Assembly (NCBI GenBank): GCA_029856045.1
Contig: JAHQWG010000016.1
Location: 313,921 to 377,920, forward strand
Source of the DNA: Promethearchaeia archaeon
GTDB lineage: Archaea; Asgardarchaeota; Lokiarchaeia; Sigyniarchaeales; SOKP01
Reading direction: 5' to 3'
DNA length: 64,000 nt
How positions within the stretch are numbered: position 1 is the stretch's first letter; every line of letters starts with the position of its first letter. A program made the translations under genes and the position numbers. Of the stretch, positions 1-64,000 are shown piece by piece. Below the pieces are notes generated by a model. The model did not search any database. It saw only the letters and a program-made list of their open reading frames with translations, and was not told the DNA's origin.

Positions 1-903
1 AAAAAGACTAAATTAGTCCCAAATTTAACTGTCCTCCTATATGGACCACCTGGAACTGGAAAAACTTCTTTAGCTCGAGCATTTGCAAAGGAATTTGATA
101 TCCCATTGTGTGTAGTAGAGTCTGACAGATTAGTTTCTGCATTATTAGGCGATACCGTTAAAAATATTAGAAAAGTTGTGGAATTATCAGCTCAGATTGC
201 GGAAGAAAATGGAGCTTTTATATTGTTTTTTGATGAAATTGATGCAATTGCATCCGAAAGATCGAATATTCACGAAGTAGGCGAAATTAAAAGAGCTGTA
301 ATATCTTTCTTACAAATAATTGATAAAATAAACTACTTTGGAACACCATTAGCAATTTTAGGTGCTACTAACCATCAAGACCAATTAGATTCTGCAATTT
401 GGAGGAGATTCACATTTCATTTGAAATTTGATTTTCCTACATTTCATCTCAGGAAGAAAATAATTGAGGCTTTTATTAATAAAATTAGTAACGCAAAAAT
501 TGGAGTAGATGATGTAATTCTTGTTAGTTTAAACAAAGAATATGCATTATTAAAATCTAAGGAAGAAAAATTAAAGCCTATAGTAAGAAATGAAAAATAT
601 TCACAAGATTTGGATGAATTGTGGAATGATAAAAAAATTATCGAGAATAGAGGAATTTTATTTTTAACGCGTGGATACACAGGTGCAGATTTAGAGCGTG
701 GAGTGAGAGTTGCTCTGTTTAAAGCATTAAAAAATGACATTTTAACCTATGAAAATTTTACCCATTCCTTAGAATTAGTAGGAGGTACTAAAATCCATGT
801 TGAACAACAATATTTTTTGAGTGTTTCTGAAAGGAAATCTTCCAGGGATAAAAAAATATCAAGAATAAACAACAACAATCTGGAAGGTCCTCGTGAAATT
901 TAA
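1..903 (+). CDS. AAA+ ATPase, 5'-truncated by the window edge
   Basis: The reading frame is open from base 1, so the TTG at 106 is internal and the true start lies upstream. The visible 300 residues begin just before a Walker A motif (GPPGTGKT, residues 15-22), then Walker B FFDEID (76-81), a sensor-1 GATN (121-124) and paired arginines R135/R136 suitable as arginine fingers. A GYTGADLERG segment near the C-terminus matches the AAA lid/sensor-2 region, and the tail is short and highly charged. The fold is a classic AAA remodelling ATPase, but the substrate is unknown. It differs from Cdc48 and shows no obvious Vps4 features. It leads a co-directional run of three unrecognised genes, probably one operon. 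Confidence 0.85.
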   Translation, partial: KKTKLVPNLTVLLYGPPGTGKTSLARAFAKEFDIPLCVVESDRLVSALLGDTVKNIRKVVELSAQIAEENGAFILFFDEIDAIASERSNIHEVGEIKRAVISFLQIIDKINYFGTPLAILGATNHQDQLDSAIWRRFTFHLKFDFPTFHLRKKIIEAFINKISNAKIGVDDVILVSLNKEYALLKSKEEKLKPIVRNEKYSQDLDELWNDKKIIENRGILFLTRGYTGADLERGVRVALFKALKNDILTYENFTHSLELVGGTKIHVEQQYFLSVSERKSSRDKKISRINNNNLEGPREI

Positions 904-964
904 TAATTAATTTTTTTAAAAATCTCCTATTGATTATATAAAAATACAAGTAAAAAATCGAAAG

Positions 965-2032
965 ATGGAATCAGAGAACATAATCTTTTCTGCAGAAAGA
1001 ATAAAAGGATTAACTAATCCTATTGATAAAATTCGAGGAAAATTAAATTTAATTAATAAATTATATCTCAATTATAAAGAAACTCTAAAAAATTTACTTA
1101 AAAAACCCAATCTAATAGAGAATGATAGAATAAAATTCTTTAATGATTTAGATAACACATTAGAAGAAATATATTCAAAATTATCCAAAAACTCTGAACT
1201 TAACTTAGAAAATTGGTTGTCAATTAAAGATTTACTTTTATCTGAATATATTCTTTCAATAAAAAACATTTTAACAGAAAAAAAAATTTCTCAAGATTCT
1301 CTTAAAAAAGTTGGTATTTCATTAATTAAAAACAAGAAAGTATCATCTTTTTTAGAAAAAACAAGTTTTATTTTTTCACTCGATGTTGATTTTTGGGAAT
1401 CAATAGTTAATTCATTAAAAAATAACCCTGATTTTCTAAAAACCCTAAATAAAATAAAAAAATTTTGTCAAAATGAGAGGGAACGAATATTAAATATTGA
1501 ACTAAATAAAATTCCTAAAAACATCGACTATAAAATTATCAATGAGTTTAAAAAAGAATTCAGAAAAAACAAAATTTCTTTTAAAGAATTCATGATAACT
1601 TCAGAATCCAGATTTCCTAAAACTAAATTTGCCACCCAAAAGATTACTTTAGACACAAAAAAGAAAAAGAATGAACTTGATATATTAAAAGAAAAACAAG
1701 AGACACGATTCAAATCTTATGATAAATTATTTACTCTTTCCGAAGATGAATTTCAAAGATTAAAACGTAAAAAAAAAAGAAAAAAATTAGATTCTTTATC
1801 TAAATTAGAAAAAAAAGAATACCCTCCTGATGATAAAAAAAAGGAGAAGGACAAGAAAGAAGAATCAACCCAAACCACAAAACAAGATATATTTAGTAGA
1901 GATATAATAGAAAATAATGAAGCTGATATCGATCCTTTAGAAGTTATTAGAAAAAGAAAGCAAAAAAAGGAAGAAGAATTTGAAAAACACTTAAATAAAA
2001 TTCAAAAAAAAAATAAAAGAGGTTCAAACTAA
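965..2032 (+). CDS. Lysine-rich hypothetical protein with charged C-terminal tail
   Basis: I do not recognise this 355-residue protein. The first ~200 residues look like a mostly helical globular region. From about residue 225 it becomes extremely lysine/glutamate rich with low complexity, including a run of basic residues near 268-275, and looks disordered or coiled. There is no signal peptide, membrane segment or metal motif. It starts at ATG 61 bases after the AAA ATPase gene and ends 41 bases before the next gene, so co-transcription is likely. A linker or scaffold role in a complex with the neighbouring ATPase and coiled-coil protein is only a guess. Confidence 0.6.
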   Translation: MESENIIFSAERIKGLTNPIDKIRGKLNLINKLYLNYKETLKNLLKKPNLIENDRIKFFNDLDNTLEEIYSKLSKNSELNLENWLSIKDLLLSEYILSIKNILTEKKISQDSLKKVGISLIKNKKVSSFLEKTSFIFSLDVDFWESIVNSLKNNPDFLKTLNKIKKFCQNERERILNIELNKIPKNIDYKIINEFKKEFRKNKISFKEFMITSESRFPKTKFATQKITLDTKKKKNELDILKEKQETRFKSYDKLFTLSEDEFQRLKRKKKRKKLDSLSKLEKKEYPPDDKKKEKDKKEESTQTTKQDIFSRDIIENNEADIDPLEVIRKRKQKKEEEFEKHLNKIQKKNKRGSN

Positions 2033-2073
2033 TTAATTCTGGTTCATTTGTAATAAAAATAAAAGATTTTTCA

Positions 2074-3594
2074 GTGGAAATTAAAAATAAATTTAATATT
2101 ATTCAAGGCAAATTTCTTTCTCAGGATTTAAATCAACTTCAATTGGGCAATTATATCCACCTTCTTGATGATGTTCCAAAAATAAGCTTAGAAAAGTTAC
2201 TGATTTTATATAAAAATAATTCAAAAGGACAGAAAAATCTAATTGACAATATTAATTTTATTGAATTTATAGCAAAATATACTCAAATAACTCAAAAAGA
2301 TATTAAATTTTTAGATAAATATATCTCTTTTTTAGAAAGTTGTATTTCACTATTAAGATTAAACCAGCTCAATCTTGAAAAAAAAAAATTAAAAACCGAA
2401 CTAAAAATTGCCCAAGAAAGAAATAAATCAGCAGAAATTTCTACTAAAATAACTCTATTAAATAAATTAAACGAATCAATTAAAGAATACAACACTAGAT
2501 TAAAACTTTTTGAAGAGGATTTTTTACCCATCAAAAATCAAAAAAAAATGCTTGAAGACAAACTTGGGAATTTAAAAAAAACACAAATTGAATTTAGAAA
2601 AGAACAAAAGGATATTTTTAATAAGATTAATATTCTTACTCGAGAAGAAGAGAGCCAAAACAATGATCAAAATGAAAAAATTGAGACCCTAAGGAAAAAT
2701 GCTAAAATTCTAAGAGATAAAATTGATGATATCAAGCAAAAAATTGAAAATTCCCAATATAAATTAAATCAGAATTTGCCGAAATTTAAAGAATTTGATA
2801 AAATTTATCATAACCTAAAAGAAAATCTTGAAATTGATAAGAAAAAAATGAGAAATCTTCGAATAGAATTAGAAGAAGTTATTGATTTAAATAAATTGGA
2901 TGAATTAACAGAATCTGGTTTAAAAGAACTATCTTATATAAGACCGATAAGCTTAATCAAATCAAATATTGATAACATCACTAATGAAATAATAAAAATT
3001 GAAAGTTTCAATCAAAAGTATTTTAAAAATAAAAATAATCTCTTAATAAAAGATTTAAAGATGTTTAAATCCAATTTAGACAACTTTTTTTCGAATCAGT
3101 TGGAAGAATTCGATAGTAATGAGCTTGAAAGCAAAATAAAATCTTTAAAGAAATTAGGTATTTGGCTATATAAATTCCAAAAATTACTAAATGAATTTTT
3201 GGAAACGATTAATTTAAAAATCTCTATTGATTTTTTTTTAAATTTGACACCAAATTTTGCTAAAAATAGTCAGATTATTATAAATTTCAAACGTTTTAAA
3301 GAAGAAGCTATCATTTATGATAATTTAACTACTCCTGAGAAGGTATTTTTTATAATATGTTTTTACTTAACCATTGAAAGTCTTAAAAATAAAAGAAACA
3401 TCATTTTCACAAATCTTATAATACCTGAGGATTATAACAAAAAAGGTTCTATTTTTAGAACTTTAACAAAAATTATGCCTATTTTTAATGAAAGTCCAGA
3501 TTTAAAGGAGAAATCATTAACTTTTCTAATTTCTGGATTCAAACTAACAAAAGATATCAAAAATGTTCAAATATATAATATAAATAATACTTAA
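2074..3594 (+). CDS. Long coiled-coil protein with possible degenerate ABC/SMC-type head
   Basis: A 506-residue protein starting at GTG. Residues ~85-275 are strongly heptad-like coiled coil, followed by a second helical stretch. The C-terminal ~90 residues follow the order of an SMC/Rad50 C-terminal head: LTTPEK where LSGGE would be, a hydrophobic helix, NIIFTN where a Walker B strand and acidic pair would be, then a late LTFLISGF strand. All catalytic residues differ and no Walker A is present, so any ABC fold would be inactive. This is inference from spacing only; a simple coiled-coil protein remains possible. The next gene follows with almost no gap. Confidence 0.6.
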   Translation: MEIKNKFNIIQGKFLSQDLNQLQLGNYIHLLDDVPKISLEKLLILYKNNSKGQKNLIDNINFIEFIAKYTQITQKDIKFLDKYISFLESCISLLRLNQLNLEKKKLKTELKIAQERNKSAEISTKITLLNKLNESIKEYNTRLKLFEEDFLPIKNQKKMLEDKLGNLKKTQIEFRKEQKDIFNKINILTREEESQNNDQNEKIETLRKNAKILRDKIDDIKQKIENSQYKLNQNLPKFKEFDKIYHNLKENLEIDKKKMRNLRIELEEVIDLNKLDELTESGLKELSYIRPISLIKSNIDNITNEIIKIESFNQKYFKNKNNLLIKDLKMFKSNLDNFFSNQLEEFDSNELESKIKSLKKLGIWLYKFQKLLNEFLETINLKISIDFFLNLTPNFAKNSQIIINFKRFKEEAIIYDNLTTPEKVFFIICFYLTIESLKNKRNIIFTNLIIPEDYNKKGSIFRTLTKIMPIFNESPDLKEKSLTFLISGFKLTKDIKNVQIYNINNT

Positions 3595-3609
3595 TTGAGA
3601 AAGAGAACA

Positions 3610-4125
3610 ATGAACAATCCAAATATAAACAATATTGATAATTTAGTGAAAAAATTTTGTAAAATTTTTCTCATTAATGAAAAAAAAATGATAAGGGAAA
3701 GAGATCTTATTGAAATGTGCTCAAATCCAGAAAATTTTGATAATATTATTAAAAAAGTATATAATAATCTAAATAATATTGGATTTGAATTAGTTAAAAC
3801 CTCGTACCTAGAAGAAAAATATTATATATTAACAACTGAAGGTAAAGAAAAAGCCTTATCTCCTATTCTTTATGGAATTCTCACATTAATCGTTGCTTTA
3901 AATAATGAAATAGGTGAAAATTTAAATTATTTCGAGTTAAAAAATATTCTAAAAGATGTATGGGAAAATGTTGAATATTTAATAAAAAATAATTATTTAG
4001 CTCAAATAAAGAGTAGAGATCATCATCTAATTAAAATTACTCCTATAGGTAAAGGTGTTTTAAAAAATATAATTTCTGAAATTAATTTAAAAAAAATTTT
4101 AGAAATTTTTGAAAAGACAAATTAA
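3610..4125 (+). CDS. Probable tandem winged-helix protein
   Basis: About 171 residues from the ATG at 3610; an in-frame TTG at 3595 directly follows the previous stop and is the alternative start. The sequence suggests two consecutive winged-helix units: residues ~10-85, ending in a strand-turn-strand YYILTTEG, and ~90-165, with a helix LYGILTLIVAL, a recognition-like helix and a second wing ending in LIKITPIGKG. Size and tandem arrangement resemble ScpB/MukE/Nse1-type 'kite' subunits of SMC complexes, which would suit the coiled-coil neighbour. A plain DNA-binding regulator is equally possible. It overlaps the convergent Lsm gene by four bases at the stops. Confidence 0.6.
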   Translation: MNNPNINNIDNLVKKFCKIFLINEKKMIRERDLIEMCSNPENFDNIIKKVYNNLNNIGFELVKTSYLEEKYYILTTEGKEKALSPILYGILTLIVALNNEIGENLNYFELKNILKDVWENVEYLIKNNYLAQIKSRDHHLIKITPIGKGVLKNIISEINLKKILEIFEKTN

Positions 4126-4562
4126 ATACTCTTACCTTCCTTAAGATCAAGGACAAATTGTTCAGAAATCTTCTGTATTCTTTCTGCTGAGGGCCCTTCC
4201 CCAATCACTTCGATTTTTCCATCTTGTTCCTTAACCTTTATTTTCCCATTTAGAATACTTATTATAGATAATTCACTTTGATAATCAACATGTCCTTTAG
4301 GGAATATTTTAGCAATTCGATCTGCCAATGCTTCCATAGGAAACGGCTCTTCTTCCACTGTAATCATTTTCCATACACCTGAATGCATAATAACCTTAGG
4401 AATTACTGCTCCTTTCTCGTTTTTAGCATTCTCAATTATAATATCACCAGAATCGGAAACACCTTTAAGAGTTCCCACAAAAAATTTATCATCAGATATA
4501 TGAATTTTTACAAGTGCATCCAATAGATTACCAAGTTCTTGATTATAATTTCTTAGCATCAT
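4122..4562 (-). CDS. Lsm (Sm-like) RNA-binding protein with C-terminal extension, SmAP3-like
   Basis: Residues ~8-75 form an Sm fold: an Sm1 segment LLDALVKIHISDDKFFVGTL followed by SGDIIIENA, and an Sm2-like strand VIMHSGVWKMI. Archaeal Lsm proteins assemble into rings that bind U-rich RNA. The remaining ~70 residues make this 146-residue protein about twice the size of a minimal SmAP and contain an IKVKEQDGKIEVIGEG beta segment, consistent with an SmAP3-type C-terminal domain. Two consecutive ATG codons open the gene. It lies downstream of the two zinc-finger membrane proteins on the same strand, with 109 bases between. A pair of direct repeats sits just upstream of the start. Confidence 0.75.
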   Translation of the reverse strand: MMLRNYNQELGNLLDALVKIHISDDKFFVGTLKGVSDSGDIIIENAKNEKGAVIPKVIMHSGVWKMITVEEEPFPMEALADRIAKIFPKGHVDYQSELSIISILNGKIKVKEQDGKIEVIGEGPSAERIQKISEQFVLDLKEGKSI

Positions 4563-4563
4563 A

Positions 4564-4597
4564 ACAATTTATTCTAAGTTTTATTACAATTTATTCT
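4564..4597. repeat. Two 12-bp direct repeats upstream of the Lsm gene
   Basis: The 12-mer ACAATTTATTCT occurs at 4564-4575 and 4586-4597, a period of 22 bases (about two helical turns). It lies immediately upstream of the minus-strand Lsm start. It could be an operator or a leader element, but AT-rich composition makes chance repetition possible. Confidence 0.3.
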
Positions 4598-4671
4598 TTT
4601 CTACTTTATGTTATATCGAAAGGAAAGGTAATCTCCCAAAATTCCTCCAAATGCAGTGAATTTCTAAAAAT

Positions 4672-5622
4672 TTAATCGAATTGTCGAGAACGAAATTTAG
4701 AATAGTATATCAAATATGATGCTAAAATCCCCCCCAACTCACTGCAATAGATAACTATGTATATTGGACCATATAAAAATCCAAATATTAAACCAGGAAT
4801 TAATCTTATTAAGACTAAGAATATTAATAGTATTTTTCCTGACATTCTTACTGGAAAAAAGAAAACTAATAAAGTAAATTGCCTGTTCAAATTAGGAAAT
4901 ACAAGAAAAGATATTATACCTAAAATTGCGCTCCATCCTAATCCGATAGAATAATAAATGGAATCAATTTCATTTAAAGGATAAAGGGGCACTAATAGGA
5001 ATCTAAATAAAAGAAAAATCAAACCGGCTAAAAGTCCAGAAAAAATATATAATCCCAATAATAATTTGGTTCCGTACATTTGTTCAATAGTTCTAGCCAT
5101 ATTATATAGAAAAACAATCATAATAAATAAAAAAAATATCCCCAAAAATCCCTCAGCATAAACAATAAAGAGAGCCGTAAAAAATGTATGAAAATAATAA
5201 TTTAAAACACCATATCCACTTAAATTTAGATATTGTGGTAAAAAAATTGCAATAATAGACATTATAACAAGTGTTATTATGATAAAATTAGTTCCATTCA
5301 TTTGGTTTGATCTCAAAAAGGAAAGAGGTGTTGTTTTCATTCTTTTTTTATGTTCTTTTTCTCTTTTTTTGAAAATCTTTCTTATCTCCTTCTCACTTAA
5401 ATATTCACCTTCCTTATATAGTCTTTCTGGAGAAATATCTTTTTTTAATGAAATTTCTTTGGAAGTTATTGGAATTTCACTAAATTTTGGTACATGTTTT
5501 AGCTCAAATGTACATTCGTGATTCTCAGGCAAGCGATGTTTTTTGCAGAAGTGATTTCCACAATATCTACATTTAAATGGAAGGTAAGGAATATCCTCCT
5601 CGCAATATGAGCATTTTACCAA
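4672..5622 (-). CDS. AN1-type zinc finger fused to a rhomboid-like membrane domain lacking the catalytic histidine
   Basis: Residues 1-40 carry paired cysteines and histidines in AN1 spacing (C4, C7, C18, C21, C26, H29, H35, C37). A charged linker follows, then about six membrane segments (~112-305). The rhomboid pattern is clear: helix ~165-180 ending [14 protein letters not shown], then a [11 protein letters not shown]-type segment. The serine motif reads GWSA (S231), not GASG. The last helix has SELGG (294-298) where active rhomboids have the histidine of AHLGG, so E295 replaces the catalytic base. It is likely a non-proteolytic rhomboid relative. AN1-rhomboids are known in haloarchaea. 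The TTG start is supported by GGTGA six bases upstream (5629-5633). Confidence 0.8.
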
Positions 5623-5628
5623 TTTTTT

Positions 5629-5633
5629 TCACC
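5629..5633 (-). promoter_or_regulatory. Ribosome binding site GGTGA deciding a TTG start
   Basis: GGTGA on the minus strand lies exactly six bases before the TTG at 5622, complementary to the usual archaeal 16S 3' end. It supports the TTG start of the rhomboid-like protein. Confidence 0.6.
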
Positions 5634-5663
5634 ATTTAAAGTACTCATTAATAAATTATACTA

Positions 5664-6647
5664 TTAACTACCAAAATATGCAAAATGAAGTTCCGGGGTA
5701 TATACTATACTAAACACAACAATTGCTAGTATCCCGAGAGCAACAACTAAAAATATCCAGACTTCTTTTTTCCACTTAAATATATTAGCCCCATCTAAAA
5801 TACCTATTGGAATTAAATTAAAAAGCCCCAATTGTGCATTGAAAAATGCAGCTAAGGCAACAAGCATATTTAAAGGATATATTGGAATATATAATGATGA
5901 TATAAATAAAATTAAGCCGTAGATCAAGTTAACAAGTGGACCAGCCATTTTACATTTTCCTGTTCTGTCACTTATTTCTTCTAATCCCAAAACAACTACA
6001 GCGCCGGGTAAAGCTAAACTGGGAAAATTTATCCCTCCCATTAATGTAAAAATACCCATGATTAAACCAAATGATGTTAATACCATTCCAAATGTTAATA
6101 ATCTAAACTTTGTTTGCATTTTATAATGTTTTGCAACTTGCCGATGACCTAATTCATGAAATAGAAAGGCTGTAGTATAAAAAAATGCTAAAATAAATAT
6201 AGCCCAGAGTAAACCCAATTCAACTAGTTCGAGACGGAAAAAGCTAATAAAGCCAATTACATAAATTAATGCTGCTCCGATGACAAAATGAGTAAATTCC
6301 GACTTTTTTTGCCATAAAATTCCCGAAAATGTTATACCAGAATCTGGATCAAAAGCATTTTCTGGTATTTGACTCTCTTGATGATACCAGACAAAACTCC
6401 CGTCTGTTCTGCCCCTATCATGAATGCTTGAATCAGCGACAGTGGAACTATAAACAGGTTGAGGCTGAGATGGTTGTTGAGGCGTACTATATAAAACTGG
6501 GGGTGCCACTGAGGTCGTGGGAACCCCAATTATTGAAGAACAGTCATGCATTCGAGGTTCTAAATGATAGGAACAATACCTATTATGGCATTTTTCACAT
6601 TCAAAAACTTCTGGAAATTCATCACCACAAAATTCACAACTGGGCAT
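5664..6647 (-). CDS. AN1-type zinc finger fused to a site-2 protease (peptidase M50)
   Basis: The N-terminus has an AN1-like finger (C4, C7, C17, C20, C25, H28, H34, C36), then a Pro/Gln/Ser-rich linker (~43-100) and a polytopic membrane domain. The zinc-protease motif HELGH sits at 164-168 inside a hydrophobic helix. The second ligand motif is NLIPIGILDG (277-286), matching the NPxPxxxLDG consensus of M50 proteases. All catalytic residues are present, so intramembrane proteolysis is expected. It starts at ATG and lies 41 bases upstream of the rhomboid-like gene on the same strand. The shared zinc finger suggests both recognise a common partner or substrate class. Confidence 0.88.
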   Translation of the reverse strand: MPSCEFCGDEFPEVFECEKCHNRYCSYHLEPRMHDCSSIIGVPTTSVAPPVLYSTPQQPSQPQPVYSSTVADSSIHDRGRTDGSFVWYHQESQIPENAFDPDSGITFSGILWQKKSEFTHFVIGAALIYVIGFISFFRLELVELGLLWAIFILAFFYTTAFLFHELGHRQVAKHYKMQTKFRLLTFGMVLTSFGLIMGIFTLMGGINFPSLALPGAVVVLGLEEISDRTGKCKMAGPLVNLIYGLILFISSLYIPIYPLNMLVALAAFFNAQLGLFNLIPIGILDGANIFKWKKEVWIFLVVALGILAIVVFSIVYTPELHFAYFGS

Positions 6648-6820
6648 ATTTAATCATGTTCTTAAATACTATTAAATTATTCAAGGATGAAATTATATAA
6701 TTCTAAAATAATTAAAAGTATTAATTTTTATTTAGAATATTTAGTCCTTTAACATAAAAAATTTTATGTTTTTAGTTGTGAAAATTTTAAAATTAGAAAT
6801 GTATCTAAAAATCCGCGATT

Positions 6821-6994
6821 TTATTTTTCTAAATTTTGTTTTTTCCAAAAAGAAATAGCTTTATCTATAGTATTTTGAGATAATCCTATCTTTTTATTAT
6901 ATTTAATTGATTTTTTTGATTGAAATACCGTTTTAGGTTTAAAAAACTGATCTTTTCTATATAAAATATCCCAATCGTATACACTCTCAGTCAT
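6821..6994 (-). CDS. Small hypothetical protein (57 aa)
   Basis: An ATG-initiated minus-strand ORF encoding 57 residues (beginning MTESVYDWDILYRKDQFF, ending WKKQNLEK). Its composition is balanced, with aromatic and charged residues, unlike the translated AT-rich spacer around it, and it ends with a probable helix (NTIDKAISFWKK). No family is recognised. It occupies part of the otherwise non-coding 6648-7239 stretch; the remainder of that stretch shows no feature I can support. Confidence 0.4.
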   Translation of the reverse strand: MTESVYDWDILYRKDQFFKPKTVFQSKKSIKYNKKIGLSQNTIDKAISFWKKQNLEK

Positions 6995-7239
6995 GTTGTA
7001 ATTTATTTAGATTTAATCTTAAAATTTCATATCAGTTAGATGATTTAGTAAATTTTAATTTTGAAAAAAAAAAAGAAGATAGAATATGAACTAAAATTTT
7101 TGCTAAAACTTAGAAATTCAACGTATTAATTAGACCTATCGCTCTTTACTATTTAAACAAATTCAAAATATTAATAAGCTTTATTAATTTAAAAGATCAA
7201 ATATTTTCATAAGAATACTAAAAAATCAATGTATCTAAT

Positions 7240-7383
7240 ATGAGTGAAAATGAAGAAGAGGGAATGAGTAAAGAAGAAGTTGATAAAGAGCGGGAAAAAT
7301 TAAAGGAACTTGATTTAGAGGATAAAAGTAAGGCAAGCTGGGATATATTAACGAAGTTAACTAAGAAGAAAAAGGAAGAGTAA
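7240..7383 (+). CDS. Small acidic/basic helical protein (47 aa)
   Basis: An ATG-initiated ORF of 47 residues (MSENEEEGMSKEEVDKEREK at the N-terminus, then a KASWDILTKLTKKKK tail). An acidic first half and a basic end suggest a single amphipathic helix. No family is recognised. It stands alone between the 57-aa ORF and a convergent zinc-ribbon gene, whose stop lies 20 bases away. It could be a real small protein or a chance purine-rich ORF. Confidence 0.4.
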   Translation: MSENEEEGMSKEEVDKEREKLKELDLEDKSKASWDILTKLTKKKKEE

Positions 7384-7403
7384 TTCTTTAATTTTTAAAA
7401 AAC

Positions 7404-7682
7404 TTATAATTTCTCTATTTTCATGGTTTTGGAACATTTGGGGCATAATTCATCTTTTTCAGTTAATTTTACTTTAACCATTGTTTTCTGATATCCACAT
7501 TTTTTATTCTGACATTTTAATTTGAATTTTTGAAGCTTACCTAGAGGACTTTTTTTAATTAATATTTCCTTTTCATTGGATTTAGGCTCTTCATCTGCCG
7601 AATCAATTTTTATTTCTTTAATTTTTGATTGCTTCTTTTTAGATGATTCTTTCAACCACTTATCCAAGCTAATTTTAAACAC
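7404..7682 (-). CDS. Small zinc-ribbon protein
   Basis: A 92-residue basic protein starting at GTG. The N-terminal half is charged and probably flexible. The C-terminal ~45 residues form a zinc ribbon with a first knuckle C..KKC (CQNKKCGY) and a second CPKC, separated by a strand pair. Such ribbons in archaea usually bind nucleic acid or act in translation and transcription complexes, but nothing here identifies the partner. It is not clearly linked to neighbours; a frameshifted remnant on the same strand lies just upstream. Confidence 0.6.
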   Translation of the reverse strand: MFKISLDKWLKESSKKKQSKIKEIKIDSADEEPKSNEKEILIKKSPLGKLQKFKLKCQNKKCGYQKTMVKVKLTEKDELCPKCSKTMKIEKL

Positions 7683-7692
7683 CCAAATTTTT

Positions 7693-7930
7693 TTAAATTA
7701 TTTGTGTATATCCAATTTCTCTGGCTCTTACATATATTTTATATGATAAATTTTCATAATCATTTAAAATATCTTTAATTTCTTCAAATGAAGGTTCTTC
7801 AAATAACTCCTTATAGTTTTCTCCAACACCATCTGAATATTGATATTGTTGAATGACATAATCCCCATTAAAATTAATTTTTTTTAACTTTTATAATATT
7901 CTTTTTAGCCTTTACTGATATTATTTCATT
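7693..7930 (-). pseudogene. Frameshifted remnant of a small protein gene
   Basis: From 7890 to 7693 the minus strand encodes 65 residues with convincing protein composition (for example VIQQYQYSDGVGENYKELF, and ending YVRAREIGYTQII) and a proper stop, but no ATG, GTG or TTG start in frame. An in-frame stop lies directly before it. Upstream sequence in another frame reads on naturally (IISVKAKKNIIKVKK) if one A is removed from the eight-A run near 7879-7886. A second one-base change would supply an ATG. This suggests either a decayed gene or homopolymer sequencing errors. Confidence 0.4.
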
Positions 7931-8074
7931 TATTTATTCATATTTACCTTTATTAACTTGACAAGAATAACTGATATAAATTTGTATATAAATTTTAATT
8001 TTAAAGTATCATTCAATTTATAAAAAACAATATAAAAAAATAAAAAAAATTCTTAATGCTCTAATATATTTAAA

Positions 8075-9304
8075 TTAGTAAATTTGTTCCTTTCCTGCTA
8101 CAAAACTTTCTCGTAATTTGAAAAAGGCTTCTTTAGAAAATCTCTTATCTACAACTTCTTTTACTACATTTTCTATACGAGAAAAAGCTACATTTGCTGC
8201 AGGTATGATAGAAACACTATTTACCCAAGGATCATTAATTGGTCTTCCAATTTGGCTTAATAACTTTACATGTGCCTCAATTACATCCCCTTGACCAATT
8301 TCGATAATGTCTCTCGCAACGTGATTTGCAAGAACATTATAAATCTTACCAACATGATTAATGGGATTCTTTCCTGCTACAGCCTCTAATGACATTGTTC
8401 TACATGGAGTTATTAAGCCATTACAGCGGTTTCCCCGTCCTACTTCACCATCATCCCCTGATTCTGCACTAGTTCCTGTAATGGTTAAATACATTATATT
8501 CTTTTTAATAATATCAGCTACATTTACTTGACAAGTTACTTCTTTCTCTGGAATAATTTTAGCAGCTAAATCCAAAACTGCATCCTTAATTTGTTCACAA
8601 TAGTTAATGTATTCATTAGAATCGTTTATATATTTAGAAACCATAGCACAAGCTAAAGTAATTCCAATTTTATTTTCAATTCGATGACTCATAACTTTTA
8701 TATCTTCTCCAGATGCTTTGCATTTGTTTTTAAACGCGTCAGAATTAATTAATCTTTCCGTTTCAAGTGTTATTCTTTCACAATCACTCAAAGGTGCATA
8801 TCCTACACCAAAACTAGTGTCATTAGCCATCGGTATGCTGTTCATAGAATCACTTTCATCAAAAAGCCCAGTTAAATCTACAGAACCCGGTCGAACAGCA
8901 TGATCAAAATGAATATCCTTAACTAAATCTAAATTTCTAAATACATCTTGGACAACTTGTTTAGTAGCTTCTAAACAAATTGGTCCCACGGGAATGTATA
9001 TCAATTCACTTCCATTCAAAATCTGATTTATAGCTCTCCCTACAAGTAAGAAATATTGAGGTTCTATTATAAGACCTCCTCCAAAAGTGGGTTTAGATAT
9101 TCCTCCAACCAGTGCAGCTTTATCCACATTATGGTGATAATAGCGTTCGAAATTCTCTAAATAGTATTTACATAAGGCTCTTGATGAAGCTTCTGCAGCT
9201 GCATCGCAAACGGAATCAGGGTGTCCTAAACCCTTTCTTTCTACGATTTCAGGAAACTCCGATTTCTCAATAGGGTCTAATTTTGATAAATCGATCTTTA
9301 ACAT
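8075..9304 (-). CDS. mat: Archaeal-type S-adenosylmethionine synthetase (methionine adenosyltransferase)
   Basis: Makes S-adenosylmethionine from methionine and ATP. The 409 residues match the archaeal AMT family, which is unrelated in detail to bacterial MetK. Diagnostic stretches include ERKGLGHPDSVCDAAAE near residue 22, the glycine-rich GGGLIIEPQYFLLVGRA, and GDDGEVGRGNRCNGLITPCR in the C-terminal half. The length is typical and all regions are present. It starts at ATG. Flanking spacers of about 190 bases on each side contain no supported feature, so it is probably a single-gene unit. Confidence 0.96.
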   Translation of the reverse strand: MLKIDLSKLDPIEKSEFPEIVERKGLGHPDSVCDAAAEASSRALCKYYLENFERYYHHNVDKAALVGGISKPTFGGGLIIEPQYFLLVGRAINQILNGSELIYIPVGPICLEATKQVVQDVFRNLDLVKDIHFDHAVRPGSVDLTGLFDESDSMNSIPMANDTSFGVGYAPLSDCERITLETERLINSDAFKNKCKASGEDIKVMSHRIENKIGITLACAMVSKYINDSNEYINYCEQIKDAVLDLAAKIIPEKEVTCQVNVADIIKKNIMYLTITGTSAESGDDGEVGRGNRCNGLITPCRTMSLEAVAGKNPINHVGKIYNVLANHVARDIIEIGQGDVIEAHVKLLSQIGRPINDPWVNSVSIIPAANVAFSRIENVVKEVVDKRFSKEAFFKLRESFVAGKEQIY

Positions 9305-9500
9305 ATGTTAAACCATTTCTAATAGTAATTTTTTATATATAAAGCAATTTAATCCATAAAATAAATTCTTTTCTGTAATTATAAACTCCCTTTTTTTAAT
9401 ATATTAAAATGTATTAGATTTAGAAAAAAATGGATTACTATTAAATTTACTAAACTTAATAAATTATATAGATTAATTTTGAATAAAAAATAAAATTGTC

Positions 9501-10289
9501 TTGGTGAAAGCTATATTCGAAACACAAATTCATATTGTATTTAATGCTGATGAGGAAGAGAGAATAACTTTCCCAATAATAACTTCAAAACCTAATAAGC
9601 TATACTACTTTAAGGCTGATCCAACAAAATTGAACGCTGCTTATCTGTATGAATCCTTTTATGGAAAAAATATTGAAGTTTTAAAAAAGGAAGTCCCAAC
9701 ATTAGAAATAATAACAAACCTAATTGATTATACTGATTATTTCCAAATAATTCAAGAAATATCAAAAGTAATCAGCAACGAAAGGGAGCAAAATCCTAAC
9801 TGTAAAATTTATATTAATATTTCTGCCGGTTCTAAATTAACTGCAATTGCTTCAATAGAAGCAGCAAGGATATGGGATTTAGAAACATACTATATCTTTT
9901 CTCAAGAAATAAGCTTTGGTGGAGGACCTAAGCATTCTGGCGAGATGAAATTTCTACCGATAAAAGGCTTTCCCATACAAAAACCTCGAAAAGAATTAAT
10001 TAAGGTATTAAAAGTAATGGAAAAAATGATGGCTGGAGGTAAAAAATTTGTATATAAAAAATATTTATTGAATGTTTTAAAAGATGAAAGATTGTTGCAA
10101 TTAGTCACGGAAAACCCTGATTTGACAAAAAATAAATCAAGTGAATATATGGCTCTTAATCAAAGATATTTAAATCCATTGGAAAGGGTATGGAAATTCA
10201 TAAAAATTTCTGATGATAAACGAAATAAAAAAATATTTCTTACTGATGAAGGTAAGGAGATATTAAAAATTTTTAAATATTATATATAG
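9501..10289 (+). CDS. CARF-domain winged-helix regulator (DUF6293/Csa3-like)
   Basis: Residues ~1-155 form a Rossmann-like CARF domain: an early strand QIHIVF, and the ligand-pocket motif NISAGSK (106-112) followed by a helix TAIASIEAARIWD. A GGGPKHSGEM segment follows. Residues ~165-262 look like a winged helix (KKFVYKKYLLNVLK ... IKISDD..KKIFLTDEGKEIL). Family members are putative transcription factors that sense a nucleotide such as a cyclic oligoadenylate. No CRISPR array or cas gene is visible here. The start is TTG 9501 or GTG 9504; the GTG is part of a GGTGA string, so neither is certain. Confidence 0.75.
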   Translation: MVKAIFETQIHIVFNADEEERITFPIITSKPNKLYYFKADPTKLNAAYLYESFYGKNIEVLKKEVPTLEIITNLIDYTDYFQIIQEISKVISNEREQNPNCKIYINISAGSKLTAIASIEAARIWDLETYYIFSQEISFGGGPKHSGEMKFLPIKGFPIQKPRKELIKVLKVMEKMMAGGKKFVYKKYLLNVLKDERLLQLVTENPDLTKNKSSEYMALNQRYLNPLERVWKFIKISDDKRNKKIFLTDEGKEILKIFKYYI

Positions 10290-10301
10290 TGTTTGAAATA
10301 C

Positions 10302-10309
10302 TTTATATA
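10302..10309 (+). promoter_or_regulatory. Putative TATA box for the Xre-type regulator and rnhB
   Basis: TTTATATA matches the archaeal TATA consensus, about 66 bases before the ATG at 10376. A second weaker candidate lies at ~10330-10337. It would drive the regulator gene and the RNase HII gene immediately behind it. Confidence 0.4.
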
Positions 10310-10375
10310 AAATAAAATTAAATAAGTCCTTTATATTAAATATACAAATAAAAAAAGCGAGTAACTCTTATTTAA

Positions 10376-11383
10376 ATGAATGATCCAAATTTTTATTCAA
10401 ATGTAATAACTCAATTAAAATTAATATTAGAAAATAATGGTTTCACAATTTATTTACTAAAATCACTCAAAGAAAAGTTTTGTTTTGACATTCTTGCGAA
10501 AAATGATGCGTCTCTAATAGTTATAAAAATTATTTCTAATATTGATAATATTAGCGAGGATTTACTGGATGAATTAAAGTTTTTTTCTAAAATTGTACAA
10601 GCAATTCCTATTATAATCGGAGAAAAAAATCGAAGATCAAAACTAGAGAATAATTCTATTTATATAAGAAAAAATTTACCAATCATTAATTTTGAAACAT
10701 TCAAGTTAATAATACAAGAAAAAGTTTTCCCCTACATCCTTGCAAAAAGAGGCGGAGGAACAATTTTCTTAGATGGAAATCGATTAAGACTTATGCGAGA
10801 GGGAAAGGAAGTTTCTCGAAAGAACTTTTCTGATCTGATTGGAATCACTAAAAGGTCATTATGCTCCTATGAAAGAGGAGTAATGAGAACTTCAATTGAA
10901 ACCGCAAATAAAATTAAAAAATTTTTTGATGATACGGTTATAAGGAAAATAAATATATTTAATTGGAAATATCATGTTAATATTAAAGAATTTCTTGATA
11001 TTAATATAGATAGGACTGAATTCCAAGAGCACTTAGAGGATATTCTAAAAGATATTGGTTTTTTTACTTTCTGGGCTAAAGATAATATTATTCCATACGA
11101 TCTTTTTATCACATCTAAAAATTTAAAATCATTTGAAAAAATTGATGATTTTTATCCCGTTTGTTTTTCAATTAATCAAAAAACTCAGAAAATTAATAAG
11201 CCAAAAATAAAGGATTTAACAAAAATGTCTCAGATTTTACAGAAAAAGTATCTTCATATTGTTGAATATTACAAACCGTCAAATTTACCAGTTAATAAGA
11301 TGCCAGTTATTCAAATAAAAGATCTTGAAAAAATAGATGACGAAGAAGAATTCAAAGATTTTGTAAAGGAATTAAAATTATAA
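10376..11383 (+). CDS. Xre-type HTH transcriptional regulator with N-terminal nuclease-like domain (COG1395-like)
   Basis: A 335-residue archaeal regulator. Residues ~1-120 alternate helices and strands (FCFDILAKNDASLIVIKII) like the restriction-endonuclease/Holliday-resolvase fold typical of this family. An Xre-like helix-turn-helix follows at ~133-190 (LRLMREGKEVSRKNFSDLIGITKRSLCSYERG split over two helices). The C-terminal half repeats an alpha/beta domain. It probably binds DNA, but the regulon is unknown. It starts at ATG and ends one base before the rnhB start, so the two are likely co-transcribed. Confidence 0.75.
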   Translation: MNDPNFYSNVITQLKLILENNGFTIYLLKSLKEKFCFDILAKNDASLIVIKIISNIDNISEDLLDELKFFSKIVQAIPIIIGEKNRRSKLENNSIYIRKNLPIINFETFKLIIQEKVFPYILAKRGGGTIFLDGNRLRLMREGKEVSRKNFSDLIGITKRSLCSYERGVMRTSIETANKIKKFFDDTVIRKINIFNWKYHVNIKEFLDINIDRTEFQEHLEDILKDIGFFTFWAKDNIIPYDLFITSKNLKSFEKIDDFYPVCFSINQKTQKINKPKIKDLTKMSQILQKKYLHIVEYYKPSNLPVNKMPVIQIKDLEKIDDEEEFKDFVKELKL

Positions 11384-11384
11384 A

Positions 11385-12053
11385 ATGATTAAATTAATTT
11401 TAGGAATAGATGAGGCTGGTAGAGGTTGTTTAATCGGCTCAATGATTATTTGTGGTGTCCTTTTTGATGAAAACAAACAAAAATATTTAGAAGAGATTGG
11501 TGTAAAAGATTCTAAAAAATTATCTCCAAGAAGAAGGACAGAATTATGCAAGTTAATTGTAGAAAACTGTGTAAAATATAAAGTTATTGATGTTTCGGTA
11601 AAAGAGATTGATGATAGACTCAATAAAAACATAACTCTGAATGAATTGGAGTTGGAAAAATTTGTTGAAATTATCAATTCTCTAAAGCCAGATGAAGCAT
11701 TTCTTGATGCAGTAGATGTAAATGAAGAACGATTTAAAACTTCTTGTAAGAAAAGGGTAAATTATAAAGGGCTTAAAATTGTTTCTAAGCATAAAGCTGA
11801 CGATCTTTTTCCAATAGTCTCTGCAGCTTCGATTGTAGCTAAAACAATTAGAGATAAAAAAATCTCGGAATTAAAAATTAAATATGGTGATCTTGGATCT
11901 GGTTATTCAAGTGACGTAAAAACTATTGAATTTGTTAGAAAGTGGATTAAAGAAAAGAAATCTATTCCTCCCTTTATTAGAAAAAGCTGGGATACCACAA
12001 AAAGACTTTTAGAAGAAGAATTATATAATAAAAAAATTAGTGAGTTTCTCTAG
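11385..12053 (+). CDS. rnhB: Ribonuclease HII
   Basis: Endonuclease that cleaves the RNA strand of RNA-DNA hybrids, removing misincorporated ribonucleotides and primers. The N-terminal motif GIDEAGRGCLIGSM carries the first Asp and Glu. A later DAVD supplies an acidic residue, and SKHKADDLFPIVSAASIVAK gives the remaining aspartate and the family helix. The length of 222 residues is normal for archaeal RNase HII. ATG follows the upstream stop after one base, indicating translational coupling. Confidence 0.95.
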   Translation: MIKLILGIDEAGRGCLIGSMIICGVLFDENKQKYLEEIGVKDSKKLSPRRRTELCKLIVENCVKYKVIDVSVKEIDDRLNKNITLNELELEKFVEIINSLKPDEAFLDAVDVNEERFKTSCKKRVNYKGLKIVSKHKADDLFPIVSAASIVAKTIRDKKISELKIKYGDLGSGYSSDVKTIEFVRKWIKEKKSIPPFIRKSWDTTKRLLEEELYNKKISEFL

Positions 12054-12062
12054 AAAAGGTAT

Positions 12063-12752
12063 TTATTTTTCCAGAAAAACCCCAAGATGACCGCCAGCAT
12101 AAGAATCTATGCTAATTTTTTCTAAAACCTTTAAATCTGCATTTTTTAGAGTGTTTAATTCATTTTTAAAAATCTCTTTTGGCTTTTCGGTGCTTTTGAT
12201 TGATTGCGATTTAATAAATAATATTATCTTTCCGCCTTCTTTTAAATATAATTTAGCATTTCTTATTGCAATATTTGCCTGTTCAGGGTGTGAAACATCT
12301 TGATAAATTAAATCCACCGGCTTATAAATTAACATTGAATATTCCTGTGGATTTAATGCATTTCCAAGAATAGGTATTATATTTTTTCGAGATGTAGTAT
12401 TTTGAATTAATTGGCGTAAGCTTCTTTCAGAAATTTCAACACCGAATATTAATCCATTAGAAACTATATCAGAAATGTGAGAAATTGTAGTTCCAGTAGA
12501 TGCTCCCAAATATAAGCAGGTTGTTTTTCTTTCTAAATATATCTTTTGAGCCCCTTTTAAAATTAAAGCTGCTAATTTACTTCGATATGGATCCCATAAT
12601 CGAAATTCTTCATCCATTTTTAGAATTATTTTTTCTCCATAAATTACATTACCTTTATCCAGATTTTTAGTATATAATTTTAATTTTTCAGAAGAACCCG
12701 ATATAAATACATTTACAAATTTAGGATGAGGTCTAATATTCGGCAGAATCAA
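12063..12752 (-). CDS. flpA: Fibrillarin-like rRNA/tRNA 2'-O-methyltransferase
   Basis: Catalytic subunit of archaeal box C/D RNPs, which methylate ribose 2'-OH on rRNA and tRNA. A short N-terminal beta domain leads into an SAM-dependent Rossmann domain: FRLWDPYRSKLAA, the SAM motif YLGASTGTTISHISD, GVEISERS and IYQDVSHPEQANI, all hallmarks of fibrillarin. The only usable start is TTG 12752, as an in-frame TAG lies eight codons upstream; the N-terminus is slightly unusual for the family. The nop5 gene lies 31 bases upstream on the same strand, giving the usual nop5-flpA pair. Confidence 0.93.
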   Translation of the reverse strand: MILPNIRPHPKFVNVFISGSSEKLKLYTKNLDKGNVIYGEKIILKMDEEFRLWDPYRSKLAALILKGAQKIYLERKTTCLYLGASTGTTISHISDIVSNGLIFGVEISERSLRQLIQNTTSRKNIIPILGNALNPQEYSMLIYKPVDLIYQDVSHPEQANIAIRNAKLYLKEGGKIILFIKSQSIKSTEKPKEIFKNELNTLKNADLKVLEKISIDSYAGGHLGVFLEK

Positions 12753-12783
12753 ATAAAATTCACATCTCTAGAGATTGAAGAAA

Positions 12784-13974
12784 TTATCTTCTCTTTTTAC
12801 TTCTTTTCTTTTGTGATAAATTCTGAGACTTTTTTTGGCTCTTTTTTGGTGGATTTGGATATTTTCGTTTGATCTCTTCAATCTTTTGATTAACTTCATT
12901 TAATAATTGATCTCCTAATAGCTTATCAGAAAAATAATCTAATTTTGCAGCTATTGATATTTTTCCAGATAATAATCGAGAAATTTTCCCCCTGTGCCAA
13001 GGTTTTGCAGAGCGAATTCCATGCCATTGAAATATAATACCATGCTTCGGAGATTTTGCATTTGATTTTAAGGATCTAAATAATGCCCTTTCTGCTCCCA
13101 ATAACTGAATAGTTGAGGCTGGTAGCATAGCTAACTTTTTAATGCTCCCGACAGAAGCCACTAATTTAGCTCCGATTAATGCTCCTACAAGCGTTGTCAA
13201 ATTAGGGGTTGCTCCATTCATTATTTCATCTAAATCATTTTCTAATCGCGTTCGATATGACTCAATAGATAGAATTAAATCGGCATATTTCTGAATATTA
13301 TCAAGGTCAATCTCCGCACCCATTGAATTTTGAGATTGAGTGATGATCTCGTTTAAAGTATAATCTTTAAAAGAAAATTTATCTTGAAGGTTCTCTTTAG
13401 TAAAATTCTCTCGACTTCCAATAATTGAAATTAATTTACTAAATACTACATGATCCTCAATAATTTTGTCAGTTAATTCCGGGAAATGTAATCCGTACCA
13501 CTCTCTAATACGTGTGCTAAACAAATTTATAGTTTTCTTTAATAAATCAAGAGTATTACTCATCTGAATAATTAATATATCATCTTTTCCTGAAGCCCGA
13601 CTTATTGATTTTTTTGCAAGACTTTCCCCTAATTTTTTCGATCGTTCTCTTATTTGTTCCTCCGTTATTTGAACTCCATATTTATTAACACTGTTTCTCA
13701 AATTTAATTTAAATGATTGAATAAGAGGACACGGAACCTCATGTTTTGCATTAAAATTAGAATTCTGATTAATTAAATTACTTAAATTTGAGTTATCAAC
13801 AATAAATTCATTATACCCATTTTCTGATAACTCTTCTAATAATTTTGTAAATTCTTGAGGTAGATTATTTTCTCCTATTAGTCCATAGAATTCAATTATT
13901 TTATTAATTTCTCCATCAAAATCTTGAAAATTAATTGGACTCTCTAATTCATCAATTATAAAAATCCCAACCAC
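12784..13974 (-). CDS. nop5: Nop5 (Nop56/58-related) C/D box RNP core protein
   Basis: Scaffold of the box C/D methylation RNP that links fibrillarin to L7Ae and guide RNA. Residues ~1-110 form the fibrillarin-binding domain. ~115-250 are the coiled-coil dimerisation region with REWYGLHFPEL, a strong Nop signature. ~255-345 are the Nop domain (TPNLTTLVGALIGAKLVASVGS, then LPASTIQLLGAERALFR). The tail is a lysine/arginine-rich extension like the KKE/D tails of the family. It starts at GTG and lies immediately upstream of fibrillarin. Confidence 0.94.
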   Translation of the reverse strand: MVGIFIIDELESPINFQDFDGEINKIIEFYGLIGENNLPQEFTKLLEELSENGYNEFIVDNSNLSNLINQNSNFNAKHEVPCPLIQSFKLNLRNSVNKYGVQITEEQIRERSKKLGESLAKKSISRASGKDDILIIQMSNTLDLLKKTINLFSTRIREWYGLHFPELTDKIIEDHVVFSKLISIIGSRENFTKENLQDKFSFKDYTLNEIITQSQNSMGAEIDLDNIQKYADLILSIESYRTRLENDLDEIMNGATPNLTTLVGALIGAKLVASVGSIKKLAMLPASTIQLLGAERALFRSLKSNAKSPKHGIIFQWHGIRSAKPWHRGKISRLLSGKISIAAKLDYFSDKLLGDQLLNEVNQKIEEIKRKYPNPPKKSQKKSQNLSQKKRSKKRR

Positions 13975-14113
13975 AGTATCTGCAATATAACACTTAATAA
14001 TTTAGTCCCCTTCATTCATACTAACTTTAAATAATATAATAATACTTATTATTAATAATGAGTTCCCTATTAAAAATAAACATATCAACCATTGAAAAAT
14101 TTTAAAAATAAAA

Positions 14114-15031
14114 ATGAGTGAATTTTTTAAAAAAATTGCCGAGAAACCATTCATATTGGCTTCTGGTATTCTTGGTGTTTCTTATTCTAGTATGAAACGG
14201 ATATTTGAAGGGGGAGCAGGAGCAGTAGTCACAAAATCAATTGGACCAATTCTAAGAGAGGGATATAAAAATCCTTCAATTATAGAAATACTGCCTGGAA
14301 CTTTCATTAATAGCGTTGGTCTTGCAAATCCAGGTATAGATAATTTTATTTCAGAGATTAAAGAATTAAAACGGAATAATATAACAACTATTGTCTCAGT
14401 TTTTGGGGATTCAATAGAAACCTATACCCAGGTAGCAGTAAAGGCCCAAGATGCGGGTGCAGATGCTATAGAATTAAATATTTCTTGCCCTCATGCTGAA
14501 ATATCGATTATTTGTCAAAATAAACAATTAACCTATGATTATGTTGCAGCTGTTAAAAAAGAGTTAAAAATACCATTAATTGTAAAGTTATCTCCAAATG
14601 TAACAGATATAGGCGAGATTGCATTAAGTGCTGAGAAAGCGGGTGCAGATGCTATCACCGCAATTAATACAGTAAATGCAATGGTAATTGATATTGAAAC
14701 CCAGAGACCAATTTTATCACATGGAAGCGGTGGTCTTTCTGGGAAAGCAATCCATCCTATAGCTGTAAAAAAAGTATTTAATCTTTATAAAATTGTAAGA
14801 ATTCCTATATTTGGATGTGGTGGAGTATTTACAGGGGAAGACGCAATTGAATTTTTCTTGGCTGGCGCTTCTGCTGTTCAAATTGGTTCCGCTTTATATC
14901 AAGATTACAATGCAATAACAACTATTATTAATATCGCTAAAAAATATTTAGAAGTTCATAATTATAAATCATTCTCAGATATAGTTGGAAATGCACACGG
15001 ATTTGAAACTCAGGAGGTTCCAGATTTTTAA
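14114..15031 (+). CDS. pyrD: Dihydroorotate dehydrogenase, class 1B catalytic subunit
   Basis: Oxidises dihydroorotate to orotate in pyrimidine synthesis using FMN in a TIM barrel. Visible motifs are an early GGAGAVVTKSIG, the SVGLANPG region, IELNISCPHAE with the class 1 catalytic cysteine, PLIVKLSPNVTDI, and the FMN phosphate site PIFGCGGVFTGEDAIEFFLAGASAVQIGSA (split over a strand and helix). The length of 305 residues is typical. The stop overlaps the pyrK start by one base (TAATG), so the subunits are translationally coupled. Class 1B enzymes pass electrons through PyrK to NAD. Confidence 0.95.
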   Translation: MSEFFKKIAEKPFILASGILGVSYSSMKRIFEGGAGAVVTKSIGPILREGYKNPSIIEILPGTFINSVGLANPGIDNFISEIKELKRNNITTIVSVFGDSIETYTQVAVKAQDAGADAIELNISCPHAEISIICQNKQLTYDYVAAVKKELKIPLIVKLSPNVTDIGEIALSAEKAGADAITAINTVNAMVIDIETQRPILSHGSGGLSGKAIHPIAVKKVFNLYKIVRIPIFGCGGVFTGEDAIEFFLAGASAVQIGSALYQDYNAITTIINIAKKYLEVHNYKSFSDIVGNAHGFETQEVPDF

Positions 15032-15894
15032 TGATTAAAAAACCGCGAATGGTTCAAATATCGGAGATTGTCCAAGAGTCAAAGGATGTTAAAACTTTTA
15101 CTTTTAATATCAATTCAATACTCAATAATTACTCGATTCAATATCAAGATCCCACTCCTGGTGAGTTTTTAATGGTGTGGGTACCCGGAATAGATGAAAT
15201 TCCAATGTCCCTATCTGGATTTAACAATAATAAAGATTGGAGTATAACCGTTAAAAAAGTAGGAGAATGTACCGAAACACTCTTCAATTTAGAAAAGAGT
15301 GATTTAATAGGAATACGAGGACCATTTGGTAATGGATTTCAAATTCTTGAATTTAACTCTAATAACCAATTAAACATTGTCGTTGGTGGTGGCATTGGAA
15401 TGGCTCCATTAATACCATTAATTTCTGAATTAATAAAACTAAAAATAAAGATAATTGTAATAGAAGGTGTAAAAAGTAAGGAAGAAATTATCTTTAAAAA
15501 GTATTTAGAAAACTATTTGATAGAAAATGAAACCTTCTATATCTCAACGGATGATGGGAGTTATGGATATAAAGGATTTGCAACAGATCTTTTTAATTCA
15601 ATTATAAAAAAGGAAATAGAAAAAGGAAATAAAATAAATCAAGTGAATAGTTGCGGACCAGAACAAATGATGTATGAATTATTTCATATTTGCGAAAAAC
15701 TTAATATTACTTTTCAAGGAAGTCTTGAAAGAATGATGCGGTGTGGATTTGGTATGTGTGGATTATGTGTATTAGATCCCTCAGGTATTAGAGTTTGTCG
15801 GGAAGGTCCAGTTCTTGATTCAAAAATTTTAAGAACTTGTACTGATTTTGGTAAATATAATAGAGATTTTAGCGGCAAAAAAAATACGATATAG
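15031..15894 (+). CDS. pyrK: Dihydroorotate dehydrogenase electron transfer subunit
   Basis: FAD- and [2Fe-2S]-binding partner of PyrD. An N-terminal FAD barrel includes PTPGEFLMVWVPG and the MSLSG flavin-contacting segment. A central NAD-binding region has NIVVGGGIGMAPLIPL. The C-terminal iron-sulfur motif is MMRCGFGMCGLC followed by a further cysteine in VCREGP, giving four ligands. At 287 residues it is close to the family average. It is coupled to pyrD and followed 19 bases later by elp3, which may share the transcript although it is unrelated in function. Confidence 0.93.
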   Translation: MIKKPRMVQISEIVQESKDVKTFTFNINSILNNYSIQYQDPTPGEFLMVWVPGIDEIPMSLSGFNNNKDWSITVKKVGECTETLFNLEKSDLIGIRGPFGNGFQILEFNSNNQLNIVVGGGIGMAPLIPLISELIKLKIKIIVIEGVKSKEEIIFKKYLENYLIENETFYISTDDGSYGYKGFATDLFNSIIKKEIEKGNKINQVNSCGPEQMMYELFHICEKLNITFQGSLERMMRCGFGMCGLCVLDPSGIRVCREGPVLDSKILRTCTDFGKYNRDFSGKKNTI

Positions 15895-15913
15895 AAGTTA
15901 GAGTCAATTTTTA

Positions 15914-17545
15914 ATGCAATCACAAAATTTGGATGCTTCATCTGAAACTGAAAAAAAAGTTGCTCGAGAAATAATTGATTTTTTATTTAAACATCCAAAT
16001 TTCAATAAAACAAAAATAACACAACTTAAAGGTAAAATTGGCAAAAGATATAGATACTTTAAGGTTATAAAGAATGCAACTATTCTAAAATACGCAAAAG
16101 ATTCAGAATATGAATTTTTAACTAATCTATTAAAGAGAAGAATAACACGAACAATTTCTGGAGTCACAATTATTGCAATAATGACTAAACCCCTTCCTTG
16201 CCCAGGGACTTGTATATATTGTCCCGGTCCTGATTCACAACCTGATAAACCAGTAGCACAATCATACACGGGATTGGAACCTGCTGCAATGAGGTCCATT
16301 CACAACAATTACGATCCTTACTTACAAGTCAAAAGTCGTATAGAAGATTTAGAAGCAATTGGCCATGTTGTAGATAAGATAGAGCTAATTATAATGGGAG
16401 GAACATTCTTATCCACGGATATTGAGTACCAAAAGTCGTTTATTCAAGGAGCATTAGAAGGAGTTATTGAAAAAAAAGTTTTTTCTCTTAATAAAGCGAA
16501 GCAAATGGCTGAAAAATCATCTCGAACATTAGTTGGATTGACTATTGAGACTCGTCCTGATTATTGTACTCAAAAATATATTGATTATATGTTGGATTAT
16601 AGTGCCACTAGAGTAGAAATCGGAGTTCAGACTGTTTTCAACAATATTTTTAAATTAGTAAATCGAGGGCATACCACTAAAGAGAGTATTGAAGCAATTA
16701 GATGGGCAAAAGATGCAGGTTTAAAAGTAAATACTCATATAATGCCAAATTTACCTGGTTCAAATTATTCTAAAGACTTGGAATTGTTTGAAGTCCTTTT
16801 TTCTGACCCAGATTATAAACCTGATCTACTAAAAATTTATCCTTGTTTAGTTGTAAAAGGAACCGAATTATATAATTGGTGGAGGGAAGGAAAATATAAA
16901 CCATATGATTTGGATAAACTTATTGATTTAATTGCAAATGTAAAAAGAAACCTTCCACCATATGTTAGGATACAAAGAATAATGCGAGATATACCTGCTC
17001 AGTTAATAGAGGCGGGTTGTAAAAAGAGTAATTTGAGACAACTTGTTCAAGAAAGATTAAGTCAATTAAATAGCAGTTGTAATTGCATTCGATGCCGTGA
17101 ATATGGTATATCAAACAGAGATGATGTGATTGATACAAATTCTTTTGAAGATATCAAACTATATAGATTGGATTATGAAGCATCAATGGGTTTTGAAGTA
17201 TTTTTATCTTATGAAAATAAAAATGAAAATTATTTAATTGGATATTTACGCTTAAGAAAACCCTCTGAGTTCGCTCATAGACCTGAATTAAATGATGGAA
17301 ATACTATGATAGTAAGAGAAATAAAAGTTGTAGGAGAATTAGTTCCAAAAGGCTCCAAACCAAATAAGGAATCTCAAATACAGCACCGCGGGTTTGGAAA
17401 AGAACTTATAGAACATGCTGAAAAAATATCAAGAGAGGAGTTTGATGCAAAAAAATTAGCGGTAATAAGCGGTCTTGGAGTAAAGCGATGGTTCAAAAAA
17501 TTAGGATATGATAAAGACGGACCATATGTTTCAATTAAGTTATAA
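15914..17545 (+). CDS. elp3: Elp3-type tRNA uridine(34) acetyltransferase, radical SAM plus GNAT
   Basis: Archaeal stand-alone Elp3, which carries out the cm5U-type modification at wobble U34. After an N-terminal helical region, residues ~90-110 have the iron-sulfur cysteine cluster CPGTCIYC, then GLEPAAMRSIHNNYDPY and a MGGTF segment typical of Elp3 radical-SAM domains. Later come GLTIETRPDYC and RVEIGVQTV. The last ~150 residues are a GNAT acetyltransferase domain with the acetyl-CoA loop QHRGFGKELIEHAE. The length of 543 residues is normal. It starts at ATG behind pyrK. Confidence 0.95.
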   Translation: MQSQNLDASSETEKKVAREIIDFLFKHPNFNKTKITQLKGKIGKRYRYFKVIKNATILKYAKDSEYEFLTNLLKRRITRTISGVTIIAIMTKPLPCPGTCIYCPGPDSQPDKPVAQSYTGLEPAAMRSIHNNYDPYLQVKSRIEDLEAIGHVVDKIELIIMGGTFLSTDIEYQKSFIQGALEGVIEKKVFSLNKAKQMAEKSSRTLVGLTIETRPDYCTQKYIDYMLDYSATRVEIGVQTVFNNIFKLVNRGHTTKESIEAIRWAKDAGLKVNTHIMPNLPGSNYSKDLELFEVLFSDPDYKPDLLKIYPCLVVKGTELYNWWREGKYKPYDLDKLIDLIANVKRNLPPYVRIQRIMRDIPAQLIEAGCKKSNLRQLVQERLSQLNSSCNCIRCREYGISNRDDVIDTNSFEDIKLYRLDYEASMGFEVFLSYENKNENYLIGYLRLRKPSEFAHRPELNDGNTMIVREIKVVGELVPKGSKPNKESQIQHRGFGKELIEHAEKISREEFDAKKLAVISGLGVKRWFKKLGYDKDGPYVSIKL

Positions 17546-17627
17546 TAAAATAAAAAGTTAAAATTTAATGAATAAATAGAATTTAAAAAAGTTATAAACC
17601 TCCAAAATAACTGTTAAAAGATTGAAG

Positions 17628-19553
17628 ATGACAGGATATAATTATAAAGAACTTGGGTTAAAATGCGGAATAGAGGTTCACCAGCAGTTAGATTCAAAAA
17701 CTAAATTATTTTGTAGATGTCCCAGTGAATTACAAGGTAGCAGGCCTCTTGATTTTACGATTCTTAGATATATGAGACCAGTTCTAGGAGAGATGGGTGA
17801 ATATGATGAAGCTATGCTTACAGAATATTCAAAGGGAATGACAATTATATATGAAGGCTACAATGATTTGATTTGTACTTATGAGCTAGATGAAACCCCT
17901 CCATTTGAATGTAATCCAGAAGCTATTAATATTGCCCTAATGATTGCCTCTCTTTTAAAAATGACTATAATCAATGAATTACATATCTCACGCAAAAATT
18001 ATCTTGATGGAAGTGTCCCATGTGGTTTTCAAAGAACTACAGTAGTTGCAACCGATGGAGAAATAATTTTAGGAAGTGGAAAAACAATAGGATTAGACTT
18101 TATTTGTTTAGAAGAAGATGCTGCAAGGAAGATCAAAACAGAAAATAAAATTCAATATTTTCGATTAGATCGATTAGGTATTCCTCTTGTTGAAATTACT
18201 ACCAAACCTGATATTTTTACTCCACAAGAAGCTCGAGACTGTGCAGAACGTATTGGATTACTTCTTTGGGGAACGGGGAAGGTAAAAACTATCTTAGGCT
18301 CCATAAGACAGGATTTAAATATTAGTATTGAAAGAGGGACCCGTATTGAAATTAAAGGAGTCCAAAAATTAGATTGGTTTAAACCTTTAATTAATAATGA
18401 AATATCTCGACAATTGACATTAATCGAAATTGCGGATAAATTAAACAAAAAAGAAGCAAAAAAAGAAGATATCAAAGAAGATATTGTTGATCTCTCTAAA
18501 GAATTAAAGAGTACTAAGTGTGGTTTTGTAAATAATGGTATAAAATCAGGTAAAAAATTATTTGGAATAAATTTACCTGGATTTGGTGGGATATTTGGTA
18601 TTGAACTCCAACCAAATAGAAGATTTGGAACTGAGATTGCAAATAAAGTTAAAATAATCTCCGGACTTAAAGGTCTCATTCATTCTGATGAGAGTTTAAG
18701 GGAATATGGGTTTTCAGATAAAGAAATAGATATTATTAAAAACAAATTAAACACAAAAGATTCTGATTGTTTTGTATTAGTTTTAGGAAAAGAGAAAAAC
18801 GTTAAAAAAGCAATGGATGTAATAATTAAAAGAATTAAATTAGCATTTAAAGGAGTTCCTAGCGAAACACGAAGAGCCTTGGAAGATGGAAATACTGAAT
18901 TTCTTAGAGAATTACATGGAGGTGCTCGCCTATACCCAGATACGGATTCTAAAGCAATTACTATAACTAAGGATAGAATTAAAAAGATTCAACAAGTTCT
19001 GCCAGAATATCCGTGGGATTTGATGAAGAGATATTCTGAAGAGTTTAAAATTAAAGAACGATCCATAAAGGACCTTATTTTTGAAGGAAAATTAAAATTA
19101 TTTGAAGACTTGATTAAAATCTATAAAGAAAATCCTACTCTTATAATTACTACATTATTAGAGACGATAAAAGCCTTAAAAAGGGATGGAACAAAGGTGA
19201 ACAATCTTACTGATAAGCATTTTATTGATCTATTCACTTCATTAAAAAATAATGAGATTAGTAAAGAAGCTATTGAAGATATTCTAATTAAACTTTCCAA
19301 CTCTCCGAATATAAGTTTAAAAGAAGCAAAAGAACAATTAAAAATAATCAAGCTTTCAGACGATGATTTGATCAAATCAATTCAAAAAATCATCAATAAA
19401 GAAGTAGAACTAATTAGAAAAAGTGAAATGAGAGCTTTTGGCCCTTTAATGGGAGAAGTGATGAAAGAGGTAAGAGGAAAGATTGATGGCAAAATTGTTG
19501 CTGAAAAATTAAAAGAAGCAATTATAAATAAATTAGAGGAGTTAAAAAAATGA
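17628..19553 (+). CDS. gatE: Glutamyl-tRNA(Gln) amidotransferase subunit E
   Basis: Archaea-specific subunit that, with GatD, converts Glu-tRNA(Gln) to Gln-tRNA(Gln). The N-terminus has the GatB/E signature CGIEVHQQLDSKTKLFCRCPS, followed by LDGSVPCGFQRT and the phosphorylation core RLDRLGIPLVEI. A GAD-like insert and the C-terminal GatB/Yqey tail (MRAFGPLMGEVMKEVRGKIDG) are present. Total length of ~641 residues is typical. The ATG at 17628 is preferred, but an in-frame TTG at 17622 is also possible. It overlaps gatD by four bases (ATGA). Confidence 0.95.
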   Translation: MTGYNYKELGLKCGIEVHQQLDSKTKLFCRCPSELQGSRPLDFTILRYMRPVLGEMGEYDEAMLTEYSKGMTIIYEGYNDLICTYELDETPPFECNPEAINIALMIASLLKMTIINELHISRKNYLDGSVPCGFQRTTVVATDGEIILGSGKTIGLDFICLEEDAARKIKTENKIQYFRLDRLGIPLVEITTKPDIFTPQEARDCAERIGLLLWGTGKVKTILGSIRQDLNISIERGTRIEIKGVQKLDWFKPLINNEISRQLTLIEIADKLNKKEAKKEDIKEDIVDLSKELKSTKCGFVNNGIKSGKKLFGINLPGFGGIFGIELQPNRRFGTEIANKVKIISGLKGLIHSDESLREYGFSDKEIDIIKNKLNTKDSDCFVLVLGKEKNVKKAMDVIIKRIKLAFKGVPSETRRALEDGNTEFLRELHGGARLYPDTDSKAITITKDRIKKIQQVLPEYPWDLMKRYSEEFKIKERSIKDLIFEGKLKLFEDLIKIYKENPTLIITTLLETIKALKRDGTKVNNLTDKHFIDLFTSLKNNEISKEAIEDILIKLSNSPNISLKEAKEQLKIIKLSDDDLIKSIQKIINKEVELIRKSEMRAFGPLMGEVMKEVRGKIDGKIVAEKLKEAIINKLEELKK

Positions 19554-20908
19554 GTAAAAATCAAAATAATGAAAAATATCCTGGATATTCTAAAGACGCA
19601 ATAGATATTTTAGAAAAATTTGGTGCAAAAATCTGGTCAATTATTGAAATAAAAACAGAAACTACCAGATATAAAGGTATTTTACTCCCCCGATCCAAGT
19701 ATTCAGAACCGGGATTGATCGAAATTAAATTAGAAAATGGTTATAATATTGGAGTTAAAATATCAAAAGATATAGAAATCAAAATTCTTGGTAATCGTGA
19801 AGGAAAATATAAAATACCTGAAAAAACATTTCCTATAAATAAAAAATTACCAAATATCAAGCTTTTTGGTACTGGTGGAACTGTTGCAGCTAGACTTGAT
19901 TATACAACTGGTGCTGTTATTCCTGCCTTCACACCAGGAGAATTATTCAGTGCAGTTCCAGAACTAGCAGATATCTGCAATTTAGACACTGAAATTGTCT
20001 TTGAAATTCTTTCGGAAGATATGAAACCAAGTTATTGGCAAATGTTGGCGGAAAAGGTAAAAAAGGAAGCAAATGCCGGTATCGATGGAATTATTATTGG
20101 ACATGGAACAGATACTATGAGCTTCACGTCTGCGGCTTTATCTTTTATGCTTAAAGATTTATCCATACCAGTCGTATTAGTTGGGAGTCAAAGAAGTAGT
20201 GATCGTCCATCTTCAGATTCTGCATTAAATTTAATTAATGCTGCAACTGTCGCAGCTAAATCTGACTTAGCAGAAGTAGTTGTATGTATGTTGGGTTCCT
20301 CATCTCATAAATACGGACTCATTCATAGAGGTACACGTGTAAGAAAAATGCACACCTCCTATAGACACACATTCAGAACGATTGGAAATATTCCTTTAGG
20401 AAAGGTGGAAAATGGAAAAATAACCATGTTTCAAACCGATTATCAAAAAAGAACAAAATCTGAAACCAAAACAATTTCAAAATTTGAAGAAAAAATTGGA
20501 TTAATTTATTCCTATCCGGGAATGACAAATGATATTATTAATTTTTATATAGATAAAAAATATAGAGGAATAGTTCTTGCTGGAACTGGTTTAGGCCATA
20601 CCTCAACATATATATTTGATTCAATTAAGAGAGCAATTGAAGAAGGAATAATAATTTTAATGGTCTCTCAATGTCTTAATGGTTTTGTAGGAATGGATGT
20701 TTATTCTACAGGAAGAAATTTAACTCAATTAGGAGTTATTCCTGGTAAAAACTTGTTACCTGAAGTTGCTTACGTAAAACTCGGATGGGTATTAGGGCAA
20801 ACTCAAAATCCCGATGAAATAAAAAATTTATTGTTAAAAAATATTGCAGGAGAATTTTTAGAAAGAGAGATCCCAATCGCTTTTAATTATAATGCTGATG
20901 AATTATAA
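19550..20908 (+). CDS. gatD: Glutamyl-tRNA(Gln) amidotransferase subunit D
   Basis: L-asparaginase-like glutaminase subunit that supplies ammonia to GatE. Residues ~1-90 form the small beta-barrel AnsA-like domain unique to GatD. The asparaginase domain has the first catalytic threonine in LFGTGGTVAAR and the second in IIGHGTDTMSFTSAAL. VVLVGSQRSSDRPSSDSALNL and the late SQCLNGFVGMDVYSTG are also typical. The length of 452 residues is normal. The four-base overlap with gatE suggests equimolar synthesis. Confidence 0.95.
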   Translation: MSKNQNNEKYPGYSKDAIDILEKFGAKIWSIIEIKTETTRYKGILLPRSKYSEPGLIEIKLENGYNIGVKISKDIEIKILGNREGKYKIPEKTFPINKKLPNIKLFGTGGTVAARLDYTTGAVIPAFTPGELFSAVPELADICNLDTEIVFEILSEDMKPSYWQMLAEKVKKEANAGIDGIIIGHGTDTMSFTSAALSFMLKDLSIPVVLVGSQRSSDRPSSDSALNLINAATVAAKSDLAEVVVCMLGSSSHKYGLIHRGTRVRKMHTSYRHTFRTIGNIPLGKVENGKITMFQTDYQKRTKSETKTISKFEEKIGLIYSYPGMTNDIINFYIDKKYRGIVLAGTGLGHTSTYIFDSIKRAIEEGIIILMVSQCLNGFVGMDVYSTGRNLTQLGVIPGKNLLPEVAYVKLGWVLGQTQNPDEIKNLLLKNIAGEFLEREIPIAFNYNADEL

Positions 20909-20950
20909 AAAAATAAACATAAAACATAAAAATTTTGTAATATTTTACTT

Positions 20951-20960
20951 TTTTATATTT
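20951..20960 (+). promoter_or_regulatory. Putative TATA box for rpl2
   Basis: TTTTATATTT lies about 40 bases before the rpl2 ATG, in the 92-base spacer after gatD. This is compatible with an archaeal promoter and a short leader. Confidence 0.35.
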
Positions 20961-21000
20961 TTAAGCAGTTATTAAAAATAAACGAACGTTGTGTAATTAG

Positions 21001-21720
21001 ATGGGAAAACGAATTTTAGTTCAGCGTAAAGGACGTGGAGGCTTAAATTTTCGAAGCCCTAGCCATAAACATATTGGATCGGTCCATTATCGTAATATTA
21101 TAGACAGAAATGATGTAAAGAAATTCAAAATTATCGAATTACTTCATTCTCCTGGAAGAGGAGCTCCGGTTGCTAGAGTGAGATATAATGATGGAGAAGT
21201 TCATTTGTTCCTTCCTCCAGAAGGTATTTTTGTAGGTGACGAATTTACTCATGGAGCTGGAGGAAAAATTGAAGTTGGTAATGTAATTCCAATTAAGGAC
21301 GCCCCTCTTGGAACTTATGTATTTAACATAGAATCAACACCTTTTGATGGAGGAAAATTCATTAGATCTTCAGGAACTACAGGAAATATTATAGGACACT
21401 CAAAAAACTCAACAGAAATACAATTCCCTTCAAAAAAAAAGCGTTTATTTAATGATAATTGCTTATGTACGATAGGAATCGTCGCGGGTGGTGGTAGAAC
21501 TGAAAAACCATTCGTGAAAGCTGGAAATAAATACCACTATATAAAACCTAAAGCTAAAAAGTGGCCAATTACTCGAGGTGTAGCCATGAATGCGGTGTCA
21601 CATCCTCACGGAGGTGGTGCAAAACAGGGACCTGGAGGTCCAACCACAATTTCTCGTAATGCTCCTCCAGGAAGGAAAGTTGGATTAATTGCAGCAAGAA
21701 GATCTGGTCGTAGAAAATAA
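21001..21720 (+). CDS. rpl2: Large ribosomal subunit protein uL2
   Basis: uL2 lies near the peptidyl transferase centre and bridges the subunits. The 239 residues match archaeal L2: N-terminal MGKRILVQRKGRGG, the SPGRGAPVARV segment, and the C-terminal RNA-binding motif VAMNAVSHPHGGG with the functionally important histidine. In most archaea rpl2 sits inside the S10 operon between rpl23 and rps19. Here it stands alone between gatD and a convergent acyl-CoA synthetase, so it appears relocated. Confidence 0.97.
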   Translation: MGKRILVQRKGRGGLNFRSPSHKHIGSVHYRNIIDRNDVKKFKIIELLHSPGRGAPVARVRYNDGEVHLFLPPEGIFVGDEFTHGAGGKIEVGNVIPIKDAPLGTYVFNIESTPFDGGKFIRSSGTTGNIIGHSKNSTEIQFPSKKKRLFNDNCLCTIGIVAGGGRTEKPFVKAGNKYHYIKPKAKKWPITRGVAMNAVSHPHGGGAKQGPGGPTTISRNAPPGRKVGLIAARRSGRRK

Positions 21721-21760
21721 AATAAATAAATAATTTTATATTTATTAAAAATCTAGGATA

Positions 21761-23470
21761 TTATTTCGTTTCTTCTCGAAGCGCCCTTTTTAACACTTTA
21801 CCTACTGTAGTTAGCGGAAGTTCGTCTCGAAATTCCCAAATTTTCGGATTCTCGTATTTCGAAAGATTTTTATTGCCATATTCCTTTATATCTTCTTTTA
21901 TTGAATCAGTTAATTGAACACCTTCTTTAAGTTTAACAACCGCCTTCACAATTTCACTCCCAGGTCGGTCTGGATCCTTAATCCCAATGATAGCAACGAG
22001 TTCAATATCAGGATGTTTAACTAAAATATCTTCAACATGAACGCTGTATACTTTATAACCACTTACAATTAACATATCTTTTGTACGATCTACAATTTTA
22101 AGATATCCCTCTTCATCCATTACTCCAACATCACCTGTGTGAAACCAATTATCGATAATTGTTTGTGCATTTGCTTCAGGTTTCTCATAATATCCTCTAG
22201 TTACTTGTGGTCCTCTGCAGATTATTTCCCCAGGTTCCCCGATCCCAACTTGTTCACCTGTTTCTATATCAATGAGCCGGATATCAGTATCAGACACTGG
22301 TAATCCAACAGTGCCAATTTTTTTTTTCCCAAAATAAGGATTCATTGTAAGAATGGGTGAAGTCTCGGTCATGCCGTATACTTCTAAGACTTTATTTCCA
22401 GCTTCCATTTTTTTTTCATAGTCGATAATAGCTTCTGCTGGAAATGGTGCTGCTCCCGATACATAAATCTTAACATTGTCTAATACTGATCTAGGAATCT
22501 TTTTTCTTTTTGGATTATTCATTATCATGAGATATAATGTCGGTACATTGCAAATAATAGTAGGTTTTTTATCAATCATTTCTTCGATTAAATGATCAGT
22601 ATCTCTTGGATTTGCAATTAATACTTGGGGATTTGAGACCCATACGGAAATCATACAAAATGCTAATCCCGCCAAATGAAAATAAGGGAAGGCAGATAAA
22701 AATACATCCTTACCAACTTCTACCGGTACCCAATTTGAGATCTGGGTCATGTTTGAAATTATATTAGCATGTGTAAGTTCTGTCCCCTTTGGGTATCCAG
22801 TTGTCCCTCCGGTATATTGTAAAAGTGCTAAATCATTATTTACGTCAATCGAGACTTCCTTCACATCAATAAGTGTATTCATTACATCTTGAAATGGGAT
22901 AACTTTCTTTCCTGGAAAAGGTTTCACTTTGCCTTTTGGAATCTTTTTTAATAATTTCCCAAGGAATACTACAAATTTTGAAAGCCCCATATATTCTGAA
23001 ATATTCATATGTATTATAATCTCGAGGTTTGGTACTTTATCCAGGACTTTTTCAAGTACTTTTTCATAAATTGCATCTAAAGTTACAATAACCTTTGCCT
23101 TACTGTCATTTAACTGATATGTGATTTCTTCCTCACTTAAAAGGAACGAACAACCCGATGCCACTCCACCAGCTAATAACGTTCCAAAGTGTGCAATTAG
23201 ATATTGAGGACAATTTGGTAAATTAATAGCAACAACATCACCTTTCTTTAATCCATTTTGTTGCAAAAATGTAGCAAATTTATGAACAAACTCTCGAAGT
23301 TCTTTAAAAGTAATTTCTCTCTTCATGAACCAACATGCAGGCTGATCAGGAAATTTTGCCATTCCCTCATCAAAAGTTTTGCCAAGACTTTCAGTGGAAT
23401 ATTCCAAACTTGGTTTGACTGTTTCATCGTAGCTTTTAATCCAAATTTTTTCATCATACGCAGATGGAAT
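21761..23470 (-). CDS. AMP-forming acyl-CoA synthetase, apparent ATT start
   Basis: Activates a carboxylic acid, probably medium or long chain, to its CoA ester via an acyl-adenylate. Motifs seen are the P-loop-like LLQYTGGTTGYPKGTELTH, VYGMTETSPI, the hinge region WFHTGDVGVMDEEGYLKIVDRTKDM, and the late catalytic lysine in LTTVGKVLKR. The nearest standard start (TTG 23407) would cut off a natural N-terminus. In-frame codons upstream encode PSAYDEKIWIKSYDETVKPS, typical of the family. No ATG, GTG or TTG exists there, but an ATT at 23470 sits six bases after GGTGA. This gives 569 residues. Confidence 0.88.
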   Translation of the reverse strand: MPSAYDEKIWIKSYDETVKPSLEYSTESLGKTFDEGMAKFPDQPACWFMKREITFKELREFVHKFATFLQQNGLKKGDVVAINLPNCPQYLIAHFGTLLAGGVASGCSFLLSEEEITYQLNDSKAKVIVTLDAIYEKVLEKVLDKVPNLEIIIHMNISEYMGLSKFVVFLGKLLKKIPKGKVKPFPGKKVIPFQDVMNTLIDVKEVSIDVNNDLALLQYTGGTTGYPKGTELTHANIISNMTQISNWVPVEVGKDVFLSAFPYFHLAGLAFCMISVWVSNPQVLIANPRDTDHLIEEMIDKKPTIICNVPTLYLMIMNNPKRKKIPRSVLDNVKIYVSGAAPFPAEAIIDYEKKMEAGNKVLEVYGMTETSPILTMNPYFGKKKIGTVGLPVSDTDIRLIDIETGEQVGIGEPGEIICRGPQVTRGYYEKPEANAQTIIDNWFHTGDVGVMDEEGYLKIVDRTKDMLIVSGYKVYSVHVEDILVKHPDIELVAIIGIKDPDRPGSEIVKAVVKLKEGVQLTDSIKEDIKEYGNKNLSKYENPKIWEFRDELPLTTVGKVLKRALREETK

Positions 23471-23476
23471 TTCAAT

Positions 23477-23481
23477 TCACC
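23477..23481 (-). promoter_or_regulatory. Ribosome binding site GGTGA pointing to an ATT start
   Basis: GGTGA on the minus strand ends six bases before the ATT at 23470. The same motif and spacing precede other non-ATG starts in this window, such as the rhomboid-like protein at 5622 and the STAS protein at 63009. Confidence 0.5.
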
Positions 23482-23679
23482 AAAATTACTGATTTTTTAT
23501 AATGAAAAAGATATATGTCTTATTAATATTTAAAATCATTCGTTAAATGGTTAAAAAATGACGAATTATATAAACTCCATCCATTACTATTTGACCATTT
23601 CAAAAATAATAATAAAAAAAATGCAAATTATTTTACAAATAAATACTACTACTATTAAAGGATAAAAAAAAATTAAAAA

Positions 23680-25173
23680 TTAGATTTTATAGATGGGATA
23701 AAATTTTTTCTCTAAATAATCAATGAAATATTTAGAGTCTAAATCTTCTCCAGTTACTTTCTTTAATAAATCACGTGGTTCATAAATTTTACCATACTGA
23801 TGAATATTTTCTCGTAAATAAGAAAGCAACGTTGAAAAGTGTCCTTTTTCAAATTCTTCTGGAAGATTTGGCTGTTTTTCTAACACTTTTGAATAGATTT
23901 GGGCACCATAGAGATTTCCCAAAGCATACGTAGGAAAGTAACCAAAACCTCCTCCTGACCAATGAACATCTTGTAAAACGCCATTTGCATCGTCAGAGGG
24001 TTTTATACCTAATAACTCCTCCATTTTTCGATTCCATATTTGAGGTAATTCTGAAGCCAAAATATCTTCACCGATGAGCTTCTTCTCAATTTCATACCTA
24101 AGAATTATATGTAAAGAATAGGTTACCTCATCAGCTTCAACTCTAATTAATGAGGGTTGAACTGAATTAATCGAGCGATAAAATTCCTCTTCAGGAAAAT
24201 TCTTAAGGTTTTCTGGAAAATATTTTTTTAAAATTGGATACCAATATTTCCAAAATTCCCGGCTACGTCCCACTATATTCTCCCATAATCTTGATTGAGA
24301 CTCATGAATTCCAGATGAAGTCCCTTCGGCGAGTATAGTGTCATGTATTTCCTTCTTAAAGCCCATTTCATACAATGCATGACCACATTCATGAATAGTT
24401 CCAAAAAGACATGCTGGTAGGAACTTTTCCCAAATACGAGTAGTAATTCTTGTATCTGTCGATGATAACGATGTTGTAAAAGGATGAGTTGATTTATCTT
24501 GACGACCAAACTCAAAACTATAATTTAACTTTTTAAGTACTTCAACGCTAAAATCCCATTGTTTTTCTGGATCATAATATTTTTTAAGAATTTCTTGGTT
24601 AGGTTTATCACTTGATGAATCAAGCTTTTTAATTATTCTTATCAAATGTGATTTTAAATCATTAAAAATTTTTAAAATCCAATCAGATTTAGCACCCGGC
24701 TCAAATTCATCAAGCATTGTATCATAACGTGTTGGTCCAATGTCAATTTTATCAGATTCTTGCTGTTTTAATGAAACTAATTTTTCTAATACTGGTTTAA
24801 ACATTTTAAAATCGTTTTTGGCTCTTGCTTTTTCCCACGTTTTATGCCCAATAGTGGTTGTTTTAGCTATTTCCTTCACTAATTCGTTAGGAACTCTTAC
24901 TGCCCTATCATATTCTCTTCTTGCTTCTCTAAGCATCGCAACATCAATTAAACTTGGGTTGGATAATCCTTCAGCCTTCTTTATTATTTCTGCTGTCTTA
25001 TCAGAAACCAATTTTTCGTGAATAATTCCCTCAAGCAAAGCAATTTGTTCACCTCGACCCTGACTTGCACCTGGAGGCATATATACTTGCATATCCCATC
25101 CTAATAAGTAAGCAATATATTTTAAACGTACAATTTCAGTAAAATGTTCGCGCAATTTTTTTATCGGATCCAT
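23680..25173 (-). CDS. Thermostable-type carboxypeptidase, peptidase family M32
   Basis: Zinc (or cobalt) metallocarboxypeptidase of the Taq/Pfu type, cytoplasmic and mostly helical, that removes C-terminal residues from peptides. The metal site HECGH is at 261-265 within FGTIHECGHALYEMG. The downstream GTSSGIHESQSRLWEN supplies the third ligand and is a strong M32 signature. N-terminal GWDMQVYMPPGASQGRGEQIA is also characteristic. At 497 residues it is full length. It starts at ATG, 57 bases downstream of the tRNA-Lys gene on the same strand, with no functional link apparent. Confidence 0.95.
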   Translation of the reverse strand: MDPIKKLREHFTEIVRLKYIAYLLGWDMQVYMPPGASQGRGEQIALLEGIIHEKLVSDKTAEIIKKAEGLSNPSLIDVAMLREARREYDRAVRVPNELVKEIAKTTTIGHKTWEKARAKNDFKMFKPVLEKLVSLKQQESDKIDIGPTRYDTMLDEFEPGAKSDWILKIFNDLKSHLIRIIKKLDSSSDKPNQEILKKYYDPEKQWDFSVEVLKKLNYSFEFGRQDKSTHPFTTSLSSTDTRITTRIWEKFLPACLFGTIHECGHALYEMGFKKEIHDTILAEGTSSGIHESQSRLWENIVGRSREFWKYWYPILKKYFPENLKNFPEEEFYRSINSVQPSLIRVEADEVTYSLHIILRYEIEKKLIGEDILASELPQIWNRKMEELLGIKPSDDANGVLQDVHWSGGGFGYFPTYALGNLYGAQIYSKVLEKQPNLPEEFEKGHFSTLLSYLRENIHQYGKIYEPRDLLKKVTGEDLDSKYFIDYLEKKFYPIYKI

Positions 25174-25230
25174 AATATTAACCTTTAAGAATGTTATTTA
25201 AAAGATTGTATTATTAAATTCGGTTTATGA

Positions 25231-25333
25231 GGGCTATGGGGGATATCCTAAAAAGAGCGAGATGCCCTTCTTGTTCGAACCCCCGACCGACGGATTAAGA
25301 GTCCGCTGCGCTACCTGACTGCGCTAATAGCCC
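25231..25333 (-). tRNA. tRNA-Lys(CTT) with a 30-nt intron in the T-loop
   Basis: The acceptor GGGCTAT pairs with ATAGCCC, the D-arm is GCGC/GCGC, and the anticodon arm GCGGA/TCCGT encloses loop CTCTTAA (anticodon CTT). The T-stem GGGGG pairs with CCCCC, but the T-loop is split. 5' exon 25274-25333 ends TTCGAA, intron 25244-25273, 3' exon 25231-25243. The joined tRNA is 73 nt. The junction folds as a bulge-helix-bulge: outer T-stem, central helix UUCG/AGGA (one G-U, one G-A), three-base bulges AAC and UAU, and an inner 9-bp helix AAGAAGGGC/GCUCUUUUU with a 5-base loop. Cutting after the second base of each bulge gives a correct seven-base T-loop. Confidence 0.88.
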
Positions 25334-25351
25334 ATTTATTTCCAATTGAAC

Positions 25352-25432
25352 GCAGATGGAGGGATTTGAACCCCCGAGCGCTTGCGCGCACTGGCTCTCA
25401 AGGCCAGCGTCTTACCACTAGGCTACATCTGC
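25352..25432 (-). tRNA. tRNA-Ser(TGA)
   Basis: An 81-nt cloverleaf with acceptor GCAGATG/CATCTGC, anticodon stem CTGGC/GCCAG enclosing CTTGAGA (anticodon TGA), a long class II variable arm (TGCGCGCAAGCGC region), and T-arm GGGGG-TTCAAAT-CCCTC. No intron is seen. It lies 18 bases upstream of tRNA-Lys on the same strand, so the two are probably co-transcribed. Confidence 0.93.
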
Positions 25433-25545
25433 ATTTACTTAAAATTAATAATAACTTAAATTAATTTTTCTTTTTTTTCAAATCTCTGATAAGGAAATTA
25501 GTGTTAAGATTACCAGTCCTTAAAAAAGAATATTTTGTATTTTTT

Positions 25546-26421
25546 CTATTTATCCTTTTTCTCTTTTTTTCTCTTTTTTGCATTCTTCTGCTGTTCTATT
25601 ATGACATTACTTATAAATTGCGTTGTAGAATATGCAGATTCTGCTTCTCCAAGAGATATATCCTTTATGTCTTCAATTTGTGCTTCTTCTTCTGTAAATC
25701 CCATTTCATCCATTACATATTTTGCCGCACTTGATTTGTGTCTTGATGTTCGTAATTCAGCTCGCTGTAAATAGTAATGACTAGTCATATGTAGGATTGT
25801 TCCACCATCTCCATAAGAAAAAGTAATTACAATAGGTGCTTCTCCGTATTTTTTTTCCATTTCTCTACTGGCTATAAGTACTTTAACTTTTTCTTTATTA
25901 ATTATCATAATTGGATAAGATAAACTCTCTAACCACCAAATGGGGTCAGCATCCGCCTGGAATAAACCTTCGAGAAATTTATTGCTTTTATCTACAACTT
26001 CAACACTTACACAATCATCTCCCGTAGGTCTTTGATTATACTTTACGTATTCAGGAAAAATTTTTTCTAAAACATTCAATAAGGCCCAATCTGTAGTAAA
26101 TAAGAATCCTCCCTTTTTAACAAATTGCTCAATTTTCTGCAGCCCTTTATCATCAATATTTCCAGGACAGTTAATAATTAAAATTTGATCAGGACGTAAA
26201 TTAATCTGATTAACATCATTTGGCTGAATTAATATATAAGGAACTTTTATTAGATCCAATACAAGTTCGATTTTATCATAACTCCCAGCAACAATGATTA
26301 TAGATGATTCTTCAACTTGCTTTAATACCTCTAAATCCATTGGACGCTCTTTTTCCATTCTTTTTTCCATTATTTTAGAAGAAGCTTGATATGCTTTTTT
26401 CATTTTATCATAACTTCCCAA
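25546..26421 (-). CDS. Conserved hypothetical protein, class I glutamine amidotransferase-like fold
   Basis: A 291-residue protein of unknown function. Residues ~40-150 alternate strands and helices like a GATase1/ThuA-type fold: SIIIVAGSYDK, PYILIQPNDV, LIINCPGN, and a FVKKGGFLFTTDWALLNVLEKIFPEY segment typical of trehalose-utilisation/DUF4159-like proteins. No nucleophilic elbow cysteine of an active amidotransferase is evident. A later strand-rich part contains VITFSYGDGGTILHMTSHYY, which resembles the same superfamily. The tail is lysine-rich. It starts at TTG with a GGTG-containing motif just upstream. Confidence 0.6.
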   Translation of the reverse strand: MGSYDKMKKAYQASSKIMEKRMEKERPMDLEVLKQVEESSIIIVAGSYDKIELVLDLIKVPYILIQPNDVNQINLRPDQILIINCPGNIDDKGLQKIEQFVKKGGFLFTTDWALLNVLEKIFPEYVKYNQRPTGDDCVSVEVVDKSNKFLEGLFQADADPIWWLESLSYPIMIINKEKVKVLIASREMEKKYGEAPIVITFSYGDGGTILHMTSHYYLQRAELRTSRHKSSAAKYVMDEMGFTEEEAQIEDIKDISLGEAESAYSTTQFISNVIIEQQKNAKKRKKEKKDK

Positions 26422-26571
26422 AAATCACACCACATTCATTTTATATTACTTTTAATTAATAATTTCTCATATATTTAAAAATCTATTGCTAATTATATTC
26501 AAAATTCTGGATTTCTCTCAAAAATTATTTATTCTATCTTTCATTATCTAAGGTGTAAATGGAGGATTACA

Positions 26572-27048
26572 ATGGCAGATAATTTTAGATATTTAATTCC
26601 CGAAAAGATTTATGATGATATCATACAAAAAGTCTCTGATGCATTGCCCTATATATTACGTGGTTGGGTCTTTGCTGATAGACGAGGAAATTTCGGAATT
26701 GTTAATAGAATTCATGTTGAAAATGAAAAAATGAGGTCAAAAGCACATAAACGGCCGAGAAGCTGGATGCGATACAAAAAAGCGAAAATCTACAATATGC
26801 GTAAGTTTAAACAAGATGAAGGAATCGACATAGCTTGGGAGTGGCATTCACATCCTTCAGGAAATGAGAAACTTCATATGATCGATAAACAAATTCTTAA
26901 CTATCTTTCTATGGGTGTCATGATTATAATTTGCCCAAAACTCAAATCCAACGATGATAAAGGTTCATTTATAGGTTGGTATTACGATAAAAGGACAACA
27001 AAAAAACCCATCATTGATAAAATGGTATTCGAAATAATTTCTGAATAA
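26572..27048 (+). CDS. JAMM/MPN-fold protein with variant metal motif
   Basis: A 158-residue protein built around HSHPSG (92-97) followed by H102 and D105. This matches JAMM spacing HxHP(x6)SxxD, with His replacing the conserved Ser. Active JAMM enzymes (Rpn11, AMSH, RadC relatives) also need an upstream Glu; the equivalent position in LPYILRGWVFAD carries no obvious Glu, so activity is uncertain. In archaea, JAMM proteins can remove ubiquitin-like modifiers or act on small-molecule conjugates. The ATG is preceded by GGAGG about eight bases upstream. No ubiquitin-like or E1/E2 gene is adjacent. Confidence 0.75.
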   Translation: MADNFRYLIPEKIYDDIIQKVSDALPYILRGWVFADRRGNFGIVNRIHVENEKMRSKAHKRPRSWMRYKKAKIYNMRKFKQDEGIDIAWEWHSHPSGNEKLHMIDKQILNYLSMGVMIIICPKLKSNDDKGSFIGWYYDKRTTKKPIIDKMVFEIISE

Positions 27049-27235
27049 TTTTTTTCAATATTCCCAATTTTTTATTTTATTTTATGTAATATTTTAATTA
27101 TTAATGATATTATATCTATTATTTATCAAGAAGTAAAAAGATATTTGCACGATGGTAAGTGTATATTTTTGGTATAGCATTAATTTAGAATGCAATGAGT
27201 TATGATAAAGATATAAATGGTTTTGGAGTTTTGGC

Positions 27236-27316
27236 GCAGCCGGTGGGATTTGAACCCACGCAGGTTTCCCCACTGGATTAGCAGTCCAGCGCGCTACCAG
27301 GCTACGCGACGGCTGC
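27236..27316 (-). tRNA. tRNA-Ser(GCT)
   Basis: An 81-nt class II tRNA with acceptor GCAGCCG/CGGCTGC, anticodon stem CTGGA/TCCAG enclosing CTGCTAA (anticodon GCT), a long variable arm around GGGGAAACCTGC, and T-arm GTGGG-TTCAAAT-CCCAC. No intron is seen. The surrounding spacer (27049-27235 and 27317-27449) shows no other gene. Confidence 0.93.
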
Positions 27317-27401
27317 AACCGAAAATATTCTCGTTTCTTAAAACTTAAGATAACTTAAAACTATTCTTAAGTAATAATAATAAAAGTTTTTTATTATTTA
27401 G

Positions 27402-27410
27402 TTTTATATA
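27402..27410 (+). promoter_or_regulatory. Putative TATA box for tRNA-Val
   Basis: TTTTATATA ends about 40 bases before the mature tRNA-Val 5' end, a suitable distance for an archaeal promoter with a short 5' leader. Confidence 0.45.
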
Positions 27411-27449
27411 GTCTAGATTAATTAAAGATTTTTTGAAAAGAAGCAGATG

Positions 27450-27520
27450 GAGCCCGTGATCTAGAGGTATGATGCCAGGTTTACACCCTGGATATCGAGG
27501 GTTCAATTCCCTCCGGGCTC
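27450..27520 (+). tRNA. tRNA-Val(TAC)
   Basis: A 71-nt cloverleaf with acceptor GAGCCCG/CGGGCTC, anticodon stem CCAGG/CCTGG enclosing TTTACAC (anticodon TAC), and T-arm GAGGG-TTCAATT-CCCTC. It ends 14 bases from the stop of the convergent DUF2110 gene. Confidence 0.94.
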
Positions 27521-27534
27521 ACTATAAATCTAAC

Positions 27535-28317
27535 CTAGTTCAATAAGTTCCTAAATTTTAGAGGTCTGATTGCACTTAGTTTTGAGAATTTTAATTTTTT
27601 TCCGATATGAGCAATAATACCAGGTGCGTTTGTGTCTTCTTTAAGAATAATGATATTTTCTAAGAACCCTAATTTTTTTATTGTGATCACATCTTGGGTA
27701 TGTCCTGTTATTGCTATTGCTTTTTTTACTTGAGCTCTAGTAGAGCCAGAAACAAATACCCTCTCTAACTTATCTAGAAACCAATTGTTAATCATTTCTA
27801 ATGTGTCTTTAGCAATAAGTCCCCGAATCTCTTTCTTACTTTGGGAAATTTCTTCAACTTTTACATGGATTGGAAAATTATCAATGAAACCAAATGAGTC
27901 TATTATCTTTCTAAGTGAGTTTTTTTTACCTCTACATAATTGATTCCTTAGGGAGTGAAGATTAATTAATACATCGGTCGTTGGATATCTAATACTGCAA
28001 TCAATAAAAATACCAAAACCAACTTTTTTTACACCAATTAAATATCCTTTTAAAACATCTCCTTTATGGATTTCATTAAACCTAATTGTTGAGCCAATTT
28101 TTTGTTTTAACAAATTTTTAAAGAATTCCTCATCTTGCCCTTCAATTTTTATTTCAAGACGTTTTTCTTTTTTTCTATAAGCCTCAATTTCGATATTTAC
28201 AGCCAATTCTCCTATTTCATTAGATAACATTTGTAAATACCTGTGAAAGAGGGAGTTAAAATCAGGATTTGGATCATAACTATAAATTTTTTCGGCCAAA
28301 ATAAGTTTTTGAACCAT
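27535..28317 (-). CDS. DUF2110 family archaeal protein, putative RNA-binding
   Basis: A 260-residue protein resembling the archaeal DUF2110 (COG4031) family, function unknown. A central S1-like barrel is suggested at ~80-140 (STIRFNEIHKGDVLKGYLIGV..GFGIFIDCSI). The C-terminal part (VFVSGSTRAQVKKAIAITGHTQDVITIKKLGFLENIIILKEDT) is the most family-like region, and is followed by PGIIAHIGKKL. It is probably cytoplasmic and may act on RNA or the ribosome. It starts at ATG and converges on tRNA-Val. Confidence 0.7.
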   Translation of the reverse strand: MVQKLILAEKIYSYDPNPDFNSLFHRYLQMLSNEIGELAVNIEIEAYRKKEKRLEIKIEGQDEEFFKNLLKQKIGSTIRFNEIHKGDVLKGYLIGVKKVGFGIFIDCSIRYPTTDVLINLHSLRNQLCRGKKNSLRKIIDSFGFIDNFPIHVKVEEISQSKKEIRGLIAKDTLEMINNWFLDKLERVFVSGSTRAQVKKAIAITGHTQDVITIKKLGFLENIIILKEDTNAPGIIAHIGKKLKFSKLSAIRPLKFRNLLN

Positions 28318-28388
28318 CTTTAAGTGAAATAAACCTACATTTTTAAAGAAATTTTCGTATAAAATTAATATAATTTTGAGGAATTAAT

Positions 28389-28766
28389 TTGAACGAATCA
28401 AAGTTTATTCAACTCGTTGATAAATTGAAGGAGGAATACGATGAAATAAAAGAAATTTTTCTCCTAGATTCCTTAGGAAATATTATTTTTAAATCGGAGA
28501 ATTTTAGTTTAAGTGAAAACGAGGCAAAAGAGATATTATATGCTTGGAAAAACAAAAAATCCTTTTTAAATTTTATGGGAAATCGTTTTCCAATTGTAAA
28601 ATGGGCTGAGATTCAGCTAGCTGCAAAAAATATACATGGAGAAGGAAGTATATGTGGGTCAATCACTCCTGAGGGTGAATATTTTATTGCTCATATTCAA
28701 GAAAGTAAAGATTTACTTCTAATTGAATGGTCCATAATGATTAATAAACAAGTATGGGAAAAATAA
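28389..28766 (+). CDS. Small alpha/beta protein, possibly roadblock- or profilin-like
   Basis: A 125-residue protein starting at TTG, with GAGG seven bases upstream supporting that choice. The secondary-structure order appears to be helix (ESKFIQLVDKLKEEY), two strands (IFLLDSLGNIIFKS), helix (ENEAKEILYAWKN), three strands ending in ICGSITPEGEYFIAHI, and a final helix. This order is shared by roadblock/LC7 and profilin-like proteins, which are abundant in Asgard archaea. No diagnostic residue confirms either. It lies 185 bases upstream of psmA in the same direction. Confidence 0.5.
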   Translation: MNESKFIQLVDKLKEEYDEIKEIFLLDSLGNIIFKSENFSLSENEAKEILYAWKNKKSFLNFMGNRFPIVKWAEIQLAAKNIHGEGSICGSITPEGEYFIAHIQESKDLLLIEWSIMINKQVWEK

Positions 28767-28951
28767 TTTCCATCAACTATAAATATTAATCACATTTATC
28801 CCAACTTCAAAATCAAAAATGTTTTTATATTTTATTTTAAAAAATTTTAAATTTTTTAATTTATATAATCCCTTAATAAGAAAAAGTAATAAAAAAATCT
28901 GAGAAAAATTAATAATAATTTTAAAAATTAAAATTTGGAGGAAAATTATAT

Positions 28952-29665
28952 ATGTTTGCTCAGCCAGGAAAAGGGTATGATATGGCAATAACACAATTTT
29001 CTCCTGAAGGGAGATTATTCCAAGTAGAATATGCAATAGAGGCTGTACGCAGAGGTACTACTGCAATTGTTTGTAAAAATGATGAGTCAGTAGTATTTGC
29101 TGTGGAGAAAAAATTTTCTAAACTTCAAGAACCGTGGGGTTCTGAAAAAATTTTCAAGATTGATGATCATATTGGAATTGCGATTAGTGGCTTAACCGCT
29201 GACGCTCGTGTTTTAATTGATAAAGCACGAATTCAAAGTCAAGTAAATATTTTGAGTTATGATGAAAAAATCTCTGTAAAAGATGTAACATTACATATTT
29301 GTGAATTTAAACAAGCATATACCCAAAATGCCGGCGTAAGACCATTTGGAGTATCTTTTCTAATCGGTGGTGTTGATTCGAATGGTCCCTCAATTTATTT
29401 AACCGACCCTTCGGGGGCGTCTTGGGGGTATAAAGCTCAAGCAATTGGTAGTGGAGCTACAGAAACTCGAGCTTTTTTAGAAAAAAATTATAAAAATAAT
29501 TTGAGTGATGAAGAATTATTACTCCTCCCATTAAAAGCTCTACGCGAGATGATGGGTGATGATTTAAACCTTAATACATTTGATATTGGAGTAATTATGA
29601 GGGACGATCGTTTATTTAGGATGATGAACGAGAAAGAAAAGAAGGAATTATTAAATAAAGTCTAA
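28952..29665 (+). CDS. psmA: Proteasome alpha subunit
   Basis: Forms the outer heptameric rings and gate of the 20S proteasome. The N-terminal H0 signature GYDMAITQFSPEGRLFQVEYA is followed by AIEAVRRGTTAIV, and a conserved SFLIGGVD and LYLTDPSGASWGYKAQAIGSG-type segment appear further on. There is no N-terminal catalytic threonine, as expected for alpha. The 237 residues are typical. A GGAGG motif at 28937-28941 precedes the ATG. It heads the proteasome-exosome superoperon. The beta subunit is not in this window. Confidence 0.97.
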   Translation: MFAQPGKGYDMAITQFSPEGRLFQVEYAIEAVRRGTTAIVCKNDESVVFAVEKKFSKLQEPWGSEKIFKIDDHIGIAISGLTADARVLIDKARIQSQVNILSYDEKISVKDVTLHICEFKQAYTQNAGVRPFGVSFLIGGVDSNGPSIYLTDPSGASWGYKAQAIGSGATETRAFLEKNYKNNLSDEELLLLPLKALREMMGDDLNLNTFDIGVIMRDDRLFRMMNEKEKKELLNKV

Positions 29666-29752
29666 ATAAAATCACAATAATTTTGTTCTAAGTTTTGATT
29701 GGCAATATCTAGAAGTTTTAAAGATATAATTTTATTAATTTAAAAAAAGAAA

Positions 29753-30544
29753 ATGCTTAGAGACAGAGCTAGAATCGAATTAGGAAATCATGTCATTGGA
29801 AGAATTGAAAAAGGCAATAAAACATTTGAAATGCTTTTAGATTCTGAAAAAGCATGGGCTGCTAAAAAGAAAATCAGAGAAGAAATTGAAAAAAAAATAA
29901 AAAAAGGGGATATTAAAACACGGTTAACTATTGATGATCTATTAAAATTTCAAGGTATTAATCTAGATTTAATTTTTGAGAGTTTTTCTGTTTTTGAAGA
30001 TTTAAAAAGAGGTAAGAAAGCCCTTGATTCAGATATGCAAGATTTGCTTCAAACAACAGATCCCATGAGAATAGGAGCTGAAATTCTATTAAATGGTCAA
30101 ATTCAATGGACTCAAAAGCAAAGAGAAGAGGAATCTCAAAAGAAAATGAAACAAATTATAAATTTAATAGCAAAAAATGCAATTAATCCTCAAAATAAGA
30201 AGCCTCATCCTCCAGAGAGAATTGAAAAAGCAATTGAACAATCTAAAGTAAAAATTGATATCATGAAGAATGCTGAAGAGCAAGTTGAAGACATTGTAAA
30301 AGCAATTCGGTCAATCATCCCAATTCGAATCGAACAAGTGCAATTGGCAATAAAAATACCTTCATCCTTTGCCGCAAAAGGTTATAATATGGTGGCTAGA
30401 TATGGTGCTATAAAAAAAGAAGAATGGCAATCTGATGGATCCTGGGTATCAATTATTGATCTTCCTGCAGGACTGCAAGCTGAATTTTTAGATAAAATGA
30501 ATAAATTAACCCATGGACGAGTACAAATAAAACCATTGAAATAA
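29753..30544 (+). CDS. SBDS ribosome maturation factor
   Basis: Archaeal Sdo1/SBDS, which in eukaryotes helps release the anti-association factor eIF6 from the large subunit. The 263 residues show the three-domain plan: an N-terminal FYSH domain (DRARIELGNHVIGRIEKGNKTFEMLLD), a central helical domain with KGDIKTRLTIDDLLKFQ and TDPMRIGAEILLNGQIQ, and a C-terminal ferredoxin-like domain (IPIRIEQVQLAIKIPSSFAAKGYNMVARYG). Its position between psmA and rrp4 is the conserved archaeal arrangement. Confidence 0.95.
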   Translation: MLRDRARIELGNHVIGRIEKGNKTFEMLLDSEKAWAAKKKIREEIEKKIKKGDIKTRLTIDDLLKFQGINLDLIFESFSVFEDLKRGKKALDSDMQDLLQTTDPMRIGAEILLNGQIQWTQKQREEESQKKMKQIINLIAKNAINPQNKKPHPPERIEKAIEQSKVKIDIMKNAEEQVEDIVKAIRSIIPIRIEQVQLAIKIPSSFAAKGYNMVARYGAIKKEEWQSDGSWVSIIDLPAGLQAEFLDKMNKLTHGRVQIKPLK

Positions 30545-30639
30545 TCTAATATAAGATCAGCAATGGATCTTTTCATAGAATTTATTATTACTTTTTCTTA
30601 GTAAATAATTAATAAAAAAAAATAGAAGGTGATTTGACT

Positions 30640-31392
30640 GTGGAAATTGAAGATATTGAGGAAATTGACAACGTTCAAATGAAAGATAAAGAAATAGTTA
30701 TTCCAGGAGAAGTTTTATCAGAAGATTTAACTAATTTTACTCCAGGAAGAGGTACTACAAAACAAGGCAAAAAAATTATCTCTTTATTTGTAGGGCTTAA
30801 AGTTATTAGAAAGAATTATATTAATGTTATTCCATTACGTGGAATATATACTCCTACTGAGGGAGATAAGGTTATTGGCGTAATAATAGATAAAAATCCT
30901 GTAAAATGGACATTAGATATTAATGCTAGAAATTGTGGAATTTTAAAACCAAGTAATACAGTTGAGAGAACTCAAAAATTTAAAAAAGGAAAACCTGACA
31001 GAGTACGTGAAACAACTGAAAAATTCAATGTTGGGGATGTACTAATAGTAAAAATCACACAAGCGGATAGATTACATCGTCCAGAATTAACAACTCAAGG
31101 GAAATATTTAGGCAAACGAAATTCAGGAAAACTTATTGAAATCCCTCCCCCCAAAATACCAAGAATTATAGGACGAAAAGGCTCGATGATTAATCTACTA
31201 AAAAATATGACTAATTGTAATATTTTTGTAACTCAAAATGGAAGGATCTGGATACAGGGGGATAATTTTGAGCATGAAATGTTATTAATTGATACAATCC
31301 ACAAAATTGAAACAGAAGCTCATACTTCTGGTTTAACAGATAGAATTAAGGAATTTATTATAAATGAAAAAATAAAAAGAGGTATAAATTAA
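30640..31392 (+). CDS. rrp4: Exosome RNA-binding subunit Rrp4
   Basis: Cap subunit of the archaeal exosome that guides RNA to the Rrp41/Rrp42 ring. The order is an N-terminal strand-rich domain (IVIPGEVLSEDLTNFTPGRGTT), an S1 barrel (GDKVIGVIIDKNPVKWTLDINA), and a KH domain with RIIGRKGSMINLLK. The GTG at 30640 is preferred because GGTGA ends seven bases upstream; an in-frame TTG at 30634 would leave only one base. The stop overlaps the rrp41 ATG by one base. Confidence 0.93.
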   Translation: MEIEDIEEIDNVQMKDKEIVIPGEVLSEDLTNFTPGRGTTKQGKKIISLFVGLKVIRKNYINVIPLRGIYTPTEGDKVIGVIIDKNPVKWTLDINARNCGILKPSNTVERTQKFKKGKPDRVRETTEKFNVGDVLIVKITQADRLHRPELTTQGKYLGKRNSGKLIEIPPPKIPRIIGRKGSMINLLKNMTNCNIFVTQNGRIWIQGDNFEHEMLLIDTIHKIETEAHTSGLTDRIKEFIINEKIKRGIN

Positions 31393-32234
31393 TGAGTTTA
31401 TTAATTAAGGATGAATCTCCAGAAAAGTTAATAGGAGAAGATGGTAAAAGGTTAGATGGTAGAGATTTAAATGAATTAAGATCTATTAAGATGGAAGTTG
31501 GAGTAATTCCAAATGCAGATGGAAGTGCTTATATTGAATGGGGTGGCAATAAGATTTATGCTGCTGTGTATGGACCAAGAGAAGTTCACCCTAGACATGA
31601 TGCACGTCCAGATAGGGGTATCTTAAGGACTTTTTATAGGATGACAACTTATAGTGTATCTGAAAGAAAAAGACCGGCTCCAGGAAGAAGGGAAAAAGAA
31701 ATCTCACTGGTAATAAAAAATGCAATCGAGCCAGTATTGTTTTTAGAATTATACCCAGATTCAGCAGTAGAAGTATATATTGAAGTAATATCAGCAGATG
31801 GAGGAACAAGATGTGCCTGTACTACAGTAGCTATCCTCGCATTAGTTGATGCTGGGATTCCAATGAGGGGTTTAATAACCGCAGTTGCTGCTGGTAAAGT
31901 TGATGGAAAACTTATTATAGATTGCAGTGGAGATGAGGATAAATCGGGAGAAGCTGATTTACCATGTGCAATTACATGGTACAATAATCAAATTTCTTTA
32001 TTACAATTTGATGGAATCATGGATCTCGAAGAATTCGATAGATCACTTGATCTAATAATGGAAGCTTTAGAAAAGATACATAAATTGCAAGAAGAAGCTT
32101 TAAAAAAGAGATATATTGATGTTCGAAACAATTTAAAAAATTATAAGCCTGAAGTAGTTCCAACTAGTAATATTGAAGAAAAAATCGATTTAAATAACCA
32201 AAAAAATCAAAATGGAGGAGATCAAACAGAATGA
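31392..32234 (+). CDS. rrp41: Exosome catalytic subunit Rrp41 (RNase PH-like)
   Basis: Phosphorolytic 3'-5' exoribonuclease subunit that also polyadenylates RNA in archaea. An RNase PH fold is evident: KRLDGRDLNELR, DGSAYIEWGGNKIYAAVYGPREVHPRH, RTFYRMTTYSVSERKRPAPGRREKEIS with RNA-binding arginines, and the catalytic region SGEADLPCAITW. At 280 residues it has a longer C-terminal tail than usual, charged and probably flexible. It overlaps rrp4 by one base and rrp42 by four. Confidence 0.96.
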   Translation: MSLLIKDESPEKLIGEDGKRLDGRDLNELRSIKMEVGVIPNADGSAYIEWGGNKIYAAVYGPREVHPRHDARPDRGILRTFYRMTTYSVSERKRPAPGRREKEISLVIKNAIEPVLFLELYPDSAVEVYIEVISADGGTRCACTTVAILALVDAGIPMRGLITAVAAGKVDGKLIIDCSGDEDKSGEADLPCAITWYNNQISLLQFDGIMDLEEFDRSLDLIMEALEKIHKLQEEALKKRYIDVRNNLKNYKPEVVPTSNIEEKIDLNNQKNQNGGDQTE

Positions 32235-33070
32235 GTTTATCAAAAATACTTGTGTCGACTGAGAGAAAATATATATTGAATAATTTAAAACGGGATAAAA
32301 GAATTGACGGAAGAGACTTATATCAATATCGTGATATAAAAATAGATAATAATATAGTAAAAGCTGCTGAAGGTTCTGCAGAGGTGCATTTAGGTAAAAC
32401 ATGTGTCATTACTGGTGTTAAATATGAATTAGGACCTCCATTTCCAGACATGCCTGATAAAGGGGTTTATACTGTAATGGCTGAATTAATTCCAATGAGT
32501 TGGGGCGCATTTGAAGGAGGTCCACCAGATGAACGAGCAATAGAATTGGCAAGATTAATAGATAGACCAATTAGAAGCGCAAAAACTATACAAAATGACA
32601 TGCTGTGTTTAATTCCTAATAAATTAGTCTACATTATCTTTATTGATGTATATTCTATTAATTATTCAGGAAATTTAATCGATAGTGGAGCTATCAGTGC
32701 ATTAACCGCTCTAGTTTCATCAAAAATTCCAACAGCTAAAATAGTGGACAAGGAAAAAGCTGAATTCGAATGGGATGGAGGTTATTTTAATACAAAGAAA
32801 CTATTAAAAAATCTTCCAATATCTGTAACATTTGGAAAAATAGATGATGTAGTATTCGTAGATCCTAACTTAACAGAGGAATTAGTAATGGATGGAAGAA
32901 TAACTTATGCATTTGATGATGATGGAAACTTAGTTTCTTTACAAAAAGGAGGGTTAGCAACTTTTTCAATAGATGAAATAAAATCTCTAGCCCGAAAAGC
33001 TAAAGAACTTGGGGATAAACTACGAAAAGATCTAGATCTATGGCAATACCAGAATTTAAAAAATAAATAA
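32231..33070 (+). CDS. rrp42: Exosome non-catalytic subunit Rrp42
   Basis: Structural RNase PH-like partner of Rrp41 in the hexameric ring. The N-terminus has KRIDGRDLYQYRDIKI, followed by GSAEVHLGKTCVITGVKYE, GGPPDERAIELARLIDRPIRSA and the IDVYSINYSGNLIDSGAISALTALVSS-type helix, all typical of Rrp42. The acidic catalytic residues of Rrp41 are absent in the equivalent segment. The 279 residues are normal. Its ATGA overlap with rrp41 suggests coupled synthesis of the ring pair. Confidence 0.95.
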   Translation: MSLSKILVSTERKYILNNLKRDKRIDGRDLYQYRDIKIDNNIVKAAEGSAEVHLGKTCVITGVKYELGPPFPDMPDKGVYTVMAELIPMSWGAFEGGPPDERAIELARLIDRPIRSAKTIQNDMLCLIPNKLVYIIFIDVYSINYSGNLIDSGAISALTALVSSKIPTAKIVDKEKAEFEWDGGYFNTKKLLKNLPISVTFGKIDDVVFVDPNLTEELVMDGRITYAFDDDGNLVSLQKGGLATFSIDEIKSLARKAKELGDKLRKDLDLWQYQNLKNK

Positions 33071-33081
33071 GTTTTTTTTTA
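33071..33081 (+). terminator. T-tract after rrp42, possible intrinsic terminator
   Basis: A run of nine T residues directly follows the rrp42 stop on the coding strand, in the 54-base gap before rpl37ae. Oligo-T alone can terminate archaeal RNA polymerase, so it may attenuate transcription within the superoperon. No hairpin is evident. Confidence 0.3.
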
Positions 33082-33124
33082 ATTGTTCTTTTTTTATTTT
33101 AATTACTTAACTACGTACAAAATT

Positions 33125-33406
33125 ATGTCAAAAACGAAAAAAGTTGGCATTACAGGAAGATATGGAGCCAGATATGGTACAACACTTCGAAAACGAGTCA
33201 AAAAAATAGAGGAACAATTACACTCTAATCCTAAATGTCCTAAATGCATTACTCCAGCAATCAAGAGAAAATCTACTGGAATATGGTACTGTAAAAAATG
33301 CGGCTGTGAATTCACAGGAGGCTCTTACCAAATGGAGACACAAAGGGGGATTGAATCAAAAAGAATTACAAAAAGAAAACAAAGAGAATTAGAAATTGAA
33401 GAATAA
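33125..33406 (+). CDS. rpl37ae: Large ribosomal subunit protein eL43 (L37Ae)
   Basis: A 93-residue zinc-binding ribosomal protein. The N-terminus MSKTKKVGITGRYGARYGTTLRK is diagnostic, followed by the zinc ribbon CPKC and CKKC. An in-frame TTG at 33083 would add 14 implausible residues, so the ATG at 33125 is chosen. In many archaea it is followed by rpoP and a Brix-domain gene; here pcc1 starts two bases after the stop. Confidence 0.95.
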   Translation: MSKTKKVGITGRYGARYGTTLRKRVKKIEEQLHSNPKCPKCITPAIKRKSTGIWYCKKCGCEFTGGSYQMETQRGIESKRITKRKQRELEIEE

Positions 33407-33408
33407 TA

Positions 33409-33669
33409 ATGGATAATAACAATTTAAAAATCATTTCAAGAATTGAAATCGAATTTAAAGAAAATGAAATACGTGATATTTCTTATAACTCTTTTATTCC
33501 TGAACTATCTCAATTATCAAGAAAACGAACATCATTAAATATTGAAAAAGGTAAAAATTCCATAATTTTTAATTTAAAAGCAACTGATTTTACTGCCTTT
33601 CAAGCAGCTGTTTCAGATATTATAAATTTTGGAAAAATATTAGAAAAATCTAAAAAGTTATTAAAATAA
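33409..33669 (+). CDS. pcc1: KEOPS complex subunit Pcc1
   Basis: Small dimerisation subunit of KEOPS, which transfers threonylcarbamoyl to A37 of ANN-decoding tRNAs. The 86 residues follow the Pcc1 pattern: a first strand RIEIEFKE, a helix with SFIPELSQL, paired strands ending in NSIIFNLKATDFTAFQAAVSDIINF, and a closing helix. It lies two bases after rpl37ae. Cgi121 and Sua5 of the same pathway lie within the next 6 kb. Confidence 0.82.
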   Translation: MDNNNLKIISRIEIEFKENEIRDISYNSFIPELSQLSRKRTSLNIEKGKNSIIFNLKATDFTAFQAAVSDIINFGKILEKSKKLLK

Positions 33670-33707
33670 TTTGTAATATAATAAATAAAAATAGGTTAAA
33701 TTAAACA

Positions 33708-34079
33708 ATGACAATCGATTTAAACTCACTTTCTGATGAACTAAAAAATAAATTACAAAATTACAATAATCTTATTCGAACTCTCGAGTTTCTTACTCAA
33801 CAAAGATTTGAATTAGAACGTGAATTGAGAGATGCTGAACTTGCAATCGGAGAACTAGATAAAACTGACTCTGATAAAGAAGTTTATAAGTCTATTGGGG
33901 GCATAATGGTAAAAAGTGAGAGAGACAGACTGTTGGATGAGAAAAAAAGTCAAAAAGCTTCACTTGAGCTAAAATTAAAAACGATAACCCAACGAGAAGA
34001 ACGAACAAAGACCCAATTAGAAACATTGAAAGTAGCATTAGAAAAAGATTTTAAGGATCAAGGAATAAGCCAATCTTAA
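33708..34079 (+). CDS. pfdB: Prefoldin beta subunit
   Basis: Chaperone subunit that forms, with alpha, a hexameric jellyfish capturing unfolded proteins for the thermosome. The 123 residues have the expected plan of two long coiled-coil helices flanking a short beta hairpin (YKSIGGIMVKSERDRLLDEKKSQK), which is diagnostic of the beta class. It occupies its conserved position in the superoperon. Confidence 0.92.
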   Translation: MTIDLNSLSDELKNKLQNYNNLIRTLEFLTQQRFELERELRDAELAIGELDKTDSDKEVYKSIGGIMVKSERDRLLDEKKSQKASLELKLKTITQREERTKTQLETLKVALEKDFKDQGISQS

Positions 34080-34086
34080 ATTAATA

Positions 34087-35118
34087 ATGATGAAGCTTAA
34101 CTTAAATCAGCAAGTAAAAAGCTTAATTTCTTATATTAAAGAAAAAAAAATTATCATCACTACTCATGGTTTAGCAGATGTTGATGGAGTTGCATCAGCT
34201 TTTGCTTTAAAGCTTTTTTTAAATAAAATATTGAATCATTCGCTTATAGATTTAAGAATTCCAAAATGCACTAAGCCTAATAAACAAATAATTAAAATAA
34301 TTGAATCTATATGTGAATGTAATATTTTAAATACATCTGATACTGATTTCAAACCAGATATTTTACTCATTACTGATACAAATAATTATAACCAAATTAG
34401 ATTTAAAGAATTAAATCTTAATTATCGGGACATTAAATCGAATTTAATATATATAGATCATCACAGAAAAGGAAATAATTTAAAAAATAAACCGCTGGAC
34501 AAATACAATATCATCATGGATAATTACACTTCTGCTAGTGAGATAATTCTTGACATTATGAGACTTTTTAATATTAGATTGAATAAATGCATTTTACATC
34601 TATTTGCAGCGGCTATACTTACAGATACAGGTAATTTCAAATATGCAACTAATGAAACCTTTAGTCGATTTAACTTTCTTCTTCAAAAAGGATTAGATTA
34701 TGAAATAATCCAGGGTATCCTTAAGATGGAAGTTGATGTTTCTGAAAAAATCGCAAAAATTAAGGGGAGTCAAAGAAGTAAATTAATTCGATATGGAGAT
34801 TGGCTAGTATGTAAAACTCAAGTCAGTAATTATGAATCAAGTGTAGCAACATCGTTAATAAGTTTAGGTTATGATATAGTATTAGTAATTTCACCTTCAA
34901 AAAAAAGCGATGCGTTTAGAATAACTGCAAGAGCAAATCAAAAAGTAACAAAAGAAGCTGGGATACATCTCGGAGATTTATTTAATTCTATTTCCGAGAT
35001 TAGCCTTGGAAACGGAGGAGGGCATAACGGGGCTGCGTCTCACGTTGGAAAAAAAAACCTTGATGAGACAATAGAAAATATTTTTAGTTATTTTAAGAAA
35101 AAATTAATAGAAAAATAA
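34087..35118 (+). CDS. DHH family phosphoesterase
   Basis: Predicted metal-dependent phosphoesterase or nanoRNase/RecJ-like exonuclease. DHH-domain motifs are present: THGLADVDGVASAFAL, LLITDTN, the DHH triad in YIDHHRKG, and ILTDTGNFKYAT. A DHHA1-type C-terminal motif GNGGGHNGAAS completes the active site. At 343 residues it fits the archaeal single-domain proteins found at the end of the exosome superoperon. A role in degrading short oligonucleotides released by the exosome is an inference from context. Confidence 0.88.
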   Translation: MMKLNLNQQVKSLISYIKEKKIIITTHGLADVDGVASAFALKLFLNKILNHSLIDLRIPKCTKPNKQIIKIIESICECNILNTSDTDFKPDILLITDTNNYNQIRFKELNLNYRDIKSNLIYIDHHRKGNNLKNKPLDKYNIIMDNYTSASEIILDIMRLFNIRLNKCILHLFAAAILTDTGNFKYATNETFSRFNFLLQKGLDYEIIQGILKMEVDVSEKIAKIKGSQRSKLIRYGDWLVCKTQVSNYESSVATSLISLGYDIVLVISPSKKSDAFRITARANQKVTKEAGIHLGDLFNSISEISLGNGGGHNGAASHVGKKNLDETIENIFSYFKKKLIEK

Positions 35119-35159
35119 TCTTAGAGAAAAATAATTAATTAATAATAATTGATTTTGAT

Positions 35160-36002
35160 TTGAATCTTATAGAATTTCAAAATTTTTGCTTCCGTTATGA
35201 TCATTCAGAAGATTTCGTATTGAAGGATATCAATATAAACATAGACTCAGGCAAATTCATTTTAATGTGTGGAATTACAGGTTCGGGAAAAACAAGTTTA
35301 GTCCGAGCAATGAATGGTTTGATTCCACAATTTTATCACGGTGAAATAAAAGGAAATGTATTAGTAAAAGGAAAAAATACGAAAAATGTTCCAACATCTA
35401 CATTGTCAAGAGATGTAGGATTAGTATTTCAAAATCCTGAGAATCAGTTAATAGCTATGAATGTAGAACGAGAAATTGCGTTTGGTCCGGAAAATATCGG
35501 TGTTCCTTGGGATGAAATGGATTCAAGAATTAAAGAATGTATTAAAATCACAGATATTGAACATCTTAGAAAAAAAGCACCATTTGAAATAAGTGGTGGA
35601 GAACAACAGAGGGTTGCAATTGCCTCAATACTGGCATTACAGCCAGAAATTATAATTTTTGATGAACCAACTTCACTTCTAGACCCAAAAAGTGCAATTC
35701 AAATTCTTAACTTATTGAAAAAGATCCTTCTTGAAAAAAAAGTATCTACAATAATAGTTATTGAACATAGACTGGATATTGTACTTCCTTTAGCCGATGA
35801 AATTATATTGGTTGATAAAGGGCGAATTCTTGAGCAAGGTGAAGCCCATAATGTGATAAATGGAGAAAAATTTTTAAATTCAGGAGTTAATATTCCAAAA
35901 TGTGTTTCAGTTTTTCAACAATTAATGAATCAGAATATATTTAGCGGTAAATTGCCAATTTCAATCGAAGAAACCAAAAATTTGATAAATTCAATAAAAT
36001 AG
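35160..36002 (+). CDS. ECF transporter ATPase (EcfA1-like)
   Basis: ATP-binding subunit of an energy-coupling-factor importer. Walker A GITGSGKT, Q-loop LVFQNPENQL, signature SGGEQQR, Walker B IIIFDEPTS and the switch IEHR are all intact. The QNPENQ segment and C-terminal extension are typical of ECF ATPases. It starts at TTG 35160. The second ATPase follows five bases after the stop and the T component follows that, so these three form a module. No substrate-binding S component lies next to it. Confidence 0.92.
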   Translation: MNLIEFQNFCFRYDHSEDFVLKDININIDSGKFILMCGITGSGKTSLVRAMNGLIPQFYHGEIKGNVLVKGKNTKNVPTSTLSRDVGLVFQNPENQLIAMNVEREIAFGPENIGVPWDEMDSRIKECIKITDIEHLRKKAPFEISGGEQQRVAIASILALQPEIIIFDEPTSLLDPKSAIQILNLLKKILLEKKVSTIIVIEHRLDIVLPLADEIILVDKGRILEQGEAHNVINGEKFLNSGVNIPKCVSVFQQLMNQNIFSGKLPISIEETKNLINSIK

Positions 36003-36007
36003 ACTAT

Positions 36008-36898
36008 ATGGAGAATGATAATATGGAAAAAAAACTTGAAGACCTTCAAATCTTGGTCAATAATTTGACTTATCATTATCCCGACGGGACTATTGCATTA
36101 AAAGGAGTCAACCTTAATATTTACTCAGGAGAAATTGTTGGAATAATGGGTAAAAATGGAGCAGGTAAATCTACATTAATAAAGACATTCAATGGTTTAT
36201 TGAAACCCACAACTGGAGTTGTTTATATAGAAAATGATGAAGTTAATAATGTTTTAATGTCAAAATTAACGAAAAAAGTAGGTATCGTATTTCAAAATCC
36301 CGATCTCCAATTATTTGCTAATACCGTTGAAGACGAAATTAGATTTTCACTTAAAAATTTAAATTTTACAAAAATTGAGCTTGAAAACCAAATTAGTTTA
36401 ACTCTAGAAAAATTTAAACTAAAAAAATTTCAAAACCGGACTCCTTTTACTTTATCTGGTGGAGAAAAAAAAAGATTAGCAATTGCTTCAATAATGTGCA
36501 GAAATCCCGAAATTATTGTGTTTGATGAACCTACAATTGGTCAAGATGCAGAGGGAGTAAAATTCATAAGAAATTTAATAAAAGAGAAACATTCTGAAGG
36601 AAAAACAATAATAATTGTAACCCACGATATAGAATTTGCAATAGATAATATACCAAGAACAATTCTGATGGCTGATGGTCTTATTATAGCTGATGGCCCA
36701 ACAAATAAAATTCTAAGTCAAGATCAAATTCTAAATATTGGTTATTTAATTTCACCCCAATTAATTATACTATCAAAATTTTTAATAGATTTAAAGATAA
36801 AGGTCCCTGAGGACGTATATATAAAAGAAAATATGGTCCAATTCTTAGGTTCATATTTTAAAGATAAAATGGGAATTACTGAAGGAGGGAAACCATAA
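36008..36898 (+). CDS. ECF transporter ATPase (EcfA2-like)
   Basis: Second ECF ATPase. Motifs: Walker A GKNGAGKST, Q-loop IVFQNPDLQLF, signature SGGEKKR, Walker B IIVFDEPT and switch VTHD. The long C-terminus (residues ~235-296) is consistent with the dimerisation extension of EcfA proteins. Start at ATG 36008; ATG 36023 is an alternative. Together with the upstream paralogue it would form the asymmetric ATPase heterodimer. Confidence 0.92.
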   Translation: MENDNMEKKLEDLQILVNNLTYHYPDGTIALKGVNLNIYSGEIVGIMGKNGAGKSTLIKTFNGLLKPTTGVVYIENDEVNNVLMSKLTKKVGIVFQNPDLQLFANTVEDEIRFSLKNLNFTKIELENQISLTLEKFKLKKFQNRTPFTLSGGEKKRLAIASIMCRNPEIIVFDEPTIGQDAEGVKFIRNLIKEKHSEGKTIIIVTHDIEFAIDNIPRTILMADGLIIADGPTNKILSQDQILNIGYLISPQLIILSKFLIDLKIKVPEDVYIKENMVQFLGSYFKDKMGITEGGKP

Positions 36899-36912
36899 TA
36901 TCCTTTGAATTC

Positions 36913-37665
36913 ATGGAAGCTTTCAAATTTATTCAAAAGAAGACAATTATTCATATTTTAGACCCTAGAACTAAGCTTCTACTAGCAATCATTTATAGTA
37001 TTCTCGCAATTATATTTGAAGAAATTTTCATTCTTTTTTTTGTATTTCTTTCATTATTTCCATTCATTCTCGCTGGACAATTATTCAAAAAATGGATTAA
37101 AAGTATTCGGGGAATGACATTCTTATTTTTATTGCTAATTATTTTCAATACACTTTTTAGCACATTTTCTAGATCCATATCAATGATAATACGTATAATG
37201 ATTATGGTAAGTTCATTTTCATTATTCTTTTTAACAGTTCATCCTGACGATCTCATGCTTTCTCTTCTTTCTCTTAAAGTACCTTACAATATTGCATTTT
37301 CATTTTCATTATCTTTTCGATTTGTACCAACAATTGCAATTGAAGCTCAAAATATAATTGATGCTCAAAAAAGCAGGGGATATGAAATGGAACAAGGTGG
37401 TTTAATATCACAAGCAAGAAATTTAATACCCTTATTAATTCCATTAATTGTCTGCTCACTAAAAAGAGCCTTTCACATTGCTGAAAGTCTAGATTCCAGA
37501 GCTTTTGGAAGTACTAAAAATAGAACCTATTATTATTCCATCAAATATGCAAAAAAAGATTGGTTATTAACGATTATTCTTATCTCGTTATTTATTTTTG
37601 GAGTTATTGTTAAAATCTTCCCAGAATTCTTACCTACGTGGTTCTATTGGAAATTAAAAGTGTAA
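36913..37665 (+). CDS. ECF transporter transmembrane T component (EcfT)
   Basis: A 250-residue membrane protein with about five to six hydrophobic segments. The two coupling motifs that touch the ATPases are visible: QKSRGYEMEQGG and LDSRAFGST, corresponding to the Ala-Arg-Gly/Ala type signatures. The N-terminus has HILDPRTKLLLAI, a strong EcfT opening. It closes the A1-A2-T gene set. The vitamin or metal imported cannot be deduced without the S component, which may be encoded elsewhere. Confidence 0.9.
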   Translation: MEAFKFIQKKTIIHILDPRTKLLLAIIYSILAIIFEEIFILFFVFLSLFPFILAGQLFKKWIKSIRGMTFLFLLLIIFNTLFSTFSRSISMIIRIMIMVSSFSLFFLTVHPDDLMLSLLSLKVPYNIAFSFSLSFRFVPTIAIEAQNIIDAQKSRGYEMEQGGLISQARNLIPLLIPLIVCSLKRAFHIAESLDSRAFGSTKNRTYYYSIKYAKKDWLLTIILISLFIFGVIVKIFPEFLPTWFYWKLKV

Positions 37666-37698
37666 AATATATTTAAAAGAAAATATTTCTGATTTAAA

Positions 37699-38406
37699 TT
37701 GATAAAAAAAACAATTTCAATAGAAATTCAAGGTGAAAATAAAGAAATCTATTTAGGATTTGATGATCTTAAGATTAGTATTAAATATTTGAAAGAAAAA
37801 TATAACTTACAAGATAATGATGATCTTATTAATCTTTTTTTAACACTAATTTCTAAGTTAGAACGTCAATATAGTCCATCTACTATACAAATCTTTAATT
37901 CTGAGTTTGTTATTTCTCCAGAACATATTATTACAGCATTTTATCACACATATAAGGCGTTTAATAATAAAATAAACATATCTAATCAAAAAAATATTGA
38001 GTTTTTACTATATCTCTCCACTAAAAGGCAAATCTCCAATGCGCTCAATTATTTTGGAATTAAAATTGAAGATATAGATCAAGATTCCTCAATAAATATA
38101 GGATATTTTATTGCTAGCTATGAAAATAATGTTAATTTAATTAAAAGGAGAATTATAGAAAAACTTAATGCTATTGAGGGAATATCATTGATTACAGAAA
38201 AATCTTTAACAAAACTTCAAAAAATTATCAATTTTTTTAATATTTCTATCAATCAGCTTGAAATTTACTTTCATTCCCATGAAAAGGAATTTATTTCTGA
38301 TAATTTTCTAGAGAATAATAATTTAAACGATTTATATAACATATGCTTAGAGATAATTTTGGAAAAAATGGTATTGTTGTCTCTAGAAAAAGTCTCTATT
38401 GAATAA
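37699..38406 (+). CDS. cgi121: KEOPS complex subunit Cgi121
   Basis: A 235-residue protein starting at TTG. The segment NIEFLLYLSTKRQISNALNYFGIK matches the Cgi121/TPRKB core, where an LSGxRQI-type stretch precedes an AxxxFGI helix; the usual glycine is Thr here. Cgi121 delivers the tRNA 3' end to KEOPS for t6A37 synthesis. The N- and C-terminal regions are longer than in compact archaeal homologues (~150 aa). Assignment is by motif and by context with pcc1 upstream and sua5 nearby. Its 3' end overlaps the convergent THUMP gene by 11 bases. Confidence 0.72.
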   Translation: MIKKTISIEIQGENKEIYLGFDDLKISIKYLKEKYNLQDNDDLINLFLTLISKLERQYSPSTIQIFNSEFVISPEHIITAFYHTYKAFNNKINISNQKNIEFLLYLSTKRQISNALNYFGIKIEDIDQDSSINIGYFIASYENNVNLIKRRIIEKLNAIEGISLITEKSLTKLQKIINFFNISINQLEIYFHSHEKEFISDNFLENNNLNDLYNICLEIILEKMVLLSLEKVSIE

Positions 38407-38929
38407 TACGAACTTGTTCTTTAGCTACACTTAAAATGTCACTTTTTGTTATAAATGATATACCAGTAAAACCCCCCAATATCTCAATATTTACGATTTT
38501 ATCTGGCTCTTTTAAATCTACTTTATTTTGAAGATCAGTTGCTATATGTTCAATTATTTTTAATTTAGAAGTCGCAAAATTTCTTTTTTGAATTTGTATT
38601 TTAAATGTTTCATTTTTTTTTATAGCTTTATGAAACTTATCAATAACTTTCATTTTTATTAAATCTAAATCGGTTTCACAAACATATTCAATAGGAGTTA
38701 TTTTTAAGACATATTGAAAAAAATAGGGATTTCTTAGTATAATTTTCCTTAATTTTTTTATACATTTTTTGGGATTTAAATTTGTAAATGCAATAAATAA
38801 TCCAGGGAACTCCACTCTAAAAATTAAGGGAAATTCATCACCCATCATAAATAATAAAAACCAAAGCTCTGCTTTAGCATTTATTTCATTATTTCTTGAT
38901 GTGGATATTAACATATTAAAATTTTTCAT
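38396..38929 (-). CDS. THUMP-domain protein, Tan1-like
   Basis: A 177-residue protein whose opening FNMLISTSRNNEINAKAELWFLL and later FKIQIQKRNFATSKLKIIEHIA, VDLKEPDKIVNIEIL segments match the archaeal/eukaryotic Tan1 THUMP pattern. Tan1 binds tRNA and assists cytidine-12 acetylation. There is no catalytic domain. The ATG overlaps the upstream sua5 stop by one base, so the two tRNA-modification genes are coupled. Confidence 0.78.
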   Translation of the reverse strand: MKNFNMLISTSRNNEINAKAELWFLLFMMGDEFPLIFRVEFPGLFIAFTNLNPKKCIKKLRKIILRNPYFFQYVLKITPIEYVCETDLDLIKMKVIDKFHKAIKKNETFKIQIQKRNFATSKLKIIEHIATDLQNKVDLKEPDKIVNIEILGGFTGISFITKSDILSVAKEQVRIIQ

Positions 38930-39603
38930 TAAATTCCTCCATCATCAATAATTTTTAAAATTTCTTCCTTAGAAATTGAACCGATTCTTAAAAATTTCAA
39001 TTCTGACTTTTTTTTTGCTGAAGAACAATCAACAATTGTGCTGGGAATTTGTGTTAATGTCTTTCCACCATCTAATATTACATCTATTTGACCAAATAAT
39101 AATTTTGGTATATATTCTCCTTCTATAATGTTCTCTTGATCAGAAAGATTTGCGGAAGTTCCGATAATTCCCCCTAAAACGCCCTTACTTTTAAGATTTC
39201 CTAAAATTGCAAGTATTACCTCGTTCTCAGGGACTCTAATCGCAACAGTTTGTTTACCGCCTGTTAATTCTTGAGGTATAGATTTTGAAATCTTTTTAAC
39301 AATAATAGTTACTTGTCCTGGCCAAAAATATTCAGCAATTTGACTCGCATATAAATTAAATTCTCCGATCTTTTTTGCTTCTTTTATATCGCTAACTAGA
39401 ATTGGAAGCCCCTTATCCTTTTCTCTAAATTTCATTTCGAAAATCCTTTTAATCACTTTAAGATTTTGTGGGTCACCACCGAGACCATAAACGGTATTTG
39501 TTGGATATGCAATTATTTTACCTTCAATTACTGCATCAGCTGCTTTCTCCAAAAAAATTTGGTCCAATTTATTATCTCCGCTCAATTTTAATAGTAATCC
39601 CAT
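38929..39603 (-). CDS. sua5: Threonylcarbamoyl-AMP synthase, Sua5/YciO/YrdC family
   Basis: Makes threonylcarbamoyl-AMP from threonine, bicarbonate and ATP, the donor used by KEOPS. The YrdC fold is clear: IIAYPTNTVYGLGGDP, IFEMKFREKDKGLPIL, AEYFWPGQVTIIVKK, VAIRVPENEVI, GGIIGTSANLS and STIVDCS. At ~224 residues it is the short form without the C-terminal Sua5 domain. The ATG at 39603 is preferred over an in-frame TTG at 39615. It is coupled to the THUMP gene downstream. Confidence 0.93.
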   Translation of the reverse strand: MGLLLKLSGDNKLDQIFLEKAADAVIEGKIIAYPTNTVYGLGGDPQNLKVIKRIFEMKFREKDKGLPILVSDIKEAKKIGEFNLYASQIAEYFWPGQVTIIVKKISKSIPQELTGGKQTVAIRVPENEVILAILGNLKSKGVLGGIIGTSANLSDQENIIEGEYIPKLLFGQIDVILDGGKTLTQIPSTIVDCSSAKKKSELKFLRIGSISKEEILKIIDDGGI

Positions 39604-39638
39604 TATAAAAATCAACTTAATTTCTTTTTAAAAAATCT

Positions 39639-40085
39639 TTATTTCTCTGGTGGTTTCCATTTTTCATAATATATCTCAAACTTTCTTAGTAACACCTTTG
39701 GTTCTATCTTTCTGTTCTCACTCATTGCCTTAAATGCTTCTAACATGACTTCTAATTGTAGTAATTGAAATTCTTGATTTTTTTCATCGCTGGTTGTAAG
39801 AAATCGGTGCGTTATTTCATTAGTCTTGAAAATTTCCATAGAATTAATGTTGTAAATATCTAGAAAATAACCAATAAAGAAGGCTCCGAGAAGTATTATA
39901 GGAAATGCTATTATCAATATCCAAAAAGTAATTTCAAATGCTATAAAAATAAGAGAAACAGCACTGATTGTGGACATTGCGATTTGATAATATGACTGCC
40001 CCATCTTGAGTCGAGACATTTGCCTTCCGAGAAATCGAGCTGTTTTTACCCATTTTGACTTTCTAACTTTTTTGTCATTAAACAT
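39639..40085 (-). CDS. Small membrane protein of unknown function
   Basis: A 148-residue protein with a basic N-terminus, two adjacent hydrophobic helices (~37-58 and ~59-75) and a soluble C-terminal half that is helical and charged (FQLLQLEVMLEAFKAM). The positive-inside rule predicts both ends in the cytoplasm. No family is recognised. It lies between sua5 and the oxidoreductase genes on the same strand. Confidence 0.55.
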   Translation of the reverse strand: MFNDKKVRKSKWVKTARFLGRQMSRLKMGQSYYQIAMSTISAVSLIFIAFEITFWILIIAFPIILLGAFFIGYFLDIYNINSMEIFKTNEITHRFLTTSDEKNQEFQLLQLEVMLEAFKAMSENRKIEPKVLLRKFEIYYEKWKPPEK

Positions 40086-40137
40086 CTTTTCACTTTTTAA
40101 TTTTAATTATTAATGAATGATTTTTTTGGATTTAATT

Positions 40138-41058
40138 TTAATATTCACTTTTATCCTTTAATTCTAATTCCAACTCAATGTGTTTCCATGCATTTTCTAT
40201 ATTTTCTTGCCATTTAACTAAACCAAGCTCAGAAAGTGTGTTAAATCTCTTTTGAATCTCTAAATACTCTTGAATTGGTCTGCGTTTCGAATGATCTAAA
40301 TATTTTTTACTCGGCTTAGATAATTTAAATTCACCATTTTCAACTTCATATAATATCCAAAATCCAGTTTCCACAGCCAATTTTCCTATTTTTACGGTAT
40401 CTTCAGAAGCAAAACCCCAACCAGGGGGACAGGGGGCAAGAATGTGAATATATCTAAATCCTTTAATTTCTTTCGCTTTCTTAAATTTTTCATAAAGATC
40501 AATTGGATAAGAAGTACAACATGTAGCTACATATGGGACGTTATGAGCCGCCACTATTGCAGGTAAATTCTTTTTGAATCGTTGTTTTCCAAAGGGTGTC
40601 GTTGTAGTTCTAGCCCCATGAGGTGTAGACGAGCTTCTTTGAATACCGGTGTTCATATAAGCTTCATTATCATAACAGACATAAAGAATATTAGAATTTC
40701 TTTCTGCTGCACCACTTATACCTTGAATCCCAATATCTGTTGTTCCACCATCTCCTGCAAAAACTAAAGAAGTCATATCATCCCAACCTTTAGCTTTAAA
40801 CGCTGCATCTAGACCAGATGCCGCTGCTGCTGCAGCAGCAAATGCCATATTAATAAAAGGGAAATTTGAGGCAGTTTTAGGCCATAACCCAACAACCACA
40901 TTAAGGCAGCTTGCCGGAGCAACCAGAACGGTCTTAGGACCGAGCGCTTTCATCGCCCATCTAAGTGCCAATTCCAATCCACAACCAGCACACGTTGAAT
41001 TTCCTGCTAAGAAGAATTCTTCTCTAGCTGTTTCTTGCAATTCTTTTAAACTAACCAT
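40138..41058 (-). CDS. porB: Pyruvate/2-oxoacid:ferredoxin oxidoreductase beta subunit
   Basis: Thiamine pyrophosphate- and [4Fe-4S]-binding subunit. The cysteine pair STCAGCGLELALRWAM, the TPP motif FAGDGGTTDIGIQG followed by YDNEAYMNTGIQRS, the TTTTPFGK segment and late cysteines in ATCCTSYP match PorB. With four clustered subunits it decarboxylates pyruvate (or a related 2-oxoacid) to acyl-CoA, reducing ferredoxin. A GGAGG precedes the ATG by nine bases. Last gene of the minus-strand gamma-delta-alpha-beta operon. Confidence 0.93.
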   Translation of the reverse strand: MVSLKELQETAREEFFLAGNSTCAGCGLELALRWAMKALGPKTVLVAPASCLNVVVGLWPKTASNFPFINMAFAAAAAAASGLDAAFKAKGWDDMTSLVFAGDGGTTDIGIQGISGAAERNSNILYVCYDNEAYMNTGIQRSSSTPHGARTTTTPFGKQRFKKNLPAIVAAHNVPYVATCCTSYPIDLYEKFKKAKEIKGFRYIHILAPCPPGWGFASEDTVKIGKLAVETGFWILYEVENGEFKLSKPSKKYLDHSKRRPIQEYLEIQKRFNTLSELGLVKWQENIENAWKHIELELELKDKSEY

Positions 41059-41060
41059 TG

Positions 41061-42296
41061 TTATTTTACCTCCAAAATGCCATCCCAGAGAGTCCCATGT
41101 ATCATATCCTGTGGAAATTCTCCTGTCTCTTTTAATTTTATTAATTTTTTAAATTCTTCCTTCTGTTGTTCTACTGATACTTCTCTCCCTCCAATTCCAG
41201 TAATAATCGGTAGAATAGTTGTATCAATTCCTGTTCCGTGAAGTGCGCTTTTACATTCAGAACTAACTGCACCTCCAGTTGGTGATCCAAAAGCTGTATC
41301 TCGATCAACTACTCCAATAACATCAACCTTTTTCGCTATGTTTATAATTTCCTCAGTAGGAAATGGTCTAAAATGTCTTAATTTTACTGAACCCACTTTA
41401 TAACCCTCCTGTCTTAATTCATCTACTGCCTGCTCTGCTTGTAGTGCAAGCCCTCCAATATTAATCAATGCTACTTCCGCATCATCCATCTTATATTCTT
41501 GAATAAGTCCATTTCCATAACTTCTTCCAAAGATCTTTTCAAATTCTAAAGCAGTTTGTTTAATTATATGCCTCGATTTTATCATTTCATCATGAATTTT
41601 CATTCTGAATTCATAATAAAAACCAGAAGGCATAATTAGATTTCCATGCATCATTGGTCTTTCTGGATCAATAAAAATATGTGGCCAGCCTTTTTCATCA
41701 GGTAAAGGCGGCAGAAATTTTTCTAATTTATCATCAGGCTCAATAATTACTGGTTTAGATGTGTGTGATAATACGAAACCTCCATATGCAACAAACATTG
41801 GGAGTAAAACTTCCTCATTTTCACAAATCTTATAGGCCATTAAAACGCTATCATAAATCTCTTGATGTGAAGATGCGAATGAAATTAACCATCCAGCGTC
41901 TCTCTGTGAAATTACATCAGTAAAATCCGCCCATATATTCCACGGAGGAGCAATTCCACGCGATGCAATAGTCATTACTATAGGTAATCTCGCACCAGCT
42001 GCCCAATGAACCATCTCACTCATATATAAAAGACCTTGTCCTGCTGTTGCGGAAAAAGTTCTGGTTCCAGCAATGCTTGCACCTACTAGAGCAGCCATGA
42101 CTGAGTGTTCCGATTCAACTTTAATATATTGGGCTGGCATATCTCCAGAATCGACAAAATCTGAAAGTTTTTCAACAACAGTTGTTTGTGGAGTAATTGG
42201 ATAAGCACTTATAACTTGAACCTTTGCTGAGCGTGCTGCATAAGCTGCTGCAACATTACCTGTAATAAACTTAATTTCCTGTTCTTTTTGACTCAT
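41061..42296 (-). CDS. porA: Pyruvate/2-oxoacid:ferredoxin oxidoreductase alpha subunit
   Basis: The 411-residue alpha chain has AAYAARSAKVQVISAYPITPQTTVVE at the N-terminus, EHSVMAALVGASIAGTRTFSATAGQGLLYM, and the PWNIWADFTDVISQRDAGW substrate-region segment typical of pyruvate enzymes. The C-terminal domain has VGVVDRDTAFGSPTGG. The RD-rich motif favours pyruvate over branched-chain oxoacids, but specificity cannot be proved by eye. It overlaps the delta gene stop by one base and is two bases from porB. Confidence 0.93.
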   Translation of the reverse strand: MSQKEQEIKFITGNVAAAYAARSAKVQVISAYPITPQTTVVEKLSDFVDSGDMPAQYIKVESEHSVMAALVGASIAGTRTFSATAGQGLLYMSEMVHWAAGARLPIVMTIASRGIAPPWNIWADFTDVISQRDAGWLISFASSHQEIYDSVLMAYKICENEEVLLPMFVAYGGFVLSHTSKPVIIEPDDKLEKFLPPLPDEKGWPHIFIDPERPMMHGNLIMPSGFYYEFRMKIHDEMIKSRHIIKQTALEFEKIFGRSYGNGLIQEYKMDDAEVALINIGGLALQAEQAVDELRQEGYKVGSVKLRHFRPFPTEEIINIAKKVDVIGVVDRDTAFGSPTGGAVSSECKSALHGTGIDTTILPIITGIGGREVSVEQQKEEFKKLIKLKETGEFPQDMIHGTLWDGILEVK

Positions 42297-42625
42297 TATT
42301 CAAATTCACTCTCCCTTTTCATTTCTATTGCTTTAACAGGACATTCTTTTGCACAAATTCCACAACCTTTACAATAAGTATAGTCTATTATGAAAAATTC
42401 ATCTTCACTCTTTTGTACAACTCCTTCTGGACAATACATCCAGCAAAAACCACATTTAGTACATTTTTTTTTATCTATTACAGGTCTAAAAACCCTCCAA
42501 TCTCCAGTCTCTCCCATACTTCCATAACAAGGAAATGATATGGGAATTGGGGTTAATTCCTTCCAATTTTTATAATTTTGAAGTTTAGGTCTTTTATCTT
42601 TACTTTCCGCTATTATTTTCCACAT
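42296..42625 (-). CDS. porD: Oxidoreductase delta subunit, 2x[4Fe-4S] ferredoxin-like
   Basis: A 109-residue ferredoxin-type subunit with two cluster motifs, CTKCGFCWMYCPEG and CKGCGICAKECPVKA. The N-terminal ~45 residues, including PCYGSMGETGDWRVFRPV, are characteristic of PorD. It relays electrons from the beta-subunit cluster to external ferredoxin. It lies between gamma and alpha with minimal gaps. Confidence 0.93.
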   Translation of the reverse strand: MWKIIAESKDKRPKLQNYKNWKELTPIPISFPCYGSMGETGDWRVFRPVIDKKKCTKCGFCWMYCPEGVVQKSEDEFFIIDYTYCKGCGICAKECPVKAIEMKRESEFE

Positions 42626-42627
42626 AA

Positions 42628-43206
42628 TTAAATCATCTCCTTAACCATTTCAAATGCATCTCTAGCTGTTTTCATATTTTTCTCAGCTCTTGAACCAAAT
42701 TTTTTTTTAATAACTTTTTCCATAATATCTAGGCCATAAAACCCAGATACCTTAGCAAATGCTCCCAACATTGGGATATTTAAAATTGGAAACCCCTCTA
42801 TTGCTAATTCATGCTTTAAAGAAATGCCAGTTGCATCAACCATATAAATTTTAACATTTTTTGGCAAATTATTATTAAATTCAATTTTATGATCGGTATT
42901 AATGATTAAAATCACTCCCTCTTTAATAGTAGCAAACACTCTGGGAATCTTTAATAGAGTAGTATCAAAAATAAATATAAAATCCGGGTCAGTTACACTA
43001 CTATAAGATCTAATTTGAGCATCCCTAGATATTCTAGAAAAAGCTTGTATTGGAGCACCCCTTCGTTCGGCACCAATTATTGGTATAGCTATTGCATCTT
43101 TAAAACCACTTTCATATGCCATTTCTGACAGTAACTGGGAAGCGGTAATAGCAGTTTGACCCCCCCTCCCGTTAAAGGCAATTTCAATAATTTTTTTCTC
43201 TATCAT
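42628..43206 (-). CDS. porC: Pyruvate/2-oxoacid:ferredoxin oxidoreductase gamma subunit
   Basis: First gene of the oxidoreductase operon, 192 residues. It has the gamma-family opening IEIAFNGRGGQTAITASQLLSEMAYESG and the GAERRGAPIQAFSRIS segment. Later PMLGAFAKVSGF is also typical. The fold is alpha/beta and binds the CoA-containing interface. A 101-base spacer upstream is shared with the divergent ZPR1 gene and presumably holds both promoters. Confidence 0.92.
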   Translation of the reverse strand: MIEKKIIEIAFNGRGGQTAITASQLLSEMAYESGFKDAIAIPIIGAERRGAPIQAFSRISRDAQIRSYSSVTDPDFIFIFDTTLLKIPRVFATIKEGVILIINTDHKIEFNNNLPKNVKIYMVDATGISLKHELAIEGFPILNIPMLGAFAKVSGFYGLDIMEKVIKKKFGSRAEKNMKTARDAFEMVKEMI

Positions 43207-43307
43207 TTTTCAATGCTCCATTGTAATGTATAATTTTAAAGTGTTCAAAATATTTGTTTTTATTTTTAATAAAATATTTCATAATAAAATTATAATTATA
43301 ATTATAT

Positions 43308-43853
43308 ATGGCAAAGATTAAAAAAGATGACTCTGGAAAGGATTTAGGCTTTGATTGTCCTGTCTGTAAAAAAGGAAGACTCATTTTAAGTAAGCATATT
43401 CATGAACTTCCAGATGGAGATAAATATCTCATCATGAAATTCGAATGCAATAAGTGCGATTTTAAGAAAAATGATCTTATTCCAGTAGAAACACCCATTA
43501 AACCAGGTAAATTTTTTTTAAACGTTAATGAGAAAGAAGACTTAAAATCAAAAGTTTTTAGGGCCTCTTCAGGTATATTAGAAATCCCTGAATTAGAAAT
43601 GGAAATTGAGCCAGGTCCTGCAGCAGACTTTTATATTACAAATATTGAGGGTGTATTATCTAGAATGAAAGATGCTGTTTTATTTTTTAAAAAAGGGTTA
43701 TCTGAAGAAAATCAAAAAGTGAATAAAATCCTTGAAAATATAGATAGGGCCATTAATGGGGAATTTAAATTCACATTAATAATAACTGATGAATTAGGAG
43801 GGAGTTATATCGTGCCCGTTAATAAAAAGTCATTAAAAATTGAATATTTTTAA
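43308..43853 (+). CDS. ZPR1-type zinc finger protein
   Basis: A single-unit archaeal ZPR1 of 181 residues. A four-cysteine finger CPVC ... CNKC sits at ~17-52, followed by the ZPR1 beta-rich domain with KSKVFRASSGILEIPELEMEIEPGP and ITNIEGVLSRM, the hallmark TTVEG-like turn. In eukaryotes ZPR1 chaperones eEF1A; the archaeal role is not established. Start at ATG 43308, nearly leaderless in an AT-rich divergent promoter region. Confidence 0.88.
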   Translation: MAKIKKDDSGKDLGFDCPVCKKGRLILSKHIHELPDGDKYLIMKFECNKCDFKKNDLIPVETPIKPGKFFLNVNEKEDLKSKVFRASSGILEIPELEMEIEPGPAADFYITNIEGVLSRMKDAVLFFKKGLSEENQKVNKILENIDRAINGEFKFTLIITDELGGSYIVPVNKKSLKIEYF

Positions 43854-43868
43854 AAAAGATTAAACTTT

Positions 43869-45044
43869 TTACTGTTTTGATTTATAGCGAACTTTAACTA
43901 ATAAATCCCTTAATTCTATTTTATCGCTATCTTTTTTTATATACTTTTTCCGTGCACCTTCTTCAAGAGGTATGGTTAGAATCTTATTTCCTTGAAGTGA
44001 CACCATTTTACCAAAATCTTCTTTAATCACCTGTTTCATAGCACCTAAACCAAACCTTAATCCTAAGATTCGATCAAATGCATTGGGAGTTCCTGCTCTC
44101 ATTGTATGTCCTAACACAACACTTCTACATTCAAAATCCACACCATTTTTCTGAAATTCTTCTTTTAAATCGTCTCGCAAGTTTAATTCTTGGACTAATA
44201 TTTTACTAATTTTTAAAGATGATAATAAAGAATTGCCGTATTCATCTTTGGGTAAATTATCTATTGTTTCTTTCGTAATTGTCTTAAAATCTCTTGATAA
44301 TGATTCTTTGCTTGGATAAGCTCCTTCAGAACAAGCAATAAGATGATATTTATAGCCACTTCTTACTCTATTTTTAAGCACATCGATTAGATCCAATTCT
44401 AAATCAAAAGGAGTTTCAGGAATTAAAATAATATCTGCACCAGTTGAAATTCCACTATACATAGTTAAAAAACCAGCATCTCTTCCCATAACTTCAACAA
44501 TAAATACTCTCTGGTGGGATCTGGCAGTGGTTGTAAGATTGTCCATTACATTCGAAGCTAGTTGAACTGCACTCCAGAATCCGAATGTATAATGTGTTCC
44601 TAATAAATCATTATCAATTGTTTTAGGAACTCCAATAACTTTTGCATTGGAATATTTAAACATTGCAGCAGCAACTCCTAATGTATCATCGCCACCTATG
44701 GCAATAAGGGCATCAATATCTAAATCTTTAAATTTCGATGCCATCTCAGTTGCAATTTTTTTTGCTAATTCTTCTTTTTCCTTCTGGTTCGATATTTTAT
44801 GTATTGCTTTATAAGGATTAAATCTTGATGTATAAATTAAAGTTCCTCCTACAGTGTGTAAATCATCTAACTCAGCTATATTAAGAGGTTCTTTAATATT
44901 CTCCATAAAACCTTTCCATCCCTTTTTAATTCCAATACATTCAATTCCAGAATCAAATGCTTTCAATAGTATCCCATAAATAACTGAATTCAAACCTGGA
45001 GCGTCTCCGCCGCCTGTCAAAATCCCTACCTTTTTTATAGCCAT
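43869..45044 (-). CDS. 6-phosphofructokinase with pyrophosphate-type active site
   Basis: Phosphorylates fructose 6-phosphate. The family A fold is clear: GILTGGGDAPGLN, VGGTLIYTSR, and GRDAGFLTMYSG. Two specificity positions are informative: GGDD (D120 in place of the ATP-enzyme Gly) and PKTIDND (K141). Asp plus Lys is the combination known for PPi-dependent enzymes, so this is predicted to use pyrophosphate and to be reversible. At 391 residues it fits the longer PPi/X-group. Most euryarchaea use ADP-dependent kinases instead. Monocistronic and convergent with ZPR1. Confidence 0.92.
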   Translation of the reverse strand: MAIKKVGILTGGGDAPGLNSVIYGILLKAFDSGIECIGIKKGWKGFMENIKEPLNIAELDDLHTVGGTLIYTSRFNPYKAIHKISNQKEKEELAKKIATEMASKFKDLDIDALIAIGGDDTLGVAAAMFKYSNAKVIGVPKTIDNDLLGTHYTFGFWSAVQLASNVMDNLTTTARSHQRVFIVEVMGRDAGFLTMYSGISTGADIILIPETPFDLELDLIDVLKNRVRSGYKYHLIACSEGAYPSKESLSRDFKTITKETIDNLPKDEYGNSLLSSLKISKILVQELNLRDDLKEEFQKNGVDFECRSVVLGHTMRAGTPNAFDRILGLRFGLGAMKQVIKEDFGKMVSLQGNKILTIPLEEGARKKYIKKDSDKIELRDLLVKVRYKSKQ

Positions 45045-45127
45045 AAAATTTCACATTAAATAATTATAATTGAAATATATATTTTTATTAGAGTAATTTA
45101 AATGTAAATTTATTTTTATTTAATAAT

Positions 45128-45799
45128 ATGTATTACTTCAAAGTATCACTATTTAATACTTGGAATCCCCTAGATGTAAAAATATCATCAGACGTGAATT
45201 TAATTTCCTTGAAGTATATACTTGGAAAATTTCCAAAGATCGAAAACAAGTTTTTTGAGGATCTTGAAGAGAGTATTAAGAAAAAACCACATTATTTTTC
45301 ACAGGATTCTATTAAAAGAGTTATTGGACCAGAAAAGGAAGAATATGATATATCTAATTGGTTTTTTCTATGGGGTTTTGACTTTAAGAAACGTGGGTAT
45401 CAATTGTTAATCCAAATTGATAAAGAAGGAAAGGGCATATTAGCAGCGATTGGTCCAATGGAATTGGCATCCTTCTTCGATCGGATGAAATTGAATAGTA
45501 TATTACCAACACTATCTTTAATAAATTCACCAGATAAGATGAAATTTGTAGTTTTTTTAAAACCGAGAGGTGATTCGATTATTAAAGGATTAGAGATGGA
45601 GGGCATTGAAAAGGGAAAAATCCAGCAAATAATGGATTACTGGAAAACTTTAAAAAACATTGATGGCCAATGGTTTCCAACATTTAAACCCAGATGTCCT
45701 AGATGTGGTAATCTTATAGAAGGATTACATGGTTATGAGATTGGTTTTATTCCATTTATATGTCCTAAATGTGGATATGAGATAAAAAAAAAGAGTTAA
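45128..45799 (+). CDS. Hypothetical protein with C-terminal zinc ribbon
   Basis: A 223-residue protein not recognised as any family. The N-terminal ~185 residues are alpha/beta (YYFKVSLFNTWNPLDVKI, then GYQLLIQIDKEGKGILAAIGP and MKFVVFLKPRGDSIIKGLEMEG). The C-terminus is a zinc ribbon with CPRC and CPKC knuckles. It starts at ATG, 83 bases from the divergent phosphofructokinase gene, and converges with the glycerophosphodiesterase gene. Confidence 0.55.
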   Translation: MYYFKVSLFNTWNPLDVKISSDVNLISLKYILGKFPKIENKFFEDLEESIKKKPHYFSQDSIKRVIGPEKEEYDISNWFFLWGFDFKKRGYQLLIQIDKEGKGILAAIGPMELASFFDRMKLNSILPTLSLINSPDKMKFVVFLKPRGDSIIKGLEMEGIEKGKIQQIMDYWKTLKNIDGQWFPTFKPRCPRCGNLIEGLHGYEIGFIPFICPKCGYEIKKKS

Positions 45800-45821
45800 T
45801 ATTTTTTCAAACTCTTAAATT

Positions 45822-46556
45822 CTATTCTCTTTGAATTTTATCCCTAAATTCAAGAAGTATATCGGGATAATTAGTATAAATCGCATCCACGTTTTTACCA
45901 TTATAATTCATTTTTAAAAATCTTTTCATATAAAATTGAGTATCTACACCCCAAATATAAAAACTAAATCCAGCATTTTTGATTTGCTTAAAAAAGTTCA
46001 TTTTAGCTTGAATATTTCTGATATTGAAACCGTAGATTTTTAATTTATTCATCTTATTGAATTTTAAATCTTTTTCTTCTATAATTGGGTGTCTTTCTGA
46101 TATCGAATAAATTAATTTTGCTTCTTTCTCTATTTTTCTTATTTTAGAAAAAAGGTAAAAATAATTTCCAACTAACTCTACTTTCTCAAGTATATTATAT
46201 TCTCTGGCAAGTCTAATTATTTTAAAACCAACATTATTATCTTTTAAATCGATACTATACTTAATATTTTTACTTTTAAATATATCAAATACTTCACCTA
46301 AGGTAGGAATTTTTTTATTTTCTTCAAGGCGAATTTCTTTAATTTGTTTTAAAGTCAATTTATTTATCTCAATCTTTTTACCATCTTTTTCCACGAAATA
46401 ATCGTGAAAGAGAACTATATGTCCATCTTTAGAAAGATGAGCATCCGTTTCAATCCCATCAACCCCCATCTCAACAGCTTTTCGAAAGGAATCGATTGTA
46501 TTTTCAACTGAATAAATCCCCGCCCCTCTATGCCCCCATATAAAAGTTCGATTCAA
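45822..46556 (-). CDS. Glycerophosphodiester phosphodiesterase
   Basis: Hydrolyses glycerophosphodiesters to an alcohol and glycerol phosphate. The 244 residues have the GDPD TIM-barrel motifs: WGHRGAGIYSVENTIDSFRKA, the metal-binding GIETDAHLSKDGHIVLFHD, IPTLGEVFDIF and YSIDLKD. No signal peptide is present, so it acts in the cytoplasm. It starts at TTG 46556. The glycerol kinase gene is divergent, 155 bases away, suggesting a shared regulatory region and a common glycerol/glycerol-phosphate pathway. Confidence 0.92.
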   Translation of the reverse strand: MNRTFIWGHRGAGIYSVENTIDSFRKAVEMGVDGIETDAHLSKDGHIVLFHDYFVEKDGKKIEINKLTLKQIKEIRLEENKKIPTLGEVFDIFKSKNIKYSIDLKDNNVGFKIIRLAREYNILEKVELVGNYFYLFSKIRKIEKEAKLIYSISERHPIIEEKDLKFNKMNKLKIYGFNIRNIQAKMNFFKQIKNAGFSFYIWGVDTQFYMKRFLKMNYNGKNVDAIYTNYPDILLEFRDKIQRE

Positions 46557-46711
46557 ATATAAAACACTTAAAAAATTAATAATAGTTCCTAATTTTGAGT
46601 ATGAATGATTAAATTATTTAAAAATCTTAAATGAATCTTAAAAATTTTTTTATATTATAAGATTTATACAAATAATATTTATTAAATAACAATATTTAAG
46701 ACTCAAGAATT

Positions 46712-48262
46712 ATGTATGTCGCAGCTCTAGATTTGGGAACGTCTGGATGCCGAACAATTATTTTTGATGTTATGGGTTCCATAGTGTCAAGCTATTATGA
46801 AGAATGGGAGAGCTATTTCCCATCACCATTAATGGTTGAGCAATCGGCAGATCAATGGTATGAAAAATTAAAAATTACAATAAAAAATGCAATTGAAAAG
46901 GTTTCAATAAACCCACAGGAAATTGTAAGTATTTCAATCACCAATCAGCGTGAAACTATTGTTCCCATTGATGTAGAAGGAAATTCTTTATATAATGCAA
47001 TAGTGTGGCAAGATAGAAGAACAACAAATGAATGTGAGATAATTAAAAAAAAGGTTGGAATTGATAAAATCTATAAAATAACGGGTTTAACAATAGATCC
47101 ATATTTTTCTGCCTCAAAAATTCTATGGTTTAAGAACAAAAAACAAGAAATTTATAATAAAACACATAAATTTCTATTGGTTCATGATTATATTTTATAT
47201 AAATTAACTGGACAATTTTATACTGATTTTTCTAATGCTTCAAGAACGATGCTATTTGACATCAATACCTTAAAATGGTCAGATGAGATTGCATCCTTAC
47301 TTGGAATTGATCTTGATAAAATGCCTACACCTGTAGAAAGTGGTATTGATATAGGTGAATTAACAGCAAATGATACTAGTTTTGATAAAAAAACGCTTGT
47401 AATTACCGGAGCAGGCGATCAACAAGCAGCTGCATTAGGTGTTGGGGTAGTTGAACCTGGCCGAATTAAATGTACTACCGGGACTGGCTCTTTTATTCTT
47501 GCTTATTTAGAAGAACCTCAATTCGACCCCAAAAAGCGAGTATTGTGCAGTTGTCACGCAGTTCCAGGTTCGTGGGTTCAAGAAGCAAGTATTTTTTCAA
47601 CTGGAGCTGTTTTTCGTTGGGCTAGAGATCAAATTGGTTTTGAGGAGCGTGAAAAAACTGAATCTGGAAAAGATCCGTATGATTTAATGACAAAAATGGC
47701 AGAAGAAAGTCCCGTAGGGGCAAATGGATTGATAATGGTCCCCCACTTTGCAGGAGCAGGAGCTCCTTACTGGAATCCTTATGCTAGAGGGATTTTATTT
47801 GGATTAACATTGGGACATACACGAGCTGATATTTATCGCGCAATTATGGAAAGTGTTGCCTTTGAAGTTAAGAAAAACATTCAAATTTTTAATGAACTGA
47901 ACTTTGAATCAAAAGAATTAAGAGTTACTGGTGGTGGTTCCCGATCGAATTTATGGAATAGTATTATAGCCGATATTGTTGGAATACCAACATTTAGACC
48001 AGAATTGGAGGAGGCTACGGCTTTAGGTGCAGCAATACTAGCCGCTTCTGGCGCTGGAATTTTTCCTGATATTGCAAAAGCTGCAAATGATATTTGTAAA
48101 ATTAGTGATAAATGGTATCCGAATAAAGAAAATAATCAAATTTACGAATCAATATTTAATTTTTATAATATTTTTTATAGTAATTTGGAGAACTCCAATA
48201 TGTATCGAAAATTTTTCGATTTAAATTTATACAAAAAAAAAAAGGAAGAAAAACAAGAATAA
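46712..48262 (+). CDS. glpK: Glycerol kinase (FGGY family)
   Basis: Converts glycerol to sn-glycerol 3-phosphate. The 516 residues open with ALDLGTSGCRTIIFD (ATP phosphate site) and contain SITNQRETIVP, AIVWQDRRT, the VTGAGDQQAAALGVG segment, GTGSFILAYL and the C-terminal VTGGGSRSNLWNSIIADI with the adenosine site. ITNQRET and WQDRRT are specific to glycerol kinase within FGGY. Length is typical plus a lysine-rich tail. It is divergent from the glycerophosphodiesterase gene. Confidence 0.9.
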   Translation: MYVAALDLGTSGCRTIIFDVMGSIVSSYYEEWESYFPSPLMVEQSADQWYEKLKITIKNAIEKVSINPQEIVSISITNQRETIVPIDVEGNSLYNAIVWQDRRTTNECEIIKKKVGIDKIYKITGLTIDPYFSASKILWFKNKKQEIYNKTHKFLLVHDYILYKLTGQFYTDFSNASRTMLFDINTLKWSDEIASLLGIDLDKMPTPVESGIDIGELTANDTSFDKKTLVITGAGDQQAAALGVGVVEPGRIKCTTGTGSFILAYLEEPQFDPKKRVLCSCHAVPGSWVQEASIFSTGAVFRWARDQIGFEEREKTESGKDPYDLMTKMAEESPVGANGLIMVPHFAGAGAPYWNPYARGILFGLTLGHTRADIYRAIMESVAFEVKKNIQIFNELNFESKELRVTGGGSRSNLWNSIIADIVGIPTFRPELEEATALGAAILAASGAGIFPDIAKAANDICKISDKWYPNKENNQIYESIFNFYNIFYSNLENSNMYRKFFDLNLYKKKKEEKQE

Positions 48263-48368
48263 TGTTACTGTTTAATCAAATGATTTAATTATATGAAAAT
48301 AAATAATTTTATATAATTACTTCATTATTTTTCTGTTAGATATTTAATTAAATTTGGTTGAGATTAAA

Positions 48369-48992
48369 ATGGAAGTATCAAAAAACGAAAAATTTCAAGA
48401 ACCAGAGGAAATCGATAAATATCTAAAGCGTCAAATAACTATAGGAAAAATTTTTTTCGTATTTCTAACAATATCAATAATTATATGCATTGGTGGTGCG
48501 GTATATACTTTAGCAGATATATTTATACCAACTGGAAAACTGGAAGAATTCCTAGCATTAGGATTTGGGCTGCAAATTGCTGTTTTAGGCAGTTTATTTG
48601 CCGGTTTGTTTTTTTTATTAGTAGCTTTTTATGCATTATATAAAAAGGGCAATAAAAAAATTCTAAAAATTTTATTTAAAGAAAAAAAGCAGATTTTAGA
48701 CAAATATCGAGGAAAAGTGGGTGTAAAAGTAATTGTATTTGGTGTTTTAATAAGTATTTGTTTTGTTATAGTTGGTATCCTTTATAGTCTTCTTGAGGTC
48801 CTTCTTCTTAGTGGAGGTGAATTCCAAGGTTTAATAGCCTTTTTAGACTCGCTTACTGGAGGACAACGAATTTTATTAATTGGATTAGTATCTTTGTCAT
48901 TGATTGTACTTATTATACTATTTAAATACTTTATTGACCATGGTTATTATCTTATTCTTAAGTTATTATACAATATCGAAGAGACTGAATAA
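48369..48992 (+). CDS. Four-helix membrane protein of unknown function
   Basis: About 207 residues from ATG 48369 (an in-frame TTG at 48354 lies within a Shine-Dalgarno-like GGTTGAGA). Four hydrophobic segments are evident: ~27-50, ~65-90, ~115-140 and ~163-185, arranged as two similar pairs separated by a basic cytoplasmic loop rich in lysine. The two halves may be an internal duplication. No transport or catalytic motif is recognised. It stands between glycerol kinase and HerA. Confidence 0.6.
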   Translation: MEVSKNEKFQEPEEIDKYLKRQITIGKIFFVFLTISIIICIGGAVYTLADIFIPTGKLEEFLALGFGLQIAVLGSLFAGLFFLLVAFYALYKKGNKKILKILFKEKKQILDKYRGKVGVKVIVFGVLISICFVIVGILYSLLEVLLLSGGEFQGLIAFLDSLTGGQRILLIGLVSLSLIVLIILFKYFIDHGYYLILKLLYNIEETE

Positions 48993-49108
48993 AATATTAA
49001 AGATTTTTTTTAATTATTTTTTTATTCTCTTAAAAACTTTCACACTATTGTTATTTAAATAAATCTCATTGTACTATATTTTTAAAAAAAGAGATTTAAA
49101 GATCTAAC

Positions 49109-50641
49109 TTGTCAAATAAAATTGGAACAGTATTTTCTATACCCCAGATGGATGTACCAAATGTGTCAAATTACGCTTTTGTTTTATCTAAGGGTAAGCA
49201 AAAATCTGTTGTTAAAAAGGGTTTATTTTGTATAACTCAAACTGCTGAGGGGTGGCTAATCGGAGTTGTTGAAAAAATAATTTTAGAAAATGAGTATTTT
49301 TCTAATGTTCAAACTGTAAAAGATTATAATGAAAATAATCCAAATGTTATTAAAGGAATGTTTCCATCTGAAAATTTTGAATATGGAATTGCTATTAATA
49401 AGTGTTTGGGAATAATATCCTTTAAAGATGAAACAAAAACAAAAATATCTAGTATTAAACGGATGTTGTTTCCTGCTAAACCAGGAGCTGAAGTTTATCT
49501 ATGTAGTAAAGAAATTCTGAGTGAGTTCTTGGGATTCAACAATCAAAATGGTTTAAATTTAGGTAGCGTAAAAATTGCGAATTTTGATACAAAAATCGAC
49601 ATCAATAGACTTTTGAATAAACATTTTGCAACTTTAGCAATTTCGGGAGCAGGTAAAAGTTATTTAACCTCTGTTCTGTTAGAAGAGTTGCTTTTAAGGG
49701 ATAAAGAGAGCGGGGTTCCAGCAATTATTTTAATTGACGTCCATGGTGAATATGTTTATTTTCATAATATTAAGAAATTCAAAAATCGAGTAAACATTCA
49801 AGATTCTTCTTATTTTCAGATTTCTGTGCCAAAATTATTTGCTAAATCTTTTAAAAAGTATCAAGAAAATATTTCAGCTGCTCAAGTAAGAGAATTAAAT
49901 AAAATTTTAACAAAAATTAGAAATCAAAAACAAAGCAAATCATATACAATCAAAGACATTATTGATAATATTGAAAATGATGATGAGATTAATAAAAGCA
50001 CTCAACAAGCCTTAATTGGATGGTTAGATGAATTAGATTACCTACGACTCTTTGGCTCCCAAGAGAATCCTCCAATTGAGCATCTATTAAAAACTGGAAA
50101 TTTAACAATCTTCAATTTACAATCTGAGACCTCTATTCGCAAAAAACAGATTATAGTTGATTACATTGCGAGCCAACTCTTTTATTTCCGAAAGAAAAAC
50201 AAAATTCCTCCTTTTCTGCTAATTATAGAAGAATCTCATCAATTTTGTCCTGAAGCGGCACAATCAAAGGCAATATCTAAATGGATAATTGAAACAATCG
50301 CTCGAGAAGGAAGGAAATTTATGGCGTGTTTGAATTTGATCTCCCAGCGTCCAAAACGATTGAGTTCTACTGCTTTATCCCAATGTAATTCTAAATTAAT
50401 ATTGAAAATCTCTAACCCTTATGATTTAAAACATATTCAGGAATCAGATGAATCCATTACAAAATCATATACTGAAATGATTTCCAGCTTAGCAGTGGGA
50501 GAATTATTGATTGTTGGAAATGCAGTAAATTATCCTACATTTATTGAAGTACGCCAACGTATTAGCGATCCAACCAAATCACACTCATTAATAGAAATGT
50601 CTAGTCACTGGTGGAATCTTCATGAGAAGGAGAAAAATTAA
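49109..50641 (+). CDS. herA: HerA-family hexameric DNA helicase/ATPase
   Basis: HerA pumps DNA during end resection with NurA and Mre11-Rad50. A HAS-barrel precedes the ATPase core. Walker A is SGAGKS (179-184), a VDVHGEYVYF-like segment follows, and Walker B is FLLIIEESHQF with the catalytic glutamate. Later REGRKFMACLNLISQRPKRLSSTALSQCNSKLILKI matches the HerA/FtsK motor. At 510 residues it is normal. TTG start. NurA, Mre11 and Rad50 are not nearby. The convergent neighbour stops one base away. Confidence 0.88.
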   Translation: MSNKIGTVFSIPQMDVPNVSNYAFVLSKGKQKSVVKKGLFCITQTAEGWLIGVVEKIILENEYFSNVQTVKDYNENNPNVIKGMFPSENFEYGIAINKCLGIISFKDETKTKISSIKRMLFPAKPGAEVYLCSKEILSEFLGFNNQNGLNLGSVKIANFDTKIDINRLLNKHFATLAISGAGKSYLTSVLLEELLLRDKESGVPAIILIDVHGEYVYFHNIKKFKNRVNIQDSSYFQISVPKLFAKSFKKYQENISAAQVRELNKILTKIRNQKQSKSYTIKDIIDNIENDDEINKSTQQALIGWLDELDYLRLFGSQENPPIEHLLKTGNLTIFNLQSETSIRKKQIIVDYIASQLFYFRKKNKIPPFLLIIEESHQFCPEAAQSKAISKWIIETIAREGRKFMACLNLISQRPKRLSSTALSQCNSKLILKISNPYDLKHIQESDESITKSYTEMISSLAVGELLIVGNAVNYPTFIEVRQRISDPTKSHSLIEMSSHWWNLHEKEKN

Positions 50642-50914
50642 TTAAAACATATTTTCTAACACTTCTTTATTTAATACATTATTGTTTTTCTGTAACGTAA
50701 TCATTCTTTTCGTTTTTGATACTTTCTGTAGATATATTACTCCCATCGTTTCTAACTTCAATAAATATTCATTCAGAATGACCATATTTAAATATGAATA
50801 ACTTTTTTTTAACAACTCTAAAAGCCTTTGATCCATAATTTCTCCTTTTTGAGATACAATAATGTCGATTATCTCATTGATTACTGGTTTAGCGCTCCAA
50901 ATTCCTGATTTCAT
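50642..50914 (-). CDS. Small winged-helix protein
   Basis: A 90-residue protein with a likely winged helix: helices VINEIIDIIVSQKG, QRLLELLKKSYSYLNMVILNEYLLKLETMGVI, then a wing YLQKVSKTKRMITL. Such short proteins are common archaeal DNA- or protein-binding factors. It starts at ATG and is tail-to-tail with herA without spacer, and upstream of nothing on its strand except the Cdc48 gene in the same direction after a 76-base gap. Function unknown. Confidence 0.55.
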   Translation of the reverse strand: MKSGIWSAKPVINEIIDIIVSQKGEIMDQRLLELLKKSYSYLNMVILNEYLLKLETMGVIYLQKVSKTKRMITLQKNNNVLNKEVLENMF

Positions 50915-50990
50915 TTTTATATATCACACTTTTTAAAATATCTTTTTAATTAATTATTATAAATTTTTATAAAAAATATCTATTTGGAAA

Positions 50991-53255
50991 TTAAACAAAA
51001 AATTGCTCTTCCGGCTTTTTACCAATGCTACCTCTTCTTAGAATCTTCTCAAATTCTTGGTAAAATTTAACGATCTCATCCGTAATTGTAGGATGTATGG
51101 ATTCTAATGCTTCTTTGAAATGATCCTTGGATACTTTTCTTTTATTAATATTTTCTCTAAGTGCAACCATTGCTGCTTCTCTGCAAAAGGATTCTATATC
51201 TGCACCTGTAAAATTATTGGTTATTTCTAATAATTCATCAATTTTAACATCAGACGCAAGAGGAATATCTTTGAGAAAAATTTTAAATATTAATCTTCTA
51301 TCTTCTTTTGTTGGTGCTGGAATAAATAATAATCTATCAATTCTCCCAGGACGAATTAAGGCTGGATCTAGGATATCTGGCCTGTTTGTTGCAGCAATTA
51401 CAATAATATCTTGCATTTGTTCTAATCCGTCTAATTCAGTTAGAAATTGAGAAATAACACGTTCAGTGACTCCTGAATCTCCATAATGTCCACCCCGTCG
51501 AGGGGCGATTGAATCTAATTCATCGAAAAATATGATACATGGTGAAGCTAATTTGGCTTTTCTAAAGATTTCCCTTATCGCTTTCTCACTTTCTCCAACC
51601 CATTTGGATAATAATTCCGGTCCCTTAATAGAAATAAAATTGGCTTTAGTTTCAGTAGCTACTGCTCTTGCTAAAAGAGTTTTTCCACAACCTGGGGGTC
51701 CAAATAATAATATGCCACGGGGTGGCTTAATACCCATTCTCTCAAAAACTTTTGGGTTAGATAATGGCCAATCTATAGATTCTATTAATCGTTGTTTTAC
51801 ATTATCTAAACCACCAACTTCATCCCACTTAACTCGTGGTACTTCAATGAATACCTCTCTAATTCCTGAAGGTGTGACCTCTTTTAAAGCACTATTAAAA
51901 TCTTCTTCAATCACTTCTATTTGTTCTAGTAATTCTGGGTCAATTTCTTCAGATTCTAAATCTATATGAGGTAAATATCTTCGCAATGCTGCCATTGCCG
52001 CTTCACGACATACTGCAGATACATCAGCTCCTACAAATCCATGAGTATTTCTAGATAATTCTTTTAAATTGACTCCTTTTGCAAGTGGCATATTTCTTGT
52101 ATGTATTAAAAATATTTCATAACGTCCTTTCTCATCAGGGACTTTAATCTCAATTTCTCTATCAAATCGTCCTGGTCTTCTTAAAGCAGGATCTAAACTA
52201 TTGGGGCGATTTGTAGCCCCAATGACAATTACTTTACCTCTAGCATGTAATCCATCCATTAAAGCTAACATTTGAGCAACAACTCTTCGTTCTACTTCAC
52301 CTGTAACTGTCTCTCTTTTTGGAGCTATTGCATCAATCTCATCAATAAATATAATCCCGGGAGCTTTTTCTTCCGCTTCTTGAAATAGTTTTCGTAATCT
52401 TTTCTCAGATTCACCATAAAATTTACTCATAATTTCAGGTCCATTAATTGATATAAAATGTGCTTCACTTTCATTGGCTACTGCTTTCGCCAATAATGTC
52501 TTCCCACAACCGGGAGGACCACGAAGTAATACACCTTTTGGTGGATCAATCCCTAATCTTTTAAATAATGATGGATGTCGAAGAGGTAGTTCAACCATTT
52601 CTCTCACACGGGTAATTTCTTTATCTAAACCACCAACATCTTCATAAGTTACGTAAGAAACCCCCATTTTTTCCTCTTCGCTAATTTTTTCGCTTATATG
52701 AAGAATCGTCTGCTCATTATTTATGATACAGATTCCTTTAGGATTTGTTCGAATTACTTTAAAGGTAATTTCTCTCGAAATTCCAATTGAGATAAAAATA
52801 GTATCGTTAATGTTAATTGGATAATTATCTAATTTCCTCTTGACAAAACTTTCAAATCGTGGATTTGATCTGATCTTAACTTCGCTAGGAGCTAAAATTA
52901 CATTTTTCGCAATTTTAATATTCACTTTTCGTAGCTCAACTACATCATCAATACTTGCTCCAGTGTTTTTACGAAGCCTTGAGTCAATCCTAACTATATT
53001 CAGACCTGAATCTTGAGGATAACTTGGCCATGCTATGCCTGCACTTTCTGTTTTACCTTTAATTGCAACAACATCACCTGTTTTAATATTCAACCGTTCC
53101 ATAACTTCATGGTCAATTCTTATAATGTTTCTTCCGATATCACGCTTTTTGGCTTTTTGAATTCTCAAATGTACTTTTCCATAAGATTCCTCAATCTCTT
53201 CTTCTTCCTCCTCTTCCTCATCCTCCTCAAAATCATCGTCTTTAGATTCATCCAT
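50991..53255 (-). CDS. Cdc48/VCP-type double AAA+ ATPase
   Basis: Unfoldase hexamer of the CDC48/VAT family, often feeding the proteasome. After an N-terminal acidic stretch (residues ~5-20), the N-domain (double-psi barrel, [20 protein letters not shown]) is followed by D1 with GPPGCGKT and [12 protein letters not shown], and D2 with GPPGCGKT and [14 protein letters not shown]. Both arginine-finger regions are present ([28 protein letters not shown]). The ATG at 53255 is chosen; upstream in-frame residues are untypical. The C-terminus ends in a short hydrophobic tail EEQFFV, similar in nature to the HbYX-like ends that dock on proteasomes, though not exact. Confidence 0.95.
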
Positions 53256-53357
53256 AATTTTCAGTCCCTTTCTTTTTAAAAATCTTAATTTGTTTCTCCT
53301 TAAAAATAAAGAAATTAACAAATACTAAAAGTTTTTTGATTTATTAAATACATATGT

Positions 53358-54407
53358 TCATTTAAAAAATTGTTCTAAAGATGTTTGCTTTTTTGCAGAT
53401 TCTATTTTTTTTAATCTTTCAAGGGCATTTTTAACCCGAGATTCTGAAAAATTGTGTTTATTAATTAAAAAATCTTCAATTTTATCAAAATTTGGTTTTC
53501 CTTTATCTAATGATTGATAATTCTCCTCAATTGAGGGATTTAGAAATAAATCCTTAACCTTTTCAATTAAATCGAGATCTAGTTCTATTATTTGACCCCT
53601 AATTTTTACTTTTTTTGCTACTATCTCTTCTATCGAATTATGTTTTTTTATTAAACTATAAGCCGTTTTTTCACCAATTCCTGTTACTCCCTCGTAAAAA
53701 TCAGTTCCAATTAAAATCCCCATCTCAATAAGCTGCTCTCTTTTAATATTTAAATTTTCTAATAGTTTGGACAATAATATCCATTCAATATCCAAATTTA
53801 CTGATGTTTCTCTTACCTTCCTTGATCTAGTAACTGCAAAATTCCTAAGTAATCTTTTAGCTCCAAATAACAATGTGTCATAATCTTGAGAAGCAGATGC
53901 CCATACATCTCCATTATTTACCATATAAGCAATTTGCGCCTCGCCCTCTGAAGGAGCTTGAACAACTGGAACACCTAAATAATTAAGAAGAATTTTACTA
54001 TCCTCAATCATCTTTTCATCTAATTTGGATGTAGCTTGTGCAAATTTTCTCGCTTCTACTAAATCTCCCTTTAATTGTGCTTCTTCCATTCTTCCTTTTG
54101 CTTCTAATTTTCTCTCTTTTCTCTCTCTTATAATTTCCAACTTTAAATTTGAAGGTTTTCCATCAAAAACATAAATTGGGTGAATATTTGCTTCAAGAAA
54201 ATTAATTGTTCTATAAAATAACCCAGATAAATGTGAAGTAATATTTCCTTGATAATCCTTTAAGGGAGTACCATCTTGCTGCCTAATTATAGCAAGGAAC
54301 TGGTATAAAGTATTGAAAGCATCAATCGCAATCTTCTTATTGAATAAATTCTCAAAAGTGATAATTCTTTTTGCTTCCCTTACTAGCTCACTTATTTTAA
54401 CTCCCAT
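53358..54407 (-). CDS. fen: Flap endonuclease 1
   Basis: Structure-specific nuclease that removes 5' flaps in Okazaki-fragment maturation and repair. The XPG N region has KKIAIDAFNTLYQFL and the XPG I region has APSEGEAQIAYM and SQDYDTLLFGAKRLLRN, carrying the metal-binding acids; the helix-hairpin-helix is GTDFYEGVTGIGEKTAYSLI. The C-terminus KKQTSLEQFF is a textbook PCNA-interacting PIP box (QxxLxxFF). 349 residues, ATG start. Confidence 0.96.
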   Translation of the reverse strand: MGVKISELVREAKRIITFENLFNKKIAIDAFNTLYQFLAIIRQQDGTPLKDYQGNITSHLSGLFYRTINFLEANIHPIYVFDGKPSNLKLEIIRERKERKLEAKGRMEEAQLKGDLVEARKFAQATSKLDEKMIEDSKILLNYLGVPVVQAPSEGEAQIAYMVNNGDVWASASQDYDTLLFGAKRLLRNFAVTRSRKVRETSVNLDIEWILLSKLLENLNIKREQLIEMGILIGTDFYEGVTGIGEKTAYSLIKKHNSIEEIVAKKVKIRGQIIELDLDLIEKVKDLFLNPSIEENYQSLDKGKPNFDKIEDFLINKHNFSESRVKNALERLKKIESAKKQTSLEQFFK

Positions 54408-54482
54408 ATAACAATCGTCCAGTTAAAATCTTATTCAAACAATTATCAAATGTAATAATCTATTTGAACCTTTTAAATCACA

Positions 54483-55421
54483 CTATTTTGAAGGCAGCCG
54501 AATTCTCGGTAATATCTTTTGTAACCTATAAAAATAACTTTTACCAATATTACTTGAGAGTCTTATTAGCTTGAAAGTTTCTTCTGACATCTTAACCCGA
54601 ATTTTATTTTTTGGATATACTTTTGTTATTACGCGGCGTCCATCAATAATTAAGGTTCCATTTAAATGTGCTCTTAATAAAGTTATTTCAAATTCTGAAT
54701 CTTTTGGAAAAATCATCGGAACTAATCCTGAACGTGCATATGGGTTTATGGGGACTAATTGGATAACCTCCATGCTTGGAGCTAAAATTGCTCCTCCAGC
54801 TGAGAATGCATAAGCAGTGCTTCCTGTGGGTGTTGATAATATCAATCCATCTAGATATGCATTTGAGAGAAATTCACCATTCACTTTAACAGATATTTGC
54901 ATCACTTTAGACTGTCTTGTAGAAATTAATAACACCTCATTTATTGCCTCATCCAATTGAATATTTGAATTAGGAGATGTAGACAAAAAAGTAGATAATC
55001 GAGAGCACTCTTCTACCAAATATTTTCTATTTAAAATTTTTTCTAGATCATTATATACTGTCTTTTCATTACCTTCACTTAAGAAGGCGATTGAAGTTCC
55101 AGTTTTTGCACAACCATATACTGGAGGCGTTTCTTTTTTAGGTAATCCATGAAACACACGTAAAATCGATCCATCACCTCCTACTGAAATGACGAACTTG
55201 ATTTTATTTTCTGTCATTTGATTAAGTTCCATTCCTAAATCTTCTCTACCTAATCTATTGCATATCCTTTTTTCTAAGAAAACTCTTTCGCCCTTCTCAA
55301 ATAAGAAACTCATAATTCTTCTTGCTAAATTAATCGATTCAATTGAATCCATACGAGATGTGATCGCAATTGCATCTTCTTTTTGTCCCACTTCTACATA
55401 CGCCTCTGTTATTTTTTGCAA
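54483..55421 (-). CDS. nadK: NAD kinase
   Basis: Phosphorylates NAD to NADP. The 312 residues have the catalytic VISVGGDGSILRVFHG motif, YGCAKTGTSIAFLSEG in place of the typical GINTGxLGFL, NEVLLISTRQSKVM and the conserved LDGLILSTPTGSTAYAFSAGGAI. The start is a TTG at 55421. It lies upstream of fen in the same direction after a 75-base gap and downstream of eIF5A, which may be separate transcripts. Confidence 0.93.
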   Translation of the reverse strand: MQKITEAYVEVGQKEDAIAITSRMDSIESINLARRIMSFLFEKGERVFLEKRICNRLGREDLGMELNQMTENKIKFVISVGGDGSILRVFHGLPKKETPPVYGCAKTGTSIAFLSEGNEKTVYNDLEKILNRKYLVEECSRLSTFLSTSPNSNIQLDEAINEVLLISTRQSKVMQISVKVNGEFLSNAYLDGLILSTPTGSTAYAFSAGGAILAPSMEVIQLVPINPYARSGLVPMIFPKDSEFEITLLRAHLNGTLIIDGRRVITKVYPKNKIRVKMSEETFKLIRLSSNIGKSYFYRLQKILPRIRLPSK

Positions 55422-55519
55422 TATTAATTAAAAATACCTTAAAAAACTTCTTATGAAATAGATATTTCAGAAAGAAAATATAGTTTTAGTTTGAAATAAA
55501 ATAGATTTAGTTGCTTAAA

Positions 55520-55948
55520 TTATTCAGTACTTATCCGTTTGATTAATTTTTTACCCAATAAATCCCAATATTCAATTATTGAATGGCTCATTTTATCTTC
55601 ATCTTGTTGTAATTCCTTGAGTTTATTAATTAAGTCTTGTTCCTTAGGCCATTCAATATCAAATGACTCATAACTCTCACTATTCATAATCTGCAATGAA
55701 TTGTCTTCTATAAAATTTATATGAGCTGTTCCTTTAAAAATATCAGGAGTGTCGACCATATGTCCAGATGGAATTGTTAAAGAACGTTTATTTCCATCAA
55801 AGAGACCTACGCACACAACCCTCATTTTTGCATGTCCATGTTTACCGGATTTACTTTTTTCAATAGATTTAATTAAACAAGGCTCTTCATCCTCAATAAG
55901 ATAAGACCCAGCTTTTAATTTTTGAATTTCAGTTTTTCTTATTGACAT
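55520..55948 (-). CDS. eif5a: Translation initiation factor 5A
   Basis: eIF5A/aIF5A helps ribosomes pass stalling motifs. The hypusination loop SKSGKHGHAKMRV is intact, followed by VGLFDGNKRSLTIPSGHMVDTPDI in the N-terminal SH3-like domain and a C-terminal OB fold. At 142 residues it is typical of the archaeal protein. ATG start. Deoxyhypusine synthase is not in the window. Confidence 0.96.
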   Translation of the reverse strand: MSIRKTEIQKLKAGSYLIEDEEPCLIKSIEKSKSGKHGHAKMRVVCVGLFDGNKRSLTIPSGHMVDTPDIFKGTAHINFIEDNSLQIMNSESYESFDIEWPKEQDLINKLKELQQDEDKMSHSIIEYWDLLGKKLIKRISTE

Positions 55949-56047
55949 TTTTAATACTATTTTTTAATTTTTTATTATTTCCTTCGTTAATTTATCATAT
56001 TTAATATTTTTTTTTGTTTTTGTTAATCTTTTAAACTTACTTTTTAT

Positions 56048-56470
56048 TTATAAATCTTTAAAAAGCATTTCTTTTAGGTCTTTGGAAATTCCTTTTAGAT
56101 TTCTTAAATCAATAGCAATAAAATTTAACATATCCAAAGGCGCTTTCTTTCTTTCCCAAACAATTCTAATCCAGTTCTCTATCCATTCCAATTTTACATA
56201 GGGATCCTTTATCATCGATCTTAATGCCGTAATCTTCTTTACTACTGTTAAGGTATCTTCAAGCATGCATGCTACTGCCCACATATTAATAATTGCTTCT
56301 AATTCAGAATCTATAGGAACTAAATTAAAAGCTTCTGCAAAGAATTTTTTTTTGTATTCTATAGATTCATTACTCATAAGAAGAGCTCGATCTAAATCCA
56401 TTGCAATCTTATTATGTGGTGATTTTTTGAGCTTTTCAATAAGATTTTGAATTCTAAGGGATTTACTCAT
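56048..56470 (-). CDS. Helical hypothetical protein
   Basis: A 140-residue, all-helical protein without recognised family. Sequence pattern (RIQNLIEKLKKSPHNKIAMDLDRALLM, then AFNLVPIDSELEAIINMWAVACMLEDTLTVVKKI) looks like TPR- or HEAT-like helical pairs. No metal or catalytic motif. It precedes eIF5A in the same direction, with a 99-base spacer, and starts at ATG. Confidence 0.55.
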   Translation of the reverse strand: MSKSLRIQNLIEKLKKSPHNKIAMDLDRALLMSNESIEYKKKFFAEAFNLVPIDSELEAIINMWAVACMLEDTLTVVKKITALRSMIKDPYVKLEWIENWIRIVWERKKAPLDMLNFIAIDLRNLKGISKDLKEMLFKDL

Positions 56471-56659
56471 AAAATATTTATAATGATATCGCTTTTTAAT
56501 TTTTTTATGAAATAGATTCGCATCTATTAAATTTACATAATAAATTTAAAGTGAGTATTTAGAAAGTATTAAATTCTCTTTGGTTAATTCTCATTTACTT
56601 AAATTTATTATTACTAAATAAATTTGAGAACTCAAAAAAAAATTTGAAAGTGTATTACT

Positions 56660-57766
56660 ATGTCAGAAGAAAAACCTAAAGAAGGAGACTTAATGAAAAG
56701 AATTCTTGGGAGAGAGGAGCTAACCCACAAACGATATGAATGGCTTGATCAATTCAGGGGTTTGATTATAATTTTTTTGATTATCTCAGTGATAACATGG
56801 GAACTCTCCGGAGATGCAATTGCGGGTGATATCATGGTTGGTCCACCACTACTTAACCATGGTTTTCAATACGCCAAATTTTATCCAGCGATTATAACAA
56901 TTATCGATATTGGGCAACAGATATTCATGTTTTGTATGGGTTATGTAGCATATCTTGCATTTTCAGGTAGATTGGAAAAAAAAGGTGCAAAAGAAGCCTG
57001 GAAACATGGTATAATTCGAGTAGTAATTTTATATATTCTATCTTTCCTCGATGATGGACTTATTGGCGGAGACCTCTTAAATGGGGGAACTACTTGGATA
57101 AAAAATGTATTCTGGAATGGAACTCTGGCAAATCTAGCAATCGGTACATTTGCTGCCTATTTAGCAGTATATTTAGTAAGAGATGCTGATAAGCGGTTAT
57201 ATGTTGGAATAGCGATGATGATTCTCCATTCTATACTATTTGCATTGCCTTTTTTTGAGCATTATGGACCATCTACTGGTGATGTTGTATTCCCCTTTAT
57301 CTCATTGAATCATGCTTCAATTGCTATCATTGCAACATGTTTCTCACAATGGTATAAAATGGACCCTGATAATCCCCGTGTTGCTTTTAAAAAGAGAATA
57401 TTACCTGGAGCTACCATTGCTATTGTTGCATTTTATTGTTTGGATTGGATTCAACCGGCTGAACATCACGATGTAACAACATCTCTTGCTTTACTTGCAA
57501 TAGCTACTTCCGCTTTTATGATCACAGTTTTCTACAGTTTAGAGCAGCTTGATTTTAAGATACCGATTTTGAGTGAAATGGGGAAAAATATATTGTTAAT
57601 TTTCATATTAACATTATTTGTGGGGCTATTTGTTGGTATTATTCCTAAAGATTTTCTAGTTGCTAATTCATTACTTGCTTTAATTCTAGTCGGAATATTG
57701 CCAATTGCTATATTAGCGGGAATTGCAGTTCTACTTGACAGAAAAAATATTAAAATTAAAATTTAA
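56660..57766 (+). CDS. Multi-pass membrane protein, HGSNAT/DUF5009-like acyltransferase family
   Basis: A 368-residue protein with roughly ten hydrophobic helices. The N-terminal cytoplasmic segment leads into RYEWLDQFRGLIIIFLIIS, resembling the R-x-x-x-LDxxRG opening of heparan-alpha-glucosaminide acetyltransferase-like (DUF1624/DUF5009) and related acyltransferase families. The catalytic His expected in that group is not certain. It may transfer acyl groups across the membrane to glycans or lipids; this is inference from the opening motif. ATG start; standalone. Confidence 0.65.
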   Translation: MSEEKPKEGDLMKRILGREELTHKRYEWLDQFRGLIIIFLIISVITWELSGDAIAGDIMVGPPLLNHGFQYAKFYPAIITIIDIGQQIFMFCMGYVAYLAFSGRLEKKGAKEAWKHGIIRVVILYILSFLDDGLIGGDLLNGGTTWIKNVFWNGTLANLAIGTFAAYLAVYLVRDADKRLYVGIAMMILHSILFALPFFEHYGPSTGDVVFPFISLNHASIAIIATCFSQWYKMDPDNPRVAFKKRILPGATIAIVAFYCLDWIQPAEHHDVTTSLALLAIATSAFMITVFYSLEQLDFKIPILSEMGKNILLIFILTLFVGLFVGIIPKDFLVANSLLALILVGILPIAILAGIAVLLDRKNIKIKI

Positions 57767-57879
57767 ATTTATTTTTTTTCTTTCCTTTATTCCTTAGTAA
57801 AAAATCTGTTTAGGAAAAAAATAAACATAATAATATATTTATTATAAAATAATATTTAAAATAAAATTTAAAATAAAAT

Positions 57880-57939
57880 AATCCGGTCGTGGCGCAACGA
57901 AGTGCTGGACTCCCACTGCTGAAATGTCGCAACCAGATT
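57880..57939 (+). ncRNA. GC-rich folded RNA candidate upstream of SRP54
   Basis: A ~60-base island, 62% GC over its core, in otherwise very AT-rich spacer. Its ends AATCCGGT and ACCAGATT can pair over eight positions with one mismatch. Inside, AGTG/CACT can form a hairpin, or GCGC/GTGC and TGG/CCA can form a cloverleaf-like alternative. High local GC is the usual sign of structured RNA in AT-rich archaeal genomes. It ends 29 bases before the SRP54 ATG, so it could be a small RNA or a 5' leader element. It lacks a T-arm and is not a normal tRNA. Confidence 0.35.
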
Positions 57940-57968
57940 AAAGAATAGTTTAATTTATGCGATAAGAT

Positions 57969-59336
57969 ATGGTACTAGAGGCTCTTGGAAAATCTTTAGA
58001 TAGTGCGATAAGGAAGATTCGTCGACTCCCTAAGGTCGATAAGGATGCAATCGATGCTTTAATTCAAGAGCTGCAAAGGGCTTTACTTTCTTCTGATGTA
58101 AAAGTGGAAATTGTTTTCGAAGCTACAGAAAATATCAAAAAGGAAGCACTGAACACGAAGTTAAGTAGTTCTATAAGGAGAAGGGATTTCATAATTAAAA
58201 TAATACACGATGAGTTGGTTAAGATTCTTGGAGGGAAATCAACTCCTATACTGATTAAACCCAATAAGCTAAATATAATTCTCATGGTTGGTATTCAGGG
58301 AAGTGGAAAAACCACCACAGTAGGCAAACTAGCAAATTATTATAAAAGTAAGGGTTATACAATAGGCGTAGTTTGCGGAGATAATTTCCGCCCTGGAGCA
58401 TTTGAACAACTAGAACAGTTATGTAATCCAATAAATGTAAAGGTTTATGGAAATCCAATTGAAAAAAACCCAATAAAACTCGTTCTAAGACAAACCAAAC
58501 AAGCCTTAAAGGAGAATTACAATATAATAATTGTTGATACAGCAGGACGTCATAAAGAAGAAAAAGAATTGATGAAGGAGATTGAAAATATTGAAAAATT
58601 AGTTAAACCAGATGAAGTTATTTTAGTTATTGATGGAACACTTGGACAACAAGCATATAATCAAGCTTTGGAATTTTCTAAGGCAACTCGAGTAGGTTCT
58701 ATAATAGTCACAAAATTAGATGGAACTGCAAAAGGTGGTGGAGCATTGTCGGCAGTTGCTGCAACAAACGCTCCAATAAAATTTATTGGAATAGGAGAAA
58801 AAATTGATCAATTTGAACTATTTGAGCCAACTAGATTTGTCGGGACACTACTTGGAATACCTGATTTAGAGGGTTTAGTTCAAAAAGTTCAAGATGCAAT
58901 GGCTGAACCAGATCCAGAAATGGTTAAGCGAATGATGCGAGGGAAATTTACATTAGAAGATCTTTATATCCAGCTAAAAGCGATAAAAAAGATGGGTAGA
59001 TTCGGGAAACTCTTAGGAATGATGGGTATAGGCAATATTCCTGATGAGGCAAAGGACATGGCCGAACAAAATTTAGATCAATGGGAAGTTGTTTTAAATT
59101 CAATGACAAAGGATGAAAAAGAAAATCCTAAAATCATAAAAAAATCCAGAAAACGTAGAATTGCAATTGGGAGTGGTACATCATACACTACAATTAATAA
59201 AATGCTAGATCAATATAATCAAATGAAATCAATGATGAAAAAGTTTATGAAACTTAGAAAAAAGGCTAAGAAAGGTCGAGGTGGGTTTCCAGGATTGCCT
59301 CCTGGTTTTGAAATGCCTAAGGATTTTAAATTTTAA
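57969..59336 (+). CDS. srp54: Signal recognition particle protein SRP54
   Basis: GTPase that binds signal sequences and SRP RNA to target ribosomes to the membrane. An N-terminal helical bundle, then G1 GIQGSGKTTTVGKLA, GDNFRPGAFEQLEQL, G3 DTAGRHKEEKELMKEI and G4 TKLDGTAKGGGALS. The C-terminal M domain is rich in methionine (MKSMMKKFMKL) with GSGTSYTTINKM for RNA binding. The 455 residues are typical. ATG start. Confidence 0.97.
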   Translation: MVLEALGKSLDSAIRKIRRLPKVDKDAIDALIQELQRALLSSDVKVEIVFEATENIKKEALNTKLSSSIRRRDFIIKIIHDELVKILGGKSTPILIKPNKLNIILMVGIQGSGKTTTVGKLANYYKSKGYTIGVVCGDNFRPGAFEQLEQLCNPINVKVYGNPIEKNPIKLVLRQTKQALKENYNIIIVDTAGRHKEEKELMKEIENIEKLVKPDEVILVIDGTLGQQAYNQALEFSKATRVGSIIVTKLDGTAKGGGALSAVAATNAPIKFIGIGEKIDQFELFEPTRFVGTLLGIPDLEGLVQKVQDAMAEPDPEMVKRMMRGKFTLEDLYIQLKAIKKMGRFGKLLGMMGIGNIPDEAKDMAEQNLDQWEVVLNSMTKDEKENPKIIKKSRKRRIAIGSGTSYTTINKMLDQYNQMKSMMKKFMKLRKKAKKGRGGFPGLPPGFEMPKDFKF

Positions 59337-59421
59337 TTTTTTAAAAAAATTTAAAAATTTTTTGTATGTTTTTAAAGTACAAAATTTGATAAAAATCGAA
59401 TTATTTTAATAATTCTAACTA

Positions 59422-59471
59422 ATTTTCTATTTAAGACATAAGATTTTCTATTTGGGATTGGAAATAGAAAT
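59422..59471. repeat. Two direct and one inverted copy of an 11-bp motif, possible operator
   Basis: ATTTTCTATTT occurs at 59422-59432 and 59443-59453, exactly 21 bases apart, and its inverted form AAATAGAAAT at 59462-59471, so the second copy and the inverted one form a 9-bp hairpin with an 8-base loop. The 21-base period (two turns) and location 26 bases before the next ATG fit an operator for a dimeric regulator. AT-rich composition means chance is not excluded. Confidence 0.35.
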
Positions 59472-59496
59472 AATTTTGATTGGGTTTTTAATTTGA

Positions 59497-59829
59497 ATGA
59501 TTAATATAGATAGTGGTGTTTCAGAGAAAGAAATTTATTATAAAATAATTGATTTTTTTTTCCTATATCATAATAATAGTAATAAAGATTTAGATTTTTT
59601 AAAAGATCTAAGCATTATAGAAGTATTTAATTTTTTACGCAGCTCTAATTCTTCATTTAGTACTGAACAGAAGGATAAAATAATGCAAAATGCAATAATT
59701 ATTTTTTTAGCACTTTTTAATGATGCTCCTCCAGATCGTTTTCATTCCTTGGGTAAAGAATTAGATACATTATCAATAAACGAGAAAAATCTAATTTTTT
59801 CTTTAATTTCAAATGTTTTCAATAAATAA
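59497..59829 (+). CDS. Small hypothetical protein
   Basis: A 110-residue mostly helical protein (EIYYKIIDFFFLYH, STEQKDKIMQNAIIIFLALFN, NEKNLIFSLISNVF) with no recognised family or metal motif. It starts at ATG 59497 after a frame-shifted TTG-TAA. The repeats just upstream may regulate it. TrmY follows 106 bases downstream in the same direction. Confidence 0.5.
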   Translation: MINIDSGVSEKEIYYKIIDFFFLYHNNSNKDLDFLKDLSIIEVFNFLRSSNSSFSTEQKDKIMQNAIIIFLALFNDAPPDRFHSLGKELDTLSINEKNLIFSLISNVFNK

Positions 59830-59935
59830 ACGTAAATTTTTCATCATTTCTCACTATCATAAAATCCAAATAACTAAATGTAAAAATGGGAATAAAAAAA
59901 AATAATAATCGATAATTCATAATTAAAATCTTAAC

Positions 59936-60586
59936 TTGCCGAATTTTTTAATTATTACCAAAAATATTCCAGACTATTCAAAGCATGATATAGATCTTGG
60001 AAATACTCCTAAAATTGTTATCCAACTTTGCTTATGCTTAAAAGAAGCATTTTTCTTAGCGTATAAAATTAGAAAGTACATAAATTTTTATATTTATATT
60101 GAAGAGAGTGAAATTTTAATTAAATTTGAAGGAAAAACTTTAAAATACCTTGGTCCAGATGAGCGGTCTCAATCTCTTCTTTTAGAAAAGGCATTAAAAA
60201 TGAGTTATTACAAAAAAACTATTTCTCCTATGATGTTCATAAAATCTACGCCTGGTATCTTTATTAAGAAGGTTAGATTTAAAGAATTTATCGAAAGTCA
60301 AGAAAACTCACAAAATATATATGTTCTAAATTCATTTCAGGAAGAGCAACTAAAAGATATCGAAGTATTATTTAATACGGCAAAGATTGAAGATAATAGA
60401 AATTCAATTTTTATATGTTTTTTAAATTATGATCCAAGAAAATTTAATTATTATTTACCCTATTTAATATGTTTAACAAAAATCAATATTTTAGAAGGAT
60501 TAAATAAAAAAATTGAAAACTTACCTTGTTGGGATAAAATTTTATATATTAACCATTATTTCGATAAAATAAACTATGATACTTAA
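59936..60586 (+). CDS. trmY: tRNA pseudouridine(54) N1-methyltransferase, TrmY-like
   Basis: SPOUT-class methyltransferase that makes m1-pseudouridine 54 in the T-loop of archaeal tRNA. The 216 residues show the TrmY order: NFLIITKNIPDYSKHDIDL, RKYINFYIYIEESEILIKFEGKTLKYLGPDERSQSLLLEKAL (the LGPDER box is diagnostic). The typical SAM-loop GGxxG is not obvious, so this is somewhat divergent. TTG start. The stop overlaps the pyrC ATG region by 11 bases. Confidence 0.8.
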   Translation: MPNFLIITKNIPDYSKHDIDLGNTPKIVIQLCLCLKEAFFLAYKIRKYINFYIYIEESEILIKFEGKTLKYLGPDERSQSLLLEKALKMSYYKKTISPMMFIKSTPGIFIKKVRFKEFIESQENSQNIYVLNSFQEEQLKDIEVLFNTAKIEDNRNSIFICFLNYDPRKFNYYLPYLICLTKINILEGLNKKIENLPCWDKILYINHYFDKINYDT

Positions 60587-61982
60587 AAATGCGAGAATAT
60601 ATTCAGATGAAGAATTGAAGCTGGGCTCCATTTATATTTCAGATGGGAAATTCAAGAAAATAATTTTCCATAGCCAAGAAAATGATGCCCATTTTGAAGA
60701 TATAACAGATAATGATATTATTGATTGTAAAAAGAAAATATTATTACCTGGCATAATAGATGTTCATTCGCATCTTAGAGACCTAGGTCAATCTGAGAAA
60801 GAAACTTTTATTACGGGAACTAGAGCAGCGGCTGCGTCAGGAATTACAACTGCATTTGATATGCCAAATACAATCCCTCCAGCAATCACTTCTCATGATG
60901 TAGAAAAATGGATGGATGCGGCAAGAAATAATATTTTTATTGATATAGGCTTTATTGCAGGGGTTCCTGAAAAAATAAATCAAGAAGAATTTGAAAAAAT
61001 TATAAATTTGGGCGTAATGGGTTTTAAGATATATCCTCATTCACCTCTTTCCAAAATCGATTGGATAAATCCTAAAAATATTGAACAAATGTTGTATCTT
61101 ACCTCAAAATATAATATTCCATTATTCATTCACCCTCAAATGCCAATAAAAAATTCAGAGGTCAATGGAAAATTTGAAAATGGCATAATTCAAAAAAGAG
61201 CGCCTTTGAAACTTTTTAATGAGATTTATTCAGGCGATATTGAAAAGAATTTTATTGACTATTTTCAAAAACATTATGAACGTTTTATTATTAACAATAA
61301 AAACATTTCTGTGTATCCCCATATCCATTTTTGTCATGTGAGTTCAAAAGAGGCTTTATATATCCTTCTTAATGCAAGATTTGAAGTGAGTTTATTAAAT
61401 TTTTCTTTTGAAGTTACACCTCATCACCTCCTTCTTAATAACGATATGAAATTTGAGAAAGATAGTTATGCAAAAGTTTTACCTCCTCTTAGAGATGAGC
61501 TTGATAGAAATTACATTTATCAAAATTTAGAAAATGGAAATATTGATTTGATTGGAACAGATCATGCTCCTCATACTATTGAAGAAAAATCGAGACCCTT
61601 TATTGAAGCTCCATCTGGTTTTCCGGGTTTTGAAACATATCCTCTTCTATTATTAGAAAAAGTACTTAATTCTGATTTACAATTGAAAACTTTTATTAAG
61701 TGTTCTTCTGAAATGCCAGCTAAATTATTCGGTTTGAAATATAAAGGTTTTATTAAAGAAGGACTTGATGCTGATTTTTATCTGGTGGAAAAAGTAGATC
61801 CTTATACAATTGATCCTGAAAAATTTTACAGTAATGCAAAATTTTCTCCATTCAAAGGGTTCAAAACTACAGTTAAAATCTCCGGAGTATATCTAAGAGG
61901 TCAAGAAATATATGATGGAGAAAATGTTTTGAGTAATAAAAGAGGTCAAATTATTCATAAAAGAAATAATATTAAATACTAA
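60576..61982 (+). CDS. pyrC: Dihydroorotase
   Basis: Zinc amidohydrolase that cyclises carbamoyl aspartate in pyrimidine synthesis. Metal motif IDVHSHLRDLGQ, the MPNTIPP segment, GFKIYPHSP with the likely carboxylated lysine, HIHFCHVSSKEA, FEVTPHHLL and GTDHAPHTIEEK all match type I dihydroorotase. 468 residues. Although pyrD and pyrK are 45 kb away, the enzyme belongs to the same pathway. It overlaps trmY by 11 bases, indicating co-transcription. Confidence 0.94.
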   Translation: MILKNARIYSDEELKLGSIYISDGKFKKIIFHSQENDAHFEDITDNDIIDCKKKILLPGIIDVHSHLRDLGQSEKETFITGTRAAAASGITTAFDMPNTIPPAITSHDVEKWMDAARNNIFIDIGFIAGVPEKINQEEFEKIINLGVMGFKIYPHSPLSKIDWINPKNIEQMLYLTSKYNIPLFIHPQMPIKNSEVNGKFENGIIQKRAPLKLFNEIYSGDIEKNFIDYFQKHYERFIINNKNISVYPHIHFCHVSSKEALYILLNARFEVSLLNFSFEVTPHHLLLNNDMKFEKDSYAKVLPPLRDELDRNYIYQNLENGNIDLIGTDHAPHTIEEKSRPFIEAPSGFPGFETYPLLLLEKVLNSDLQLKTFIKCSSEMPAKLFGLKYKGFIKEGLDADFYLVEKVDPYTIDPEKFYSNAKFSPFKGFKTTVKISGVYLRGQEIYDGENVLSNKRGQIIHKRNNIKY

Positions 61983-61999
61983 GTAGTATAAAAGTTAAA

Positions 62000-62635
62000 A
62001 TGGTAAAAATGGTCCAAGAAAAAATAACTGTTGAAGATGGAATTACTTTAATTAAATTTGCTCGAGAAAATATTGAAACATATTTAAGAACTTCTAAAAA
62101 AATTATTCCAGATGAAAGCATTGAAAAAAAATATTCCGGGAAATATGGTGTCTTTGTTACTCTGAATAAATTGGAGGCTAATGAAAAAAGGCTTAGGGGT
62201 TGTATTGGGTATCCCGAGCCTATTTTTCCACTTATAAAAGCAATTCACGATGTTTCGATTTCTTCGGCAATTGAAGATCCCCGTTTTCCCAATGTTACTC
62301 TCGAAGAAATGGGTAACATCGTAATAGAATTAACTGTATTAACTCCTCCCGAATTGATAGAAGTTAATGAACCTAATGAATACTTGGAAAAAATTAAAAT
62401 AGGAAGAGATGGTTTGATTGTTGAGCATGGAATGCGAAGAGGATTGCTTTTACCCCAAGTTCCCGTAGATGATGGAAGAAATTGGGATGTAAAAACATTT
62501 CTTGAACATACCTGTATGAAAGCATGGCTTCCAACGGATTCTTGGAAAAATAAAGATACTAAAATTTACAAATTTGAGGGAATTATTTTTGAAGAACTCA
62601 CTCCTCGAGGTAAAATCATTTTAAAAGTAATTTAA
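62000..62635 (+). CDS. AMMECR1-domain protein
   Basis: A 211-residue AMMECR1 protein, conserved in archaea and eukaryotes and of uncertain biochemistry. The signature LRGCIGYPEPIFPLIKAIHDVSISSAIEDPRFP is intact, including the LRGCIG hexapeptide, and EHGMRRGLLLPQVPVDDGRNWDVKTFLEHTC follows. It begins 17 bases after pyrC and shares its direction. An ATG nine bases on (62009) is an alternative start. Confidence 0.92.
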   Translation: MVKMVQEKITVEDGITLIKFARENIETYLRTSKKIIPDESIEKKYSGKYGVFVTLNKLEANEKRLRGCIGYPEPIFPLIKAIHDVSISSAIEDPRFPNVTLEEMGNIVIELTVLTPPELIEVNEPNEYLEKIKIGRDGLIVEHGMRRGLLLPQVPVDDGRNWDVKTFLEHTCMKAWLPTDSWKNKDTKIYKFEGIIFEELTPRGKIILKVI

Positions 62636-63009
62636 TCTTTTTTAATTACAATATCATTAATTCCTAACCACTTTTTGGCTTCATCAAGAGTCGTAACAAT
62701 CTTCCTTTTCGGAGATGCCGCCTTTTCTAATAAATATTGAAATTCAACATCTAAAGGTGGATTATCAGTAATAACAAAGGCTGATTTTTCCAATCTTTTA
62801 TTATTTTCTTTTAATAAATCTAAAATAATATTTATTGAATTACCATCCAATAAATTGGCGTCACTAATATCTACAAGAAAACGGAACTTTTTCAATCTTT
62901 TTGTTTGCTCTTTAAAATCATTTACAAATCTTTTAGCTTCAACAGGTGGAAATTTCCCAATTGTTTTTAGATAAAAACAATTTTCACTCATTTTCTCCAA
63001 TTGATACAA
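62632..63009 (-). CDS. Small STAS/SpoIIAA-like protein
   Basis: A 125-residue alpha/beta protein whose pattern matches a single STAS or SpoIIAA-like domain: SENCFYLKTIGKFPPVEAKRFVNDF, KFRFLVDISDANLLDGNSINIILDLLK, KSAFVITDNPPLDVEFQYLL. The phosphorylatable serine of anti-sigma antagonists would lie in LDGNSIN. A TTG at 63009 with GGTGA six bases upstream is preferred over the internal ATG at 62991. Convergent with AMMECR1 by a four-base overlap; no kinase gene is adjacent. Confidence 0.6.
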   Translation of the reverse strand: MYQLEKMSENCFYLKTIGKFPPVEAKRFVNDFKEQTKRLKKFRFLVDISDANLLDGNSINIILDLLKENNKRLEKSAFVITDNPPLDVEFQYLLEKAASPKRKIVTTLDEAKKWLGINDIVIKKD

Positions 63010-63056
63010 AAATAATCACCTATTATTTTTATTAGTATAATCATTTTTATATAATT

Positions 63057-63449
63057 ATGCCAATCATTTCACTTCAGTTAGACGAAGATTTATTGGATCG
63101 TTTTAATAAGGTTAAAAATAAGCGTGGATATACATCAAAGAGTAAGGCTATAAGAGATTCCATTATTGAATTTATTGATAACTATGAAAAATTTGACGAT
63201 CTAAAGGGGTATAAGATGATGACCATAAATCTTATTTATCCAATAGAAGTTGGATTATTATCTGAGGTATCTGAGATATGCGATAAATACAGAAGTTTAA
63301 TTAAAACAATGATGGATTGGAGGATAGCTTCAAAAAAAATTGAAATCATCTTAACTGTCGGAGAAGTTGATACAATTAAAGATTTTTATAATGAACTTAT
63401 AAGAATTAAAGATATAACCTCAACAATACATGAAATAATAATTGAATAA
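63057..63449 (+). CDS. Ribbon-helix-helix NikR/CopG-family regulator without nickel ligands
   Basis: A 130-residue protein with an N-terminal ribbon-helix-helix (ISLQLDEDLLDRFNKVKNKRGYTSKSKAIRDSI) and a C-terminal ACT-like domain (LIYPIEVGLLSEVSEICDKY and IEIILTVGEVDTIKDFYNEL) as in NikR. The histidines and cysteine that bind nickel in NikR are absent in the aligned segment, so another ligand or none is expected. ATG start, possibly leaderless. Divergent from the STAS gene, 47 bases apart. Confidence 0.72.
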   Translation: MPIISLQLDEDLLDRFNKVKNKRGYTSKSKAIRDSIIEFIDNYEKFDDLKGYKMMTINLIYPIEVGLLSEVSEICDKYRSLIKTMMDWRIASKKIEIILTVGEVDTIKDFYNELIRIKDITSTIHEIIIE

Positions 63450-63453
63450 TCTT

Positions 63454-64000
63454 TTAAATAAACTTTAAAGAGAAATCTACGTGTTTATGAGGAAACTGAG
63501 TTAAAGCTCCTAAACTTATTATATCCACTCCAGTTTTGACGTAATCTTCAATATTTTCCTTATTGATCGACCCAGAAGCTTCTAATAAAACCTTCTTTCT
63601 TAAACCCTCCATTTCTAATGCTTTTATCGCTTCTTCAATCTCTGCTGGTTTCATGTTATCTAACATTATAATATCTGCTCCATTTTTTGCAGCAATTAAA
63701 ATATCTTCAATGTTTTCTACTTCAATTTCAATCTTTTTGGTAAAACTTGCTAATTCACGAGCTTTTTTAAGAATTTTCTTAATATCACCTGAAAAATATT
63801 TTAGATGAGTATCTTTAATCAAAATCATATCATCAAGATTCCAGCGATGAGTCTCCCCTCCTCCTAATTTTACAGCCCTCTTTTCAAAAATTCTAAAATA
63901 TGGAGTCGTTTTTCTAGTACAAGCAATTCTTATATGTTTATTTATTTTCTTGGTTATATTAACAAGATCTCTTGTTGATGATGTGATAGCACTCATGCGT
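63454..64000 (-). CDS. nadC: Nicotinate-nucleotide pyrophosphorylase (quinolinate PRTase), 5'-truncated at window end
   Basis: C-terminal part of NadC, which makes nicotinate mononucleotide from quinolinate and PRPP. Visible RKTTPYFRIFEKRAVKLGGGETHRWNLDDMILIKDTHL is the active-site signature, with EIEVENIEDILIAAKNGADIIMLDNMKP and VLLEASGSINKENI further on. The ATG at 63996 is internal: the family continues upstream (an RMSxIxSxTRD segment), and the frame is open to the window edge. The gene converges with the regulator gene. Confidence 0.93.
   Translation of the reverse strand, partial: RMSAITSSTRDLVNITKKINKHIRIACTRKTTPYFRIFEKRAVKLGGGETHRWNLDDMILIKDTHLKYFSGDIKKILKKARELASFTKKIEIEVENIEDILIAAKNGADIIMLDNMKPAEIEEAIKALEMEGLRKKVLLEASGSINKENIEDYVKTGVDIISLGALTQFPHKHVDFSLKFI

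Follow-up and report, generated by a model that had tools for sequence, protein, structure and literature searches.

The window, a stretch of 64,000 nucleotides from contig C27 (assembly of 3.34 Mb in 55 contigs), contains on its minus strand a 103 nt pre-tRNA-Lys(CTT) gene (25231–25333), in which the acceptor, D, anticodon and T arms are all complete once 30 nt are removed. Read on the minus strand from 25333 to 25231, the gene runs GGGCTAT TA GCGC AGTCAGGTA GCGC A GCGGA CTCTTAA TCCGT CGGTC GGGGG TTCGAA, followed by the 30-nt intron CAAGAAGGGCATCTCGCTCTTTTTAGGATA (25244–25273) and T CCCCC ATAGCCC. Sequence reading assigns tRNA positions 1–59 to a 5′ exon of 60 nt with a D-loop of 9 (25274–25333) and positions 60–72 to the 3′ exon (25231–25243); the anticodon CTT (25297–25299) is set in the anticodon loop C-T-CTT-A-A. 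Excision of the 30 nt yields a complete tRNA-Lys(CTT) with the canonical T-loop TTCGAAT, in which the exons meet at the non-canonical position 59/60. A shift of the junction by one base is tolerated without spoiling the tRNA, and 59/60 was chosen because only this position sets both cuts at canonical bulge positions. The sequence-only reading, which had proposed a tRNA-Lys with a 30-nt intron at 59/60 at these coordinates, was right on each point, the gene being on the minus strand. The tandem neighbour, approximately 17 nt upstream, is a tRNA-Ser(TGA) gene identified by ARAGORN (25350–25433, minus strand); the same neighbour is found in genomes G001–G004, G017 and G021 and was used as a synteny anchor. 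The tRNA-Ser(TGA) of G017 (L072) has its own anticodon-loop intron, which is absent from that of the window.

Standard tools did not recover the tRNA-Lys(CTT) gene. ARAGORN did not report it, and it was missed by the Rfam tRNA model at the gathering score, as the model recognised the D and anticodon arms alone (21.8 bits, against a gathering score of 29). Since the gene escapes both ARAGORN and Rfam at the gathering score, tRNA counts for Asgard archaea may be too low.

The precursor can be drawn as a bulge-helix-bulge (BHB) with the T-stem as the outer helix and two bulges, both of 3 nt, on opposite strands. The exon strand of the central helix, U54 U55 C56 G57 (25276–25279), lies opposite the intron strand AGGA (25246–25249), giving three standard pairs (U54-A, U55.G and C56-G) and a G57.A mismatch. 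The 5′ splice-site bulge is A58 A59 followed by intron base C1 (25273–25275), with a putative cut at 25274/25273, and the 3′ splice-site bulge is U A followed by U60 (25243–25245), with a putative cut at 25244/25243; both cuts would fall between the second and third bulge nucleotides (AA|C and UA|U). The remainder of the intron forms an inner helix of 9 bp closed by a 5-nt loop (25250–25272). The near-canonical BHB described in the sequence-only reading was borne out as to its two 3-nt bulges, whereas its four central pairs were wrong for the window sequence because G57 faces A. Minimum-energy folding kept the inner helix and left the central helix open, the closed form being approximately 2.4 kcal/mol worse (−39.9 vs −37.5). 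The G.A mismatch is also present in congeners, where the central helix is likewise not in the minimum-energy fold. With T-loop location not yet required, pairing as good as that observed (at least 3 central pairs and 9 of 9 inner pairs) was seen by chance in 14 of the 127,940 30-mers of the window and in 4 of 200,000 shuffles of the intron.

In three of the four congeners (G001, G002 and G004) the 60-nt 5′ exon is identical, an intron interrupts the gene at the same site, and the exons throughout are identical or near-identical. Their introns differ from one another in bulge bases, the intron base of the 5′ bulge being free to vary, and at positions where pairing is preserved; one inner pair is broken in G001. 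G003, the fourth congener, has an uninterrupted ortholog (TTCGAA|TCCC) adjoined by the same tRNA-Ser(TGA) at the same spacing, so that the G003 gene is, judged by its sequence and setting, a natural empty site. The locus offers a natural experiment, with one genus, one site, the intron present or absent, and compensatory changes between exon and intron. The window gene and those of two congeners have U73 as the discriminator (25230, position 73). The third congener has G73, as do the other relatives' tRNA-Lys genes that were read and the tRNA-Lys(TTT) of the window's own genome.

A pattern search of 228 genomes for T-loop introns in tRNA-Lys, from which five chance matches were removed by eye (G161, G191, G153, G072 and G022, all intact tRNAs with chance downstream matches), identified such introns in 45 genomes, including 39 of the 65 from the same family. 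In many relatives the site is the same and the intron sequence is different, and in some genomes both tRNA-Lys genes are interrupted in the T-loop. The distinct introns number 49, of which 39 are exactly 30 nt long and 38 form all four central pairs. The combination of exon base 57 with intron base −6 was G-C in 29, A-T in nine, A·C in two, G·A in five and A·A in four (11 unpaired), and the table of exon base 57 (G/A) against intron base −6 (C/T) gave a Fisher p of 2e-7 with the kinship of the genomes ignored. Covariation was scored on the two ends of each intron and the flanking T-loop, with the hairpin loop left out. For 46 distinct introns (the window's own included), 86.0% of cells paired, compared with 66.8% after shuffling (0 of 500 shuffles as high), although these shuffle counts overstate the significance because the relatives are not independent; when the partners were slid out of register, only 28.7–56.4% of cells paired. 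The covariation score was 0.534 vs 0.188, and all seven inner-helix pairs tested changed on both sides. These results argue strongly, with kinship ignored, that the BHB structure, including the pairs equivalent to the central and inner helices of the window gene, has been maintained by compensatory change across relatives. Strict BHB geometry does not explain the introns of G015, G059, G186 and G217, which keep the U54 pair alone; these end in GAATACA, GAACACA or GAACAAA before T60, and their 3′ bulge seems to be wider. Across nine genomes, a test for introns shared by both tRNA-Lys genes of a genome found no overall support (p 0.16), although the two introns look alike in G063 and in G042.

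The genome encodes two separate PF01974 (EndA) genes, for one catalytic and one non-catalytic subunit. The catalytic subunit (alpha, 197 aa) has the Tyr/His/Lys residues Y138, H146 and K177, and the non-catalytic subunit (beta, 203 aa) lacks both the catalytic His and the K-P-R loop; they are predicted to assemble as an (alpha-beta)2-type enzyme. The best solved relative of alpha is the Aeropyrum EndA 3P1Z/3AJV (3P1Z, 1.8e-38), and K55-P56-R57 of alpha aligns with K44-P45-R46 of 3P1Z, the loop residues of the Aeropyrum enzyme (PMC12397907). This "Crenarchaea-specific loop" gives Aeropyrum EndA its broad specificity, and when inserted into a narrow-specificity EndA it broadens specificity in a manner that requires its Lys (PMC6379350). 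The broad-specificity endonuclease that had been expected from the intron alone is encoded, its specificity being predicted from the aligned loop. At least one PF01974 match was present in each of the 148 genomes sampled from the phylum, with two in most. Catalytic subunits read from several other families of the phylum also contain a K-P-K/R loop, the motif there being IRKPK. The ligase RtcB is encoded as well (PF01139, E 7.5e-174).

The locus is very probably a tRNA-Lys(CTT) gene that is functional and whose BHB intron, at the non-canonical position 59/60, is cut out by EndA, with RtcB joining the exons. In the precursor, the T-stem would serve as the outer helix, the central helix would be built from T-loop bases 54–57 and the intron's 3′ end, and the rest of the intron would form the inner hairpin. 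A heteromeric EndA, whose catalytic subunit has a loop with a lysine close to the active site, would cut in each 3-nt bulge, and RtcB would join the exons to give a normal tRNA-Lys(CUU), splicing presumably being needed before charging and decoding. The proposal of a non-canonical archaeal tRNA intron, made at the outset from the letters of the window, is supported by conservation, the orthologous empty site and compensatory change. A second tRNA-Lys(CTT), an intact copy of which had been named beforehand as grounds for rejecting the spliced-gene reading, was not found by a mature-tRNA search or by an anticodon-to-T-arm pattern with up to 2 mismatches, searches that a heavily interrupted copy could escape.

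It is very unlikely that the gene is instead decaying, with the 30-nt insertion having inactivated tRNA-Lys(CTT) and tRNA-Lys(TTT) reading AAG by wobble. The genome has one intact tRNA-Lys(TTT), and U34 may read AAG, so that tRNA-Lys(CTT) may be dispensable. Decay would also fit the imperfect central helix and the discriminator, where U73 against the G73 of intact relatives is a possible sign of drift and was counted against a functional, spliced gene. However, the exons of the congeners are conserved while the intron varies, exon and intron change in a compensatory manner across relatives, and in the several genomes with T-loop introns in both tRNA-Lys genes a failure to splice would leave no lysine tRNA, which is hard to reconcile with decay.

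Retention of the insert, the tRNA working with an enlarged T-loop, would be compatible with the stable inner hairpin and the undisturbed T-stem of the minimum-energy fold, but is highly improbable given that a retained hairpin would have no evident use for the conserved BHB bulges or for R57 covarying with intron base −6, that EndA and RtcB are encoded, and that the orthologous gene exists without the intron. An assembly or binning artefact, conceivable for a multi-contig assembly, is scarcely credible and is already refuted by the independent genomes, as four separate genomes from the genus contain this interrupted gene in synteny.

A spliced tRNA-Lys(CTT) intron at this site belongs to a known kind, since introns at 59/60 and non-canonical Asgard tRNA introns are already published. 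Position 59/60 is among the listed archaeal non-canonical tRNA intron positions (Sugahara 2008; review PMC4090602), and the introns described there share the position, the BHB-type junction and the short length with that of the window; they come chiefly from Crenarchaeota and Nanoarchaeota, whereas the present set is from a Lokiarchaeota lineage and was studied in tRNA-Lys. In the portion of PMC11291895 consulted, Atabeyarchaeia and Freyarchaeia, which are likewise Asgard archaea but of other classes, are described as having intron-rich tRNA genes, often with introns at non-canonical positions, and 92–95% of tRNAs interrupted, a larger share than in the present genome; no T-loop covariation set was found in that portion. 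Like the (alpha-beta)2 EndA of Aeropyrum pernix (3P1Z/3AJV; PMC6379350, PMC12397907), the predicted Asgard enzyme has two subunit types, a catalytic triad and an aligned K-P-R/K loop; its sequences differ in being Asgard, and its oligomeric state and activity are predicted. Asgard archaea are not mentioned in the main text of PMC6379350 or PMC12397907. A limited literature search, which is weak evidence of novelty, found no earlier account of a Lokiarchaeota T-loop set with exon–intron covariation or of the loop in Asgard EndA.

We raise, as a tentative proposal about which we are more doubtful than confident, that the tRNA-Lys T-loop is a recurrent hotspot of intron gain and loss in this Lokiarchaeota family, and that the "Crenarchaea-specific" EndA loop is general in Asgard archaea. 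Such a hotspot would arise because the near-invariant T-loop UUCR supplies half of every BHB. If the loop is general, the enzyme type from which the eukaryotic TSEN may descend would already have had a broad-specificity loop. The presence of the loop in Asgard EndA is relevant to the origin of broad-specificity splicing ahead of the eukaryotic enzyme.

A restricted pattern, applied to the same genome to look for further T-loop introns, matched 16 times, and tRNA-Lys(CTT) was the only match identified as a tRNA. Of the others, L276 looked suggestive but proved on reading not to be a tRNA, and the remaining 14 were assessed by the matched string only. The tRNA inventory, which rests on Rfam matches and the stretches read, is intron-rich: it includes anticodon-loop introns, D-loop introns in genes for tRNA-Asp, His, Gln, Glu (two) and Leu, and one intron in the T-stem of tRNA-Arg(TCG), the junctions of these other introns being approximate as scored by the author. 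A probable selenocysteine tRNA with a TCA anticodon was also observed (L025, C1:2268-2355).
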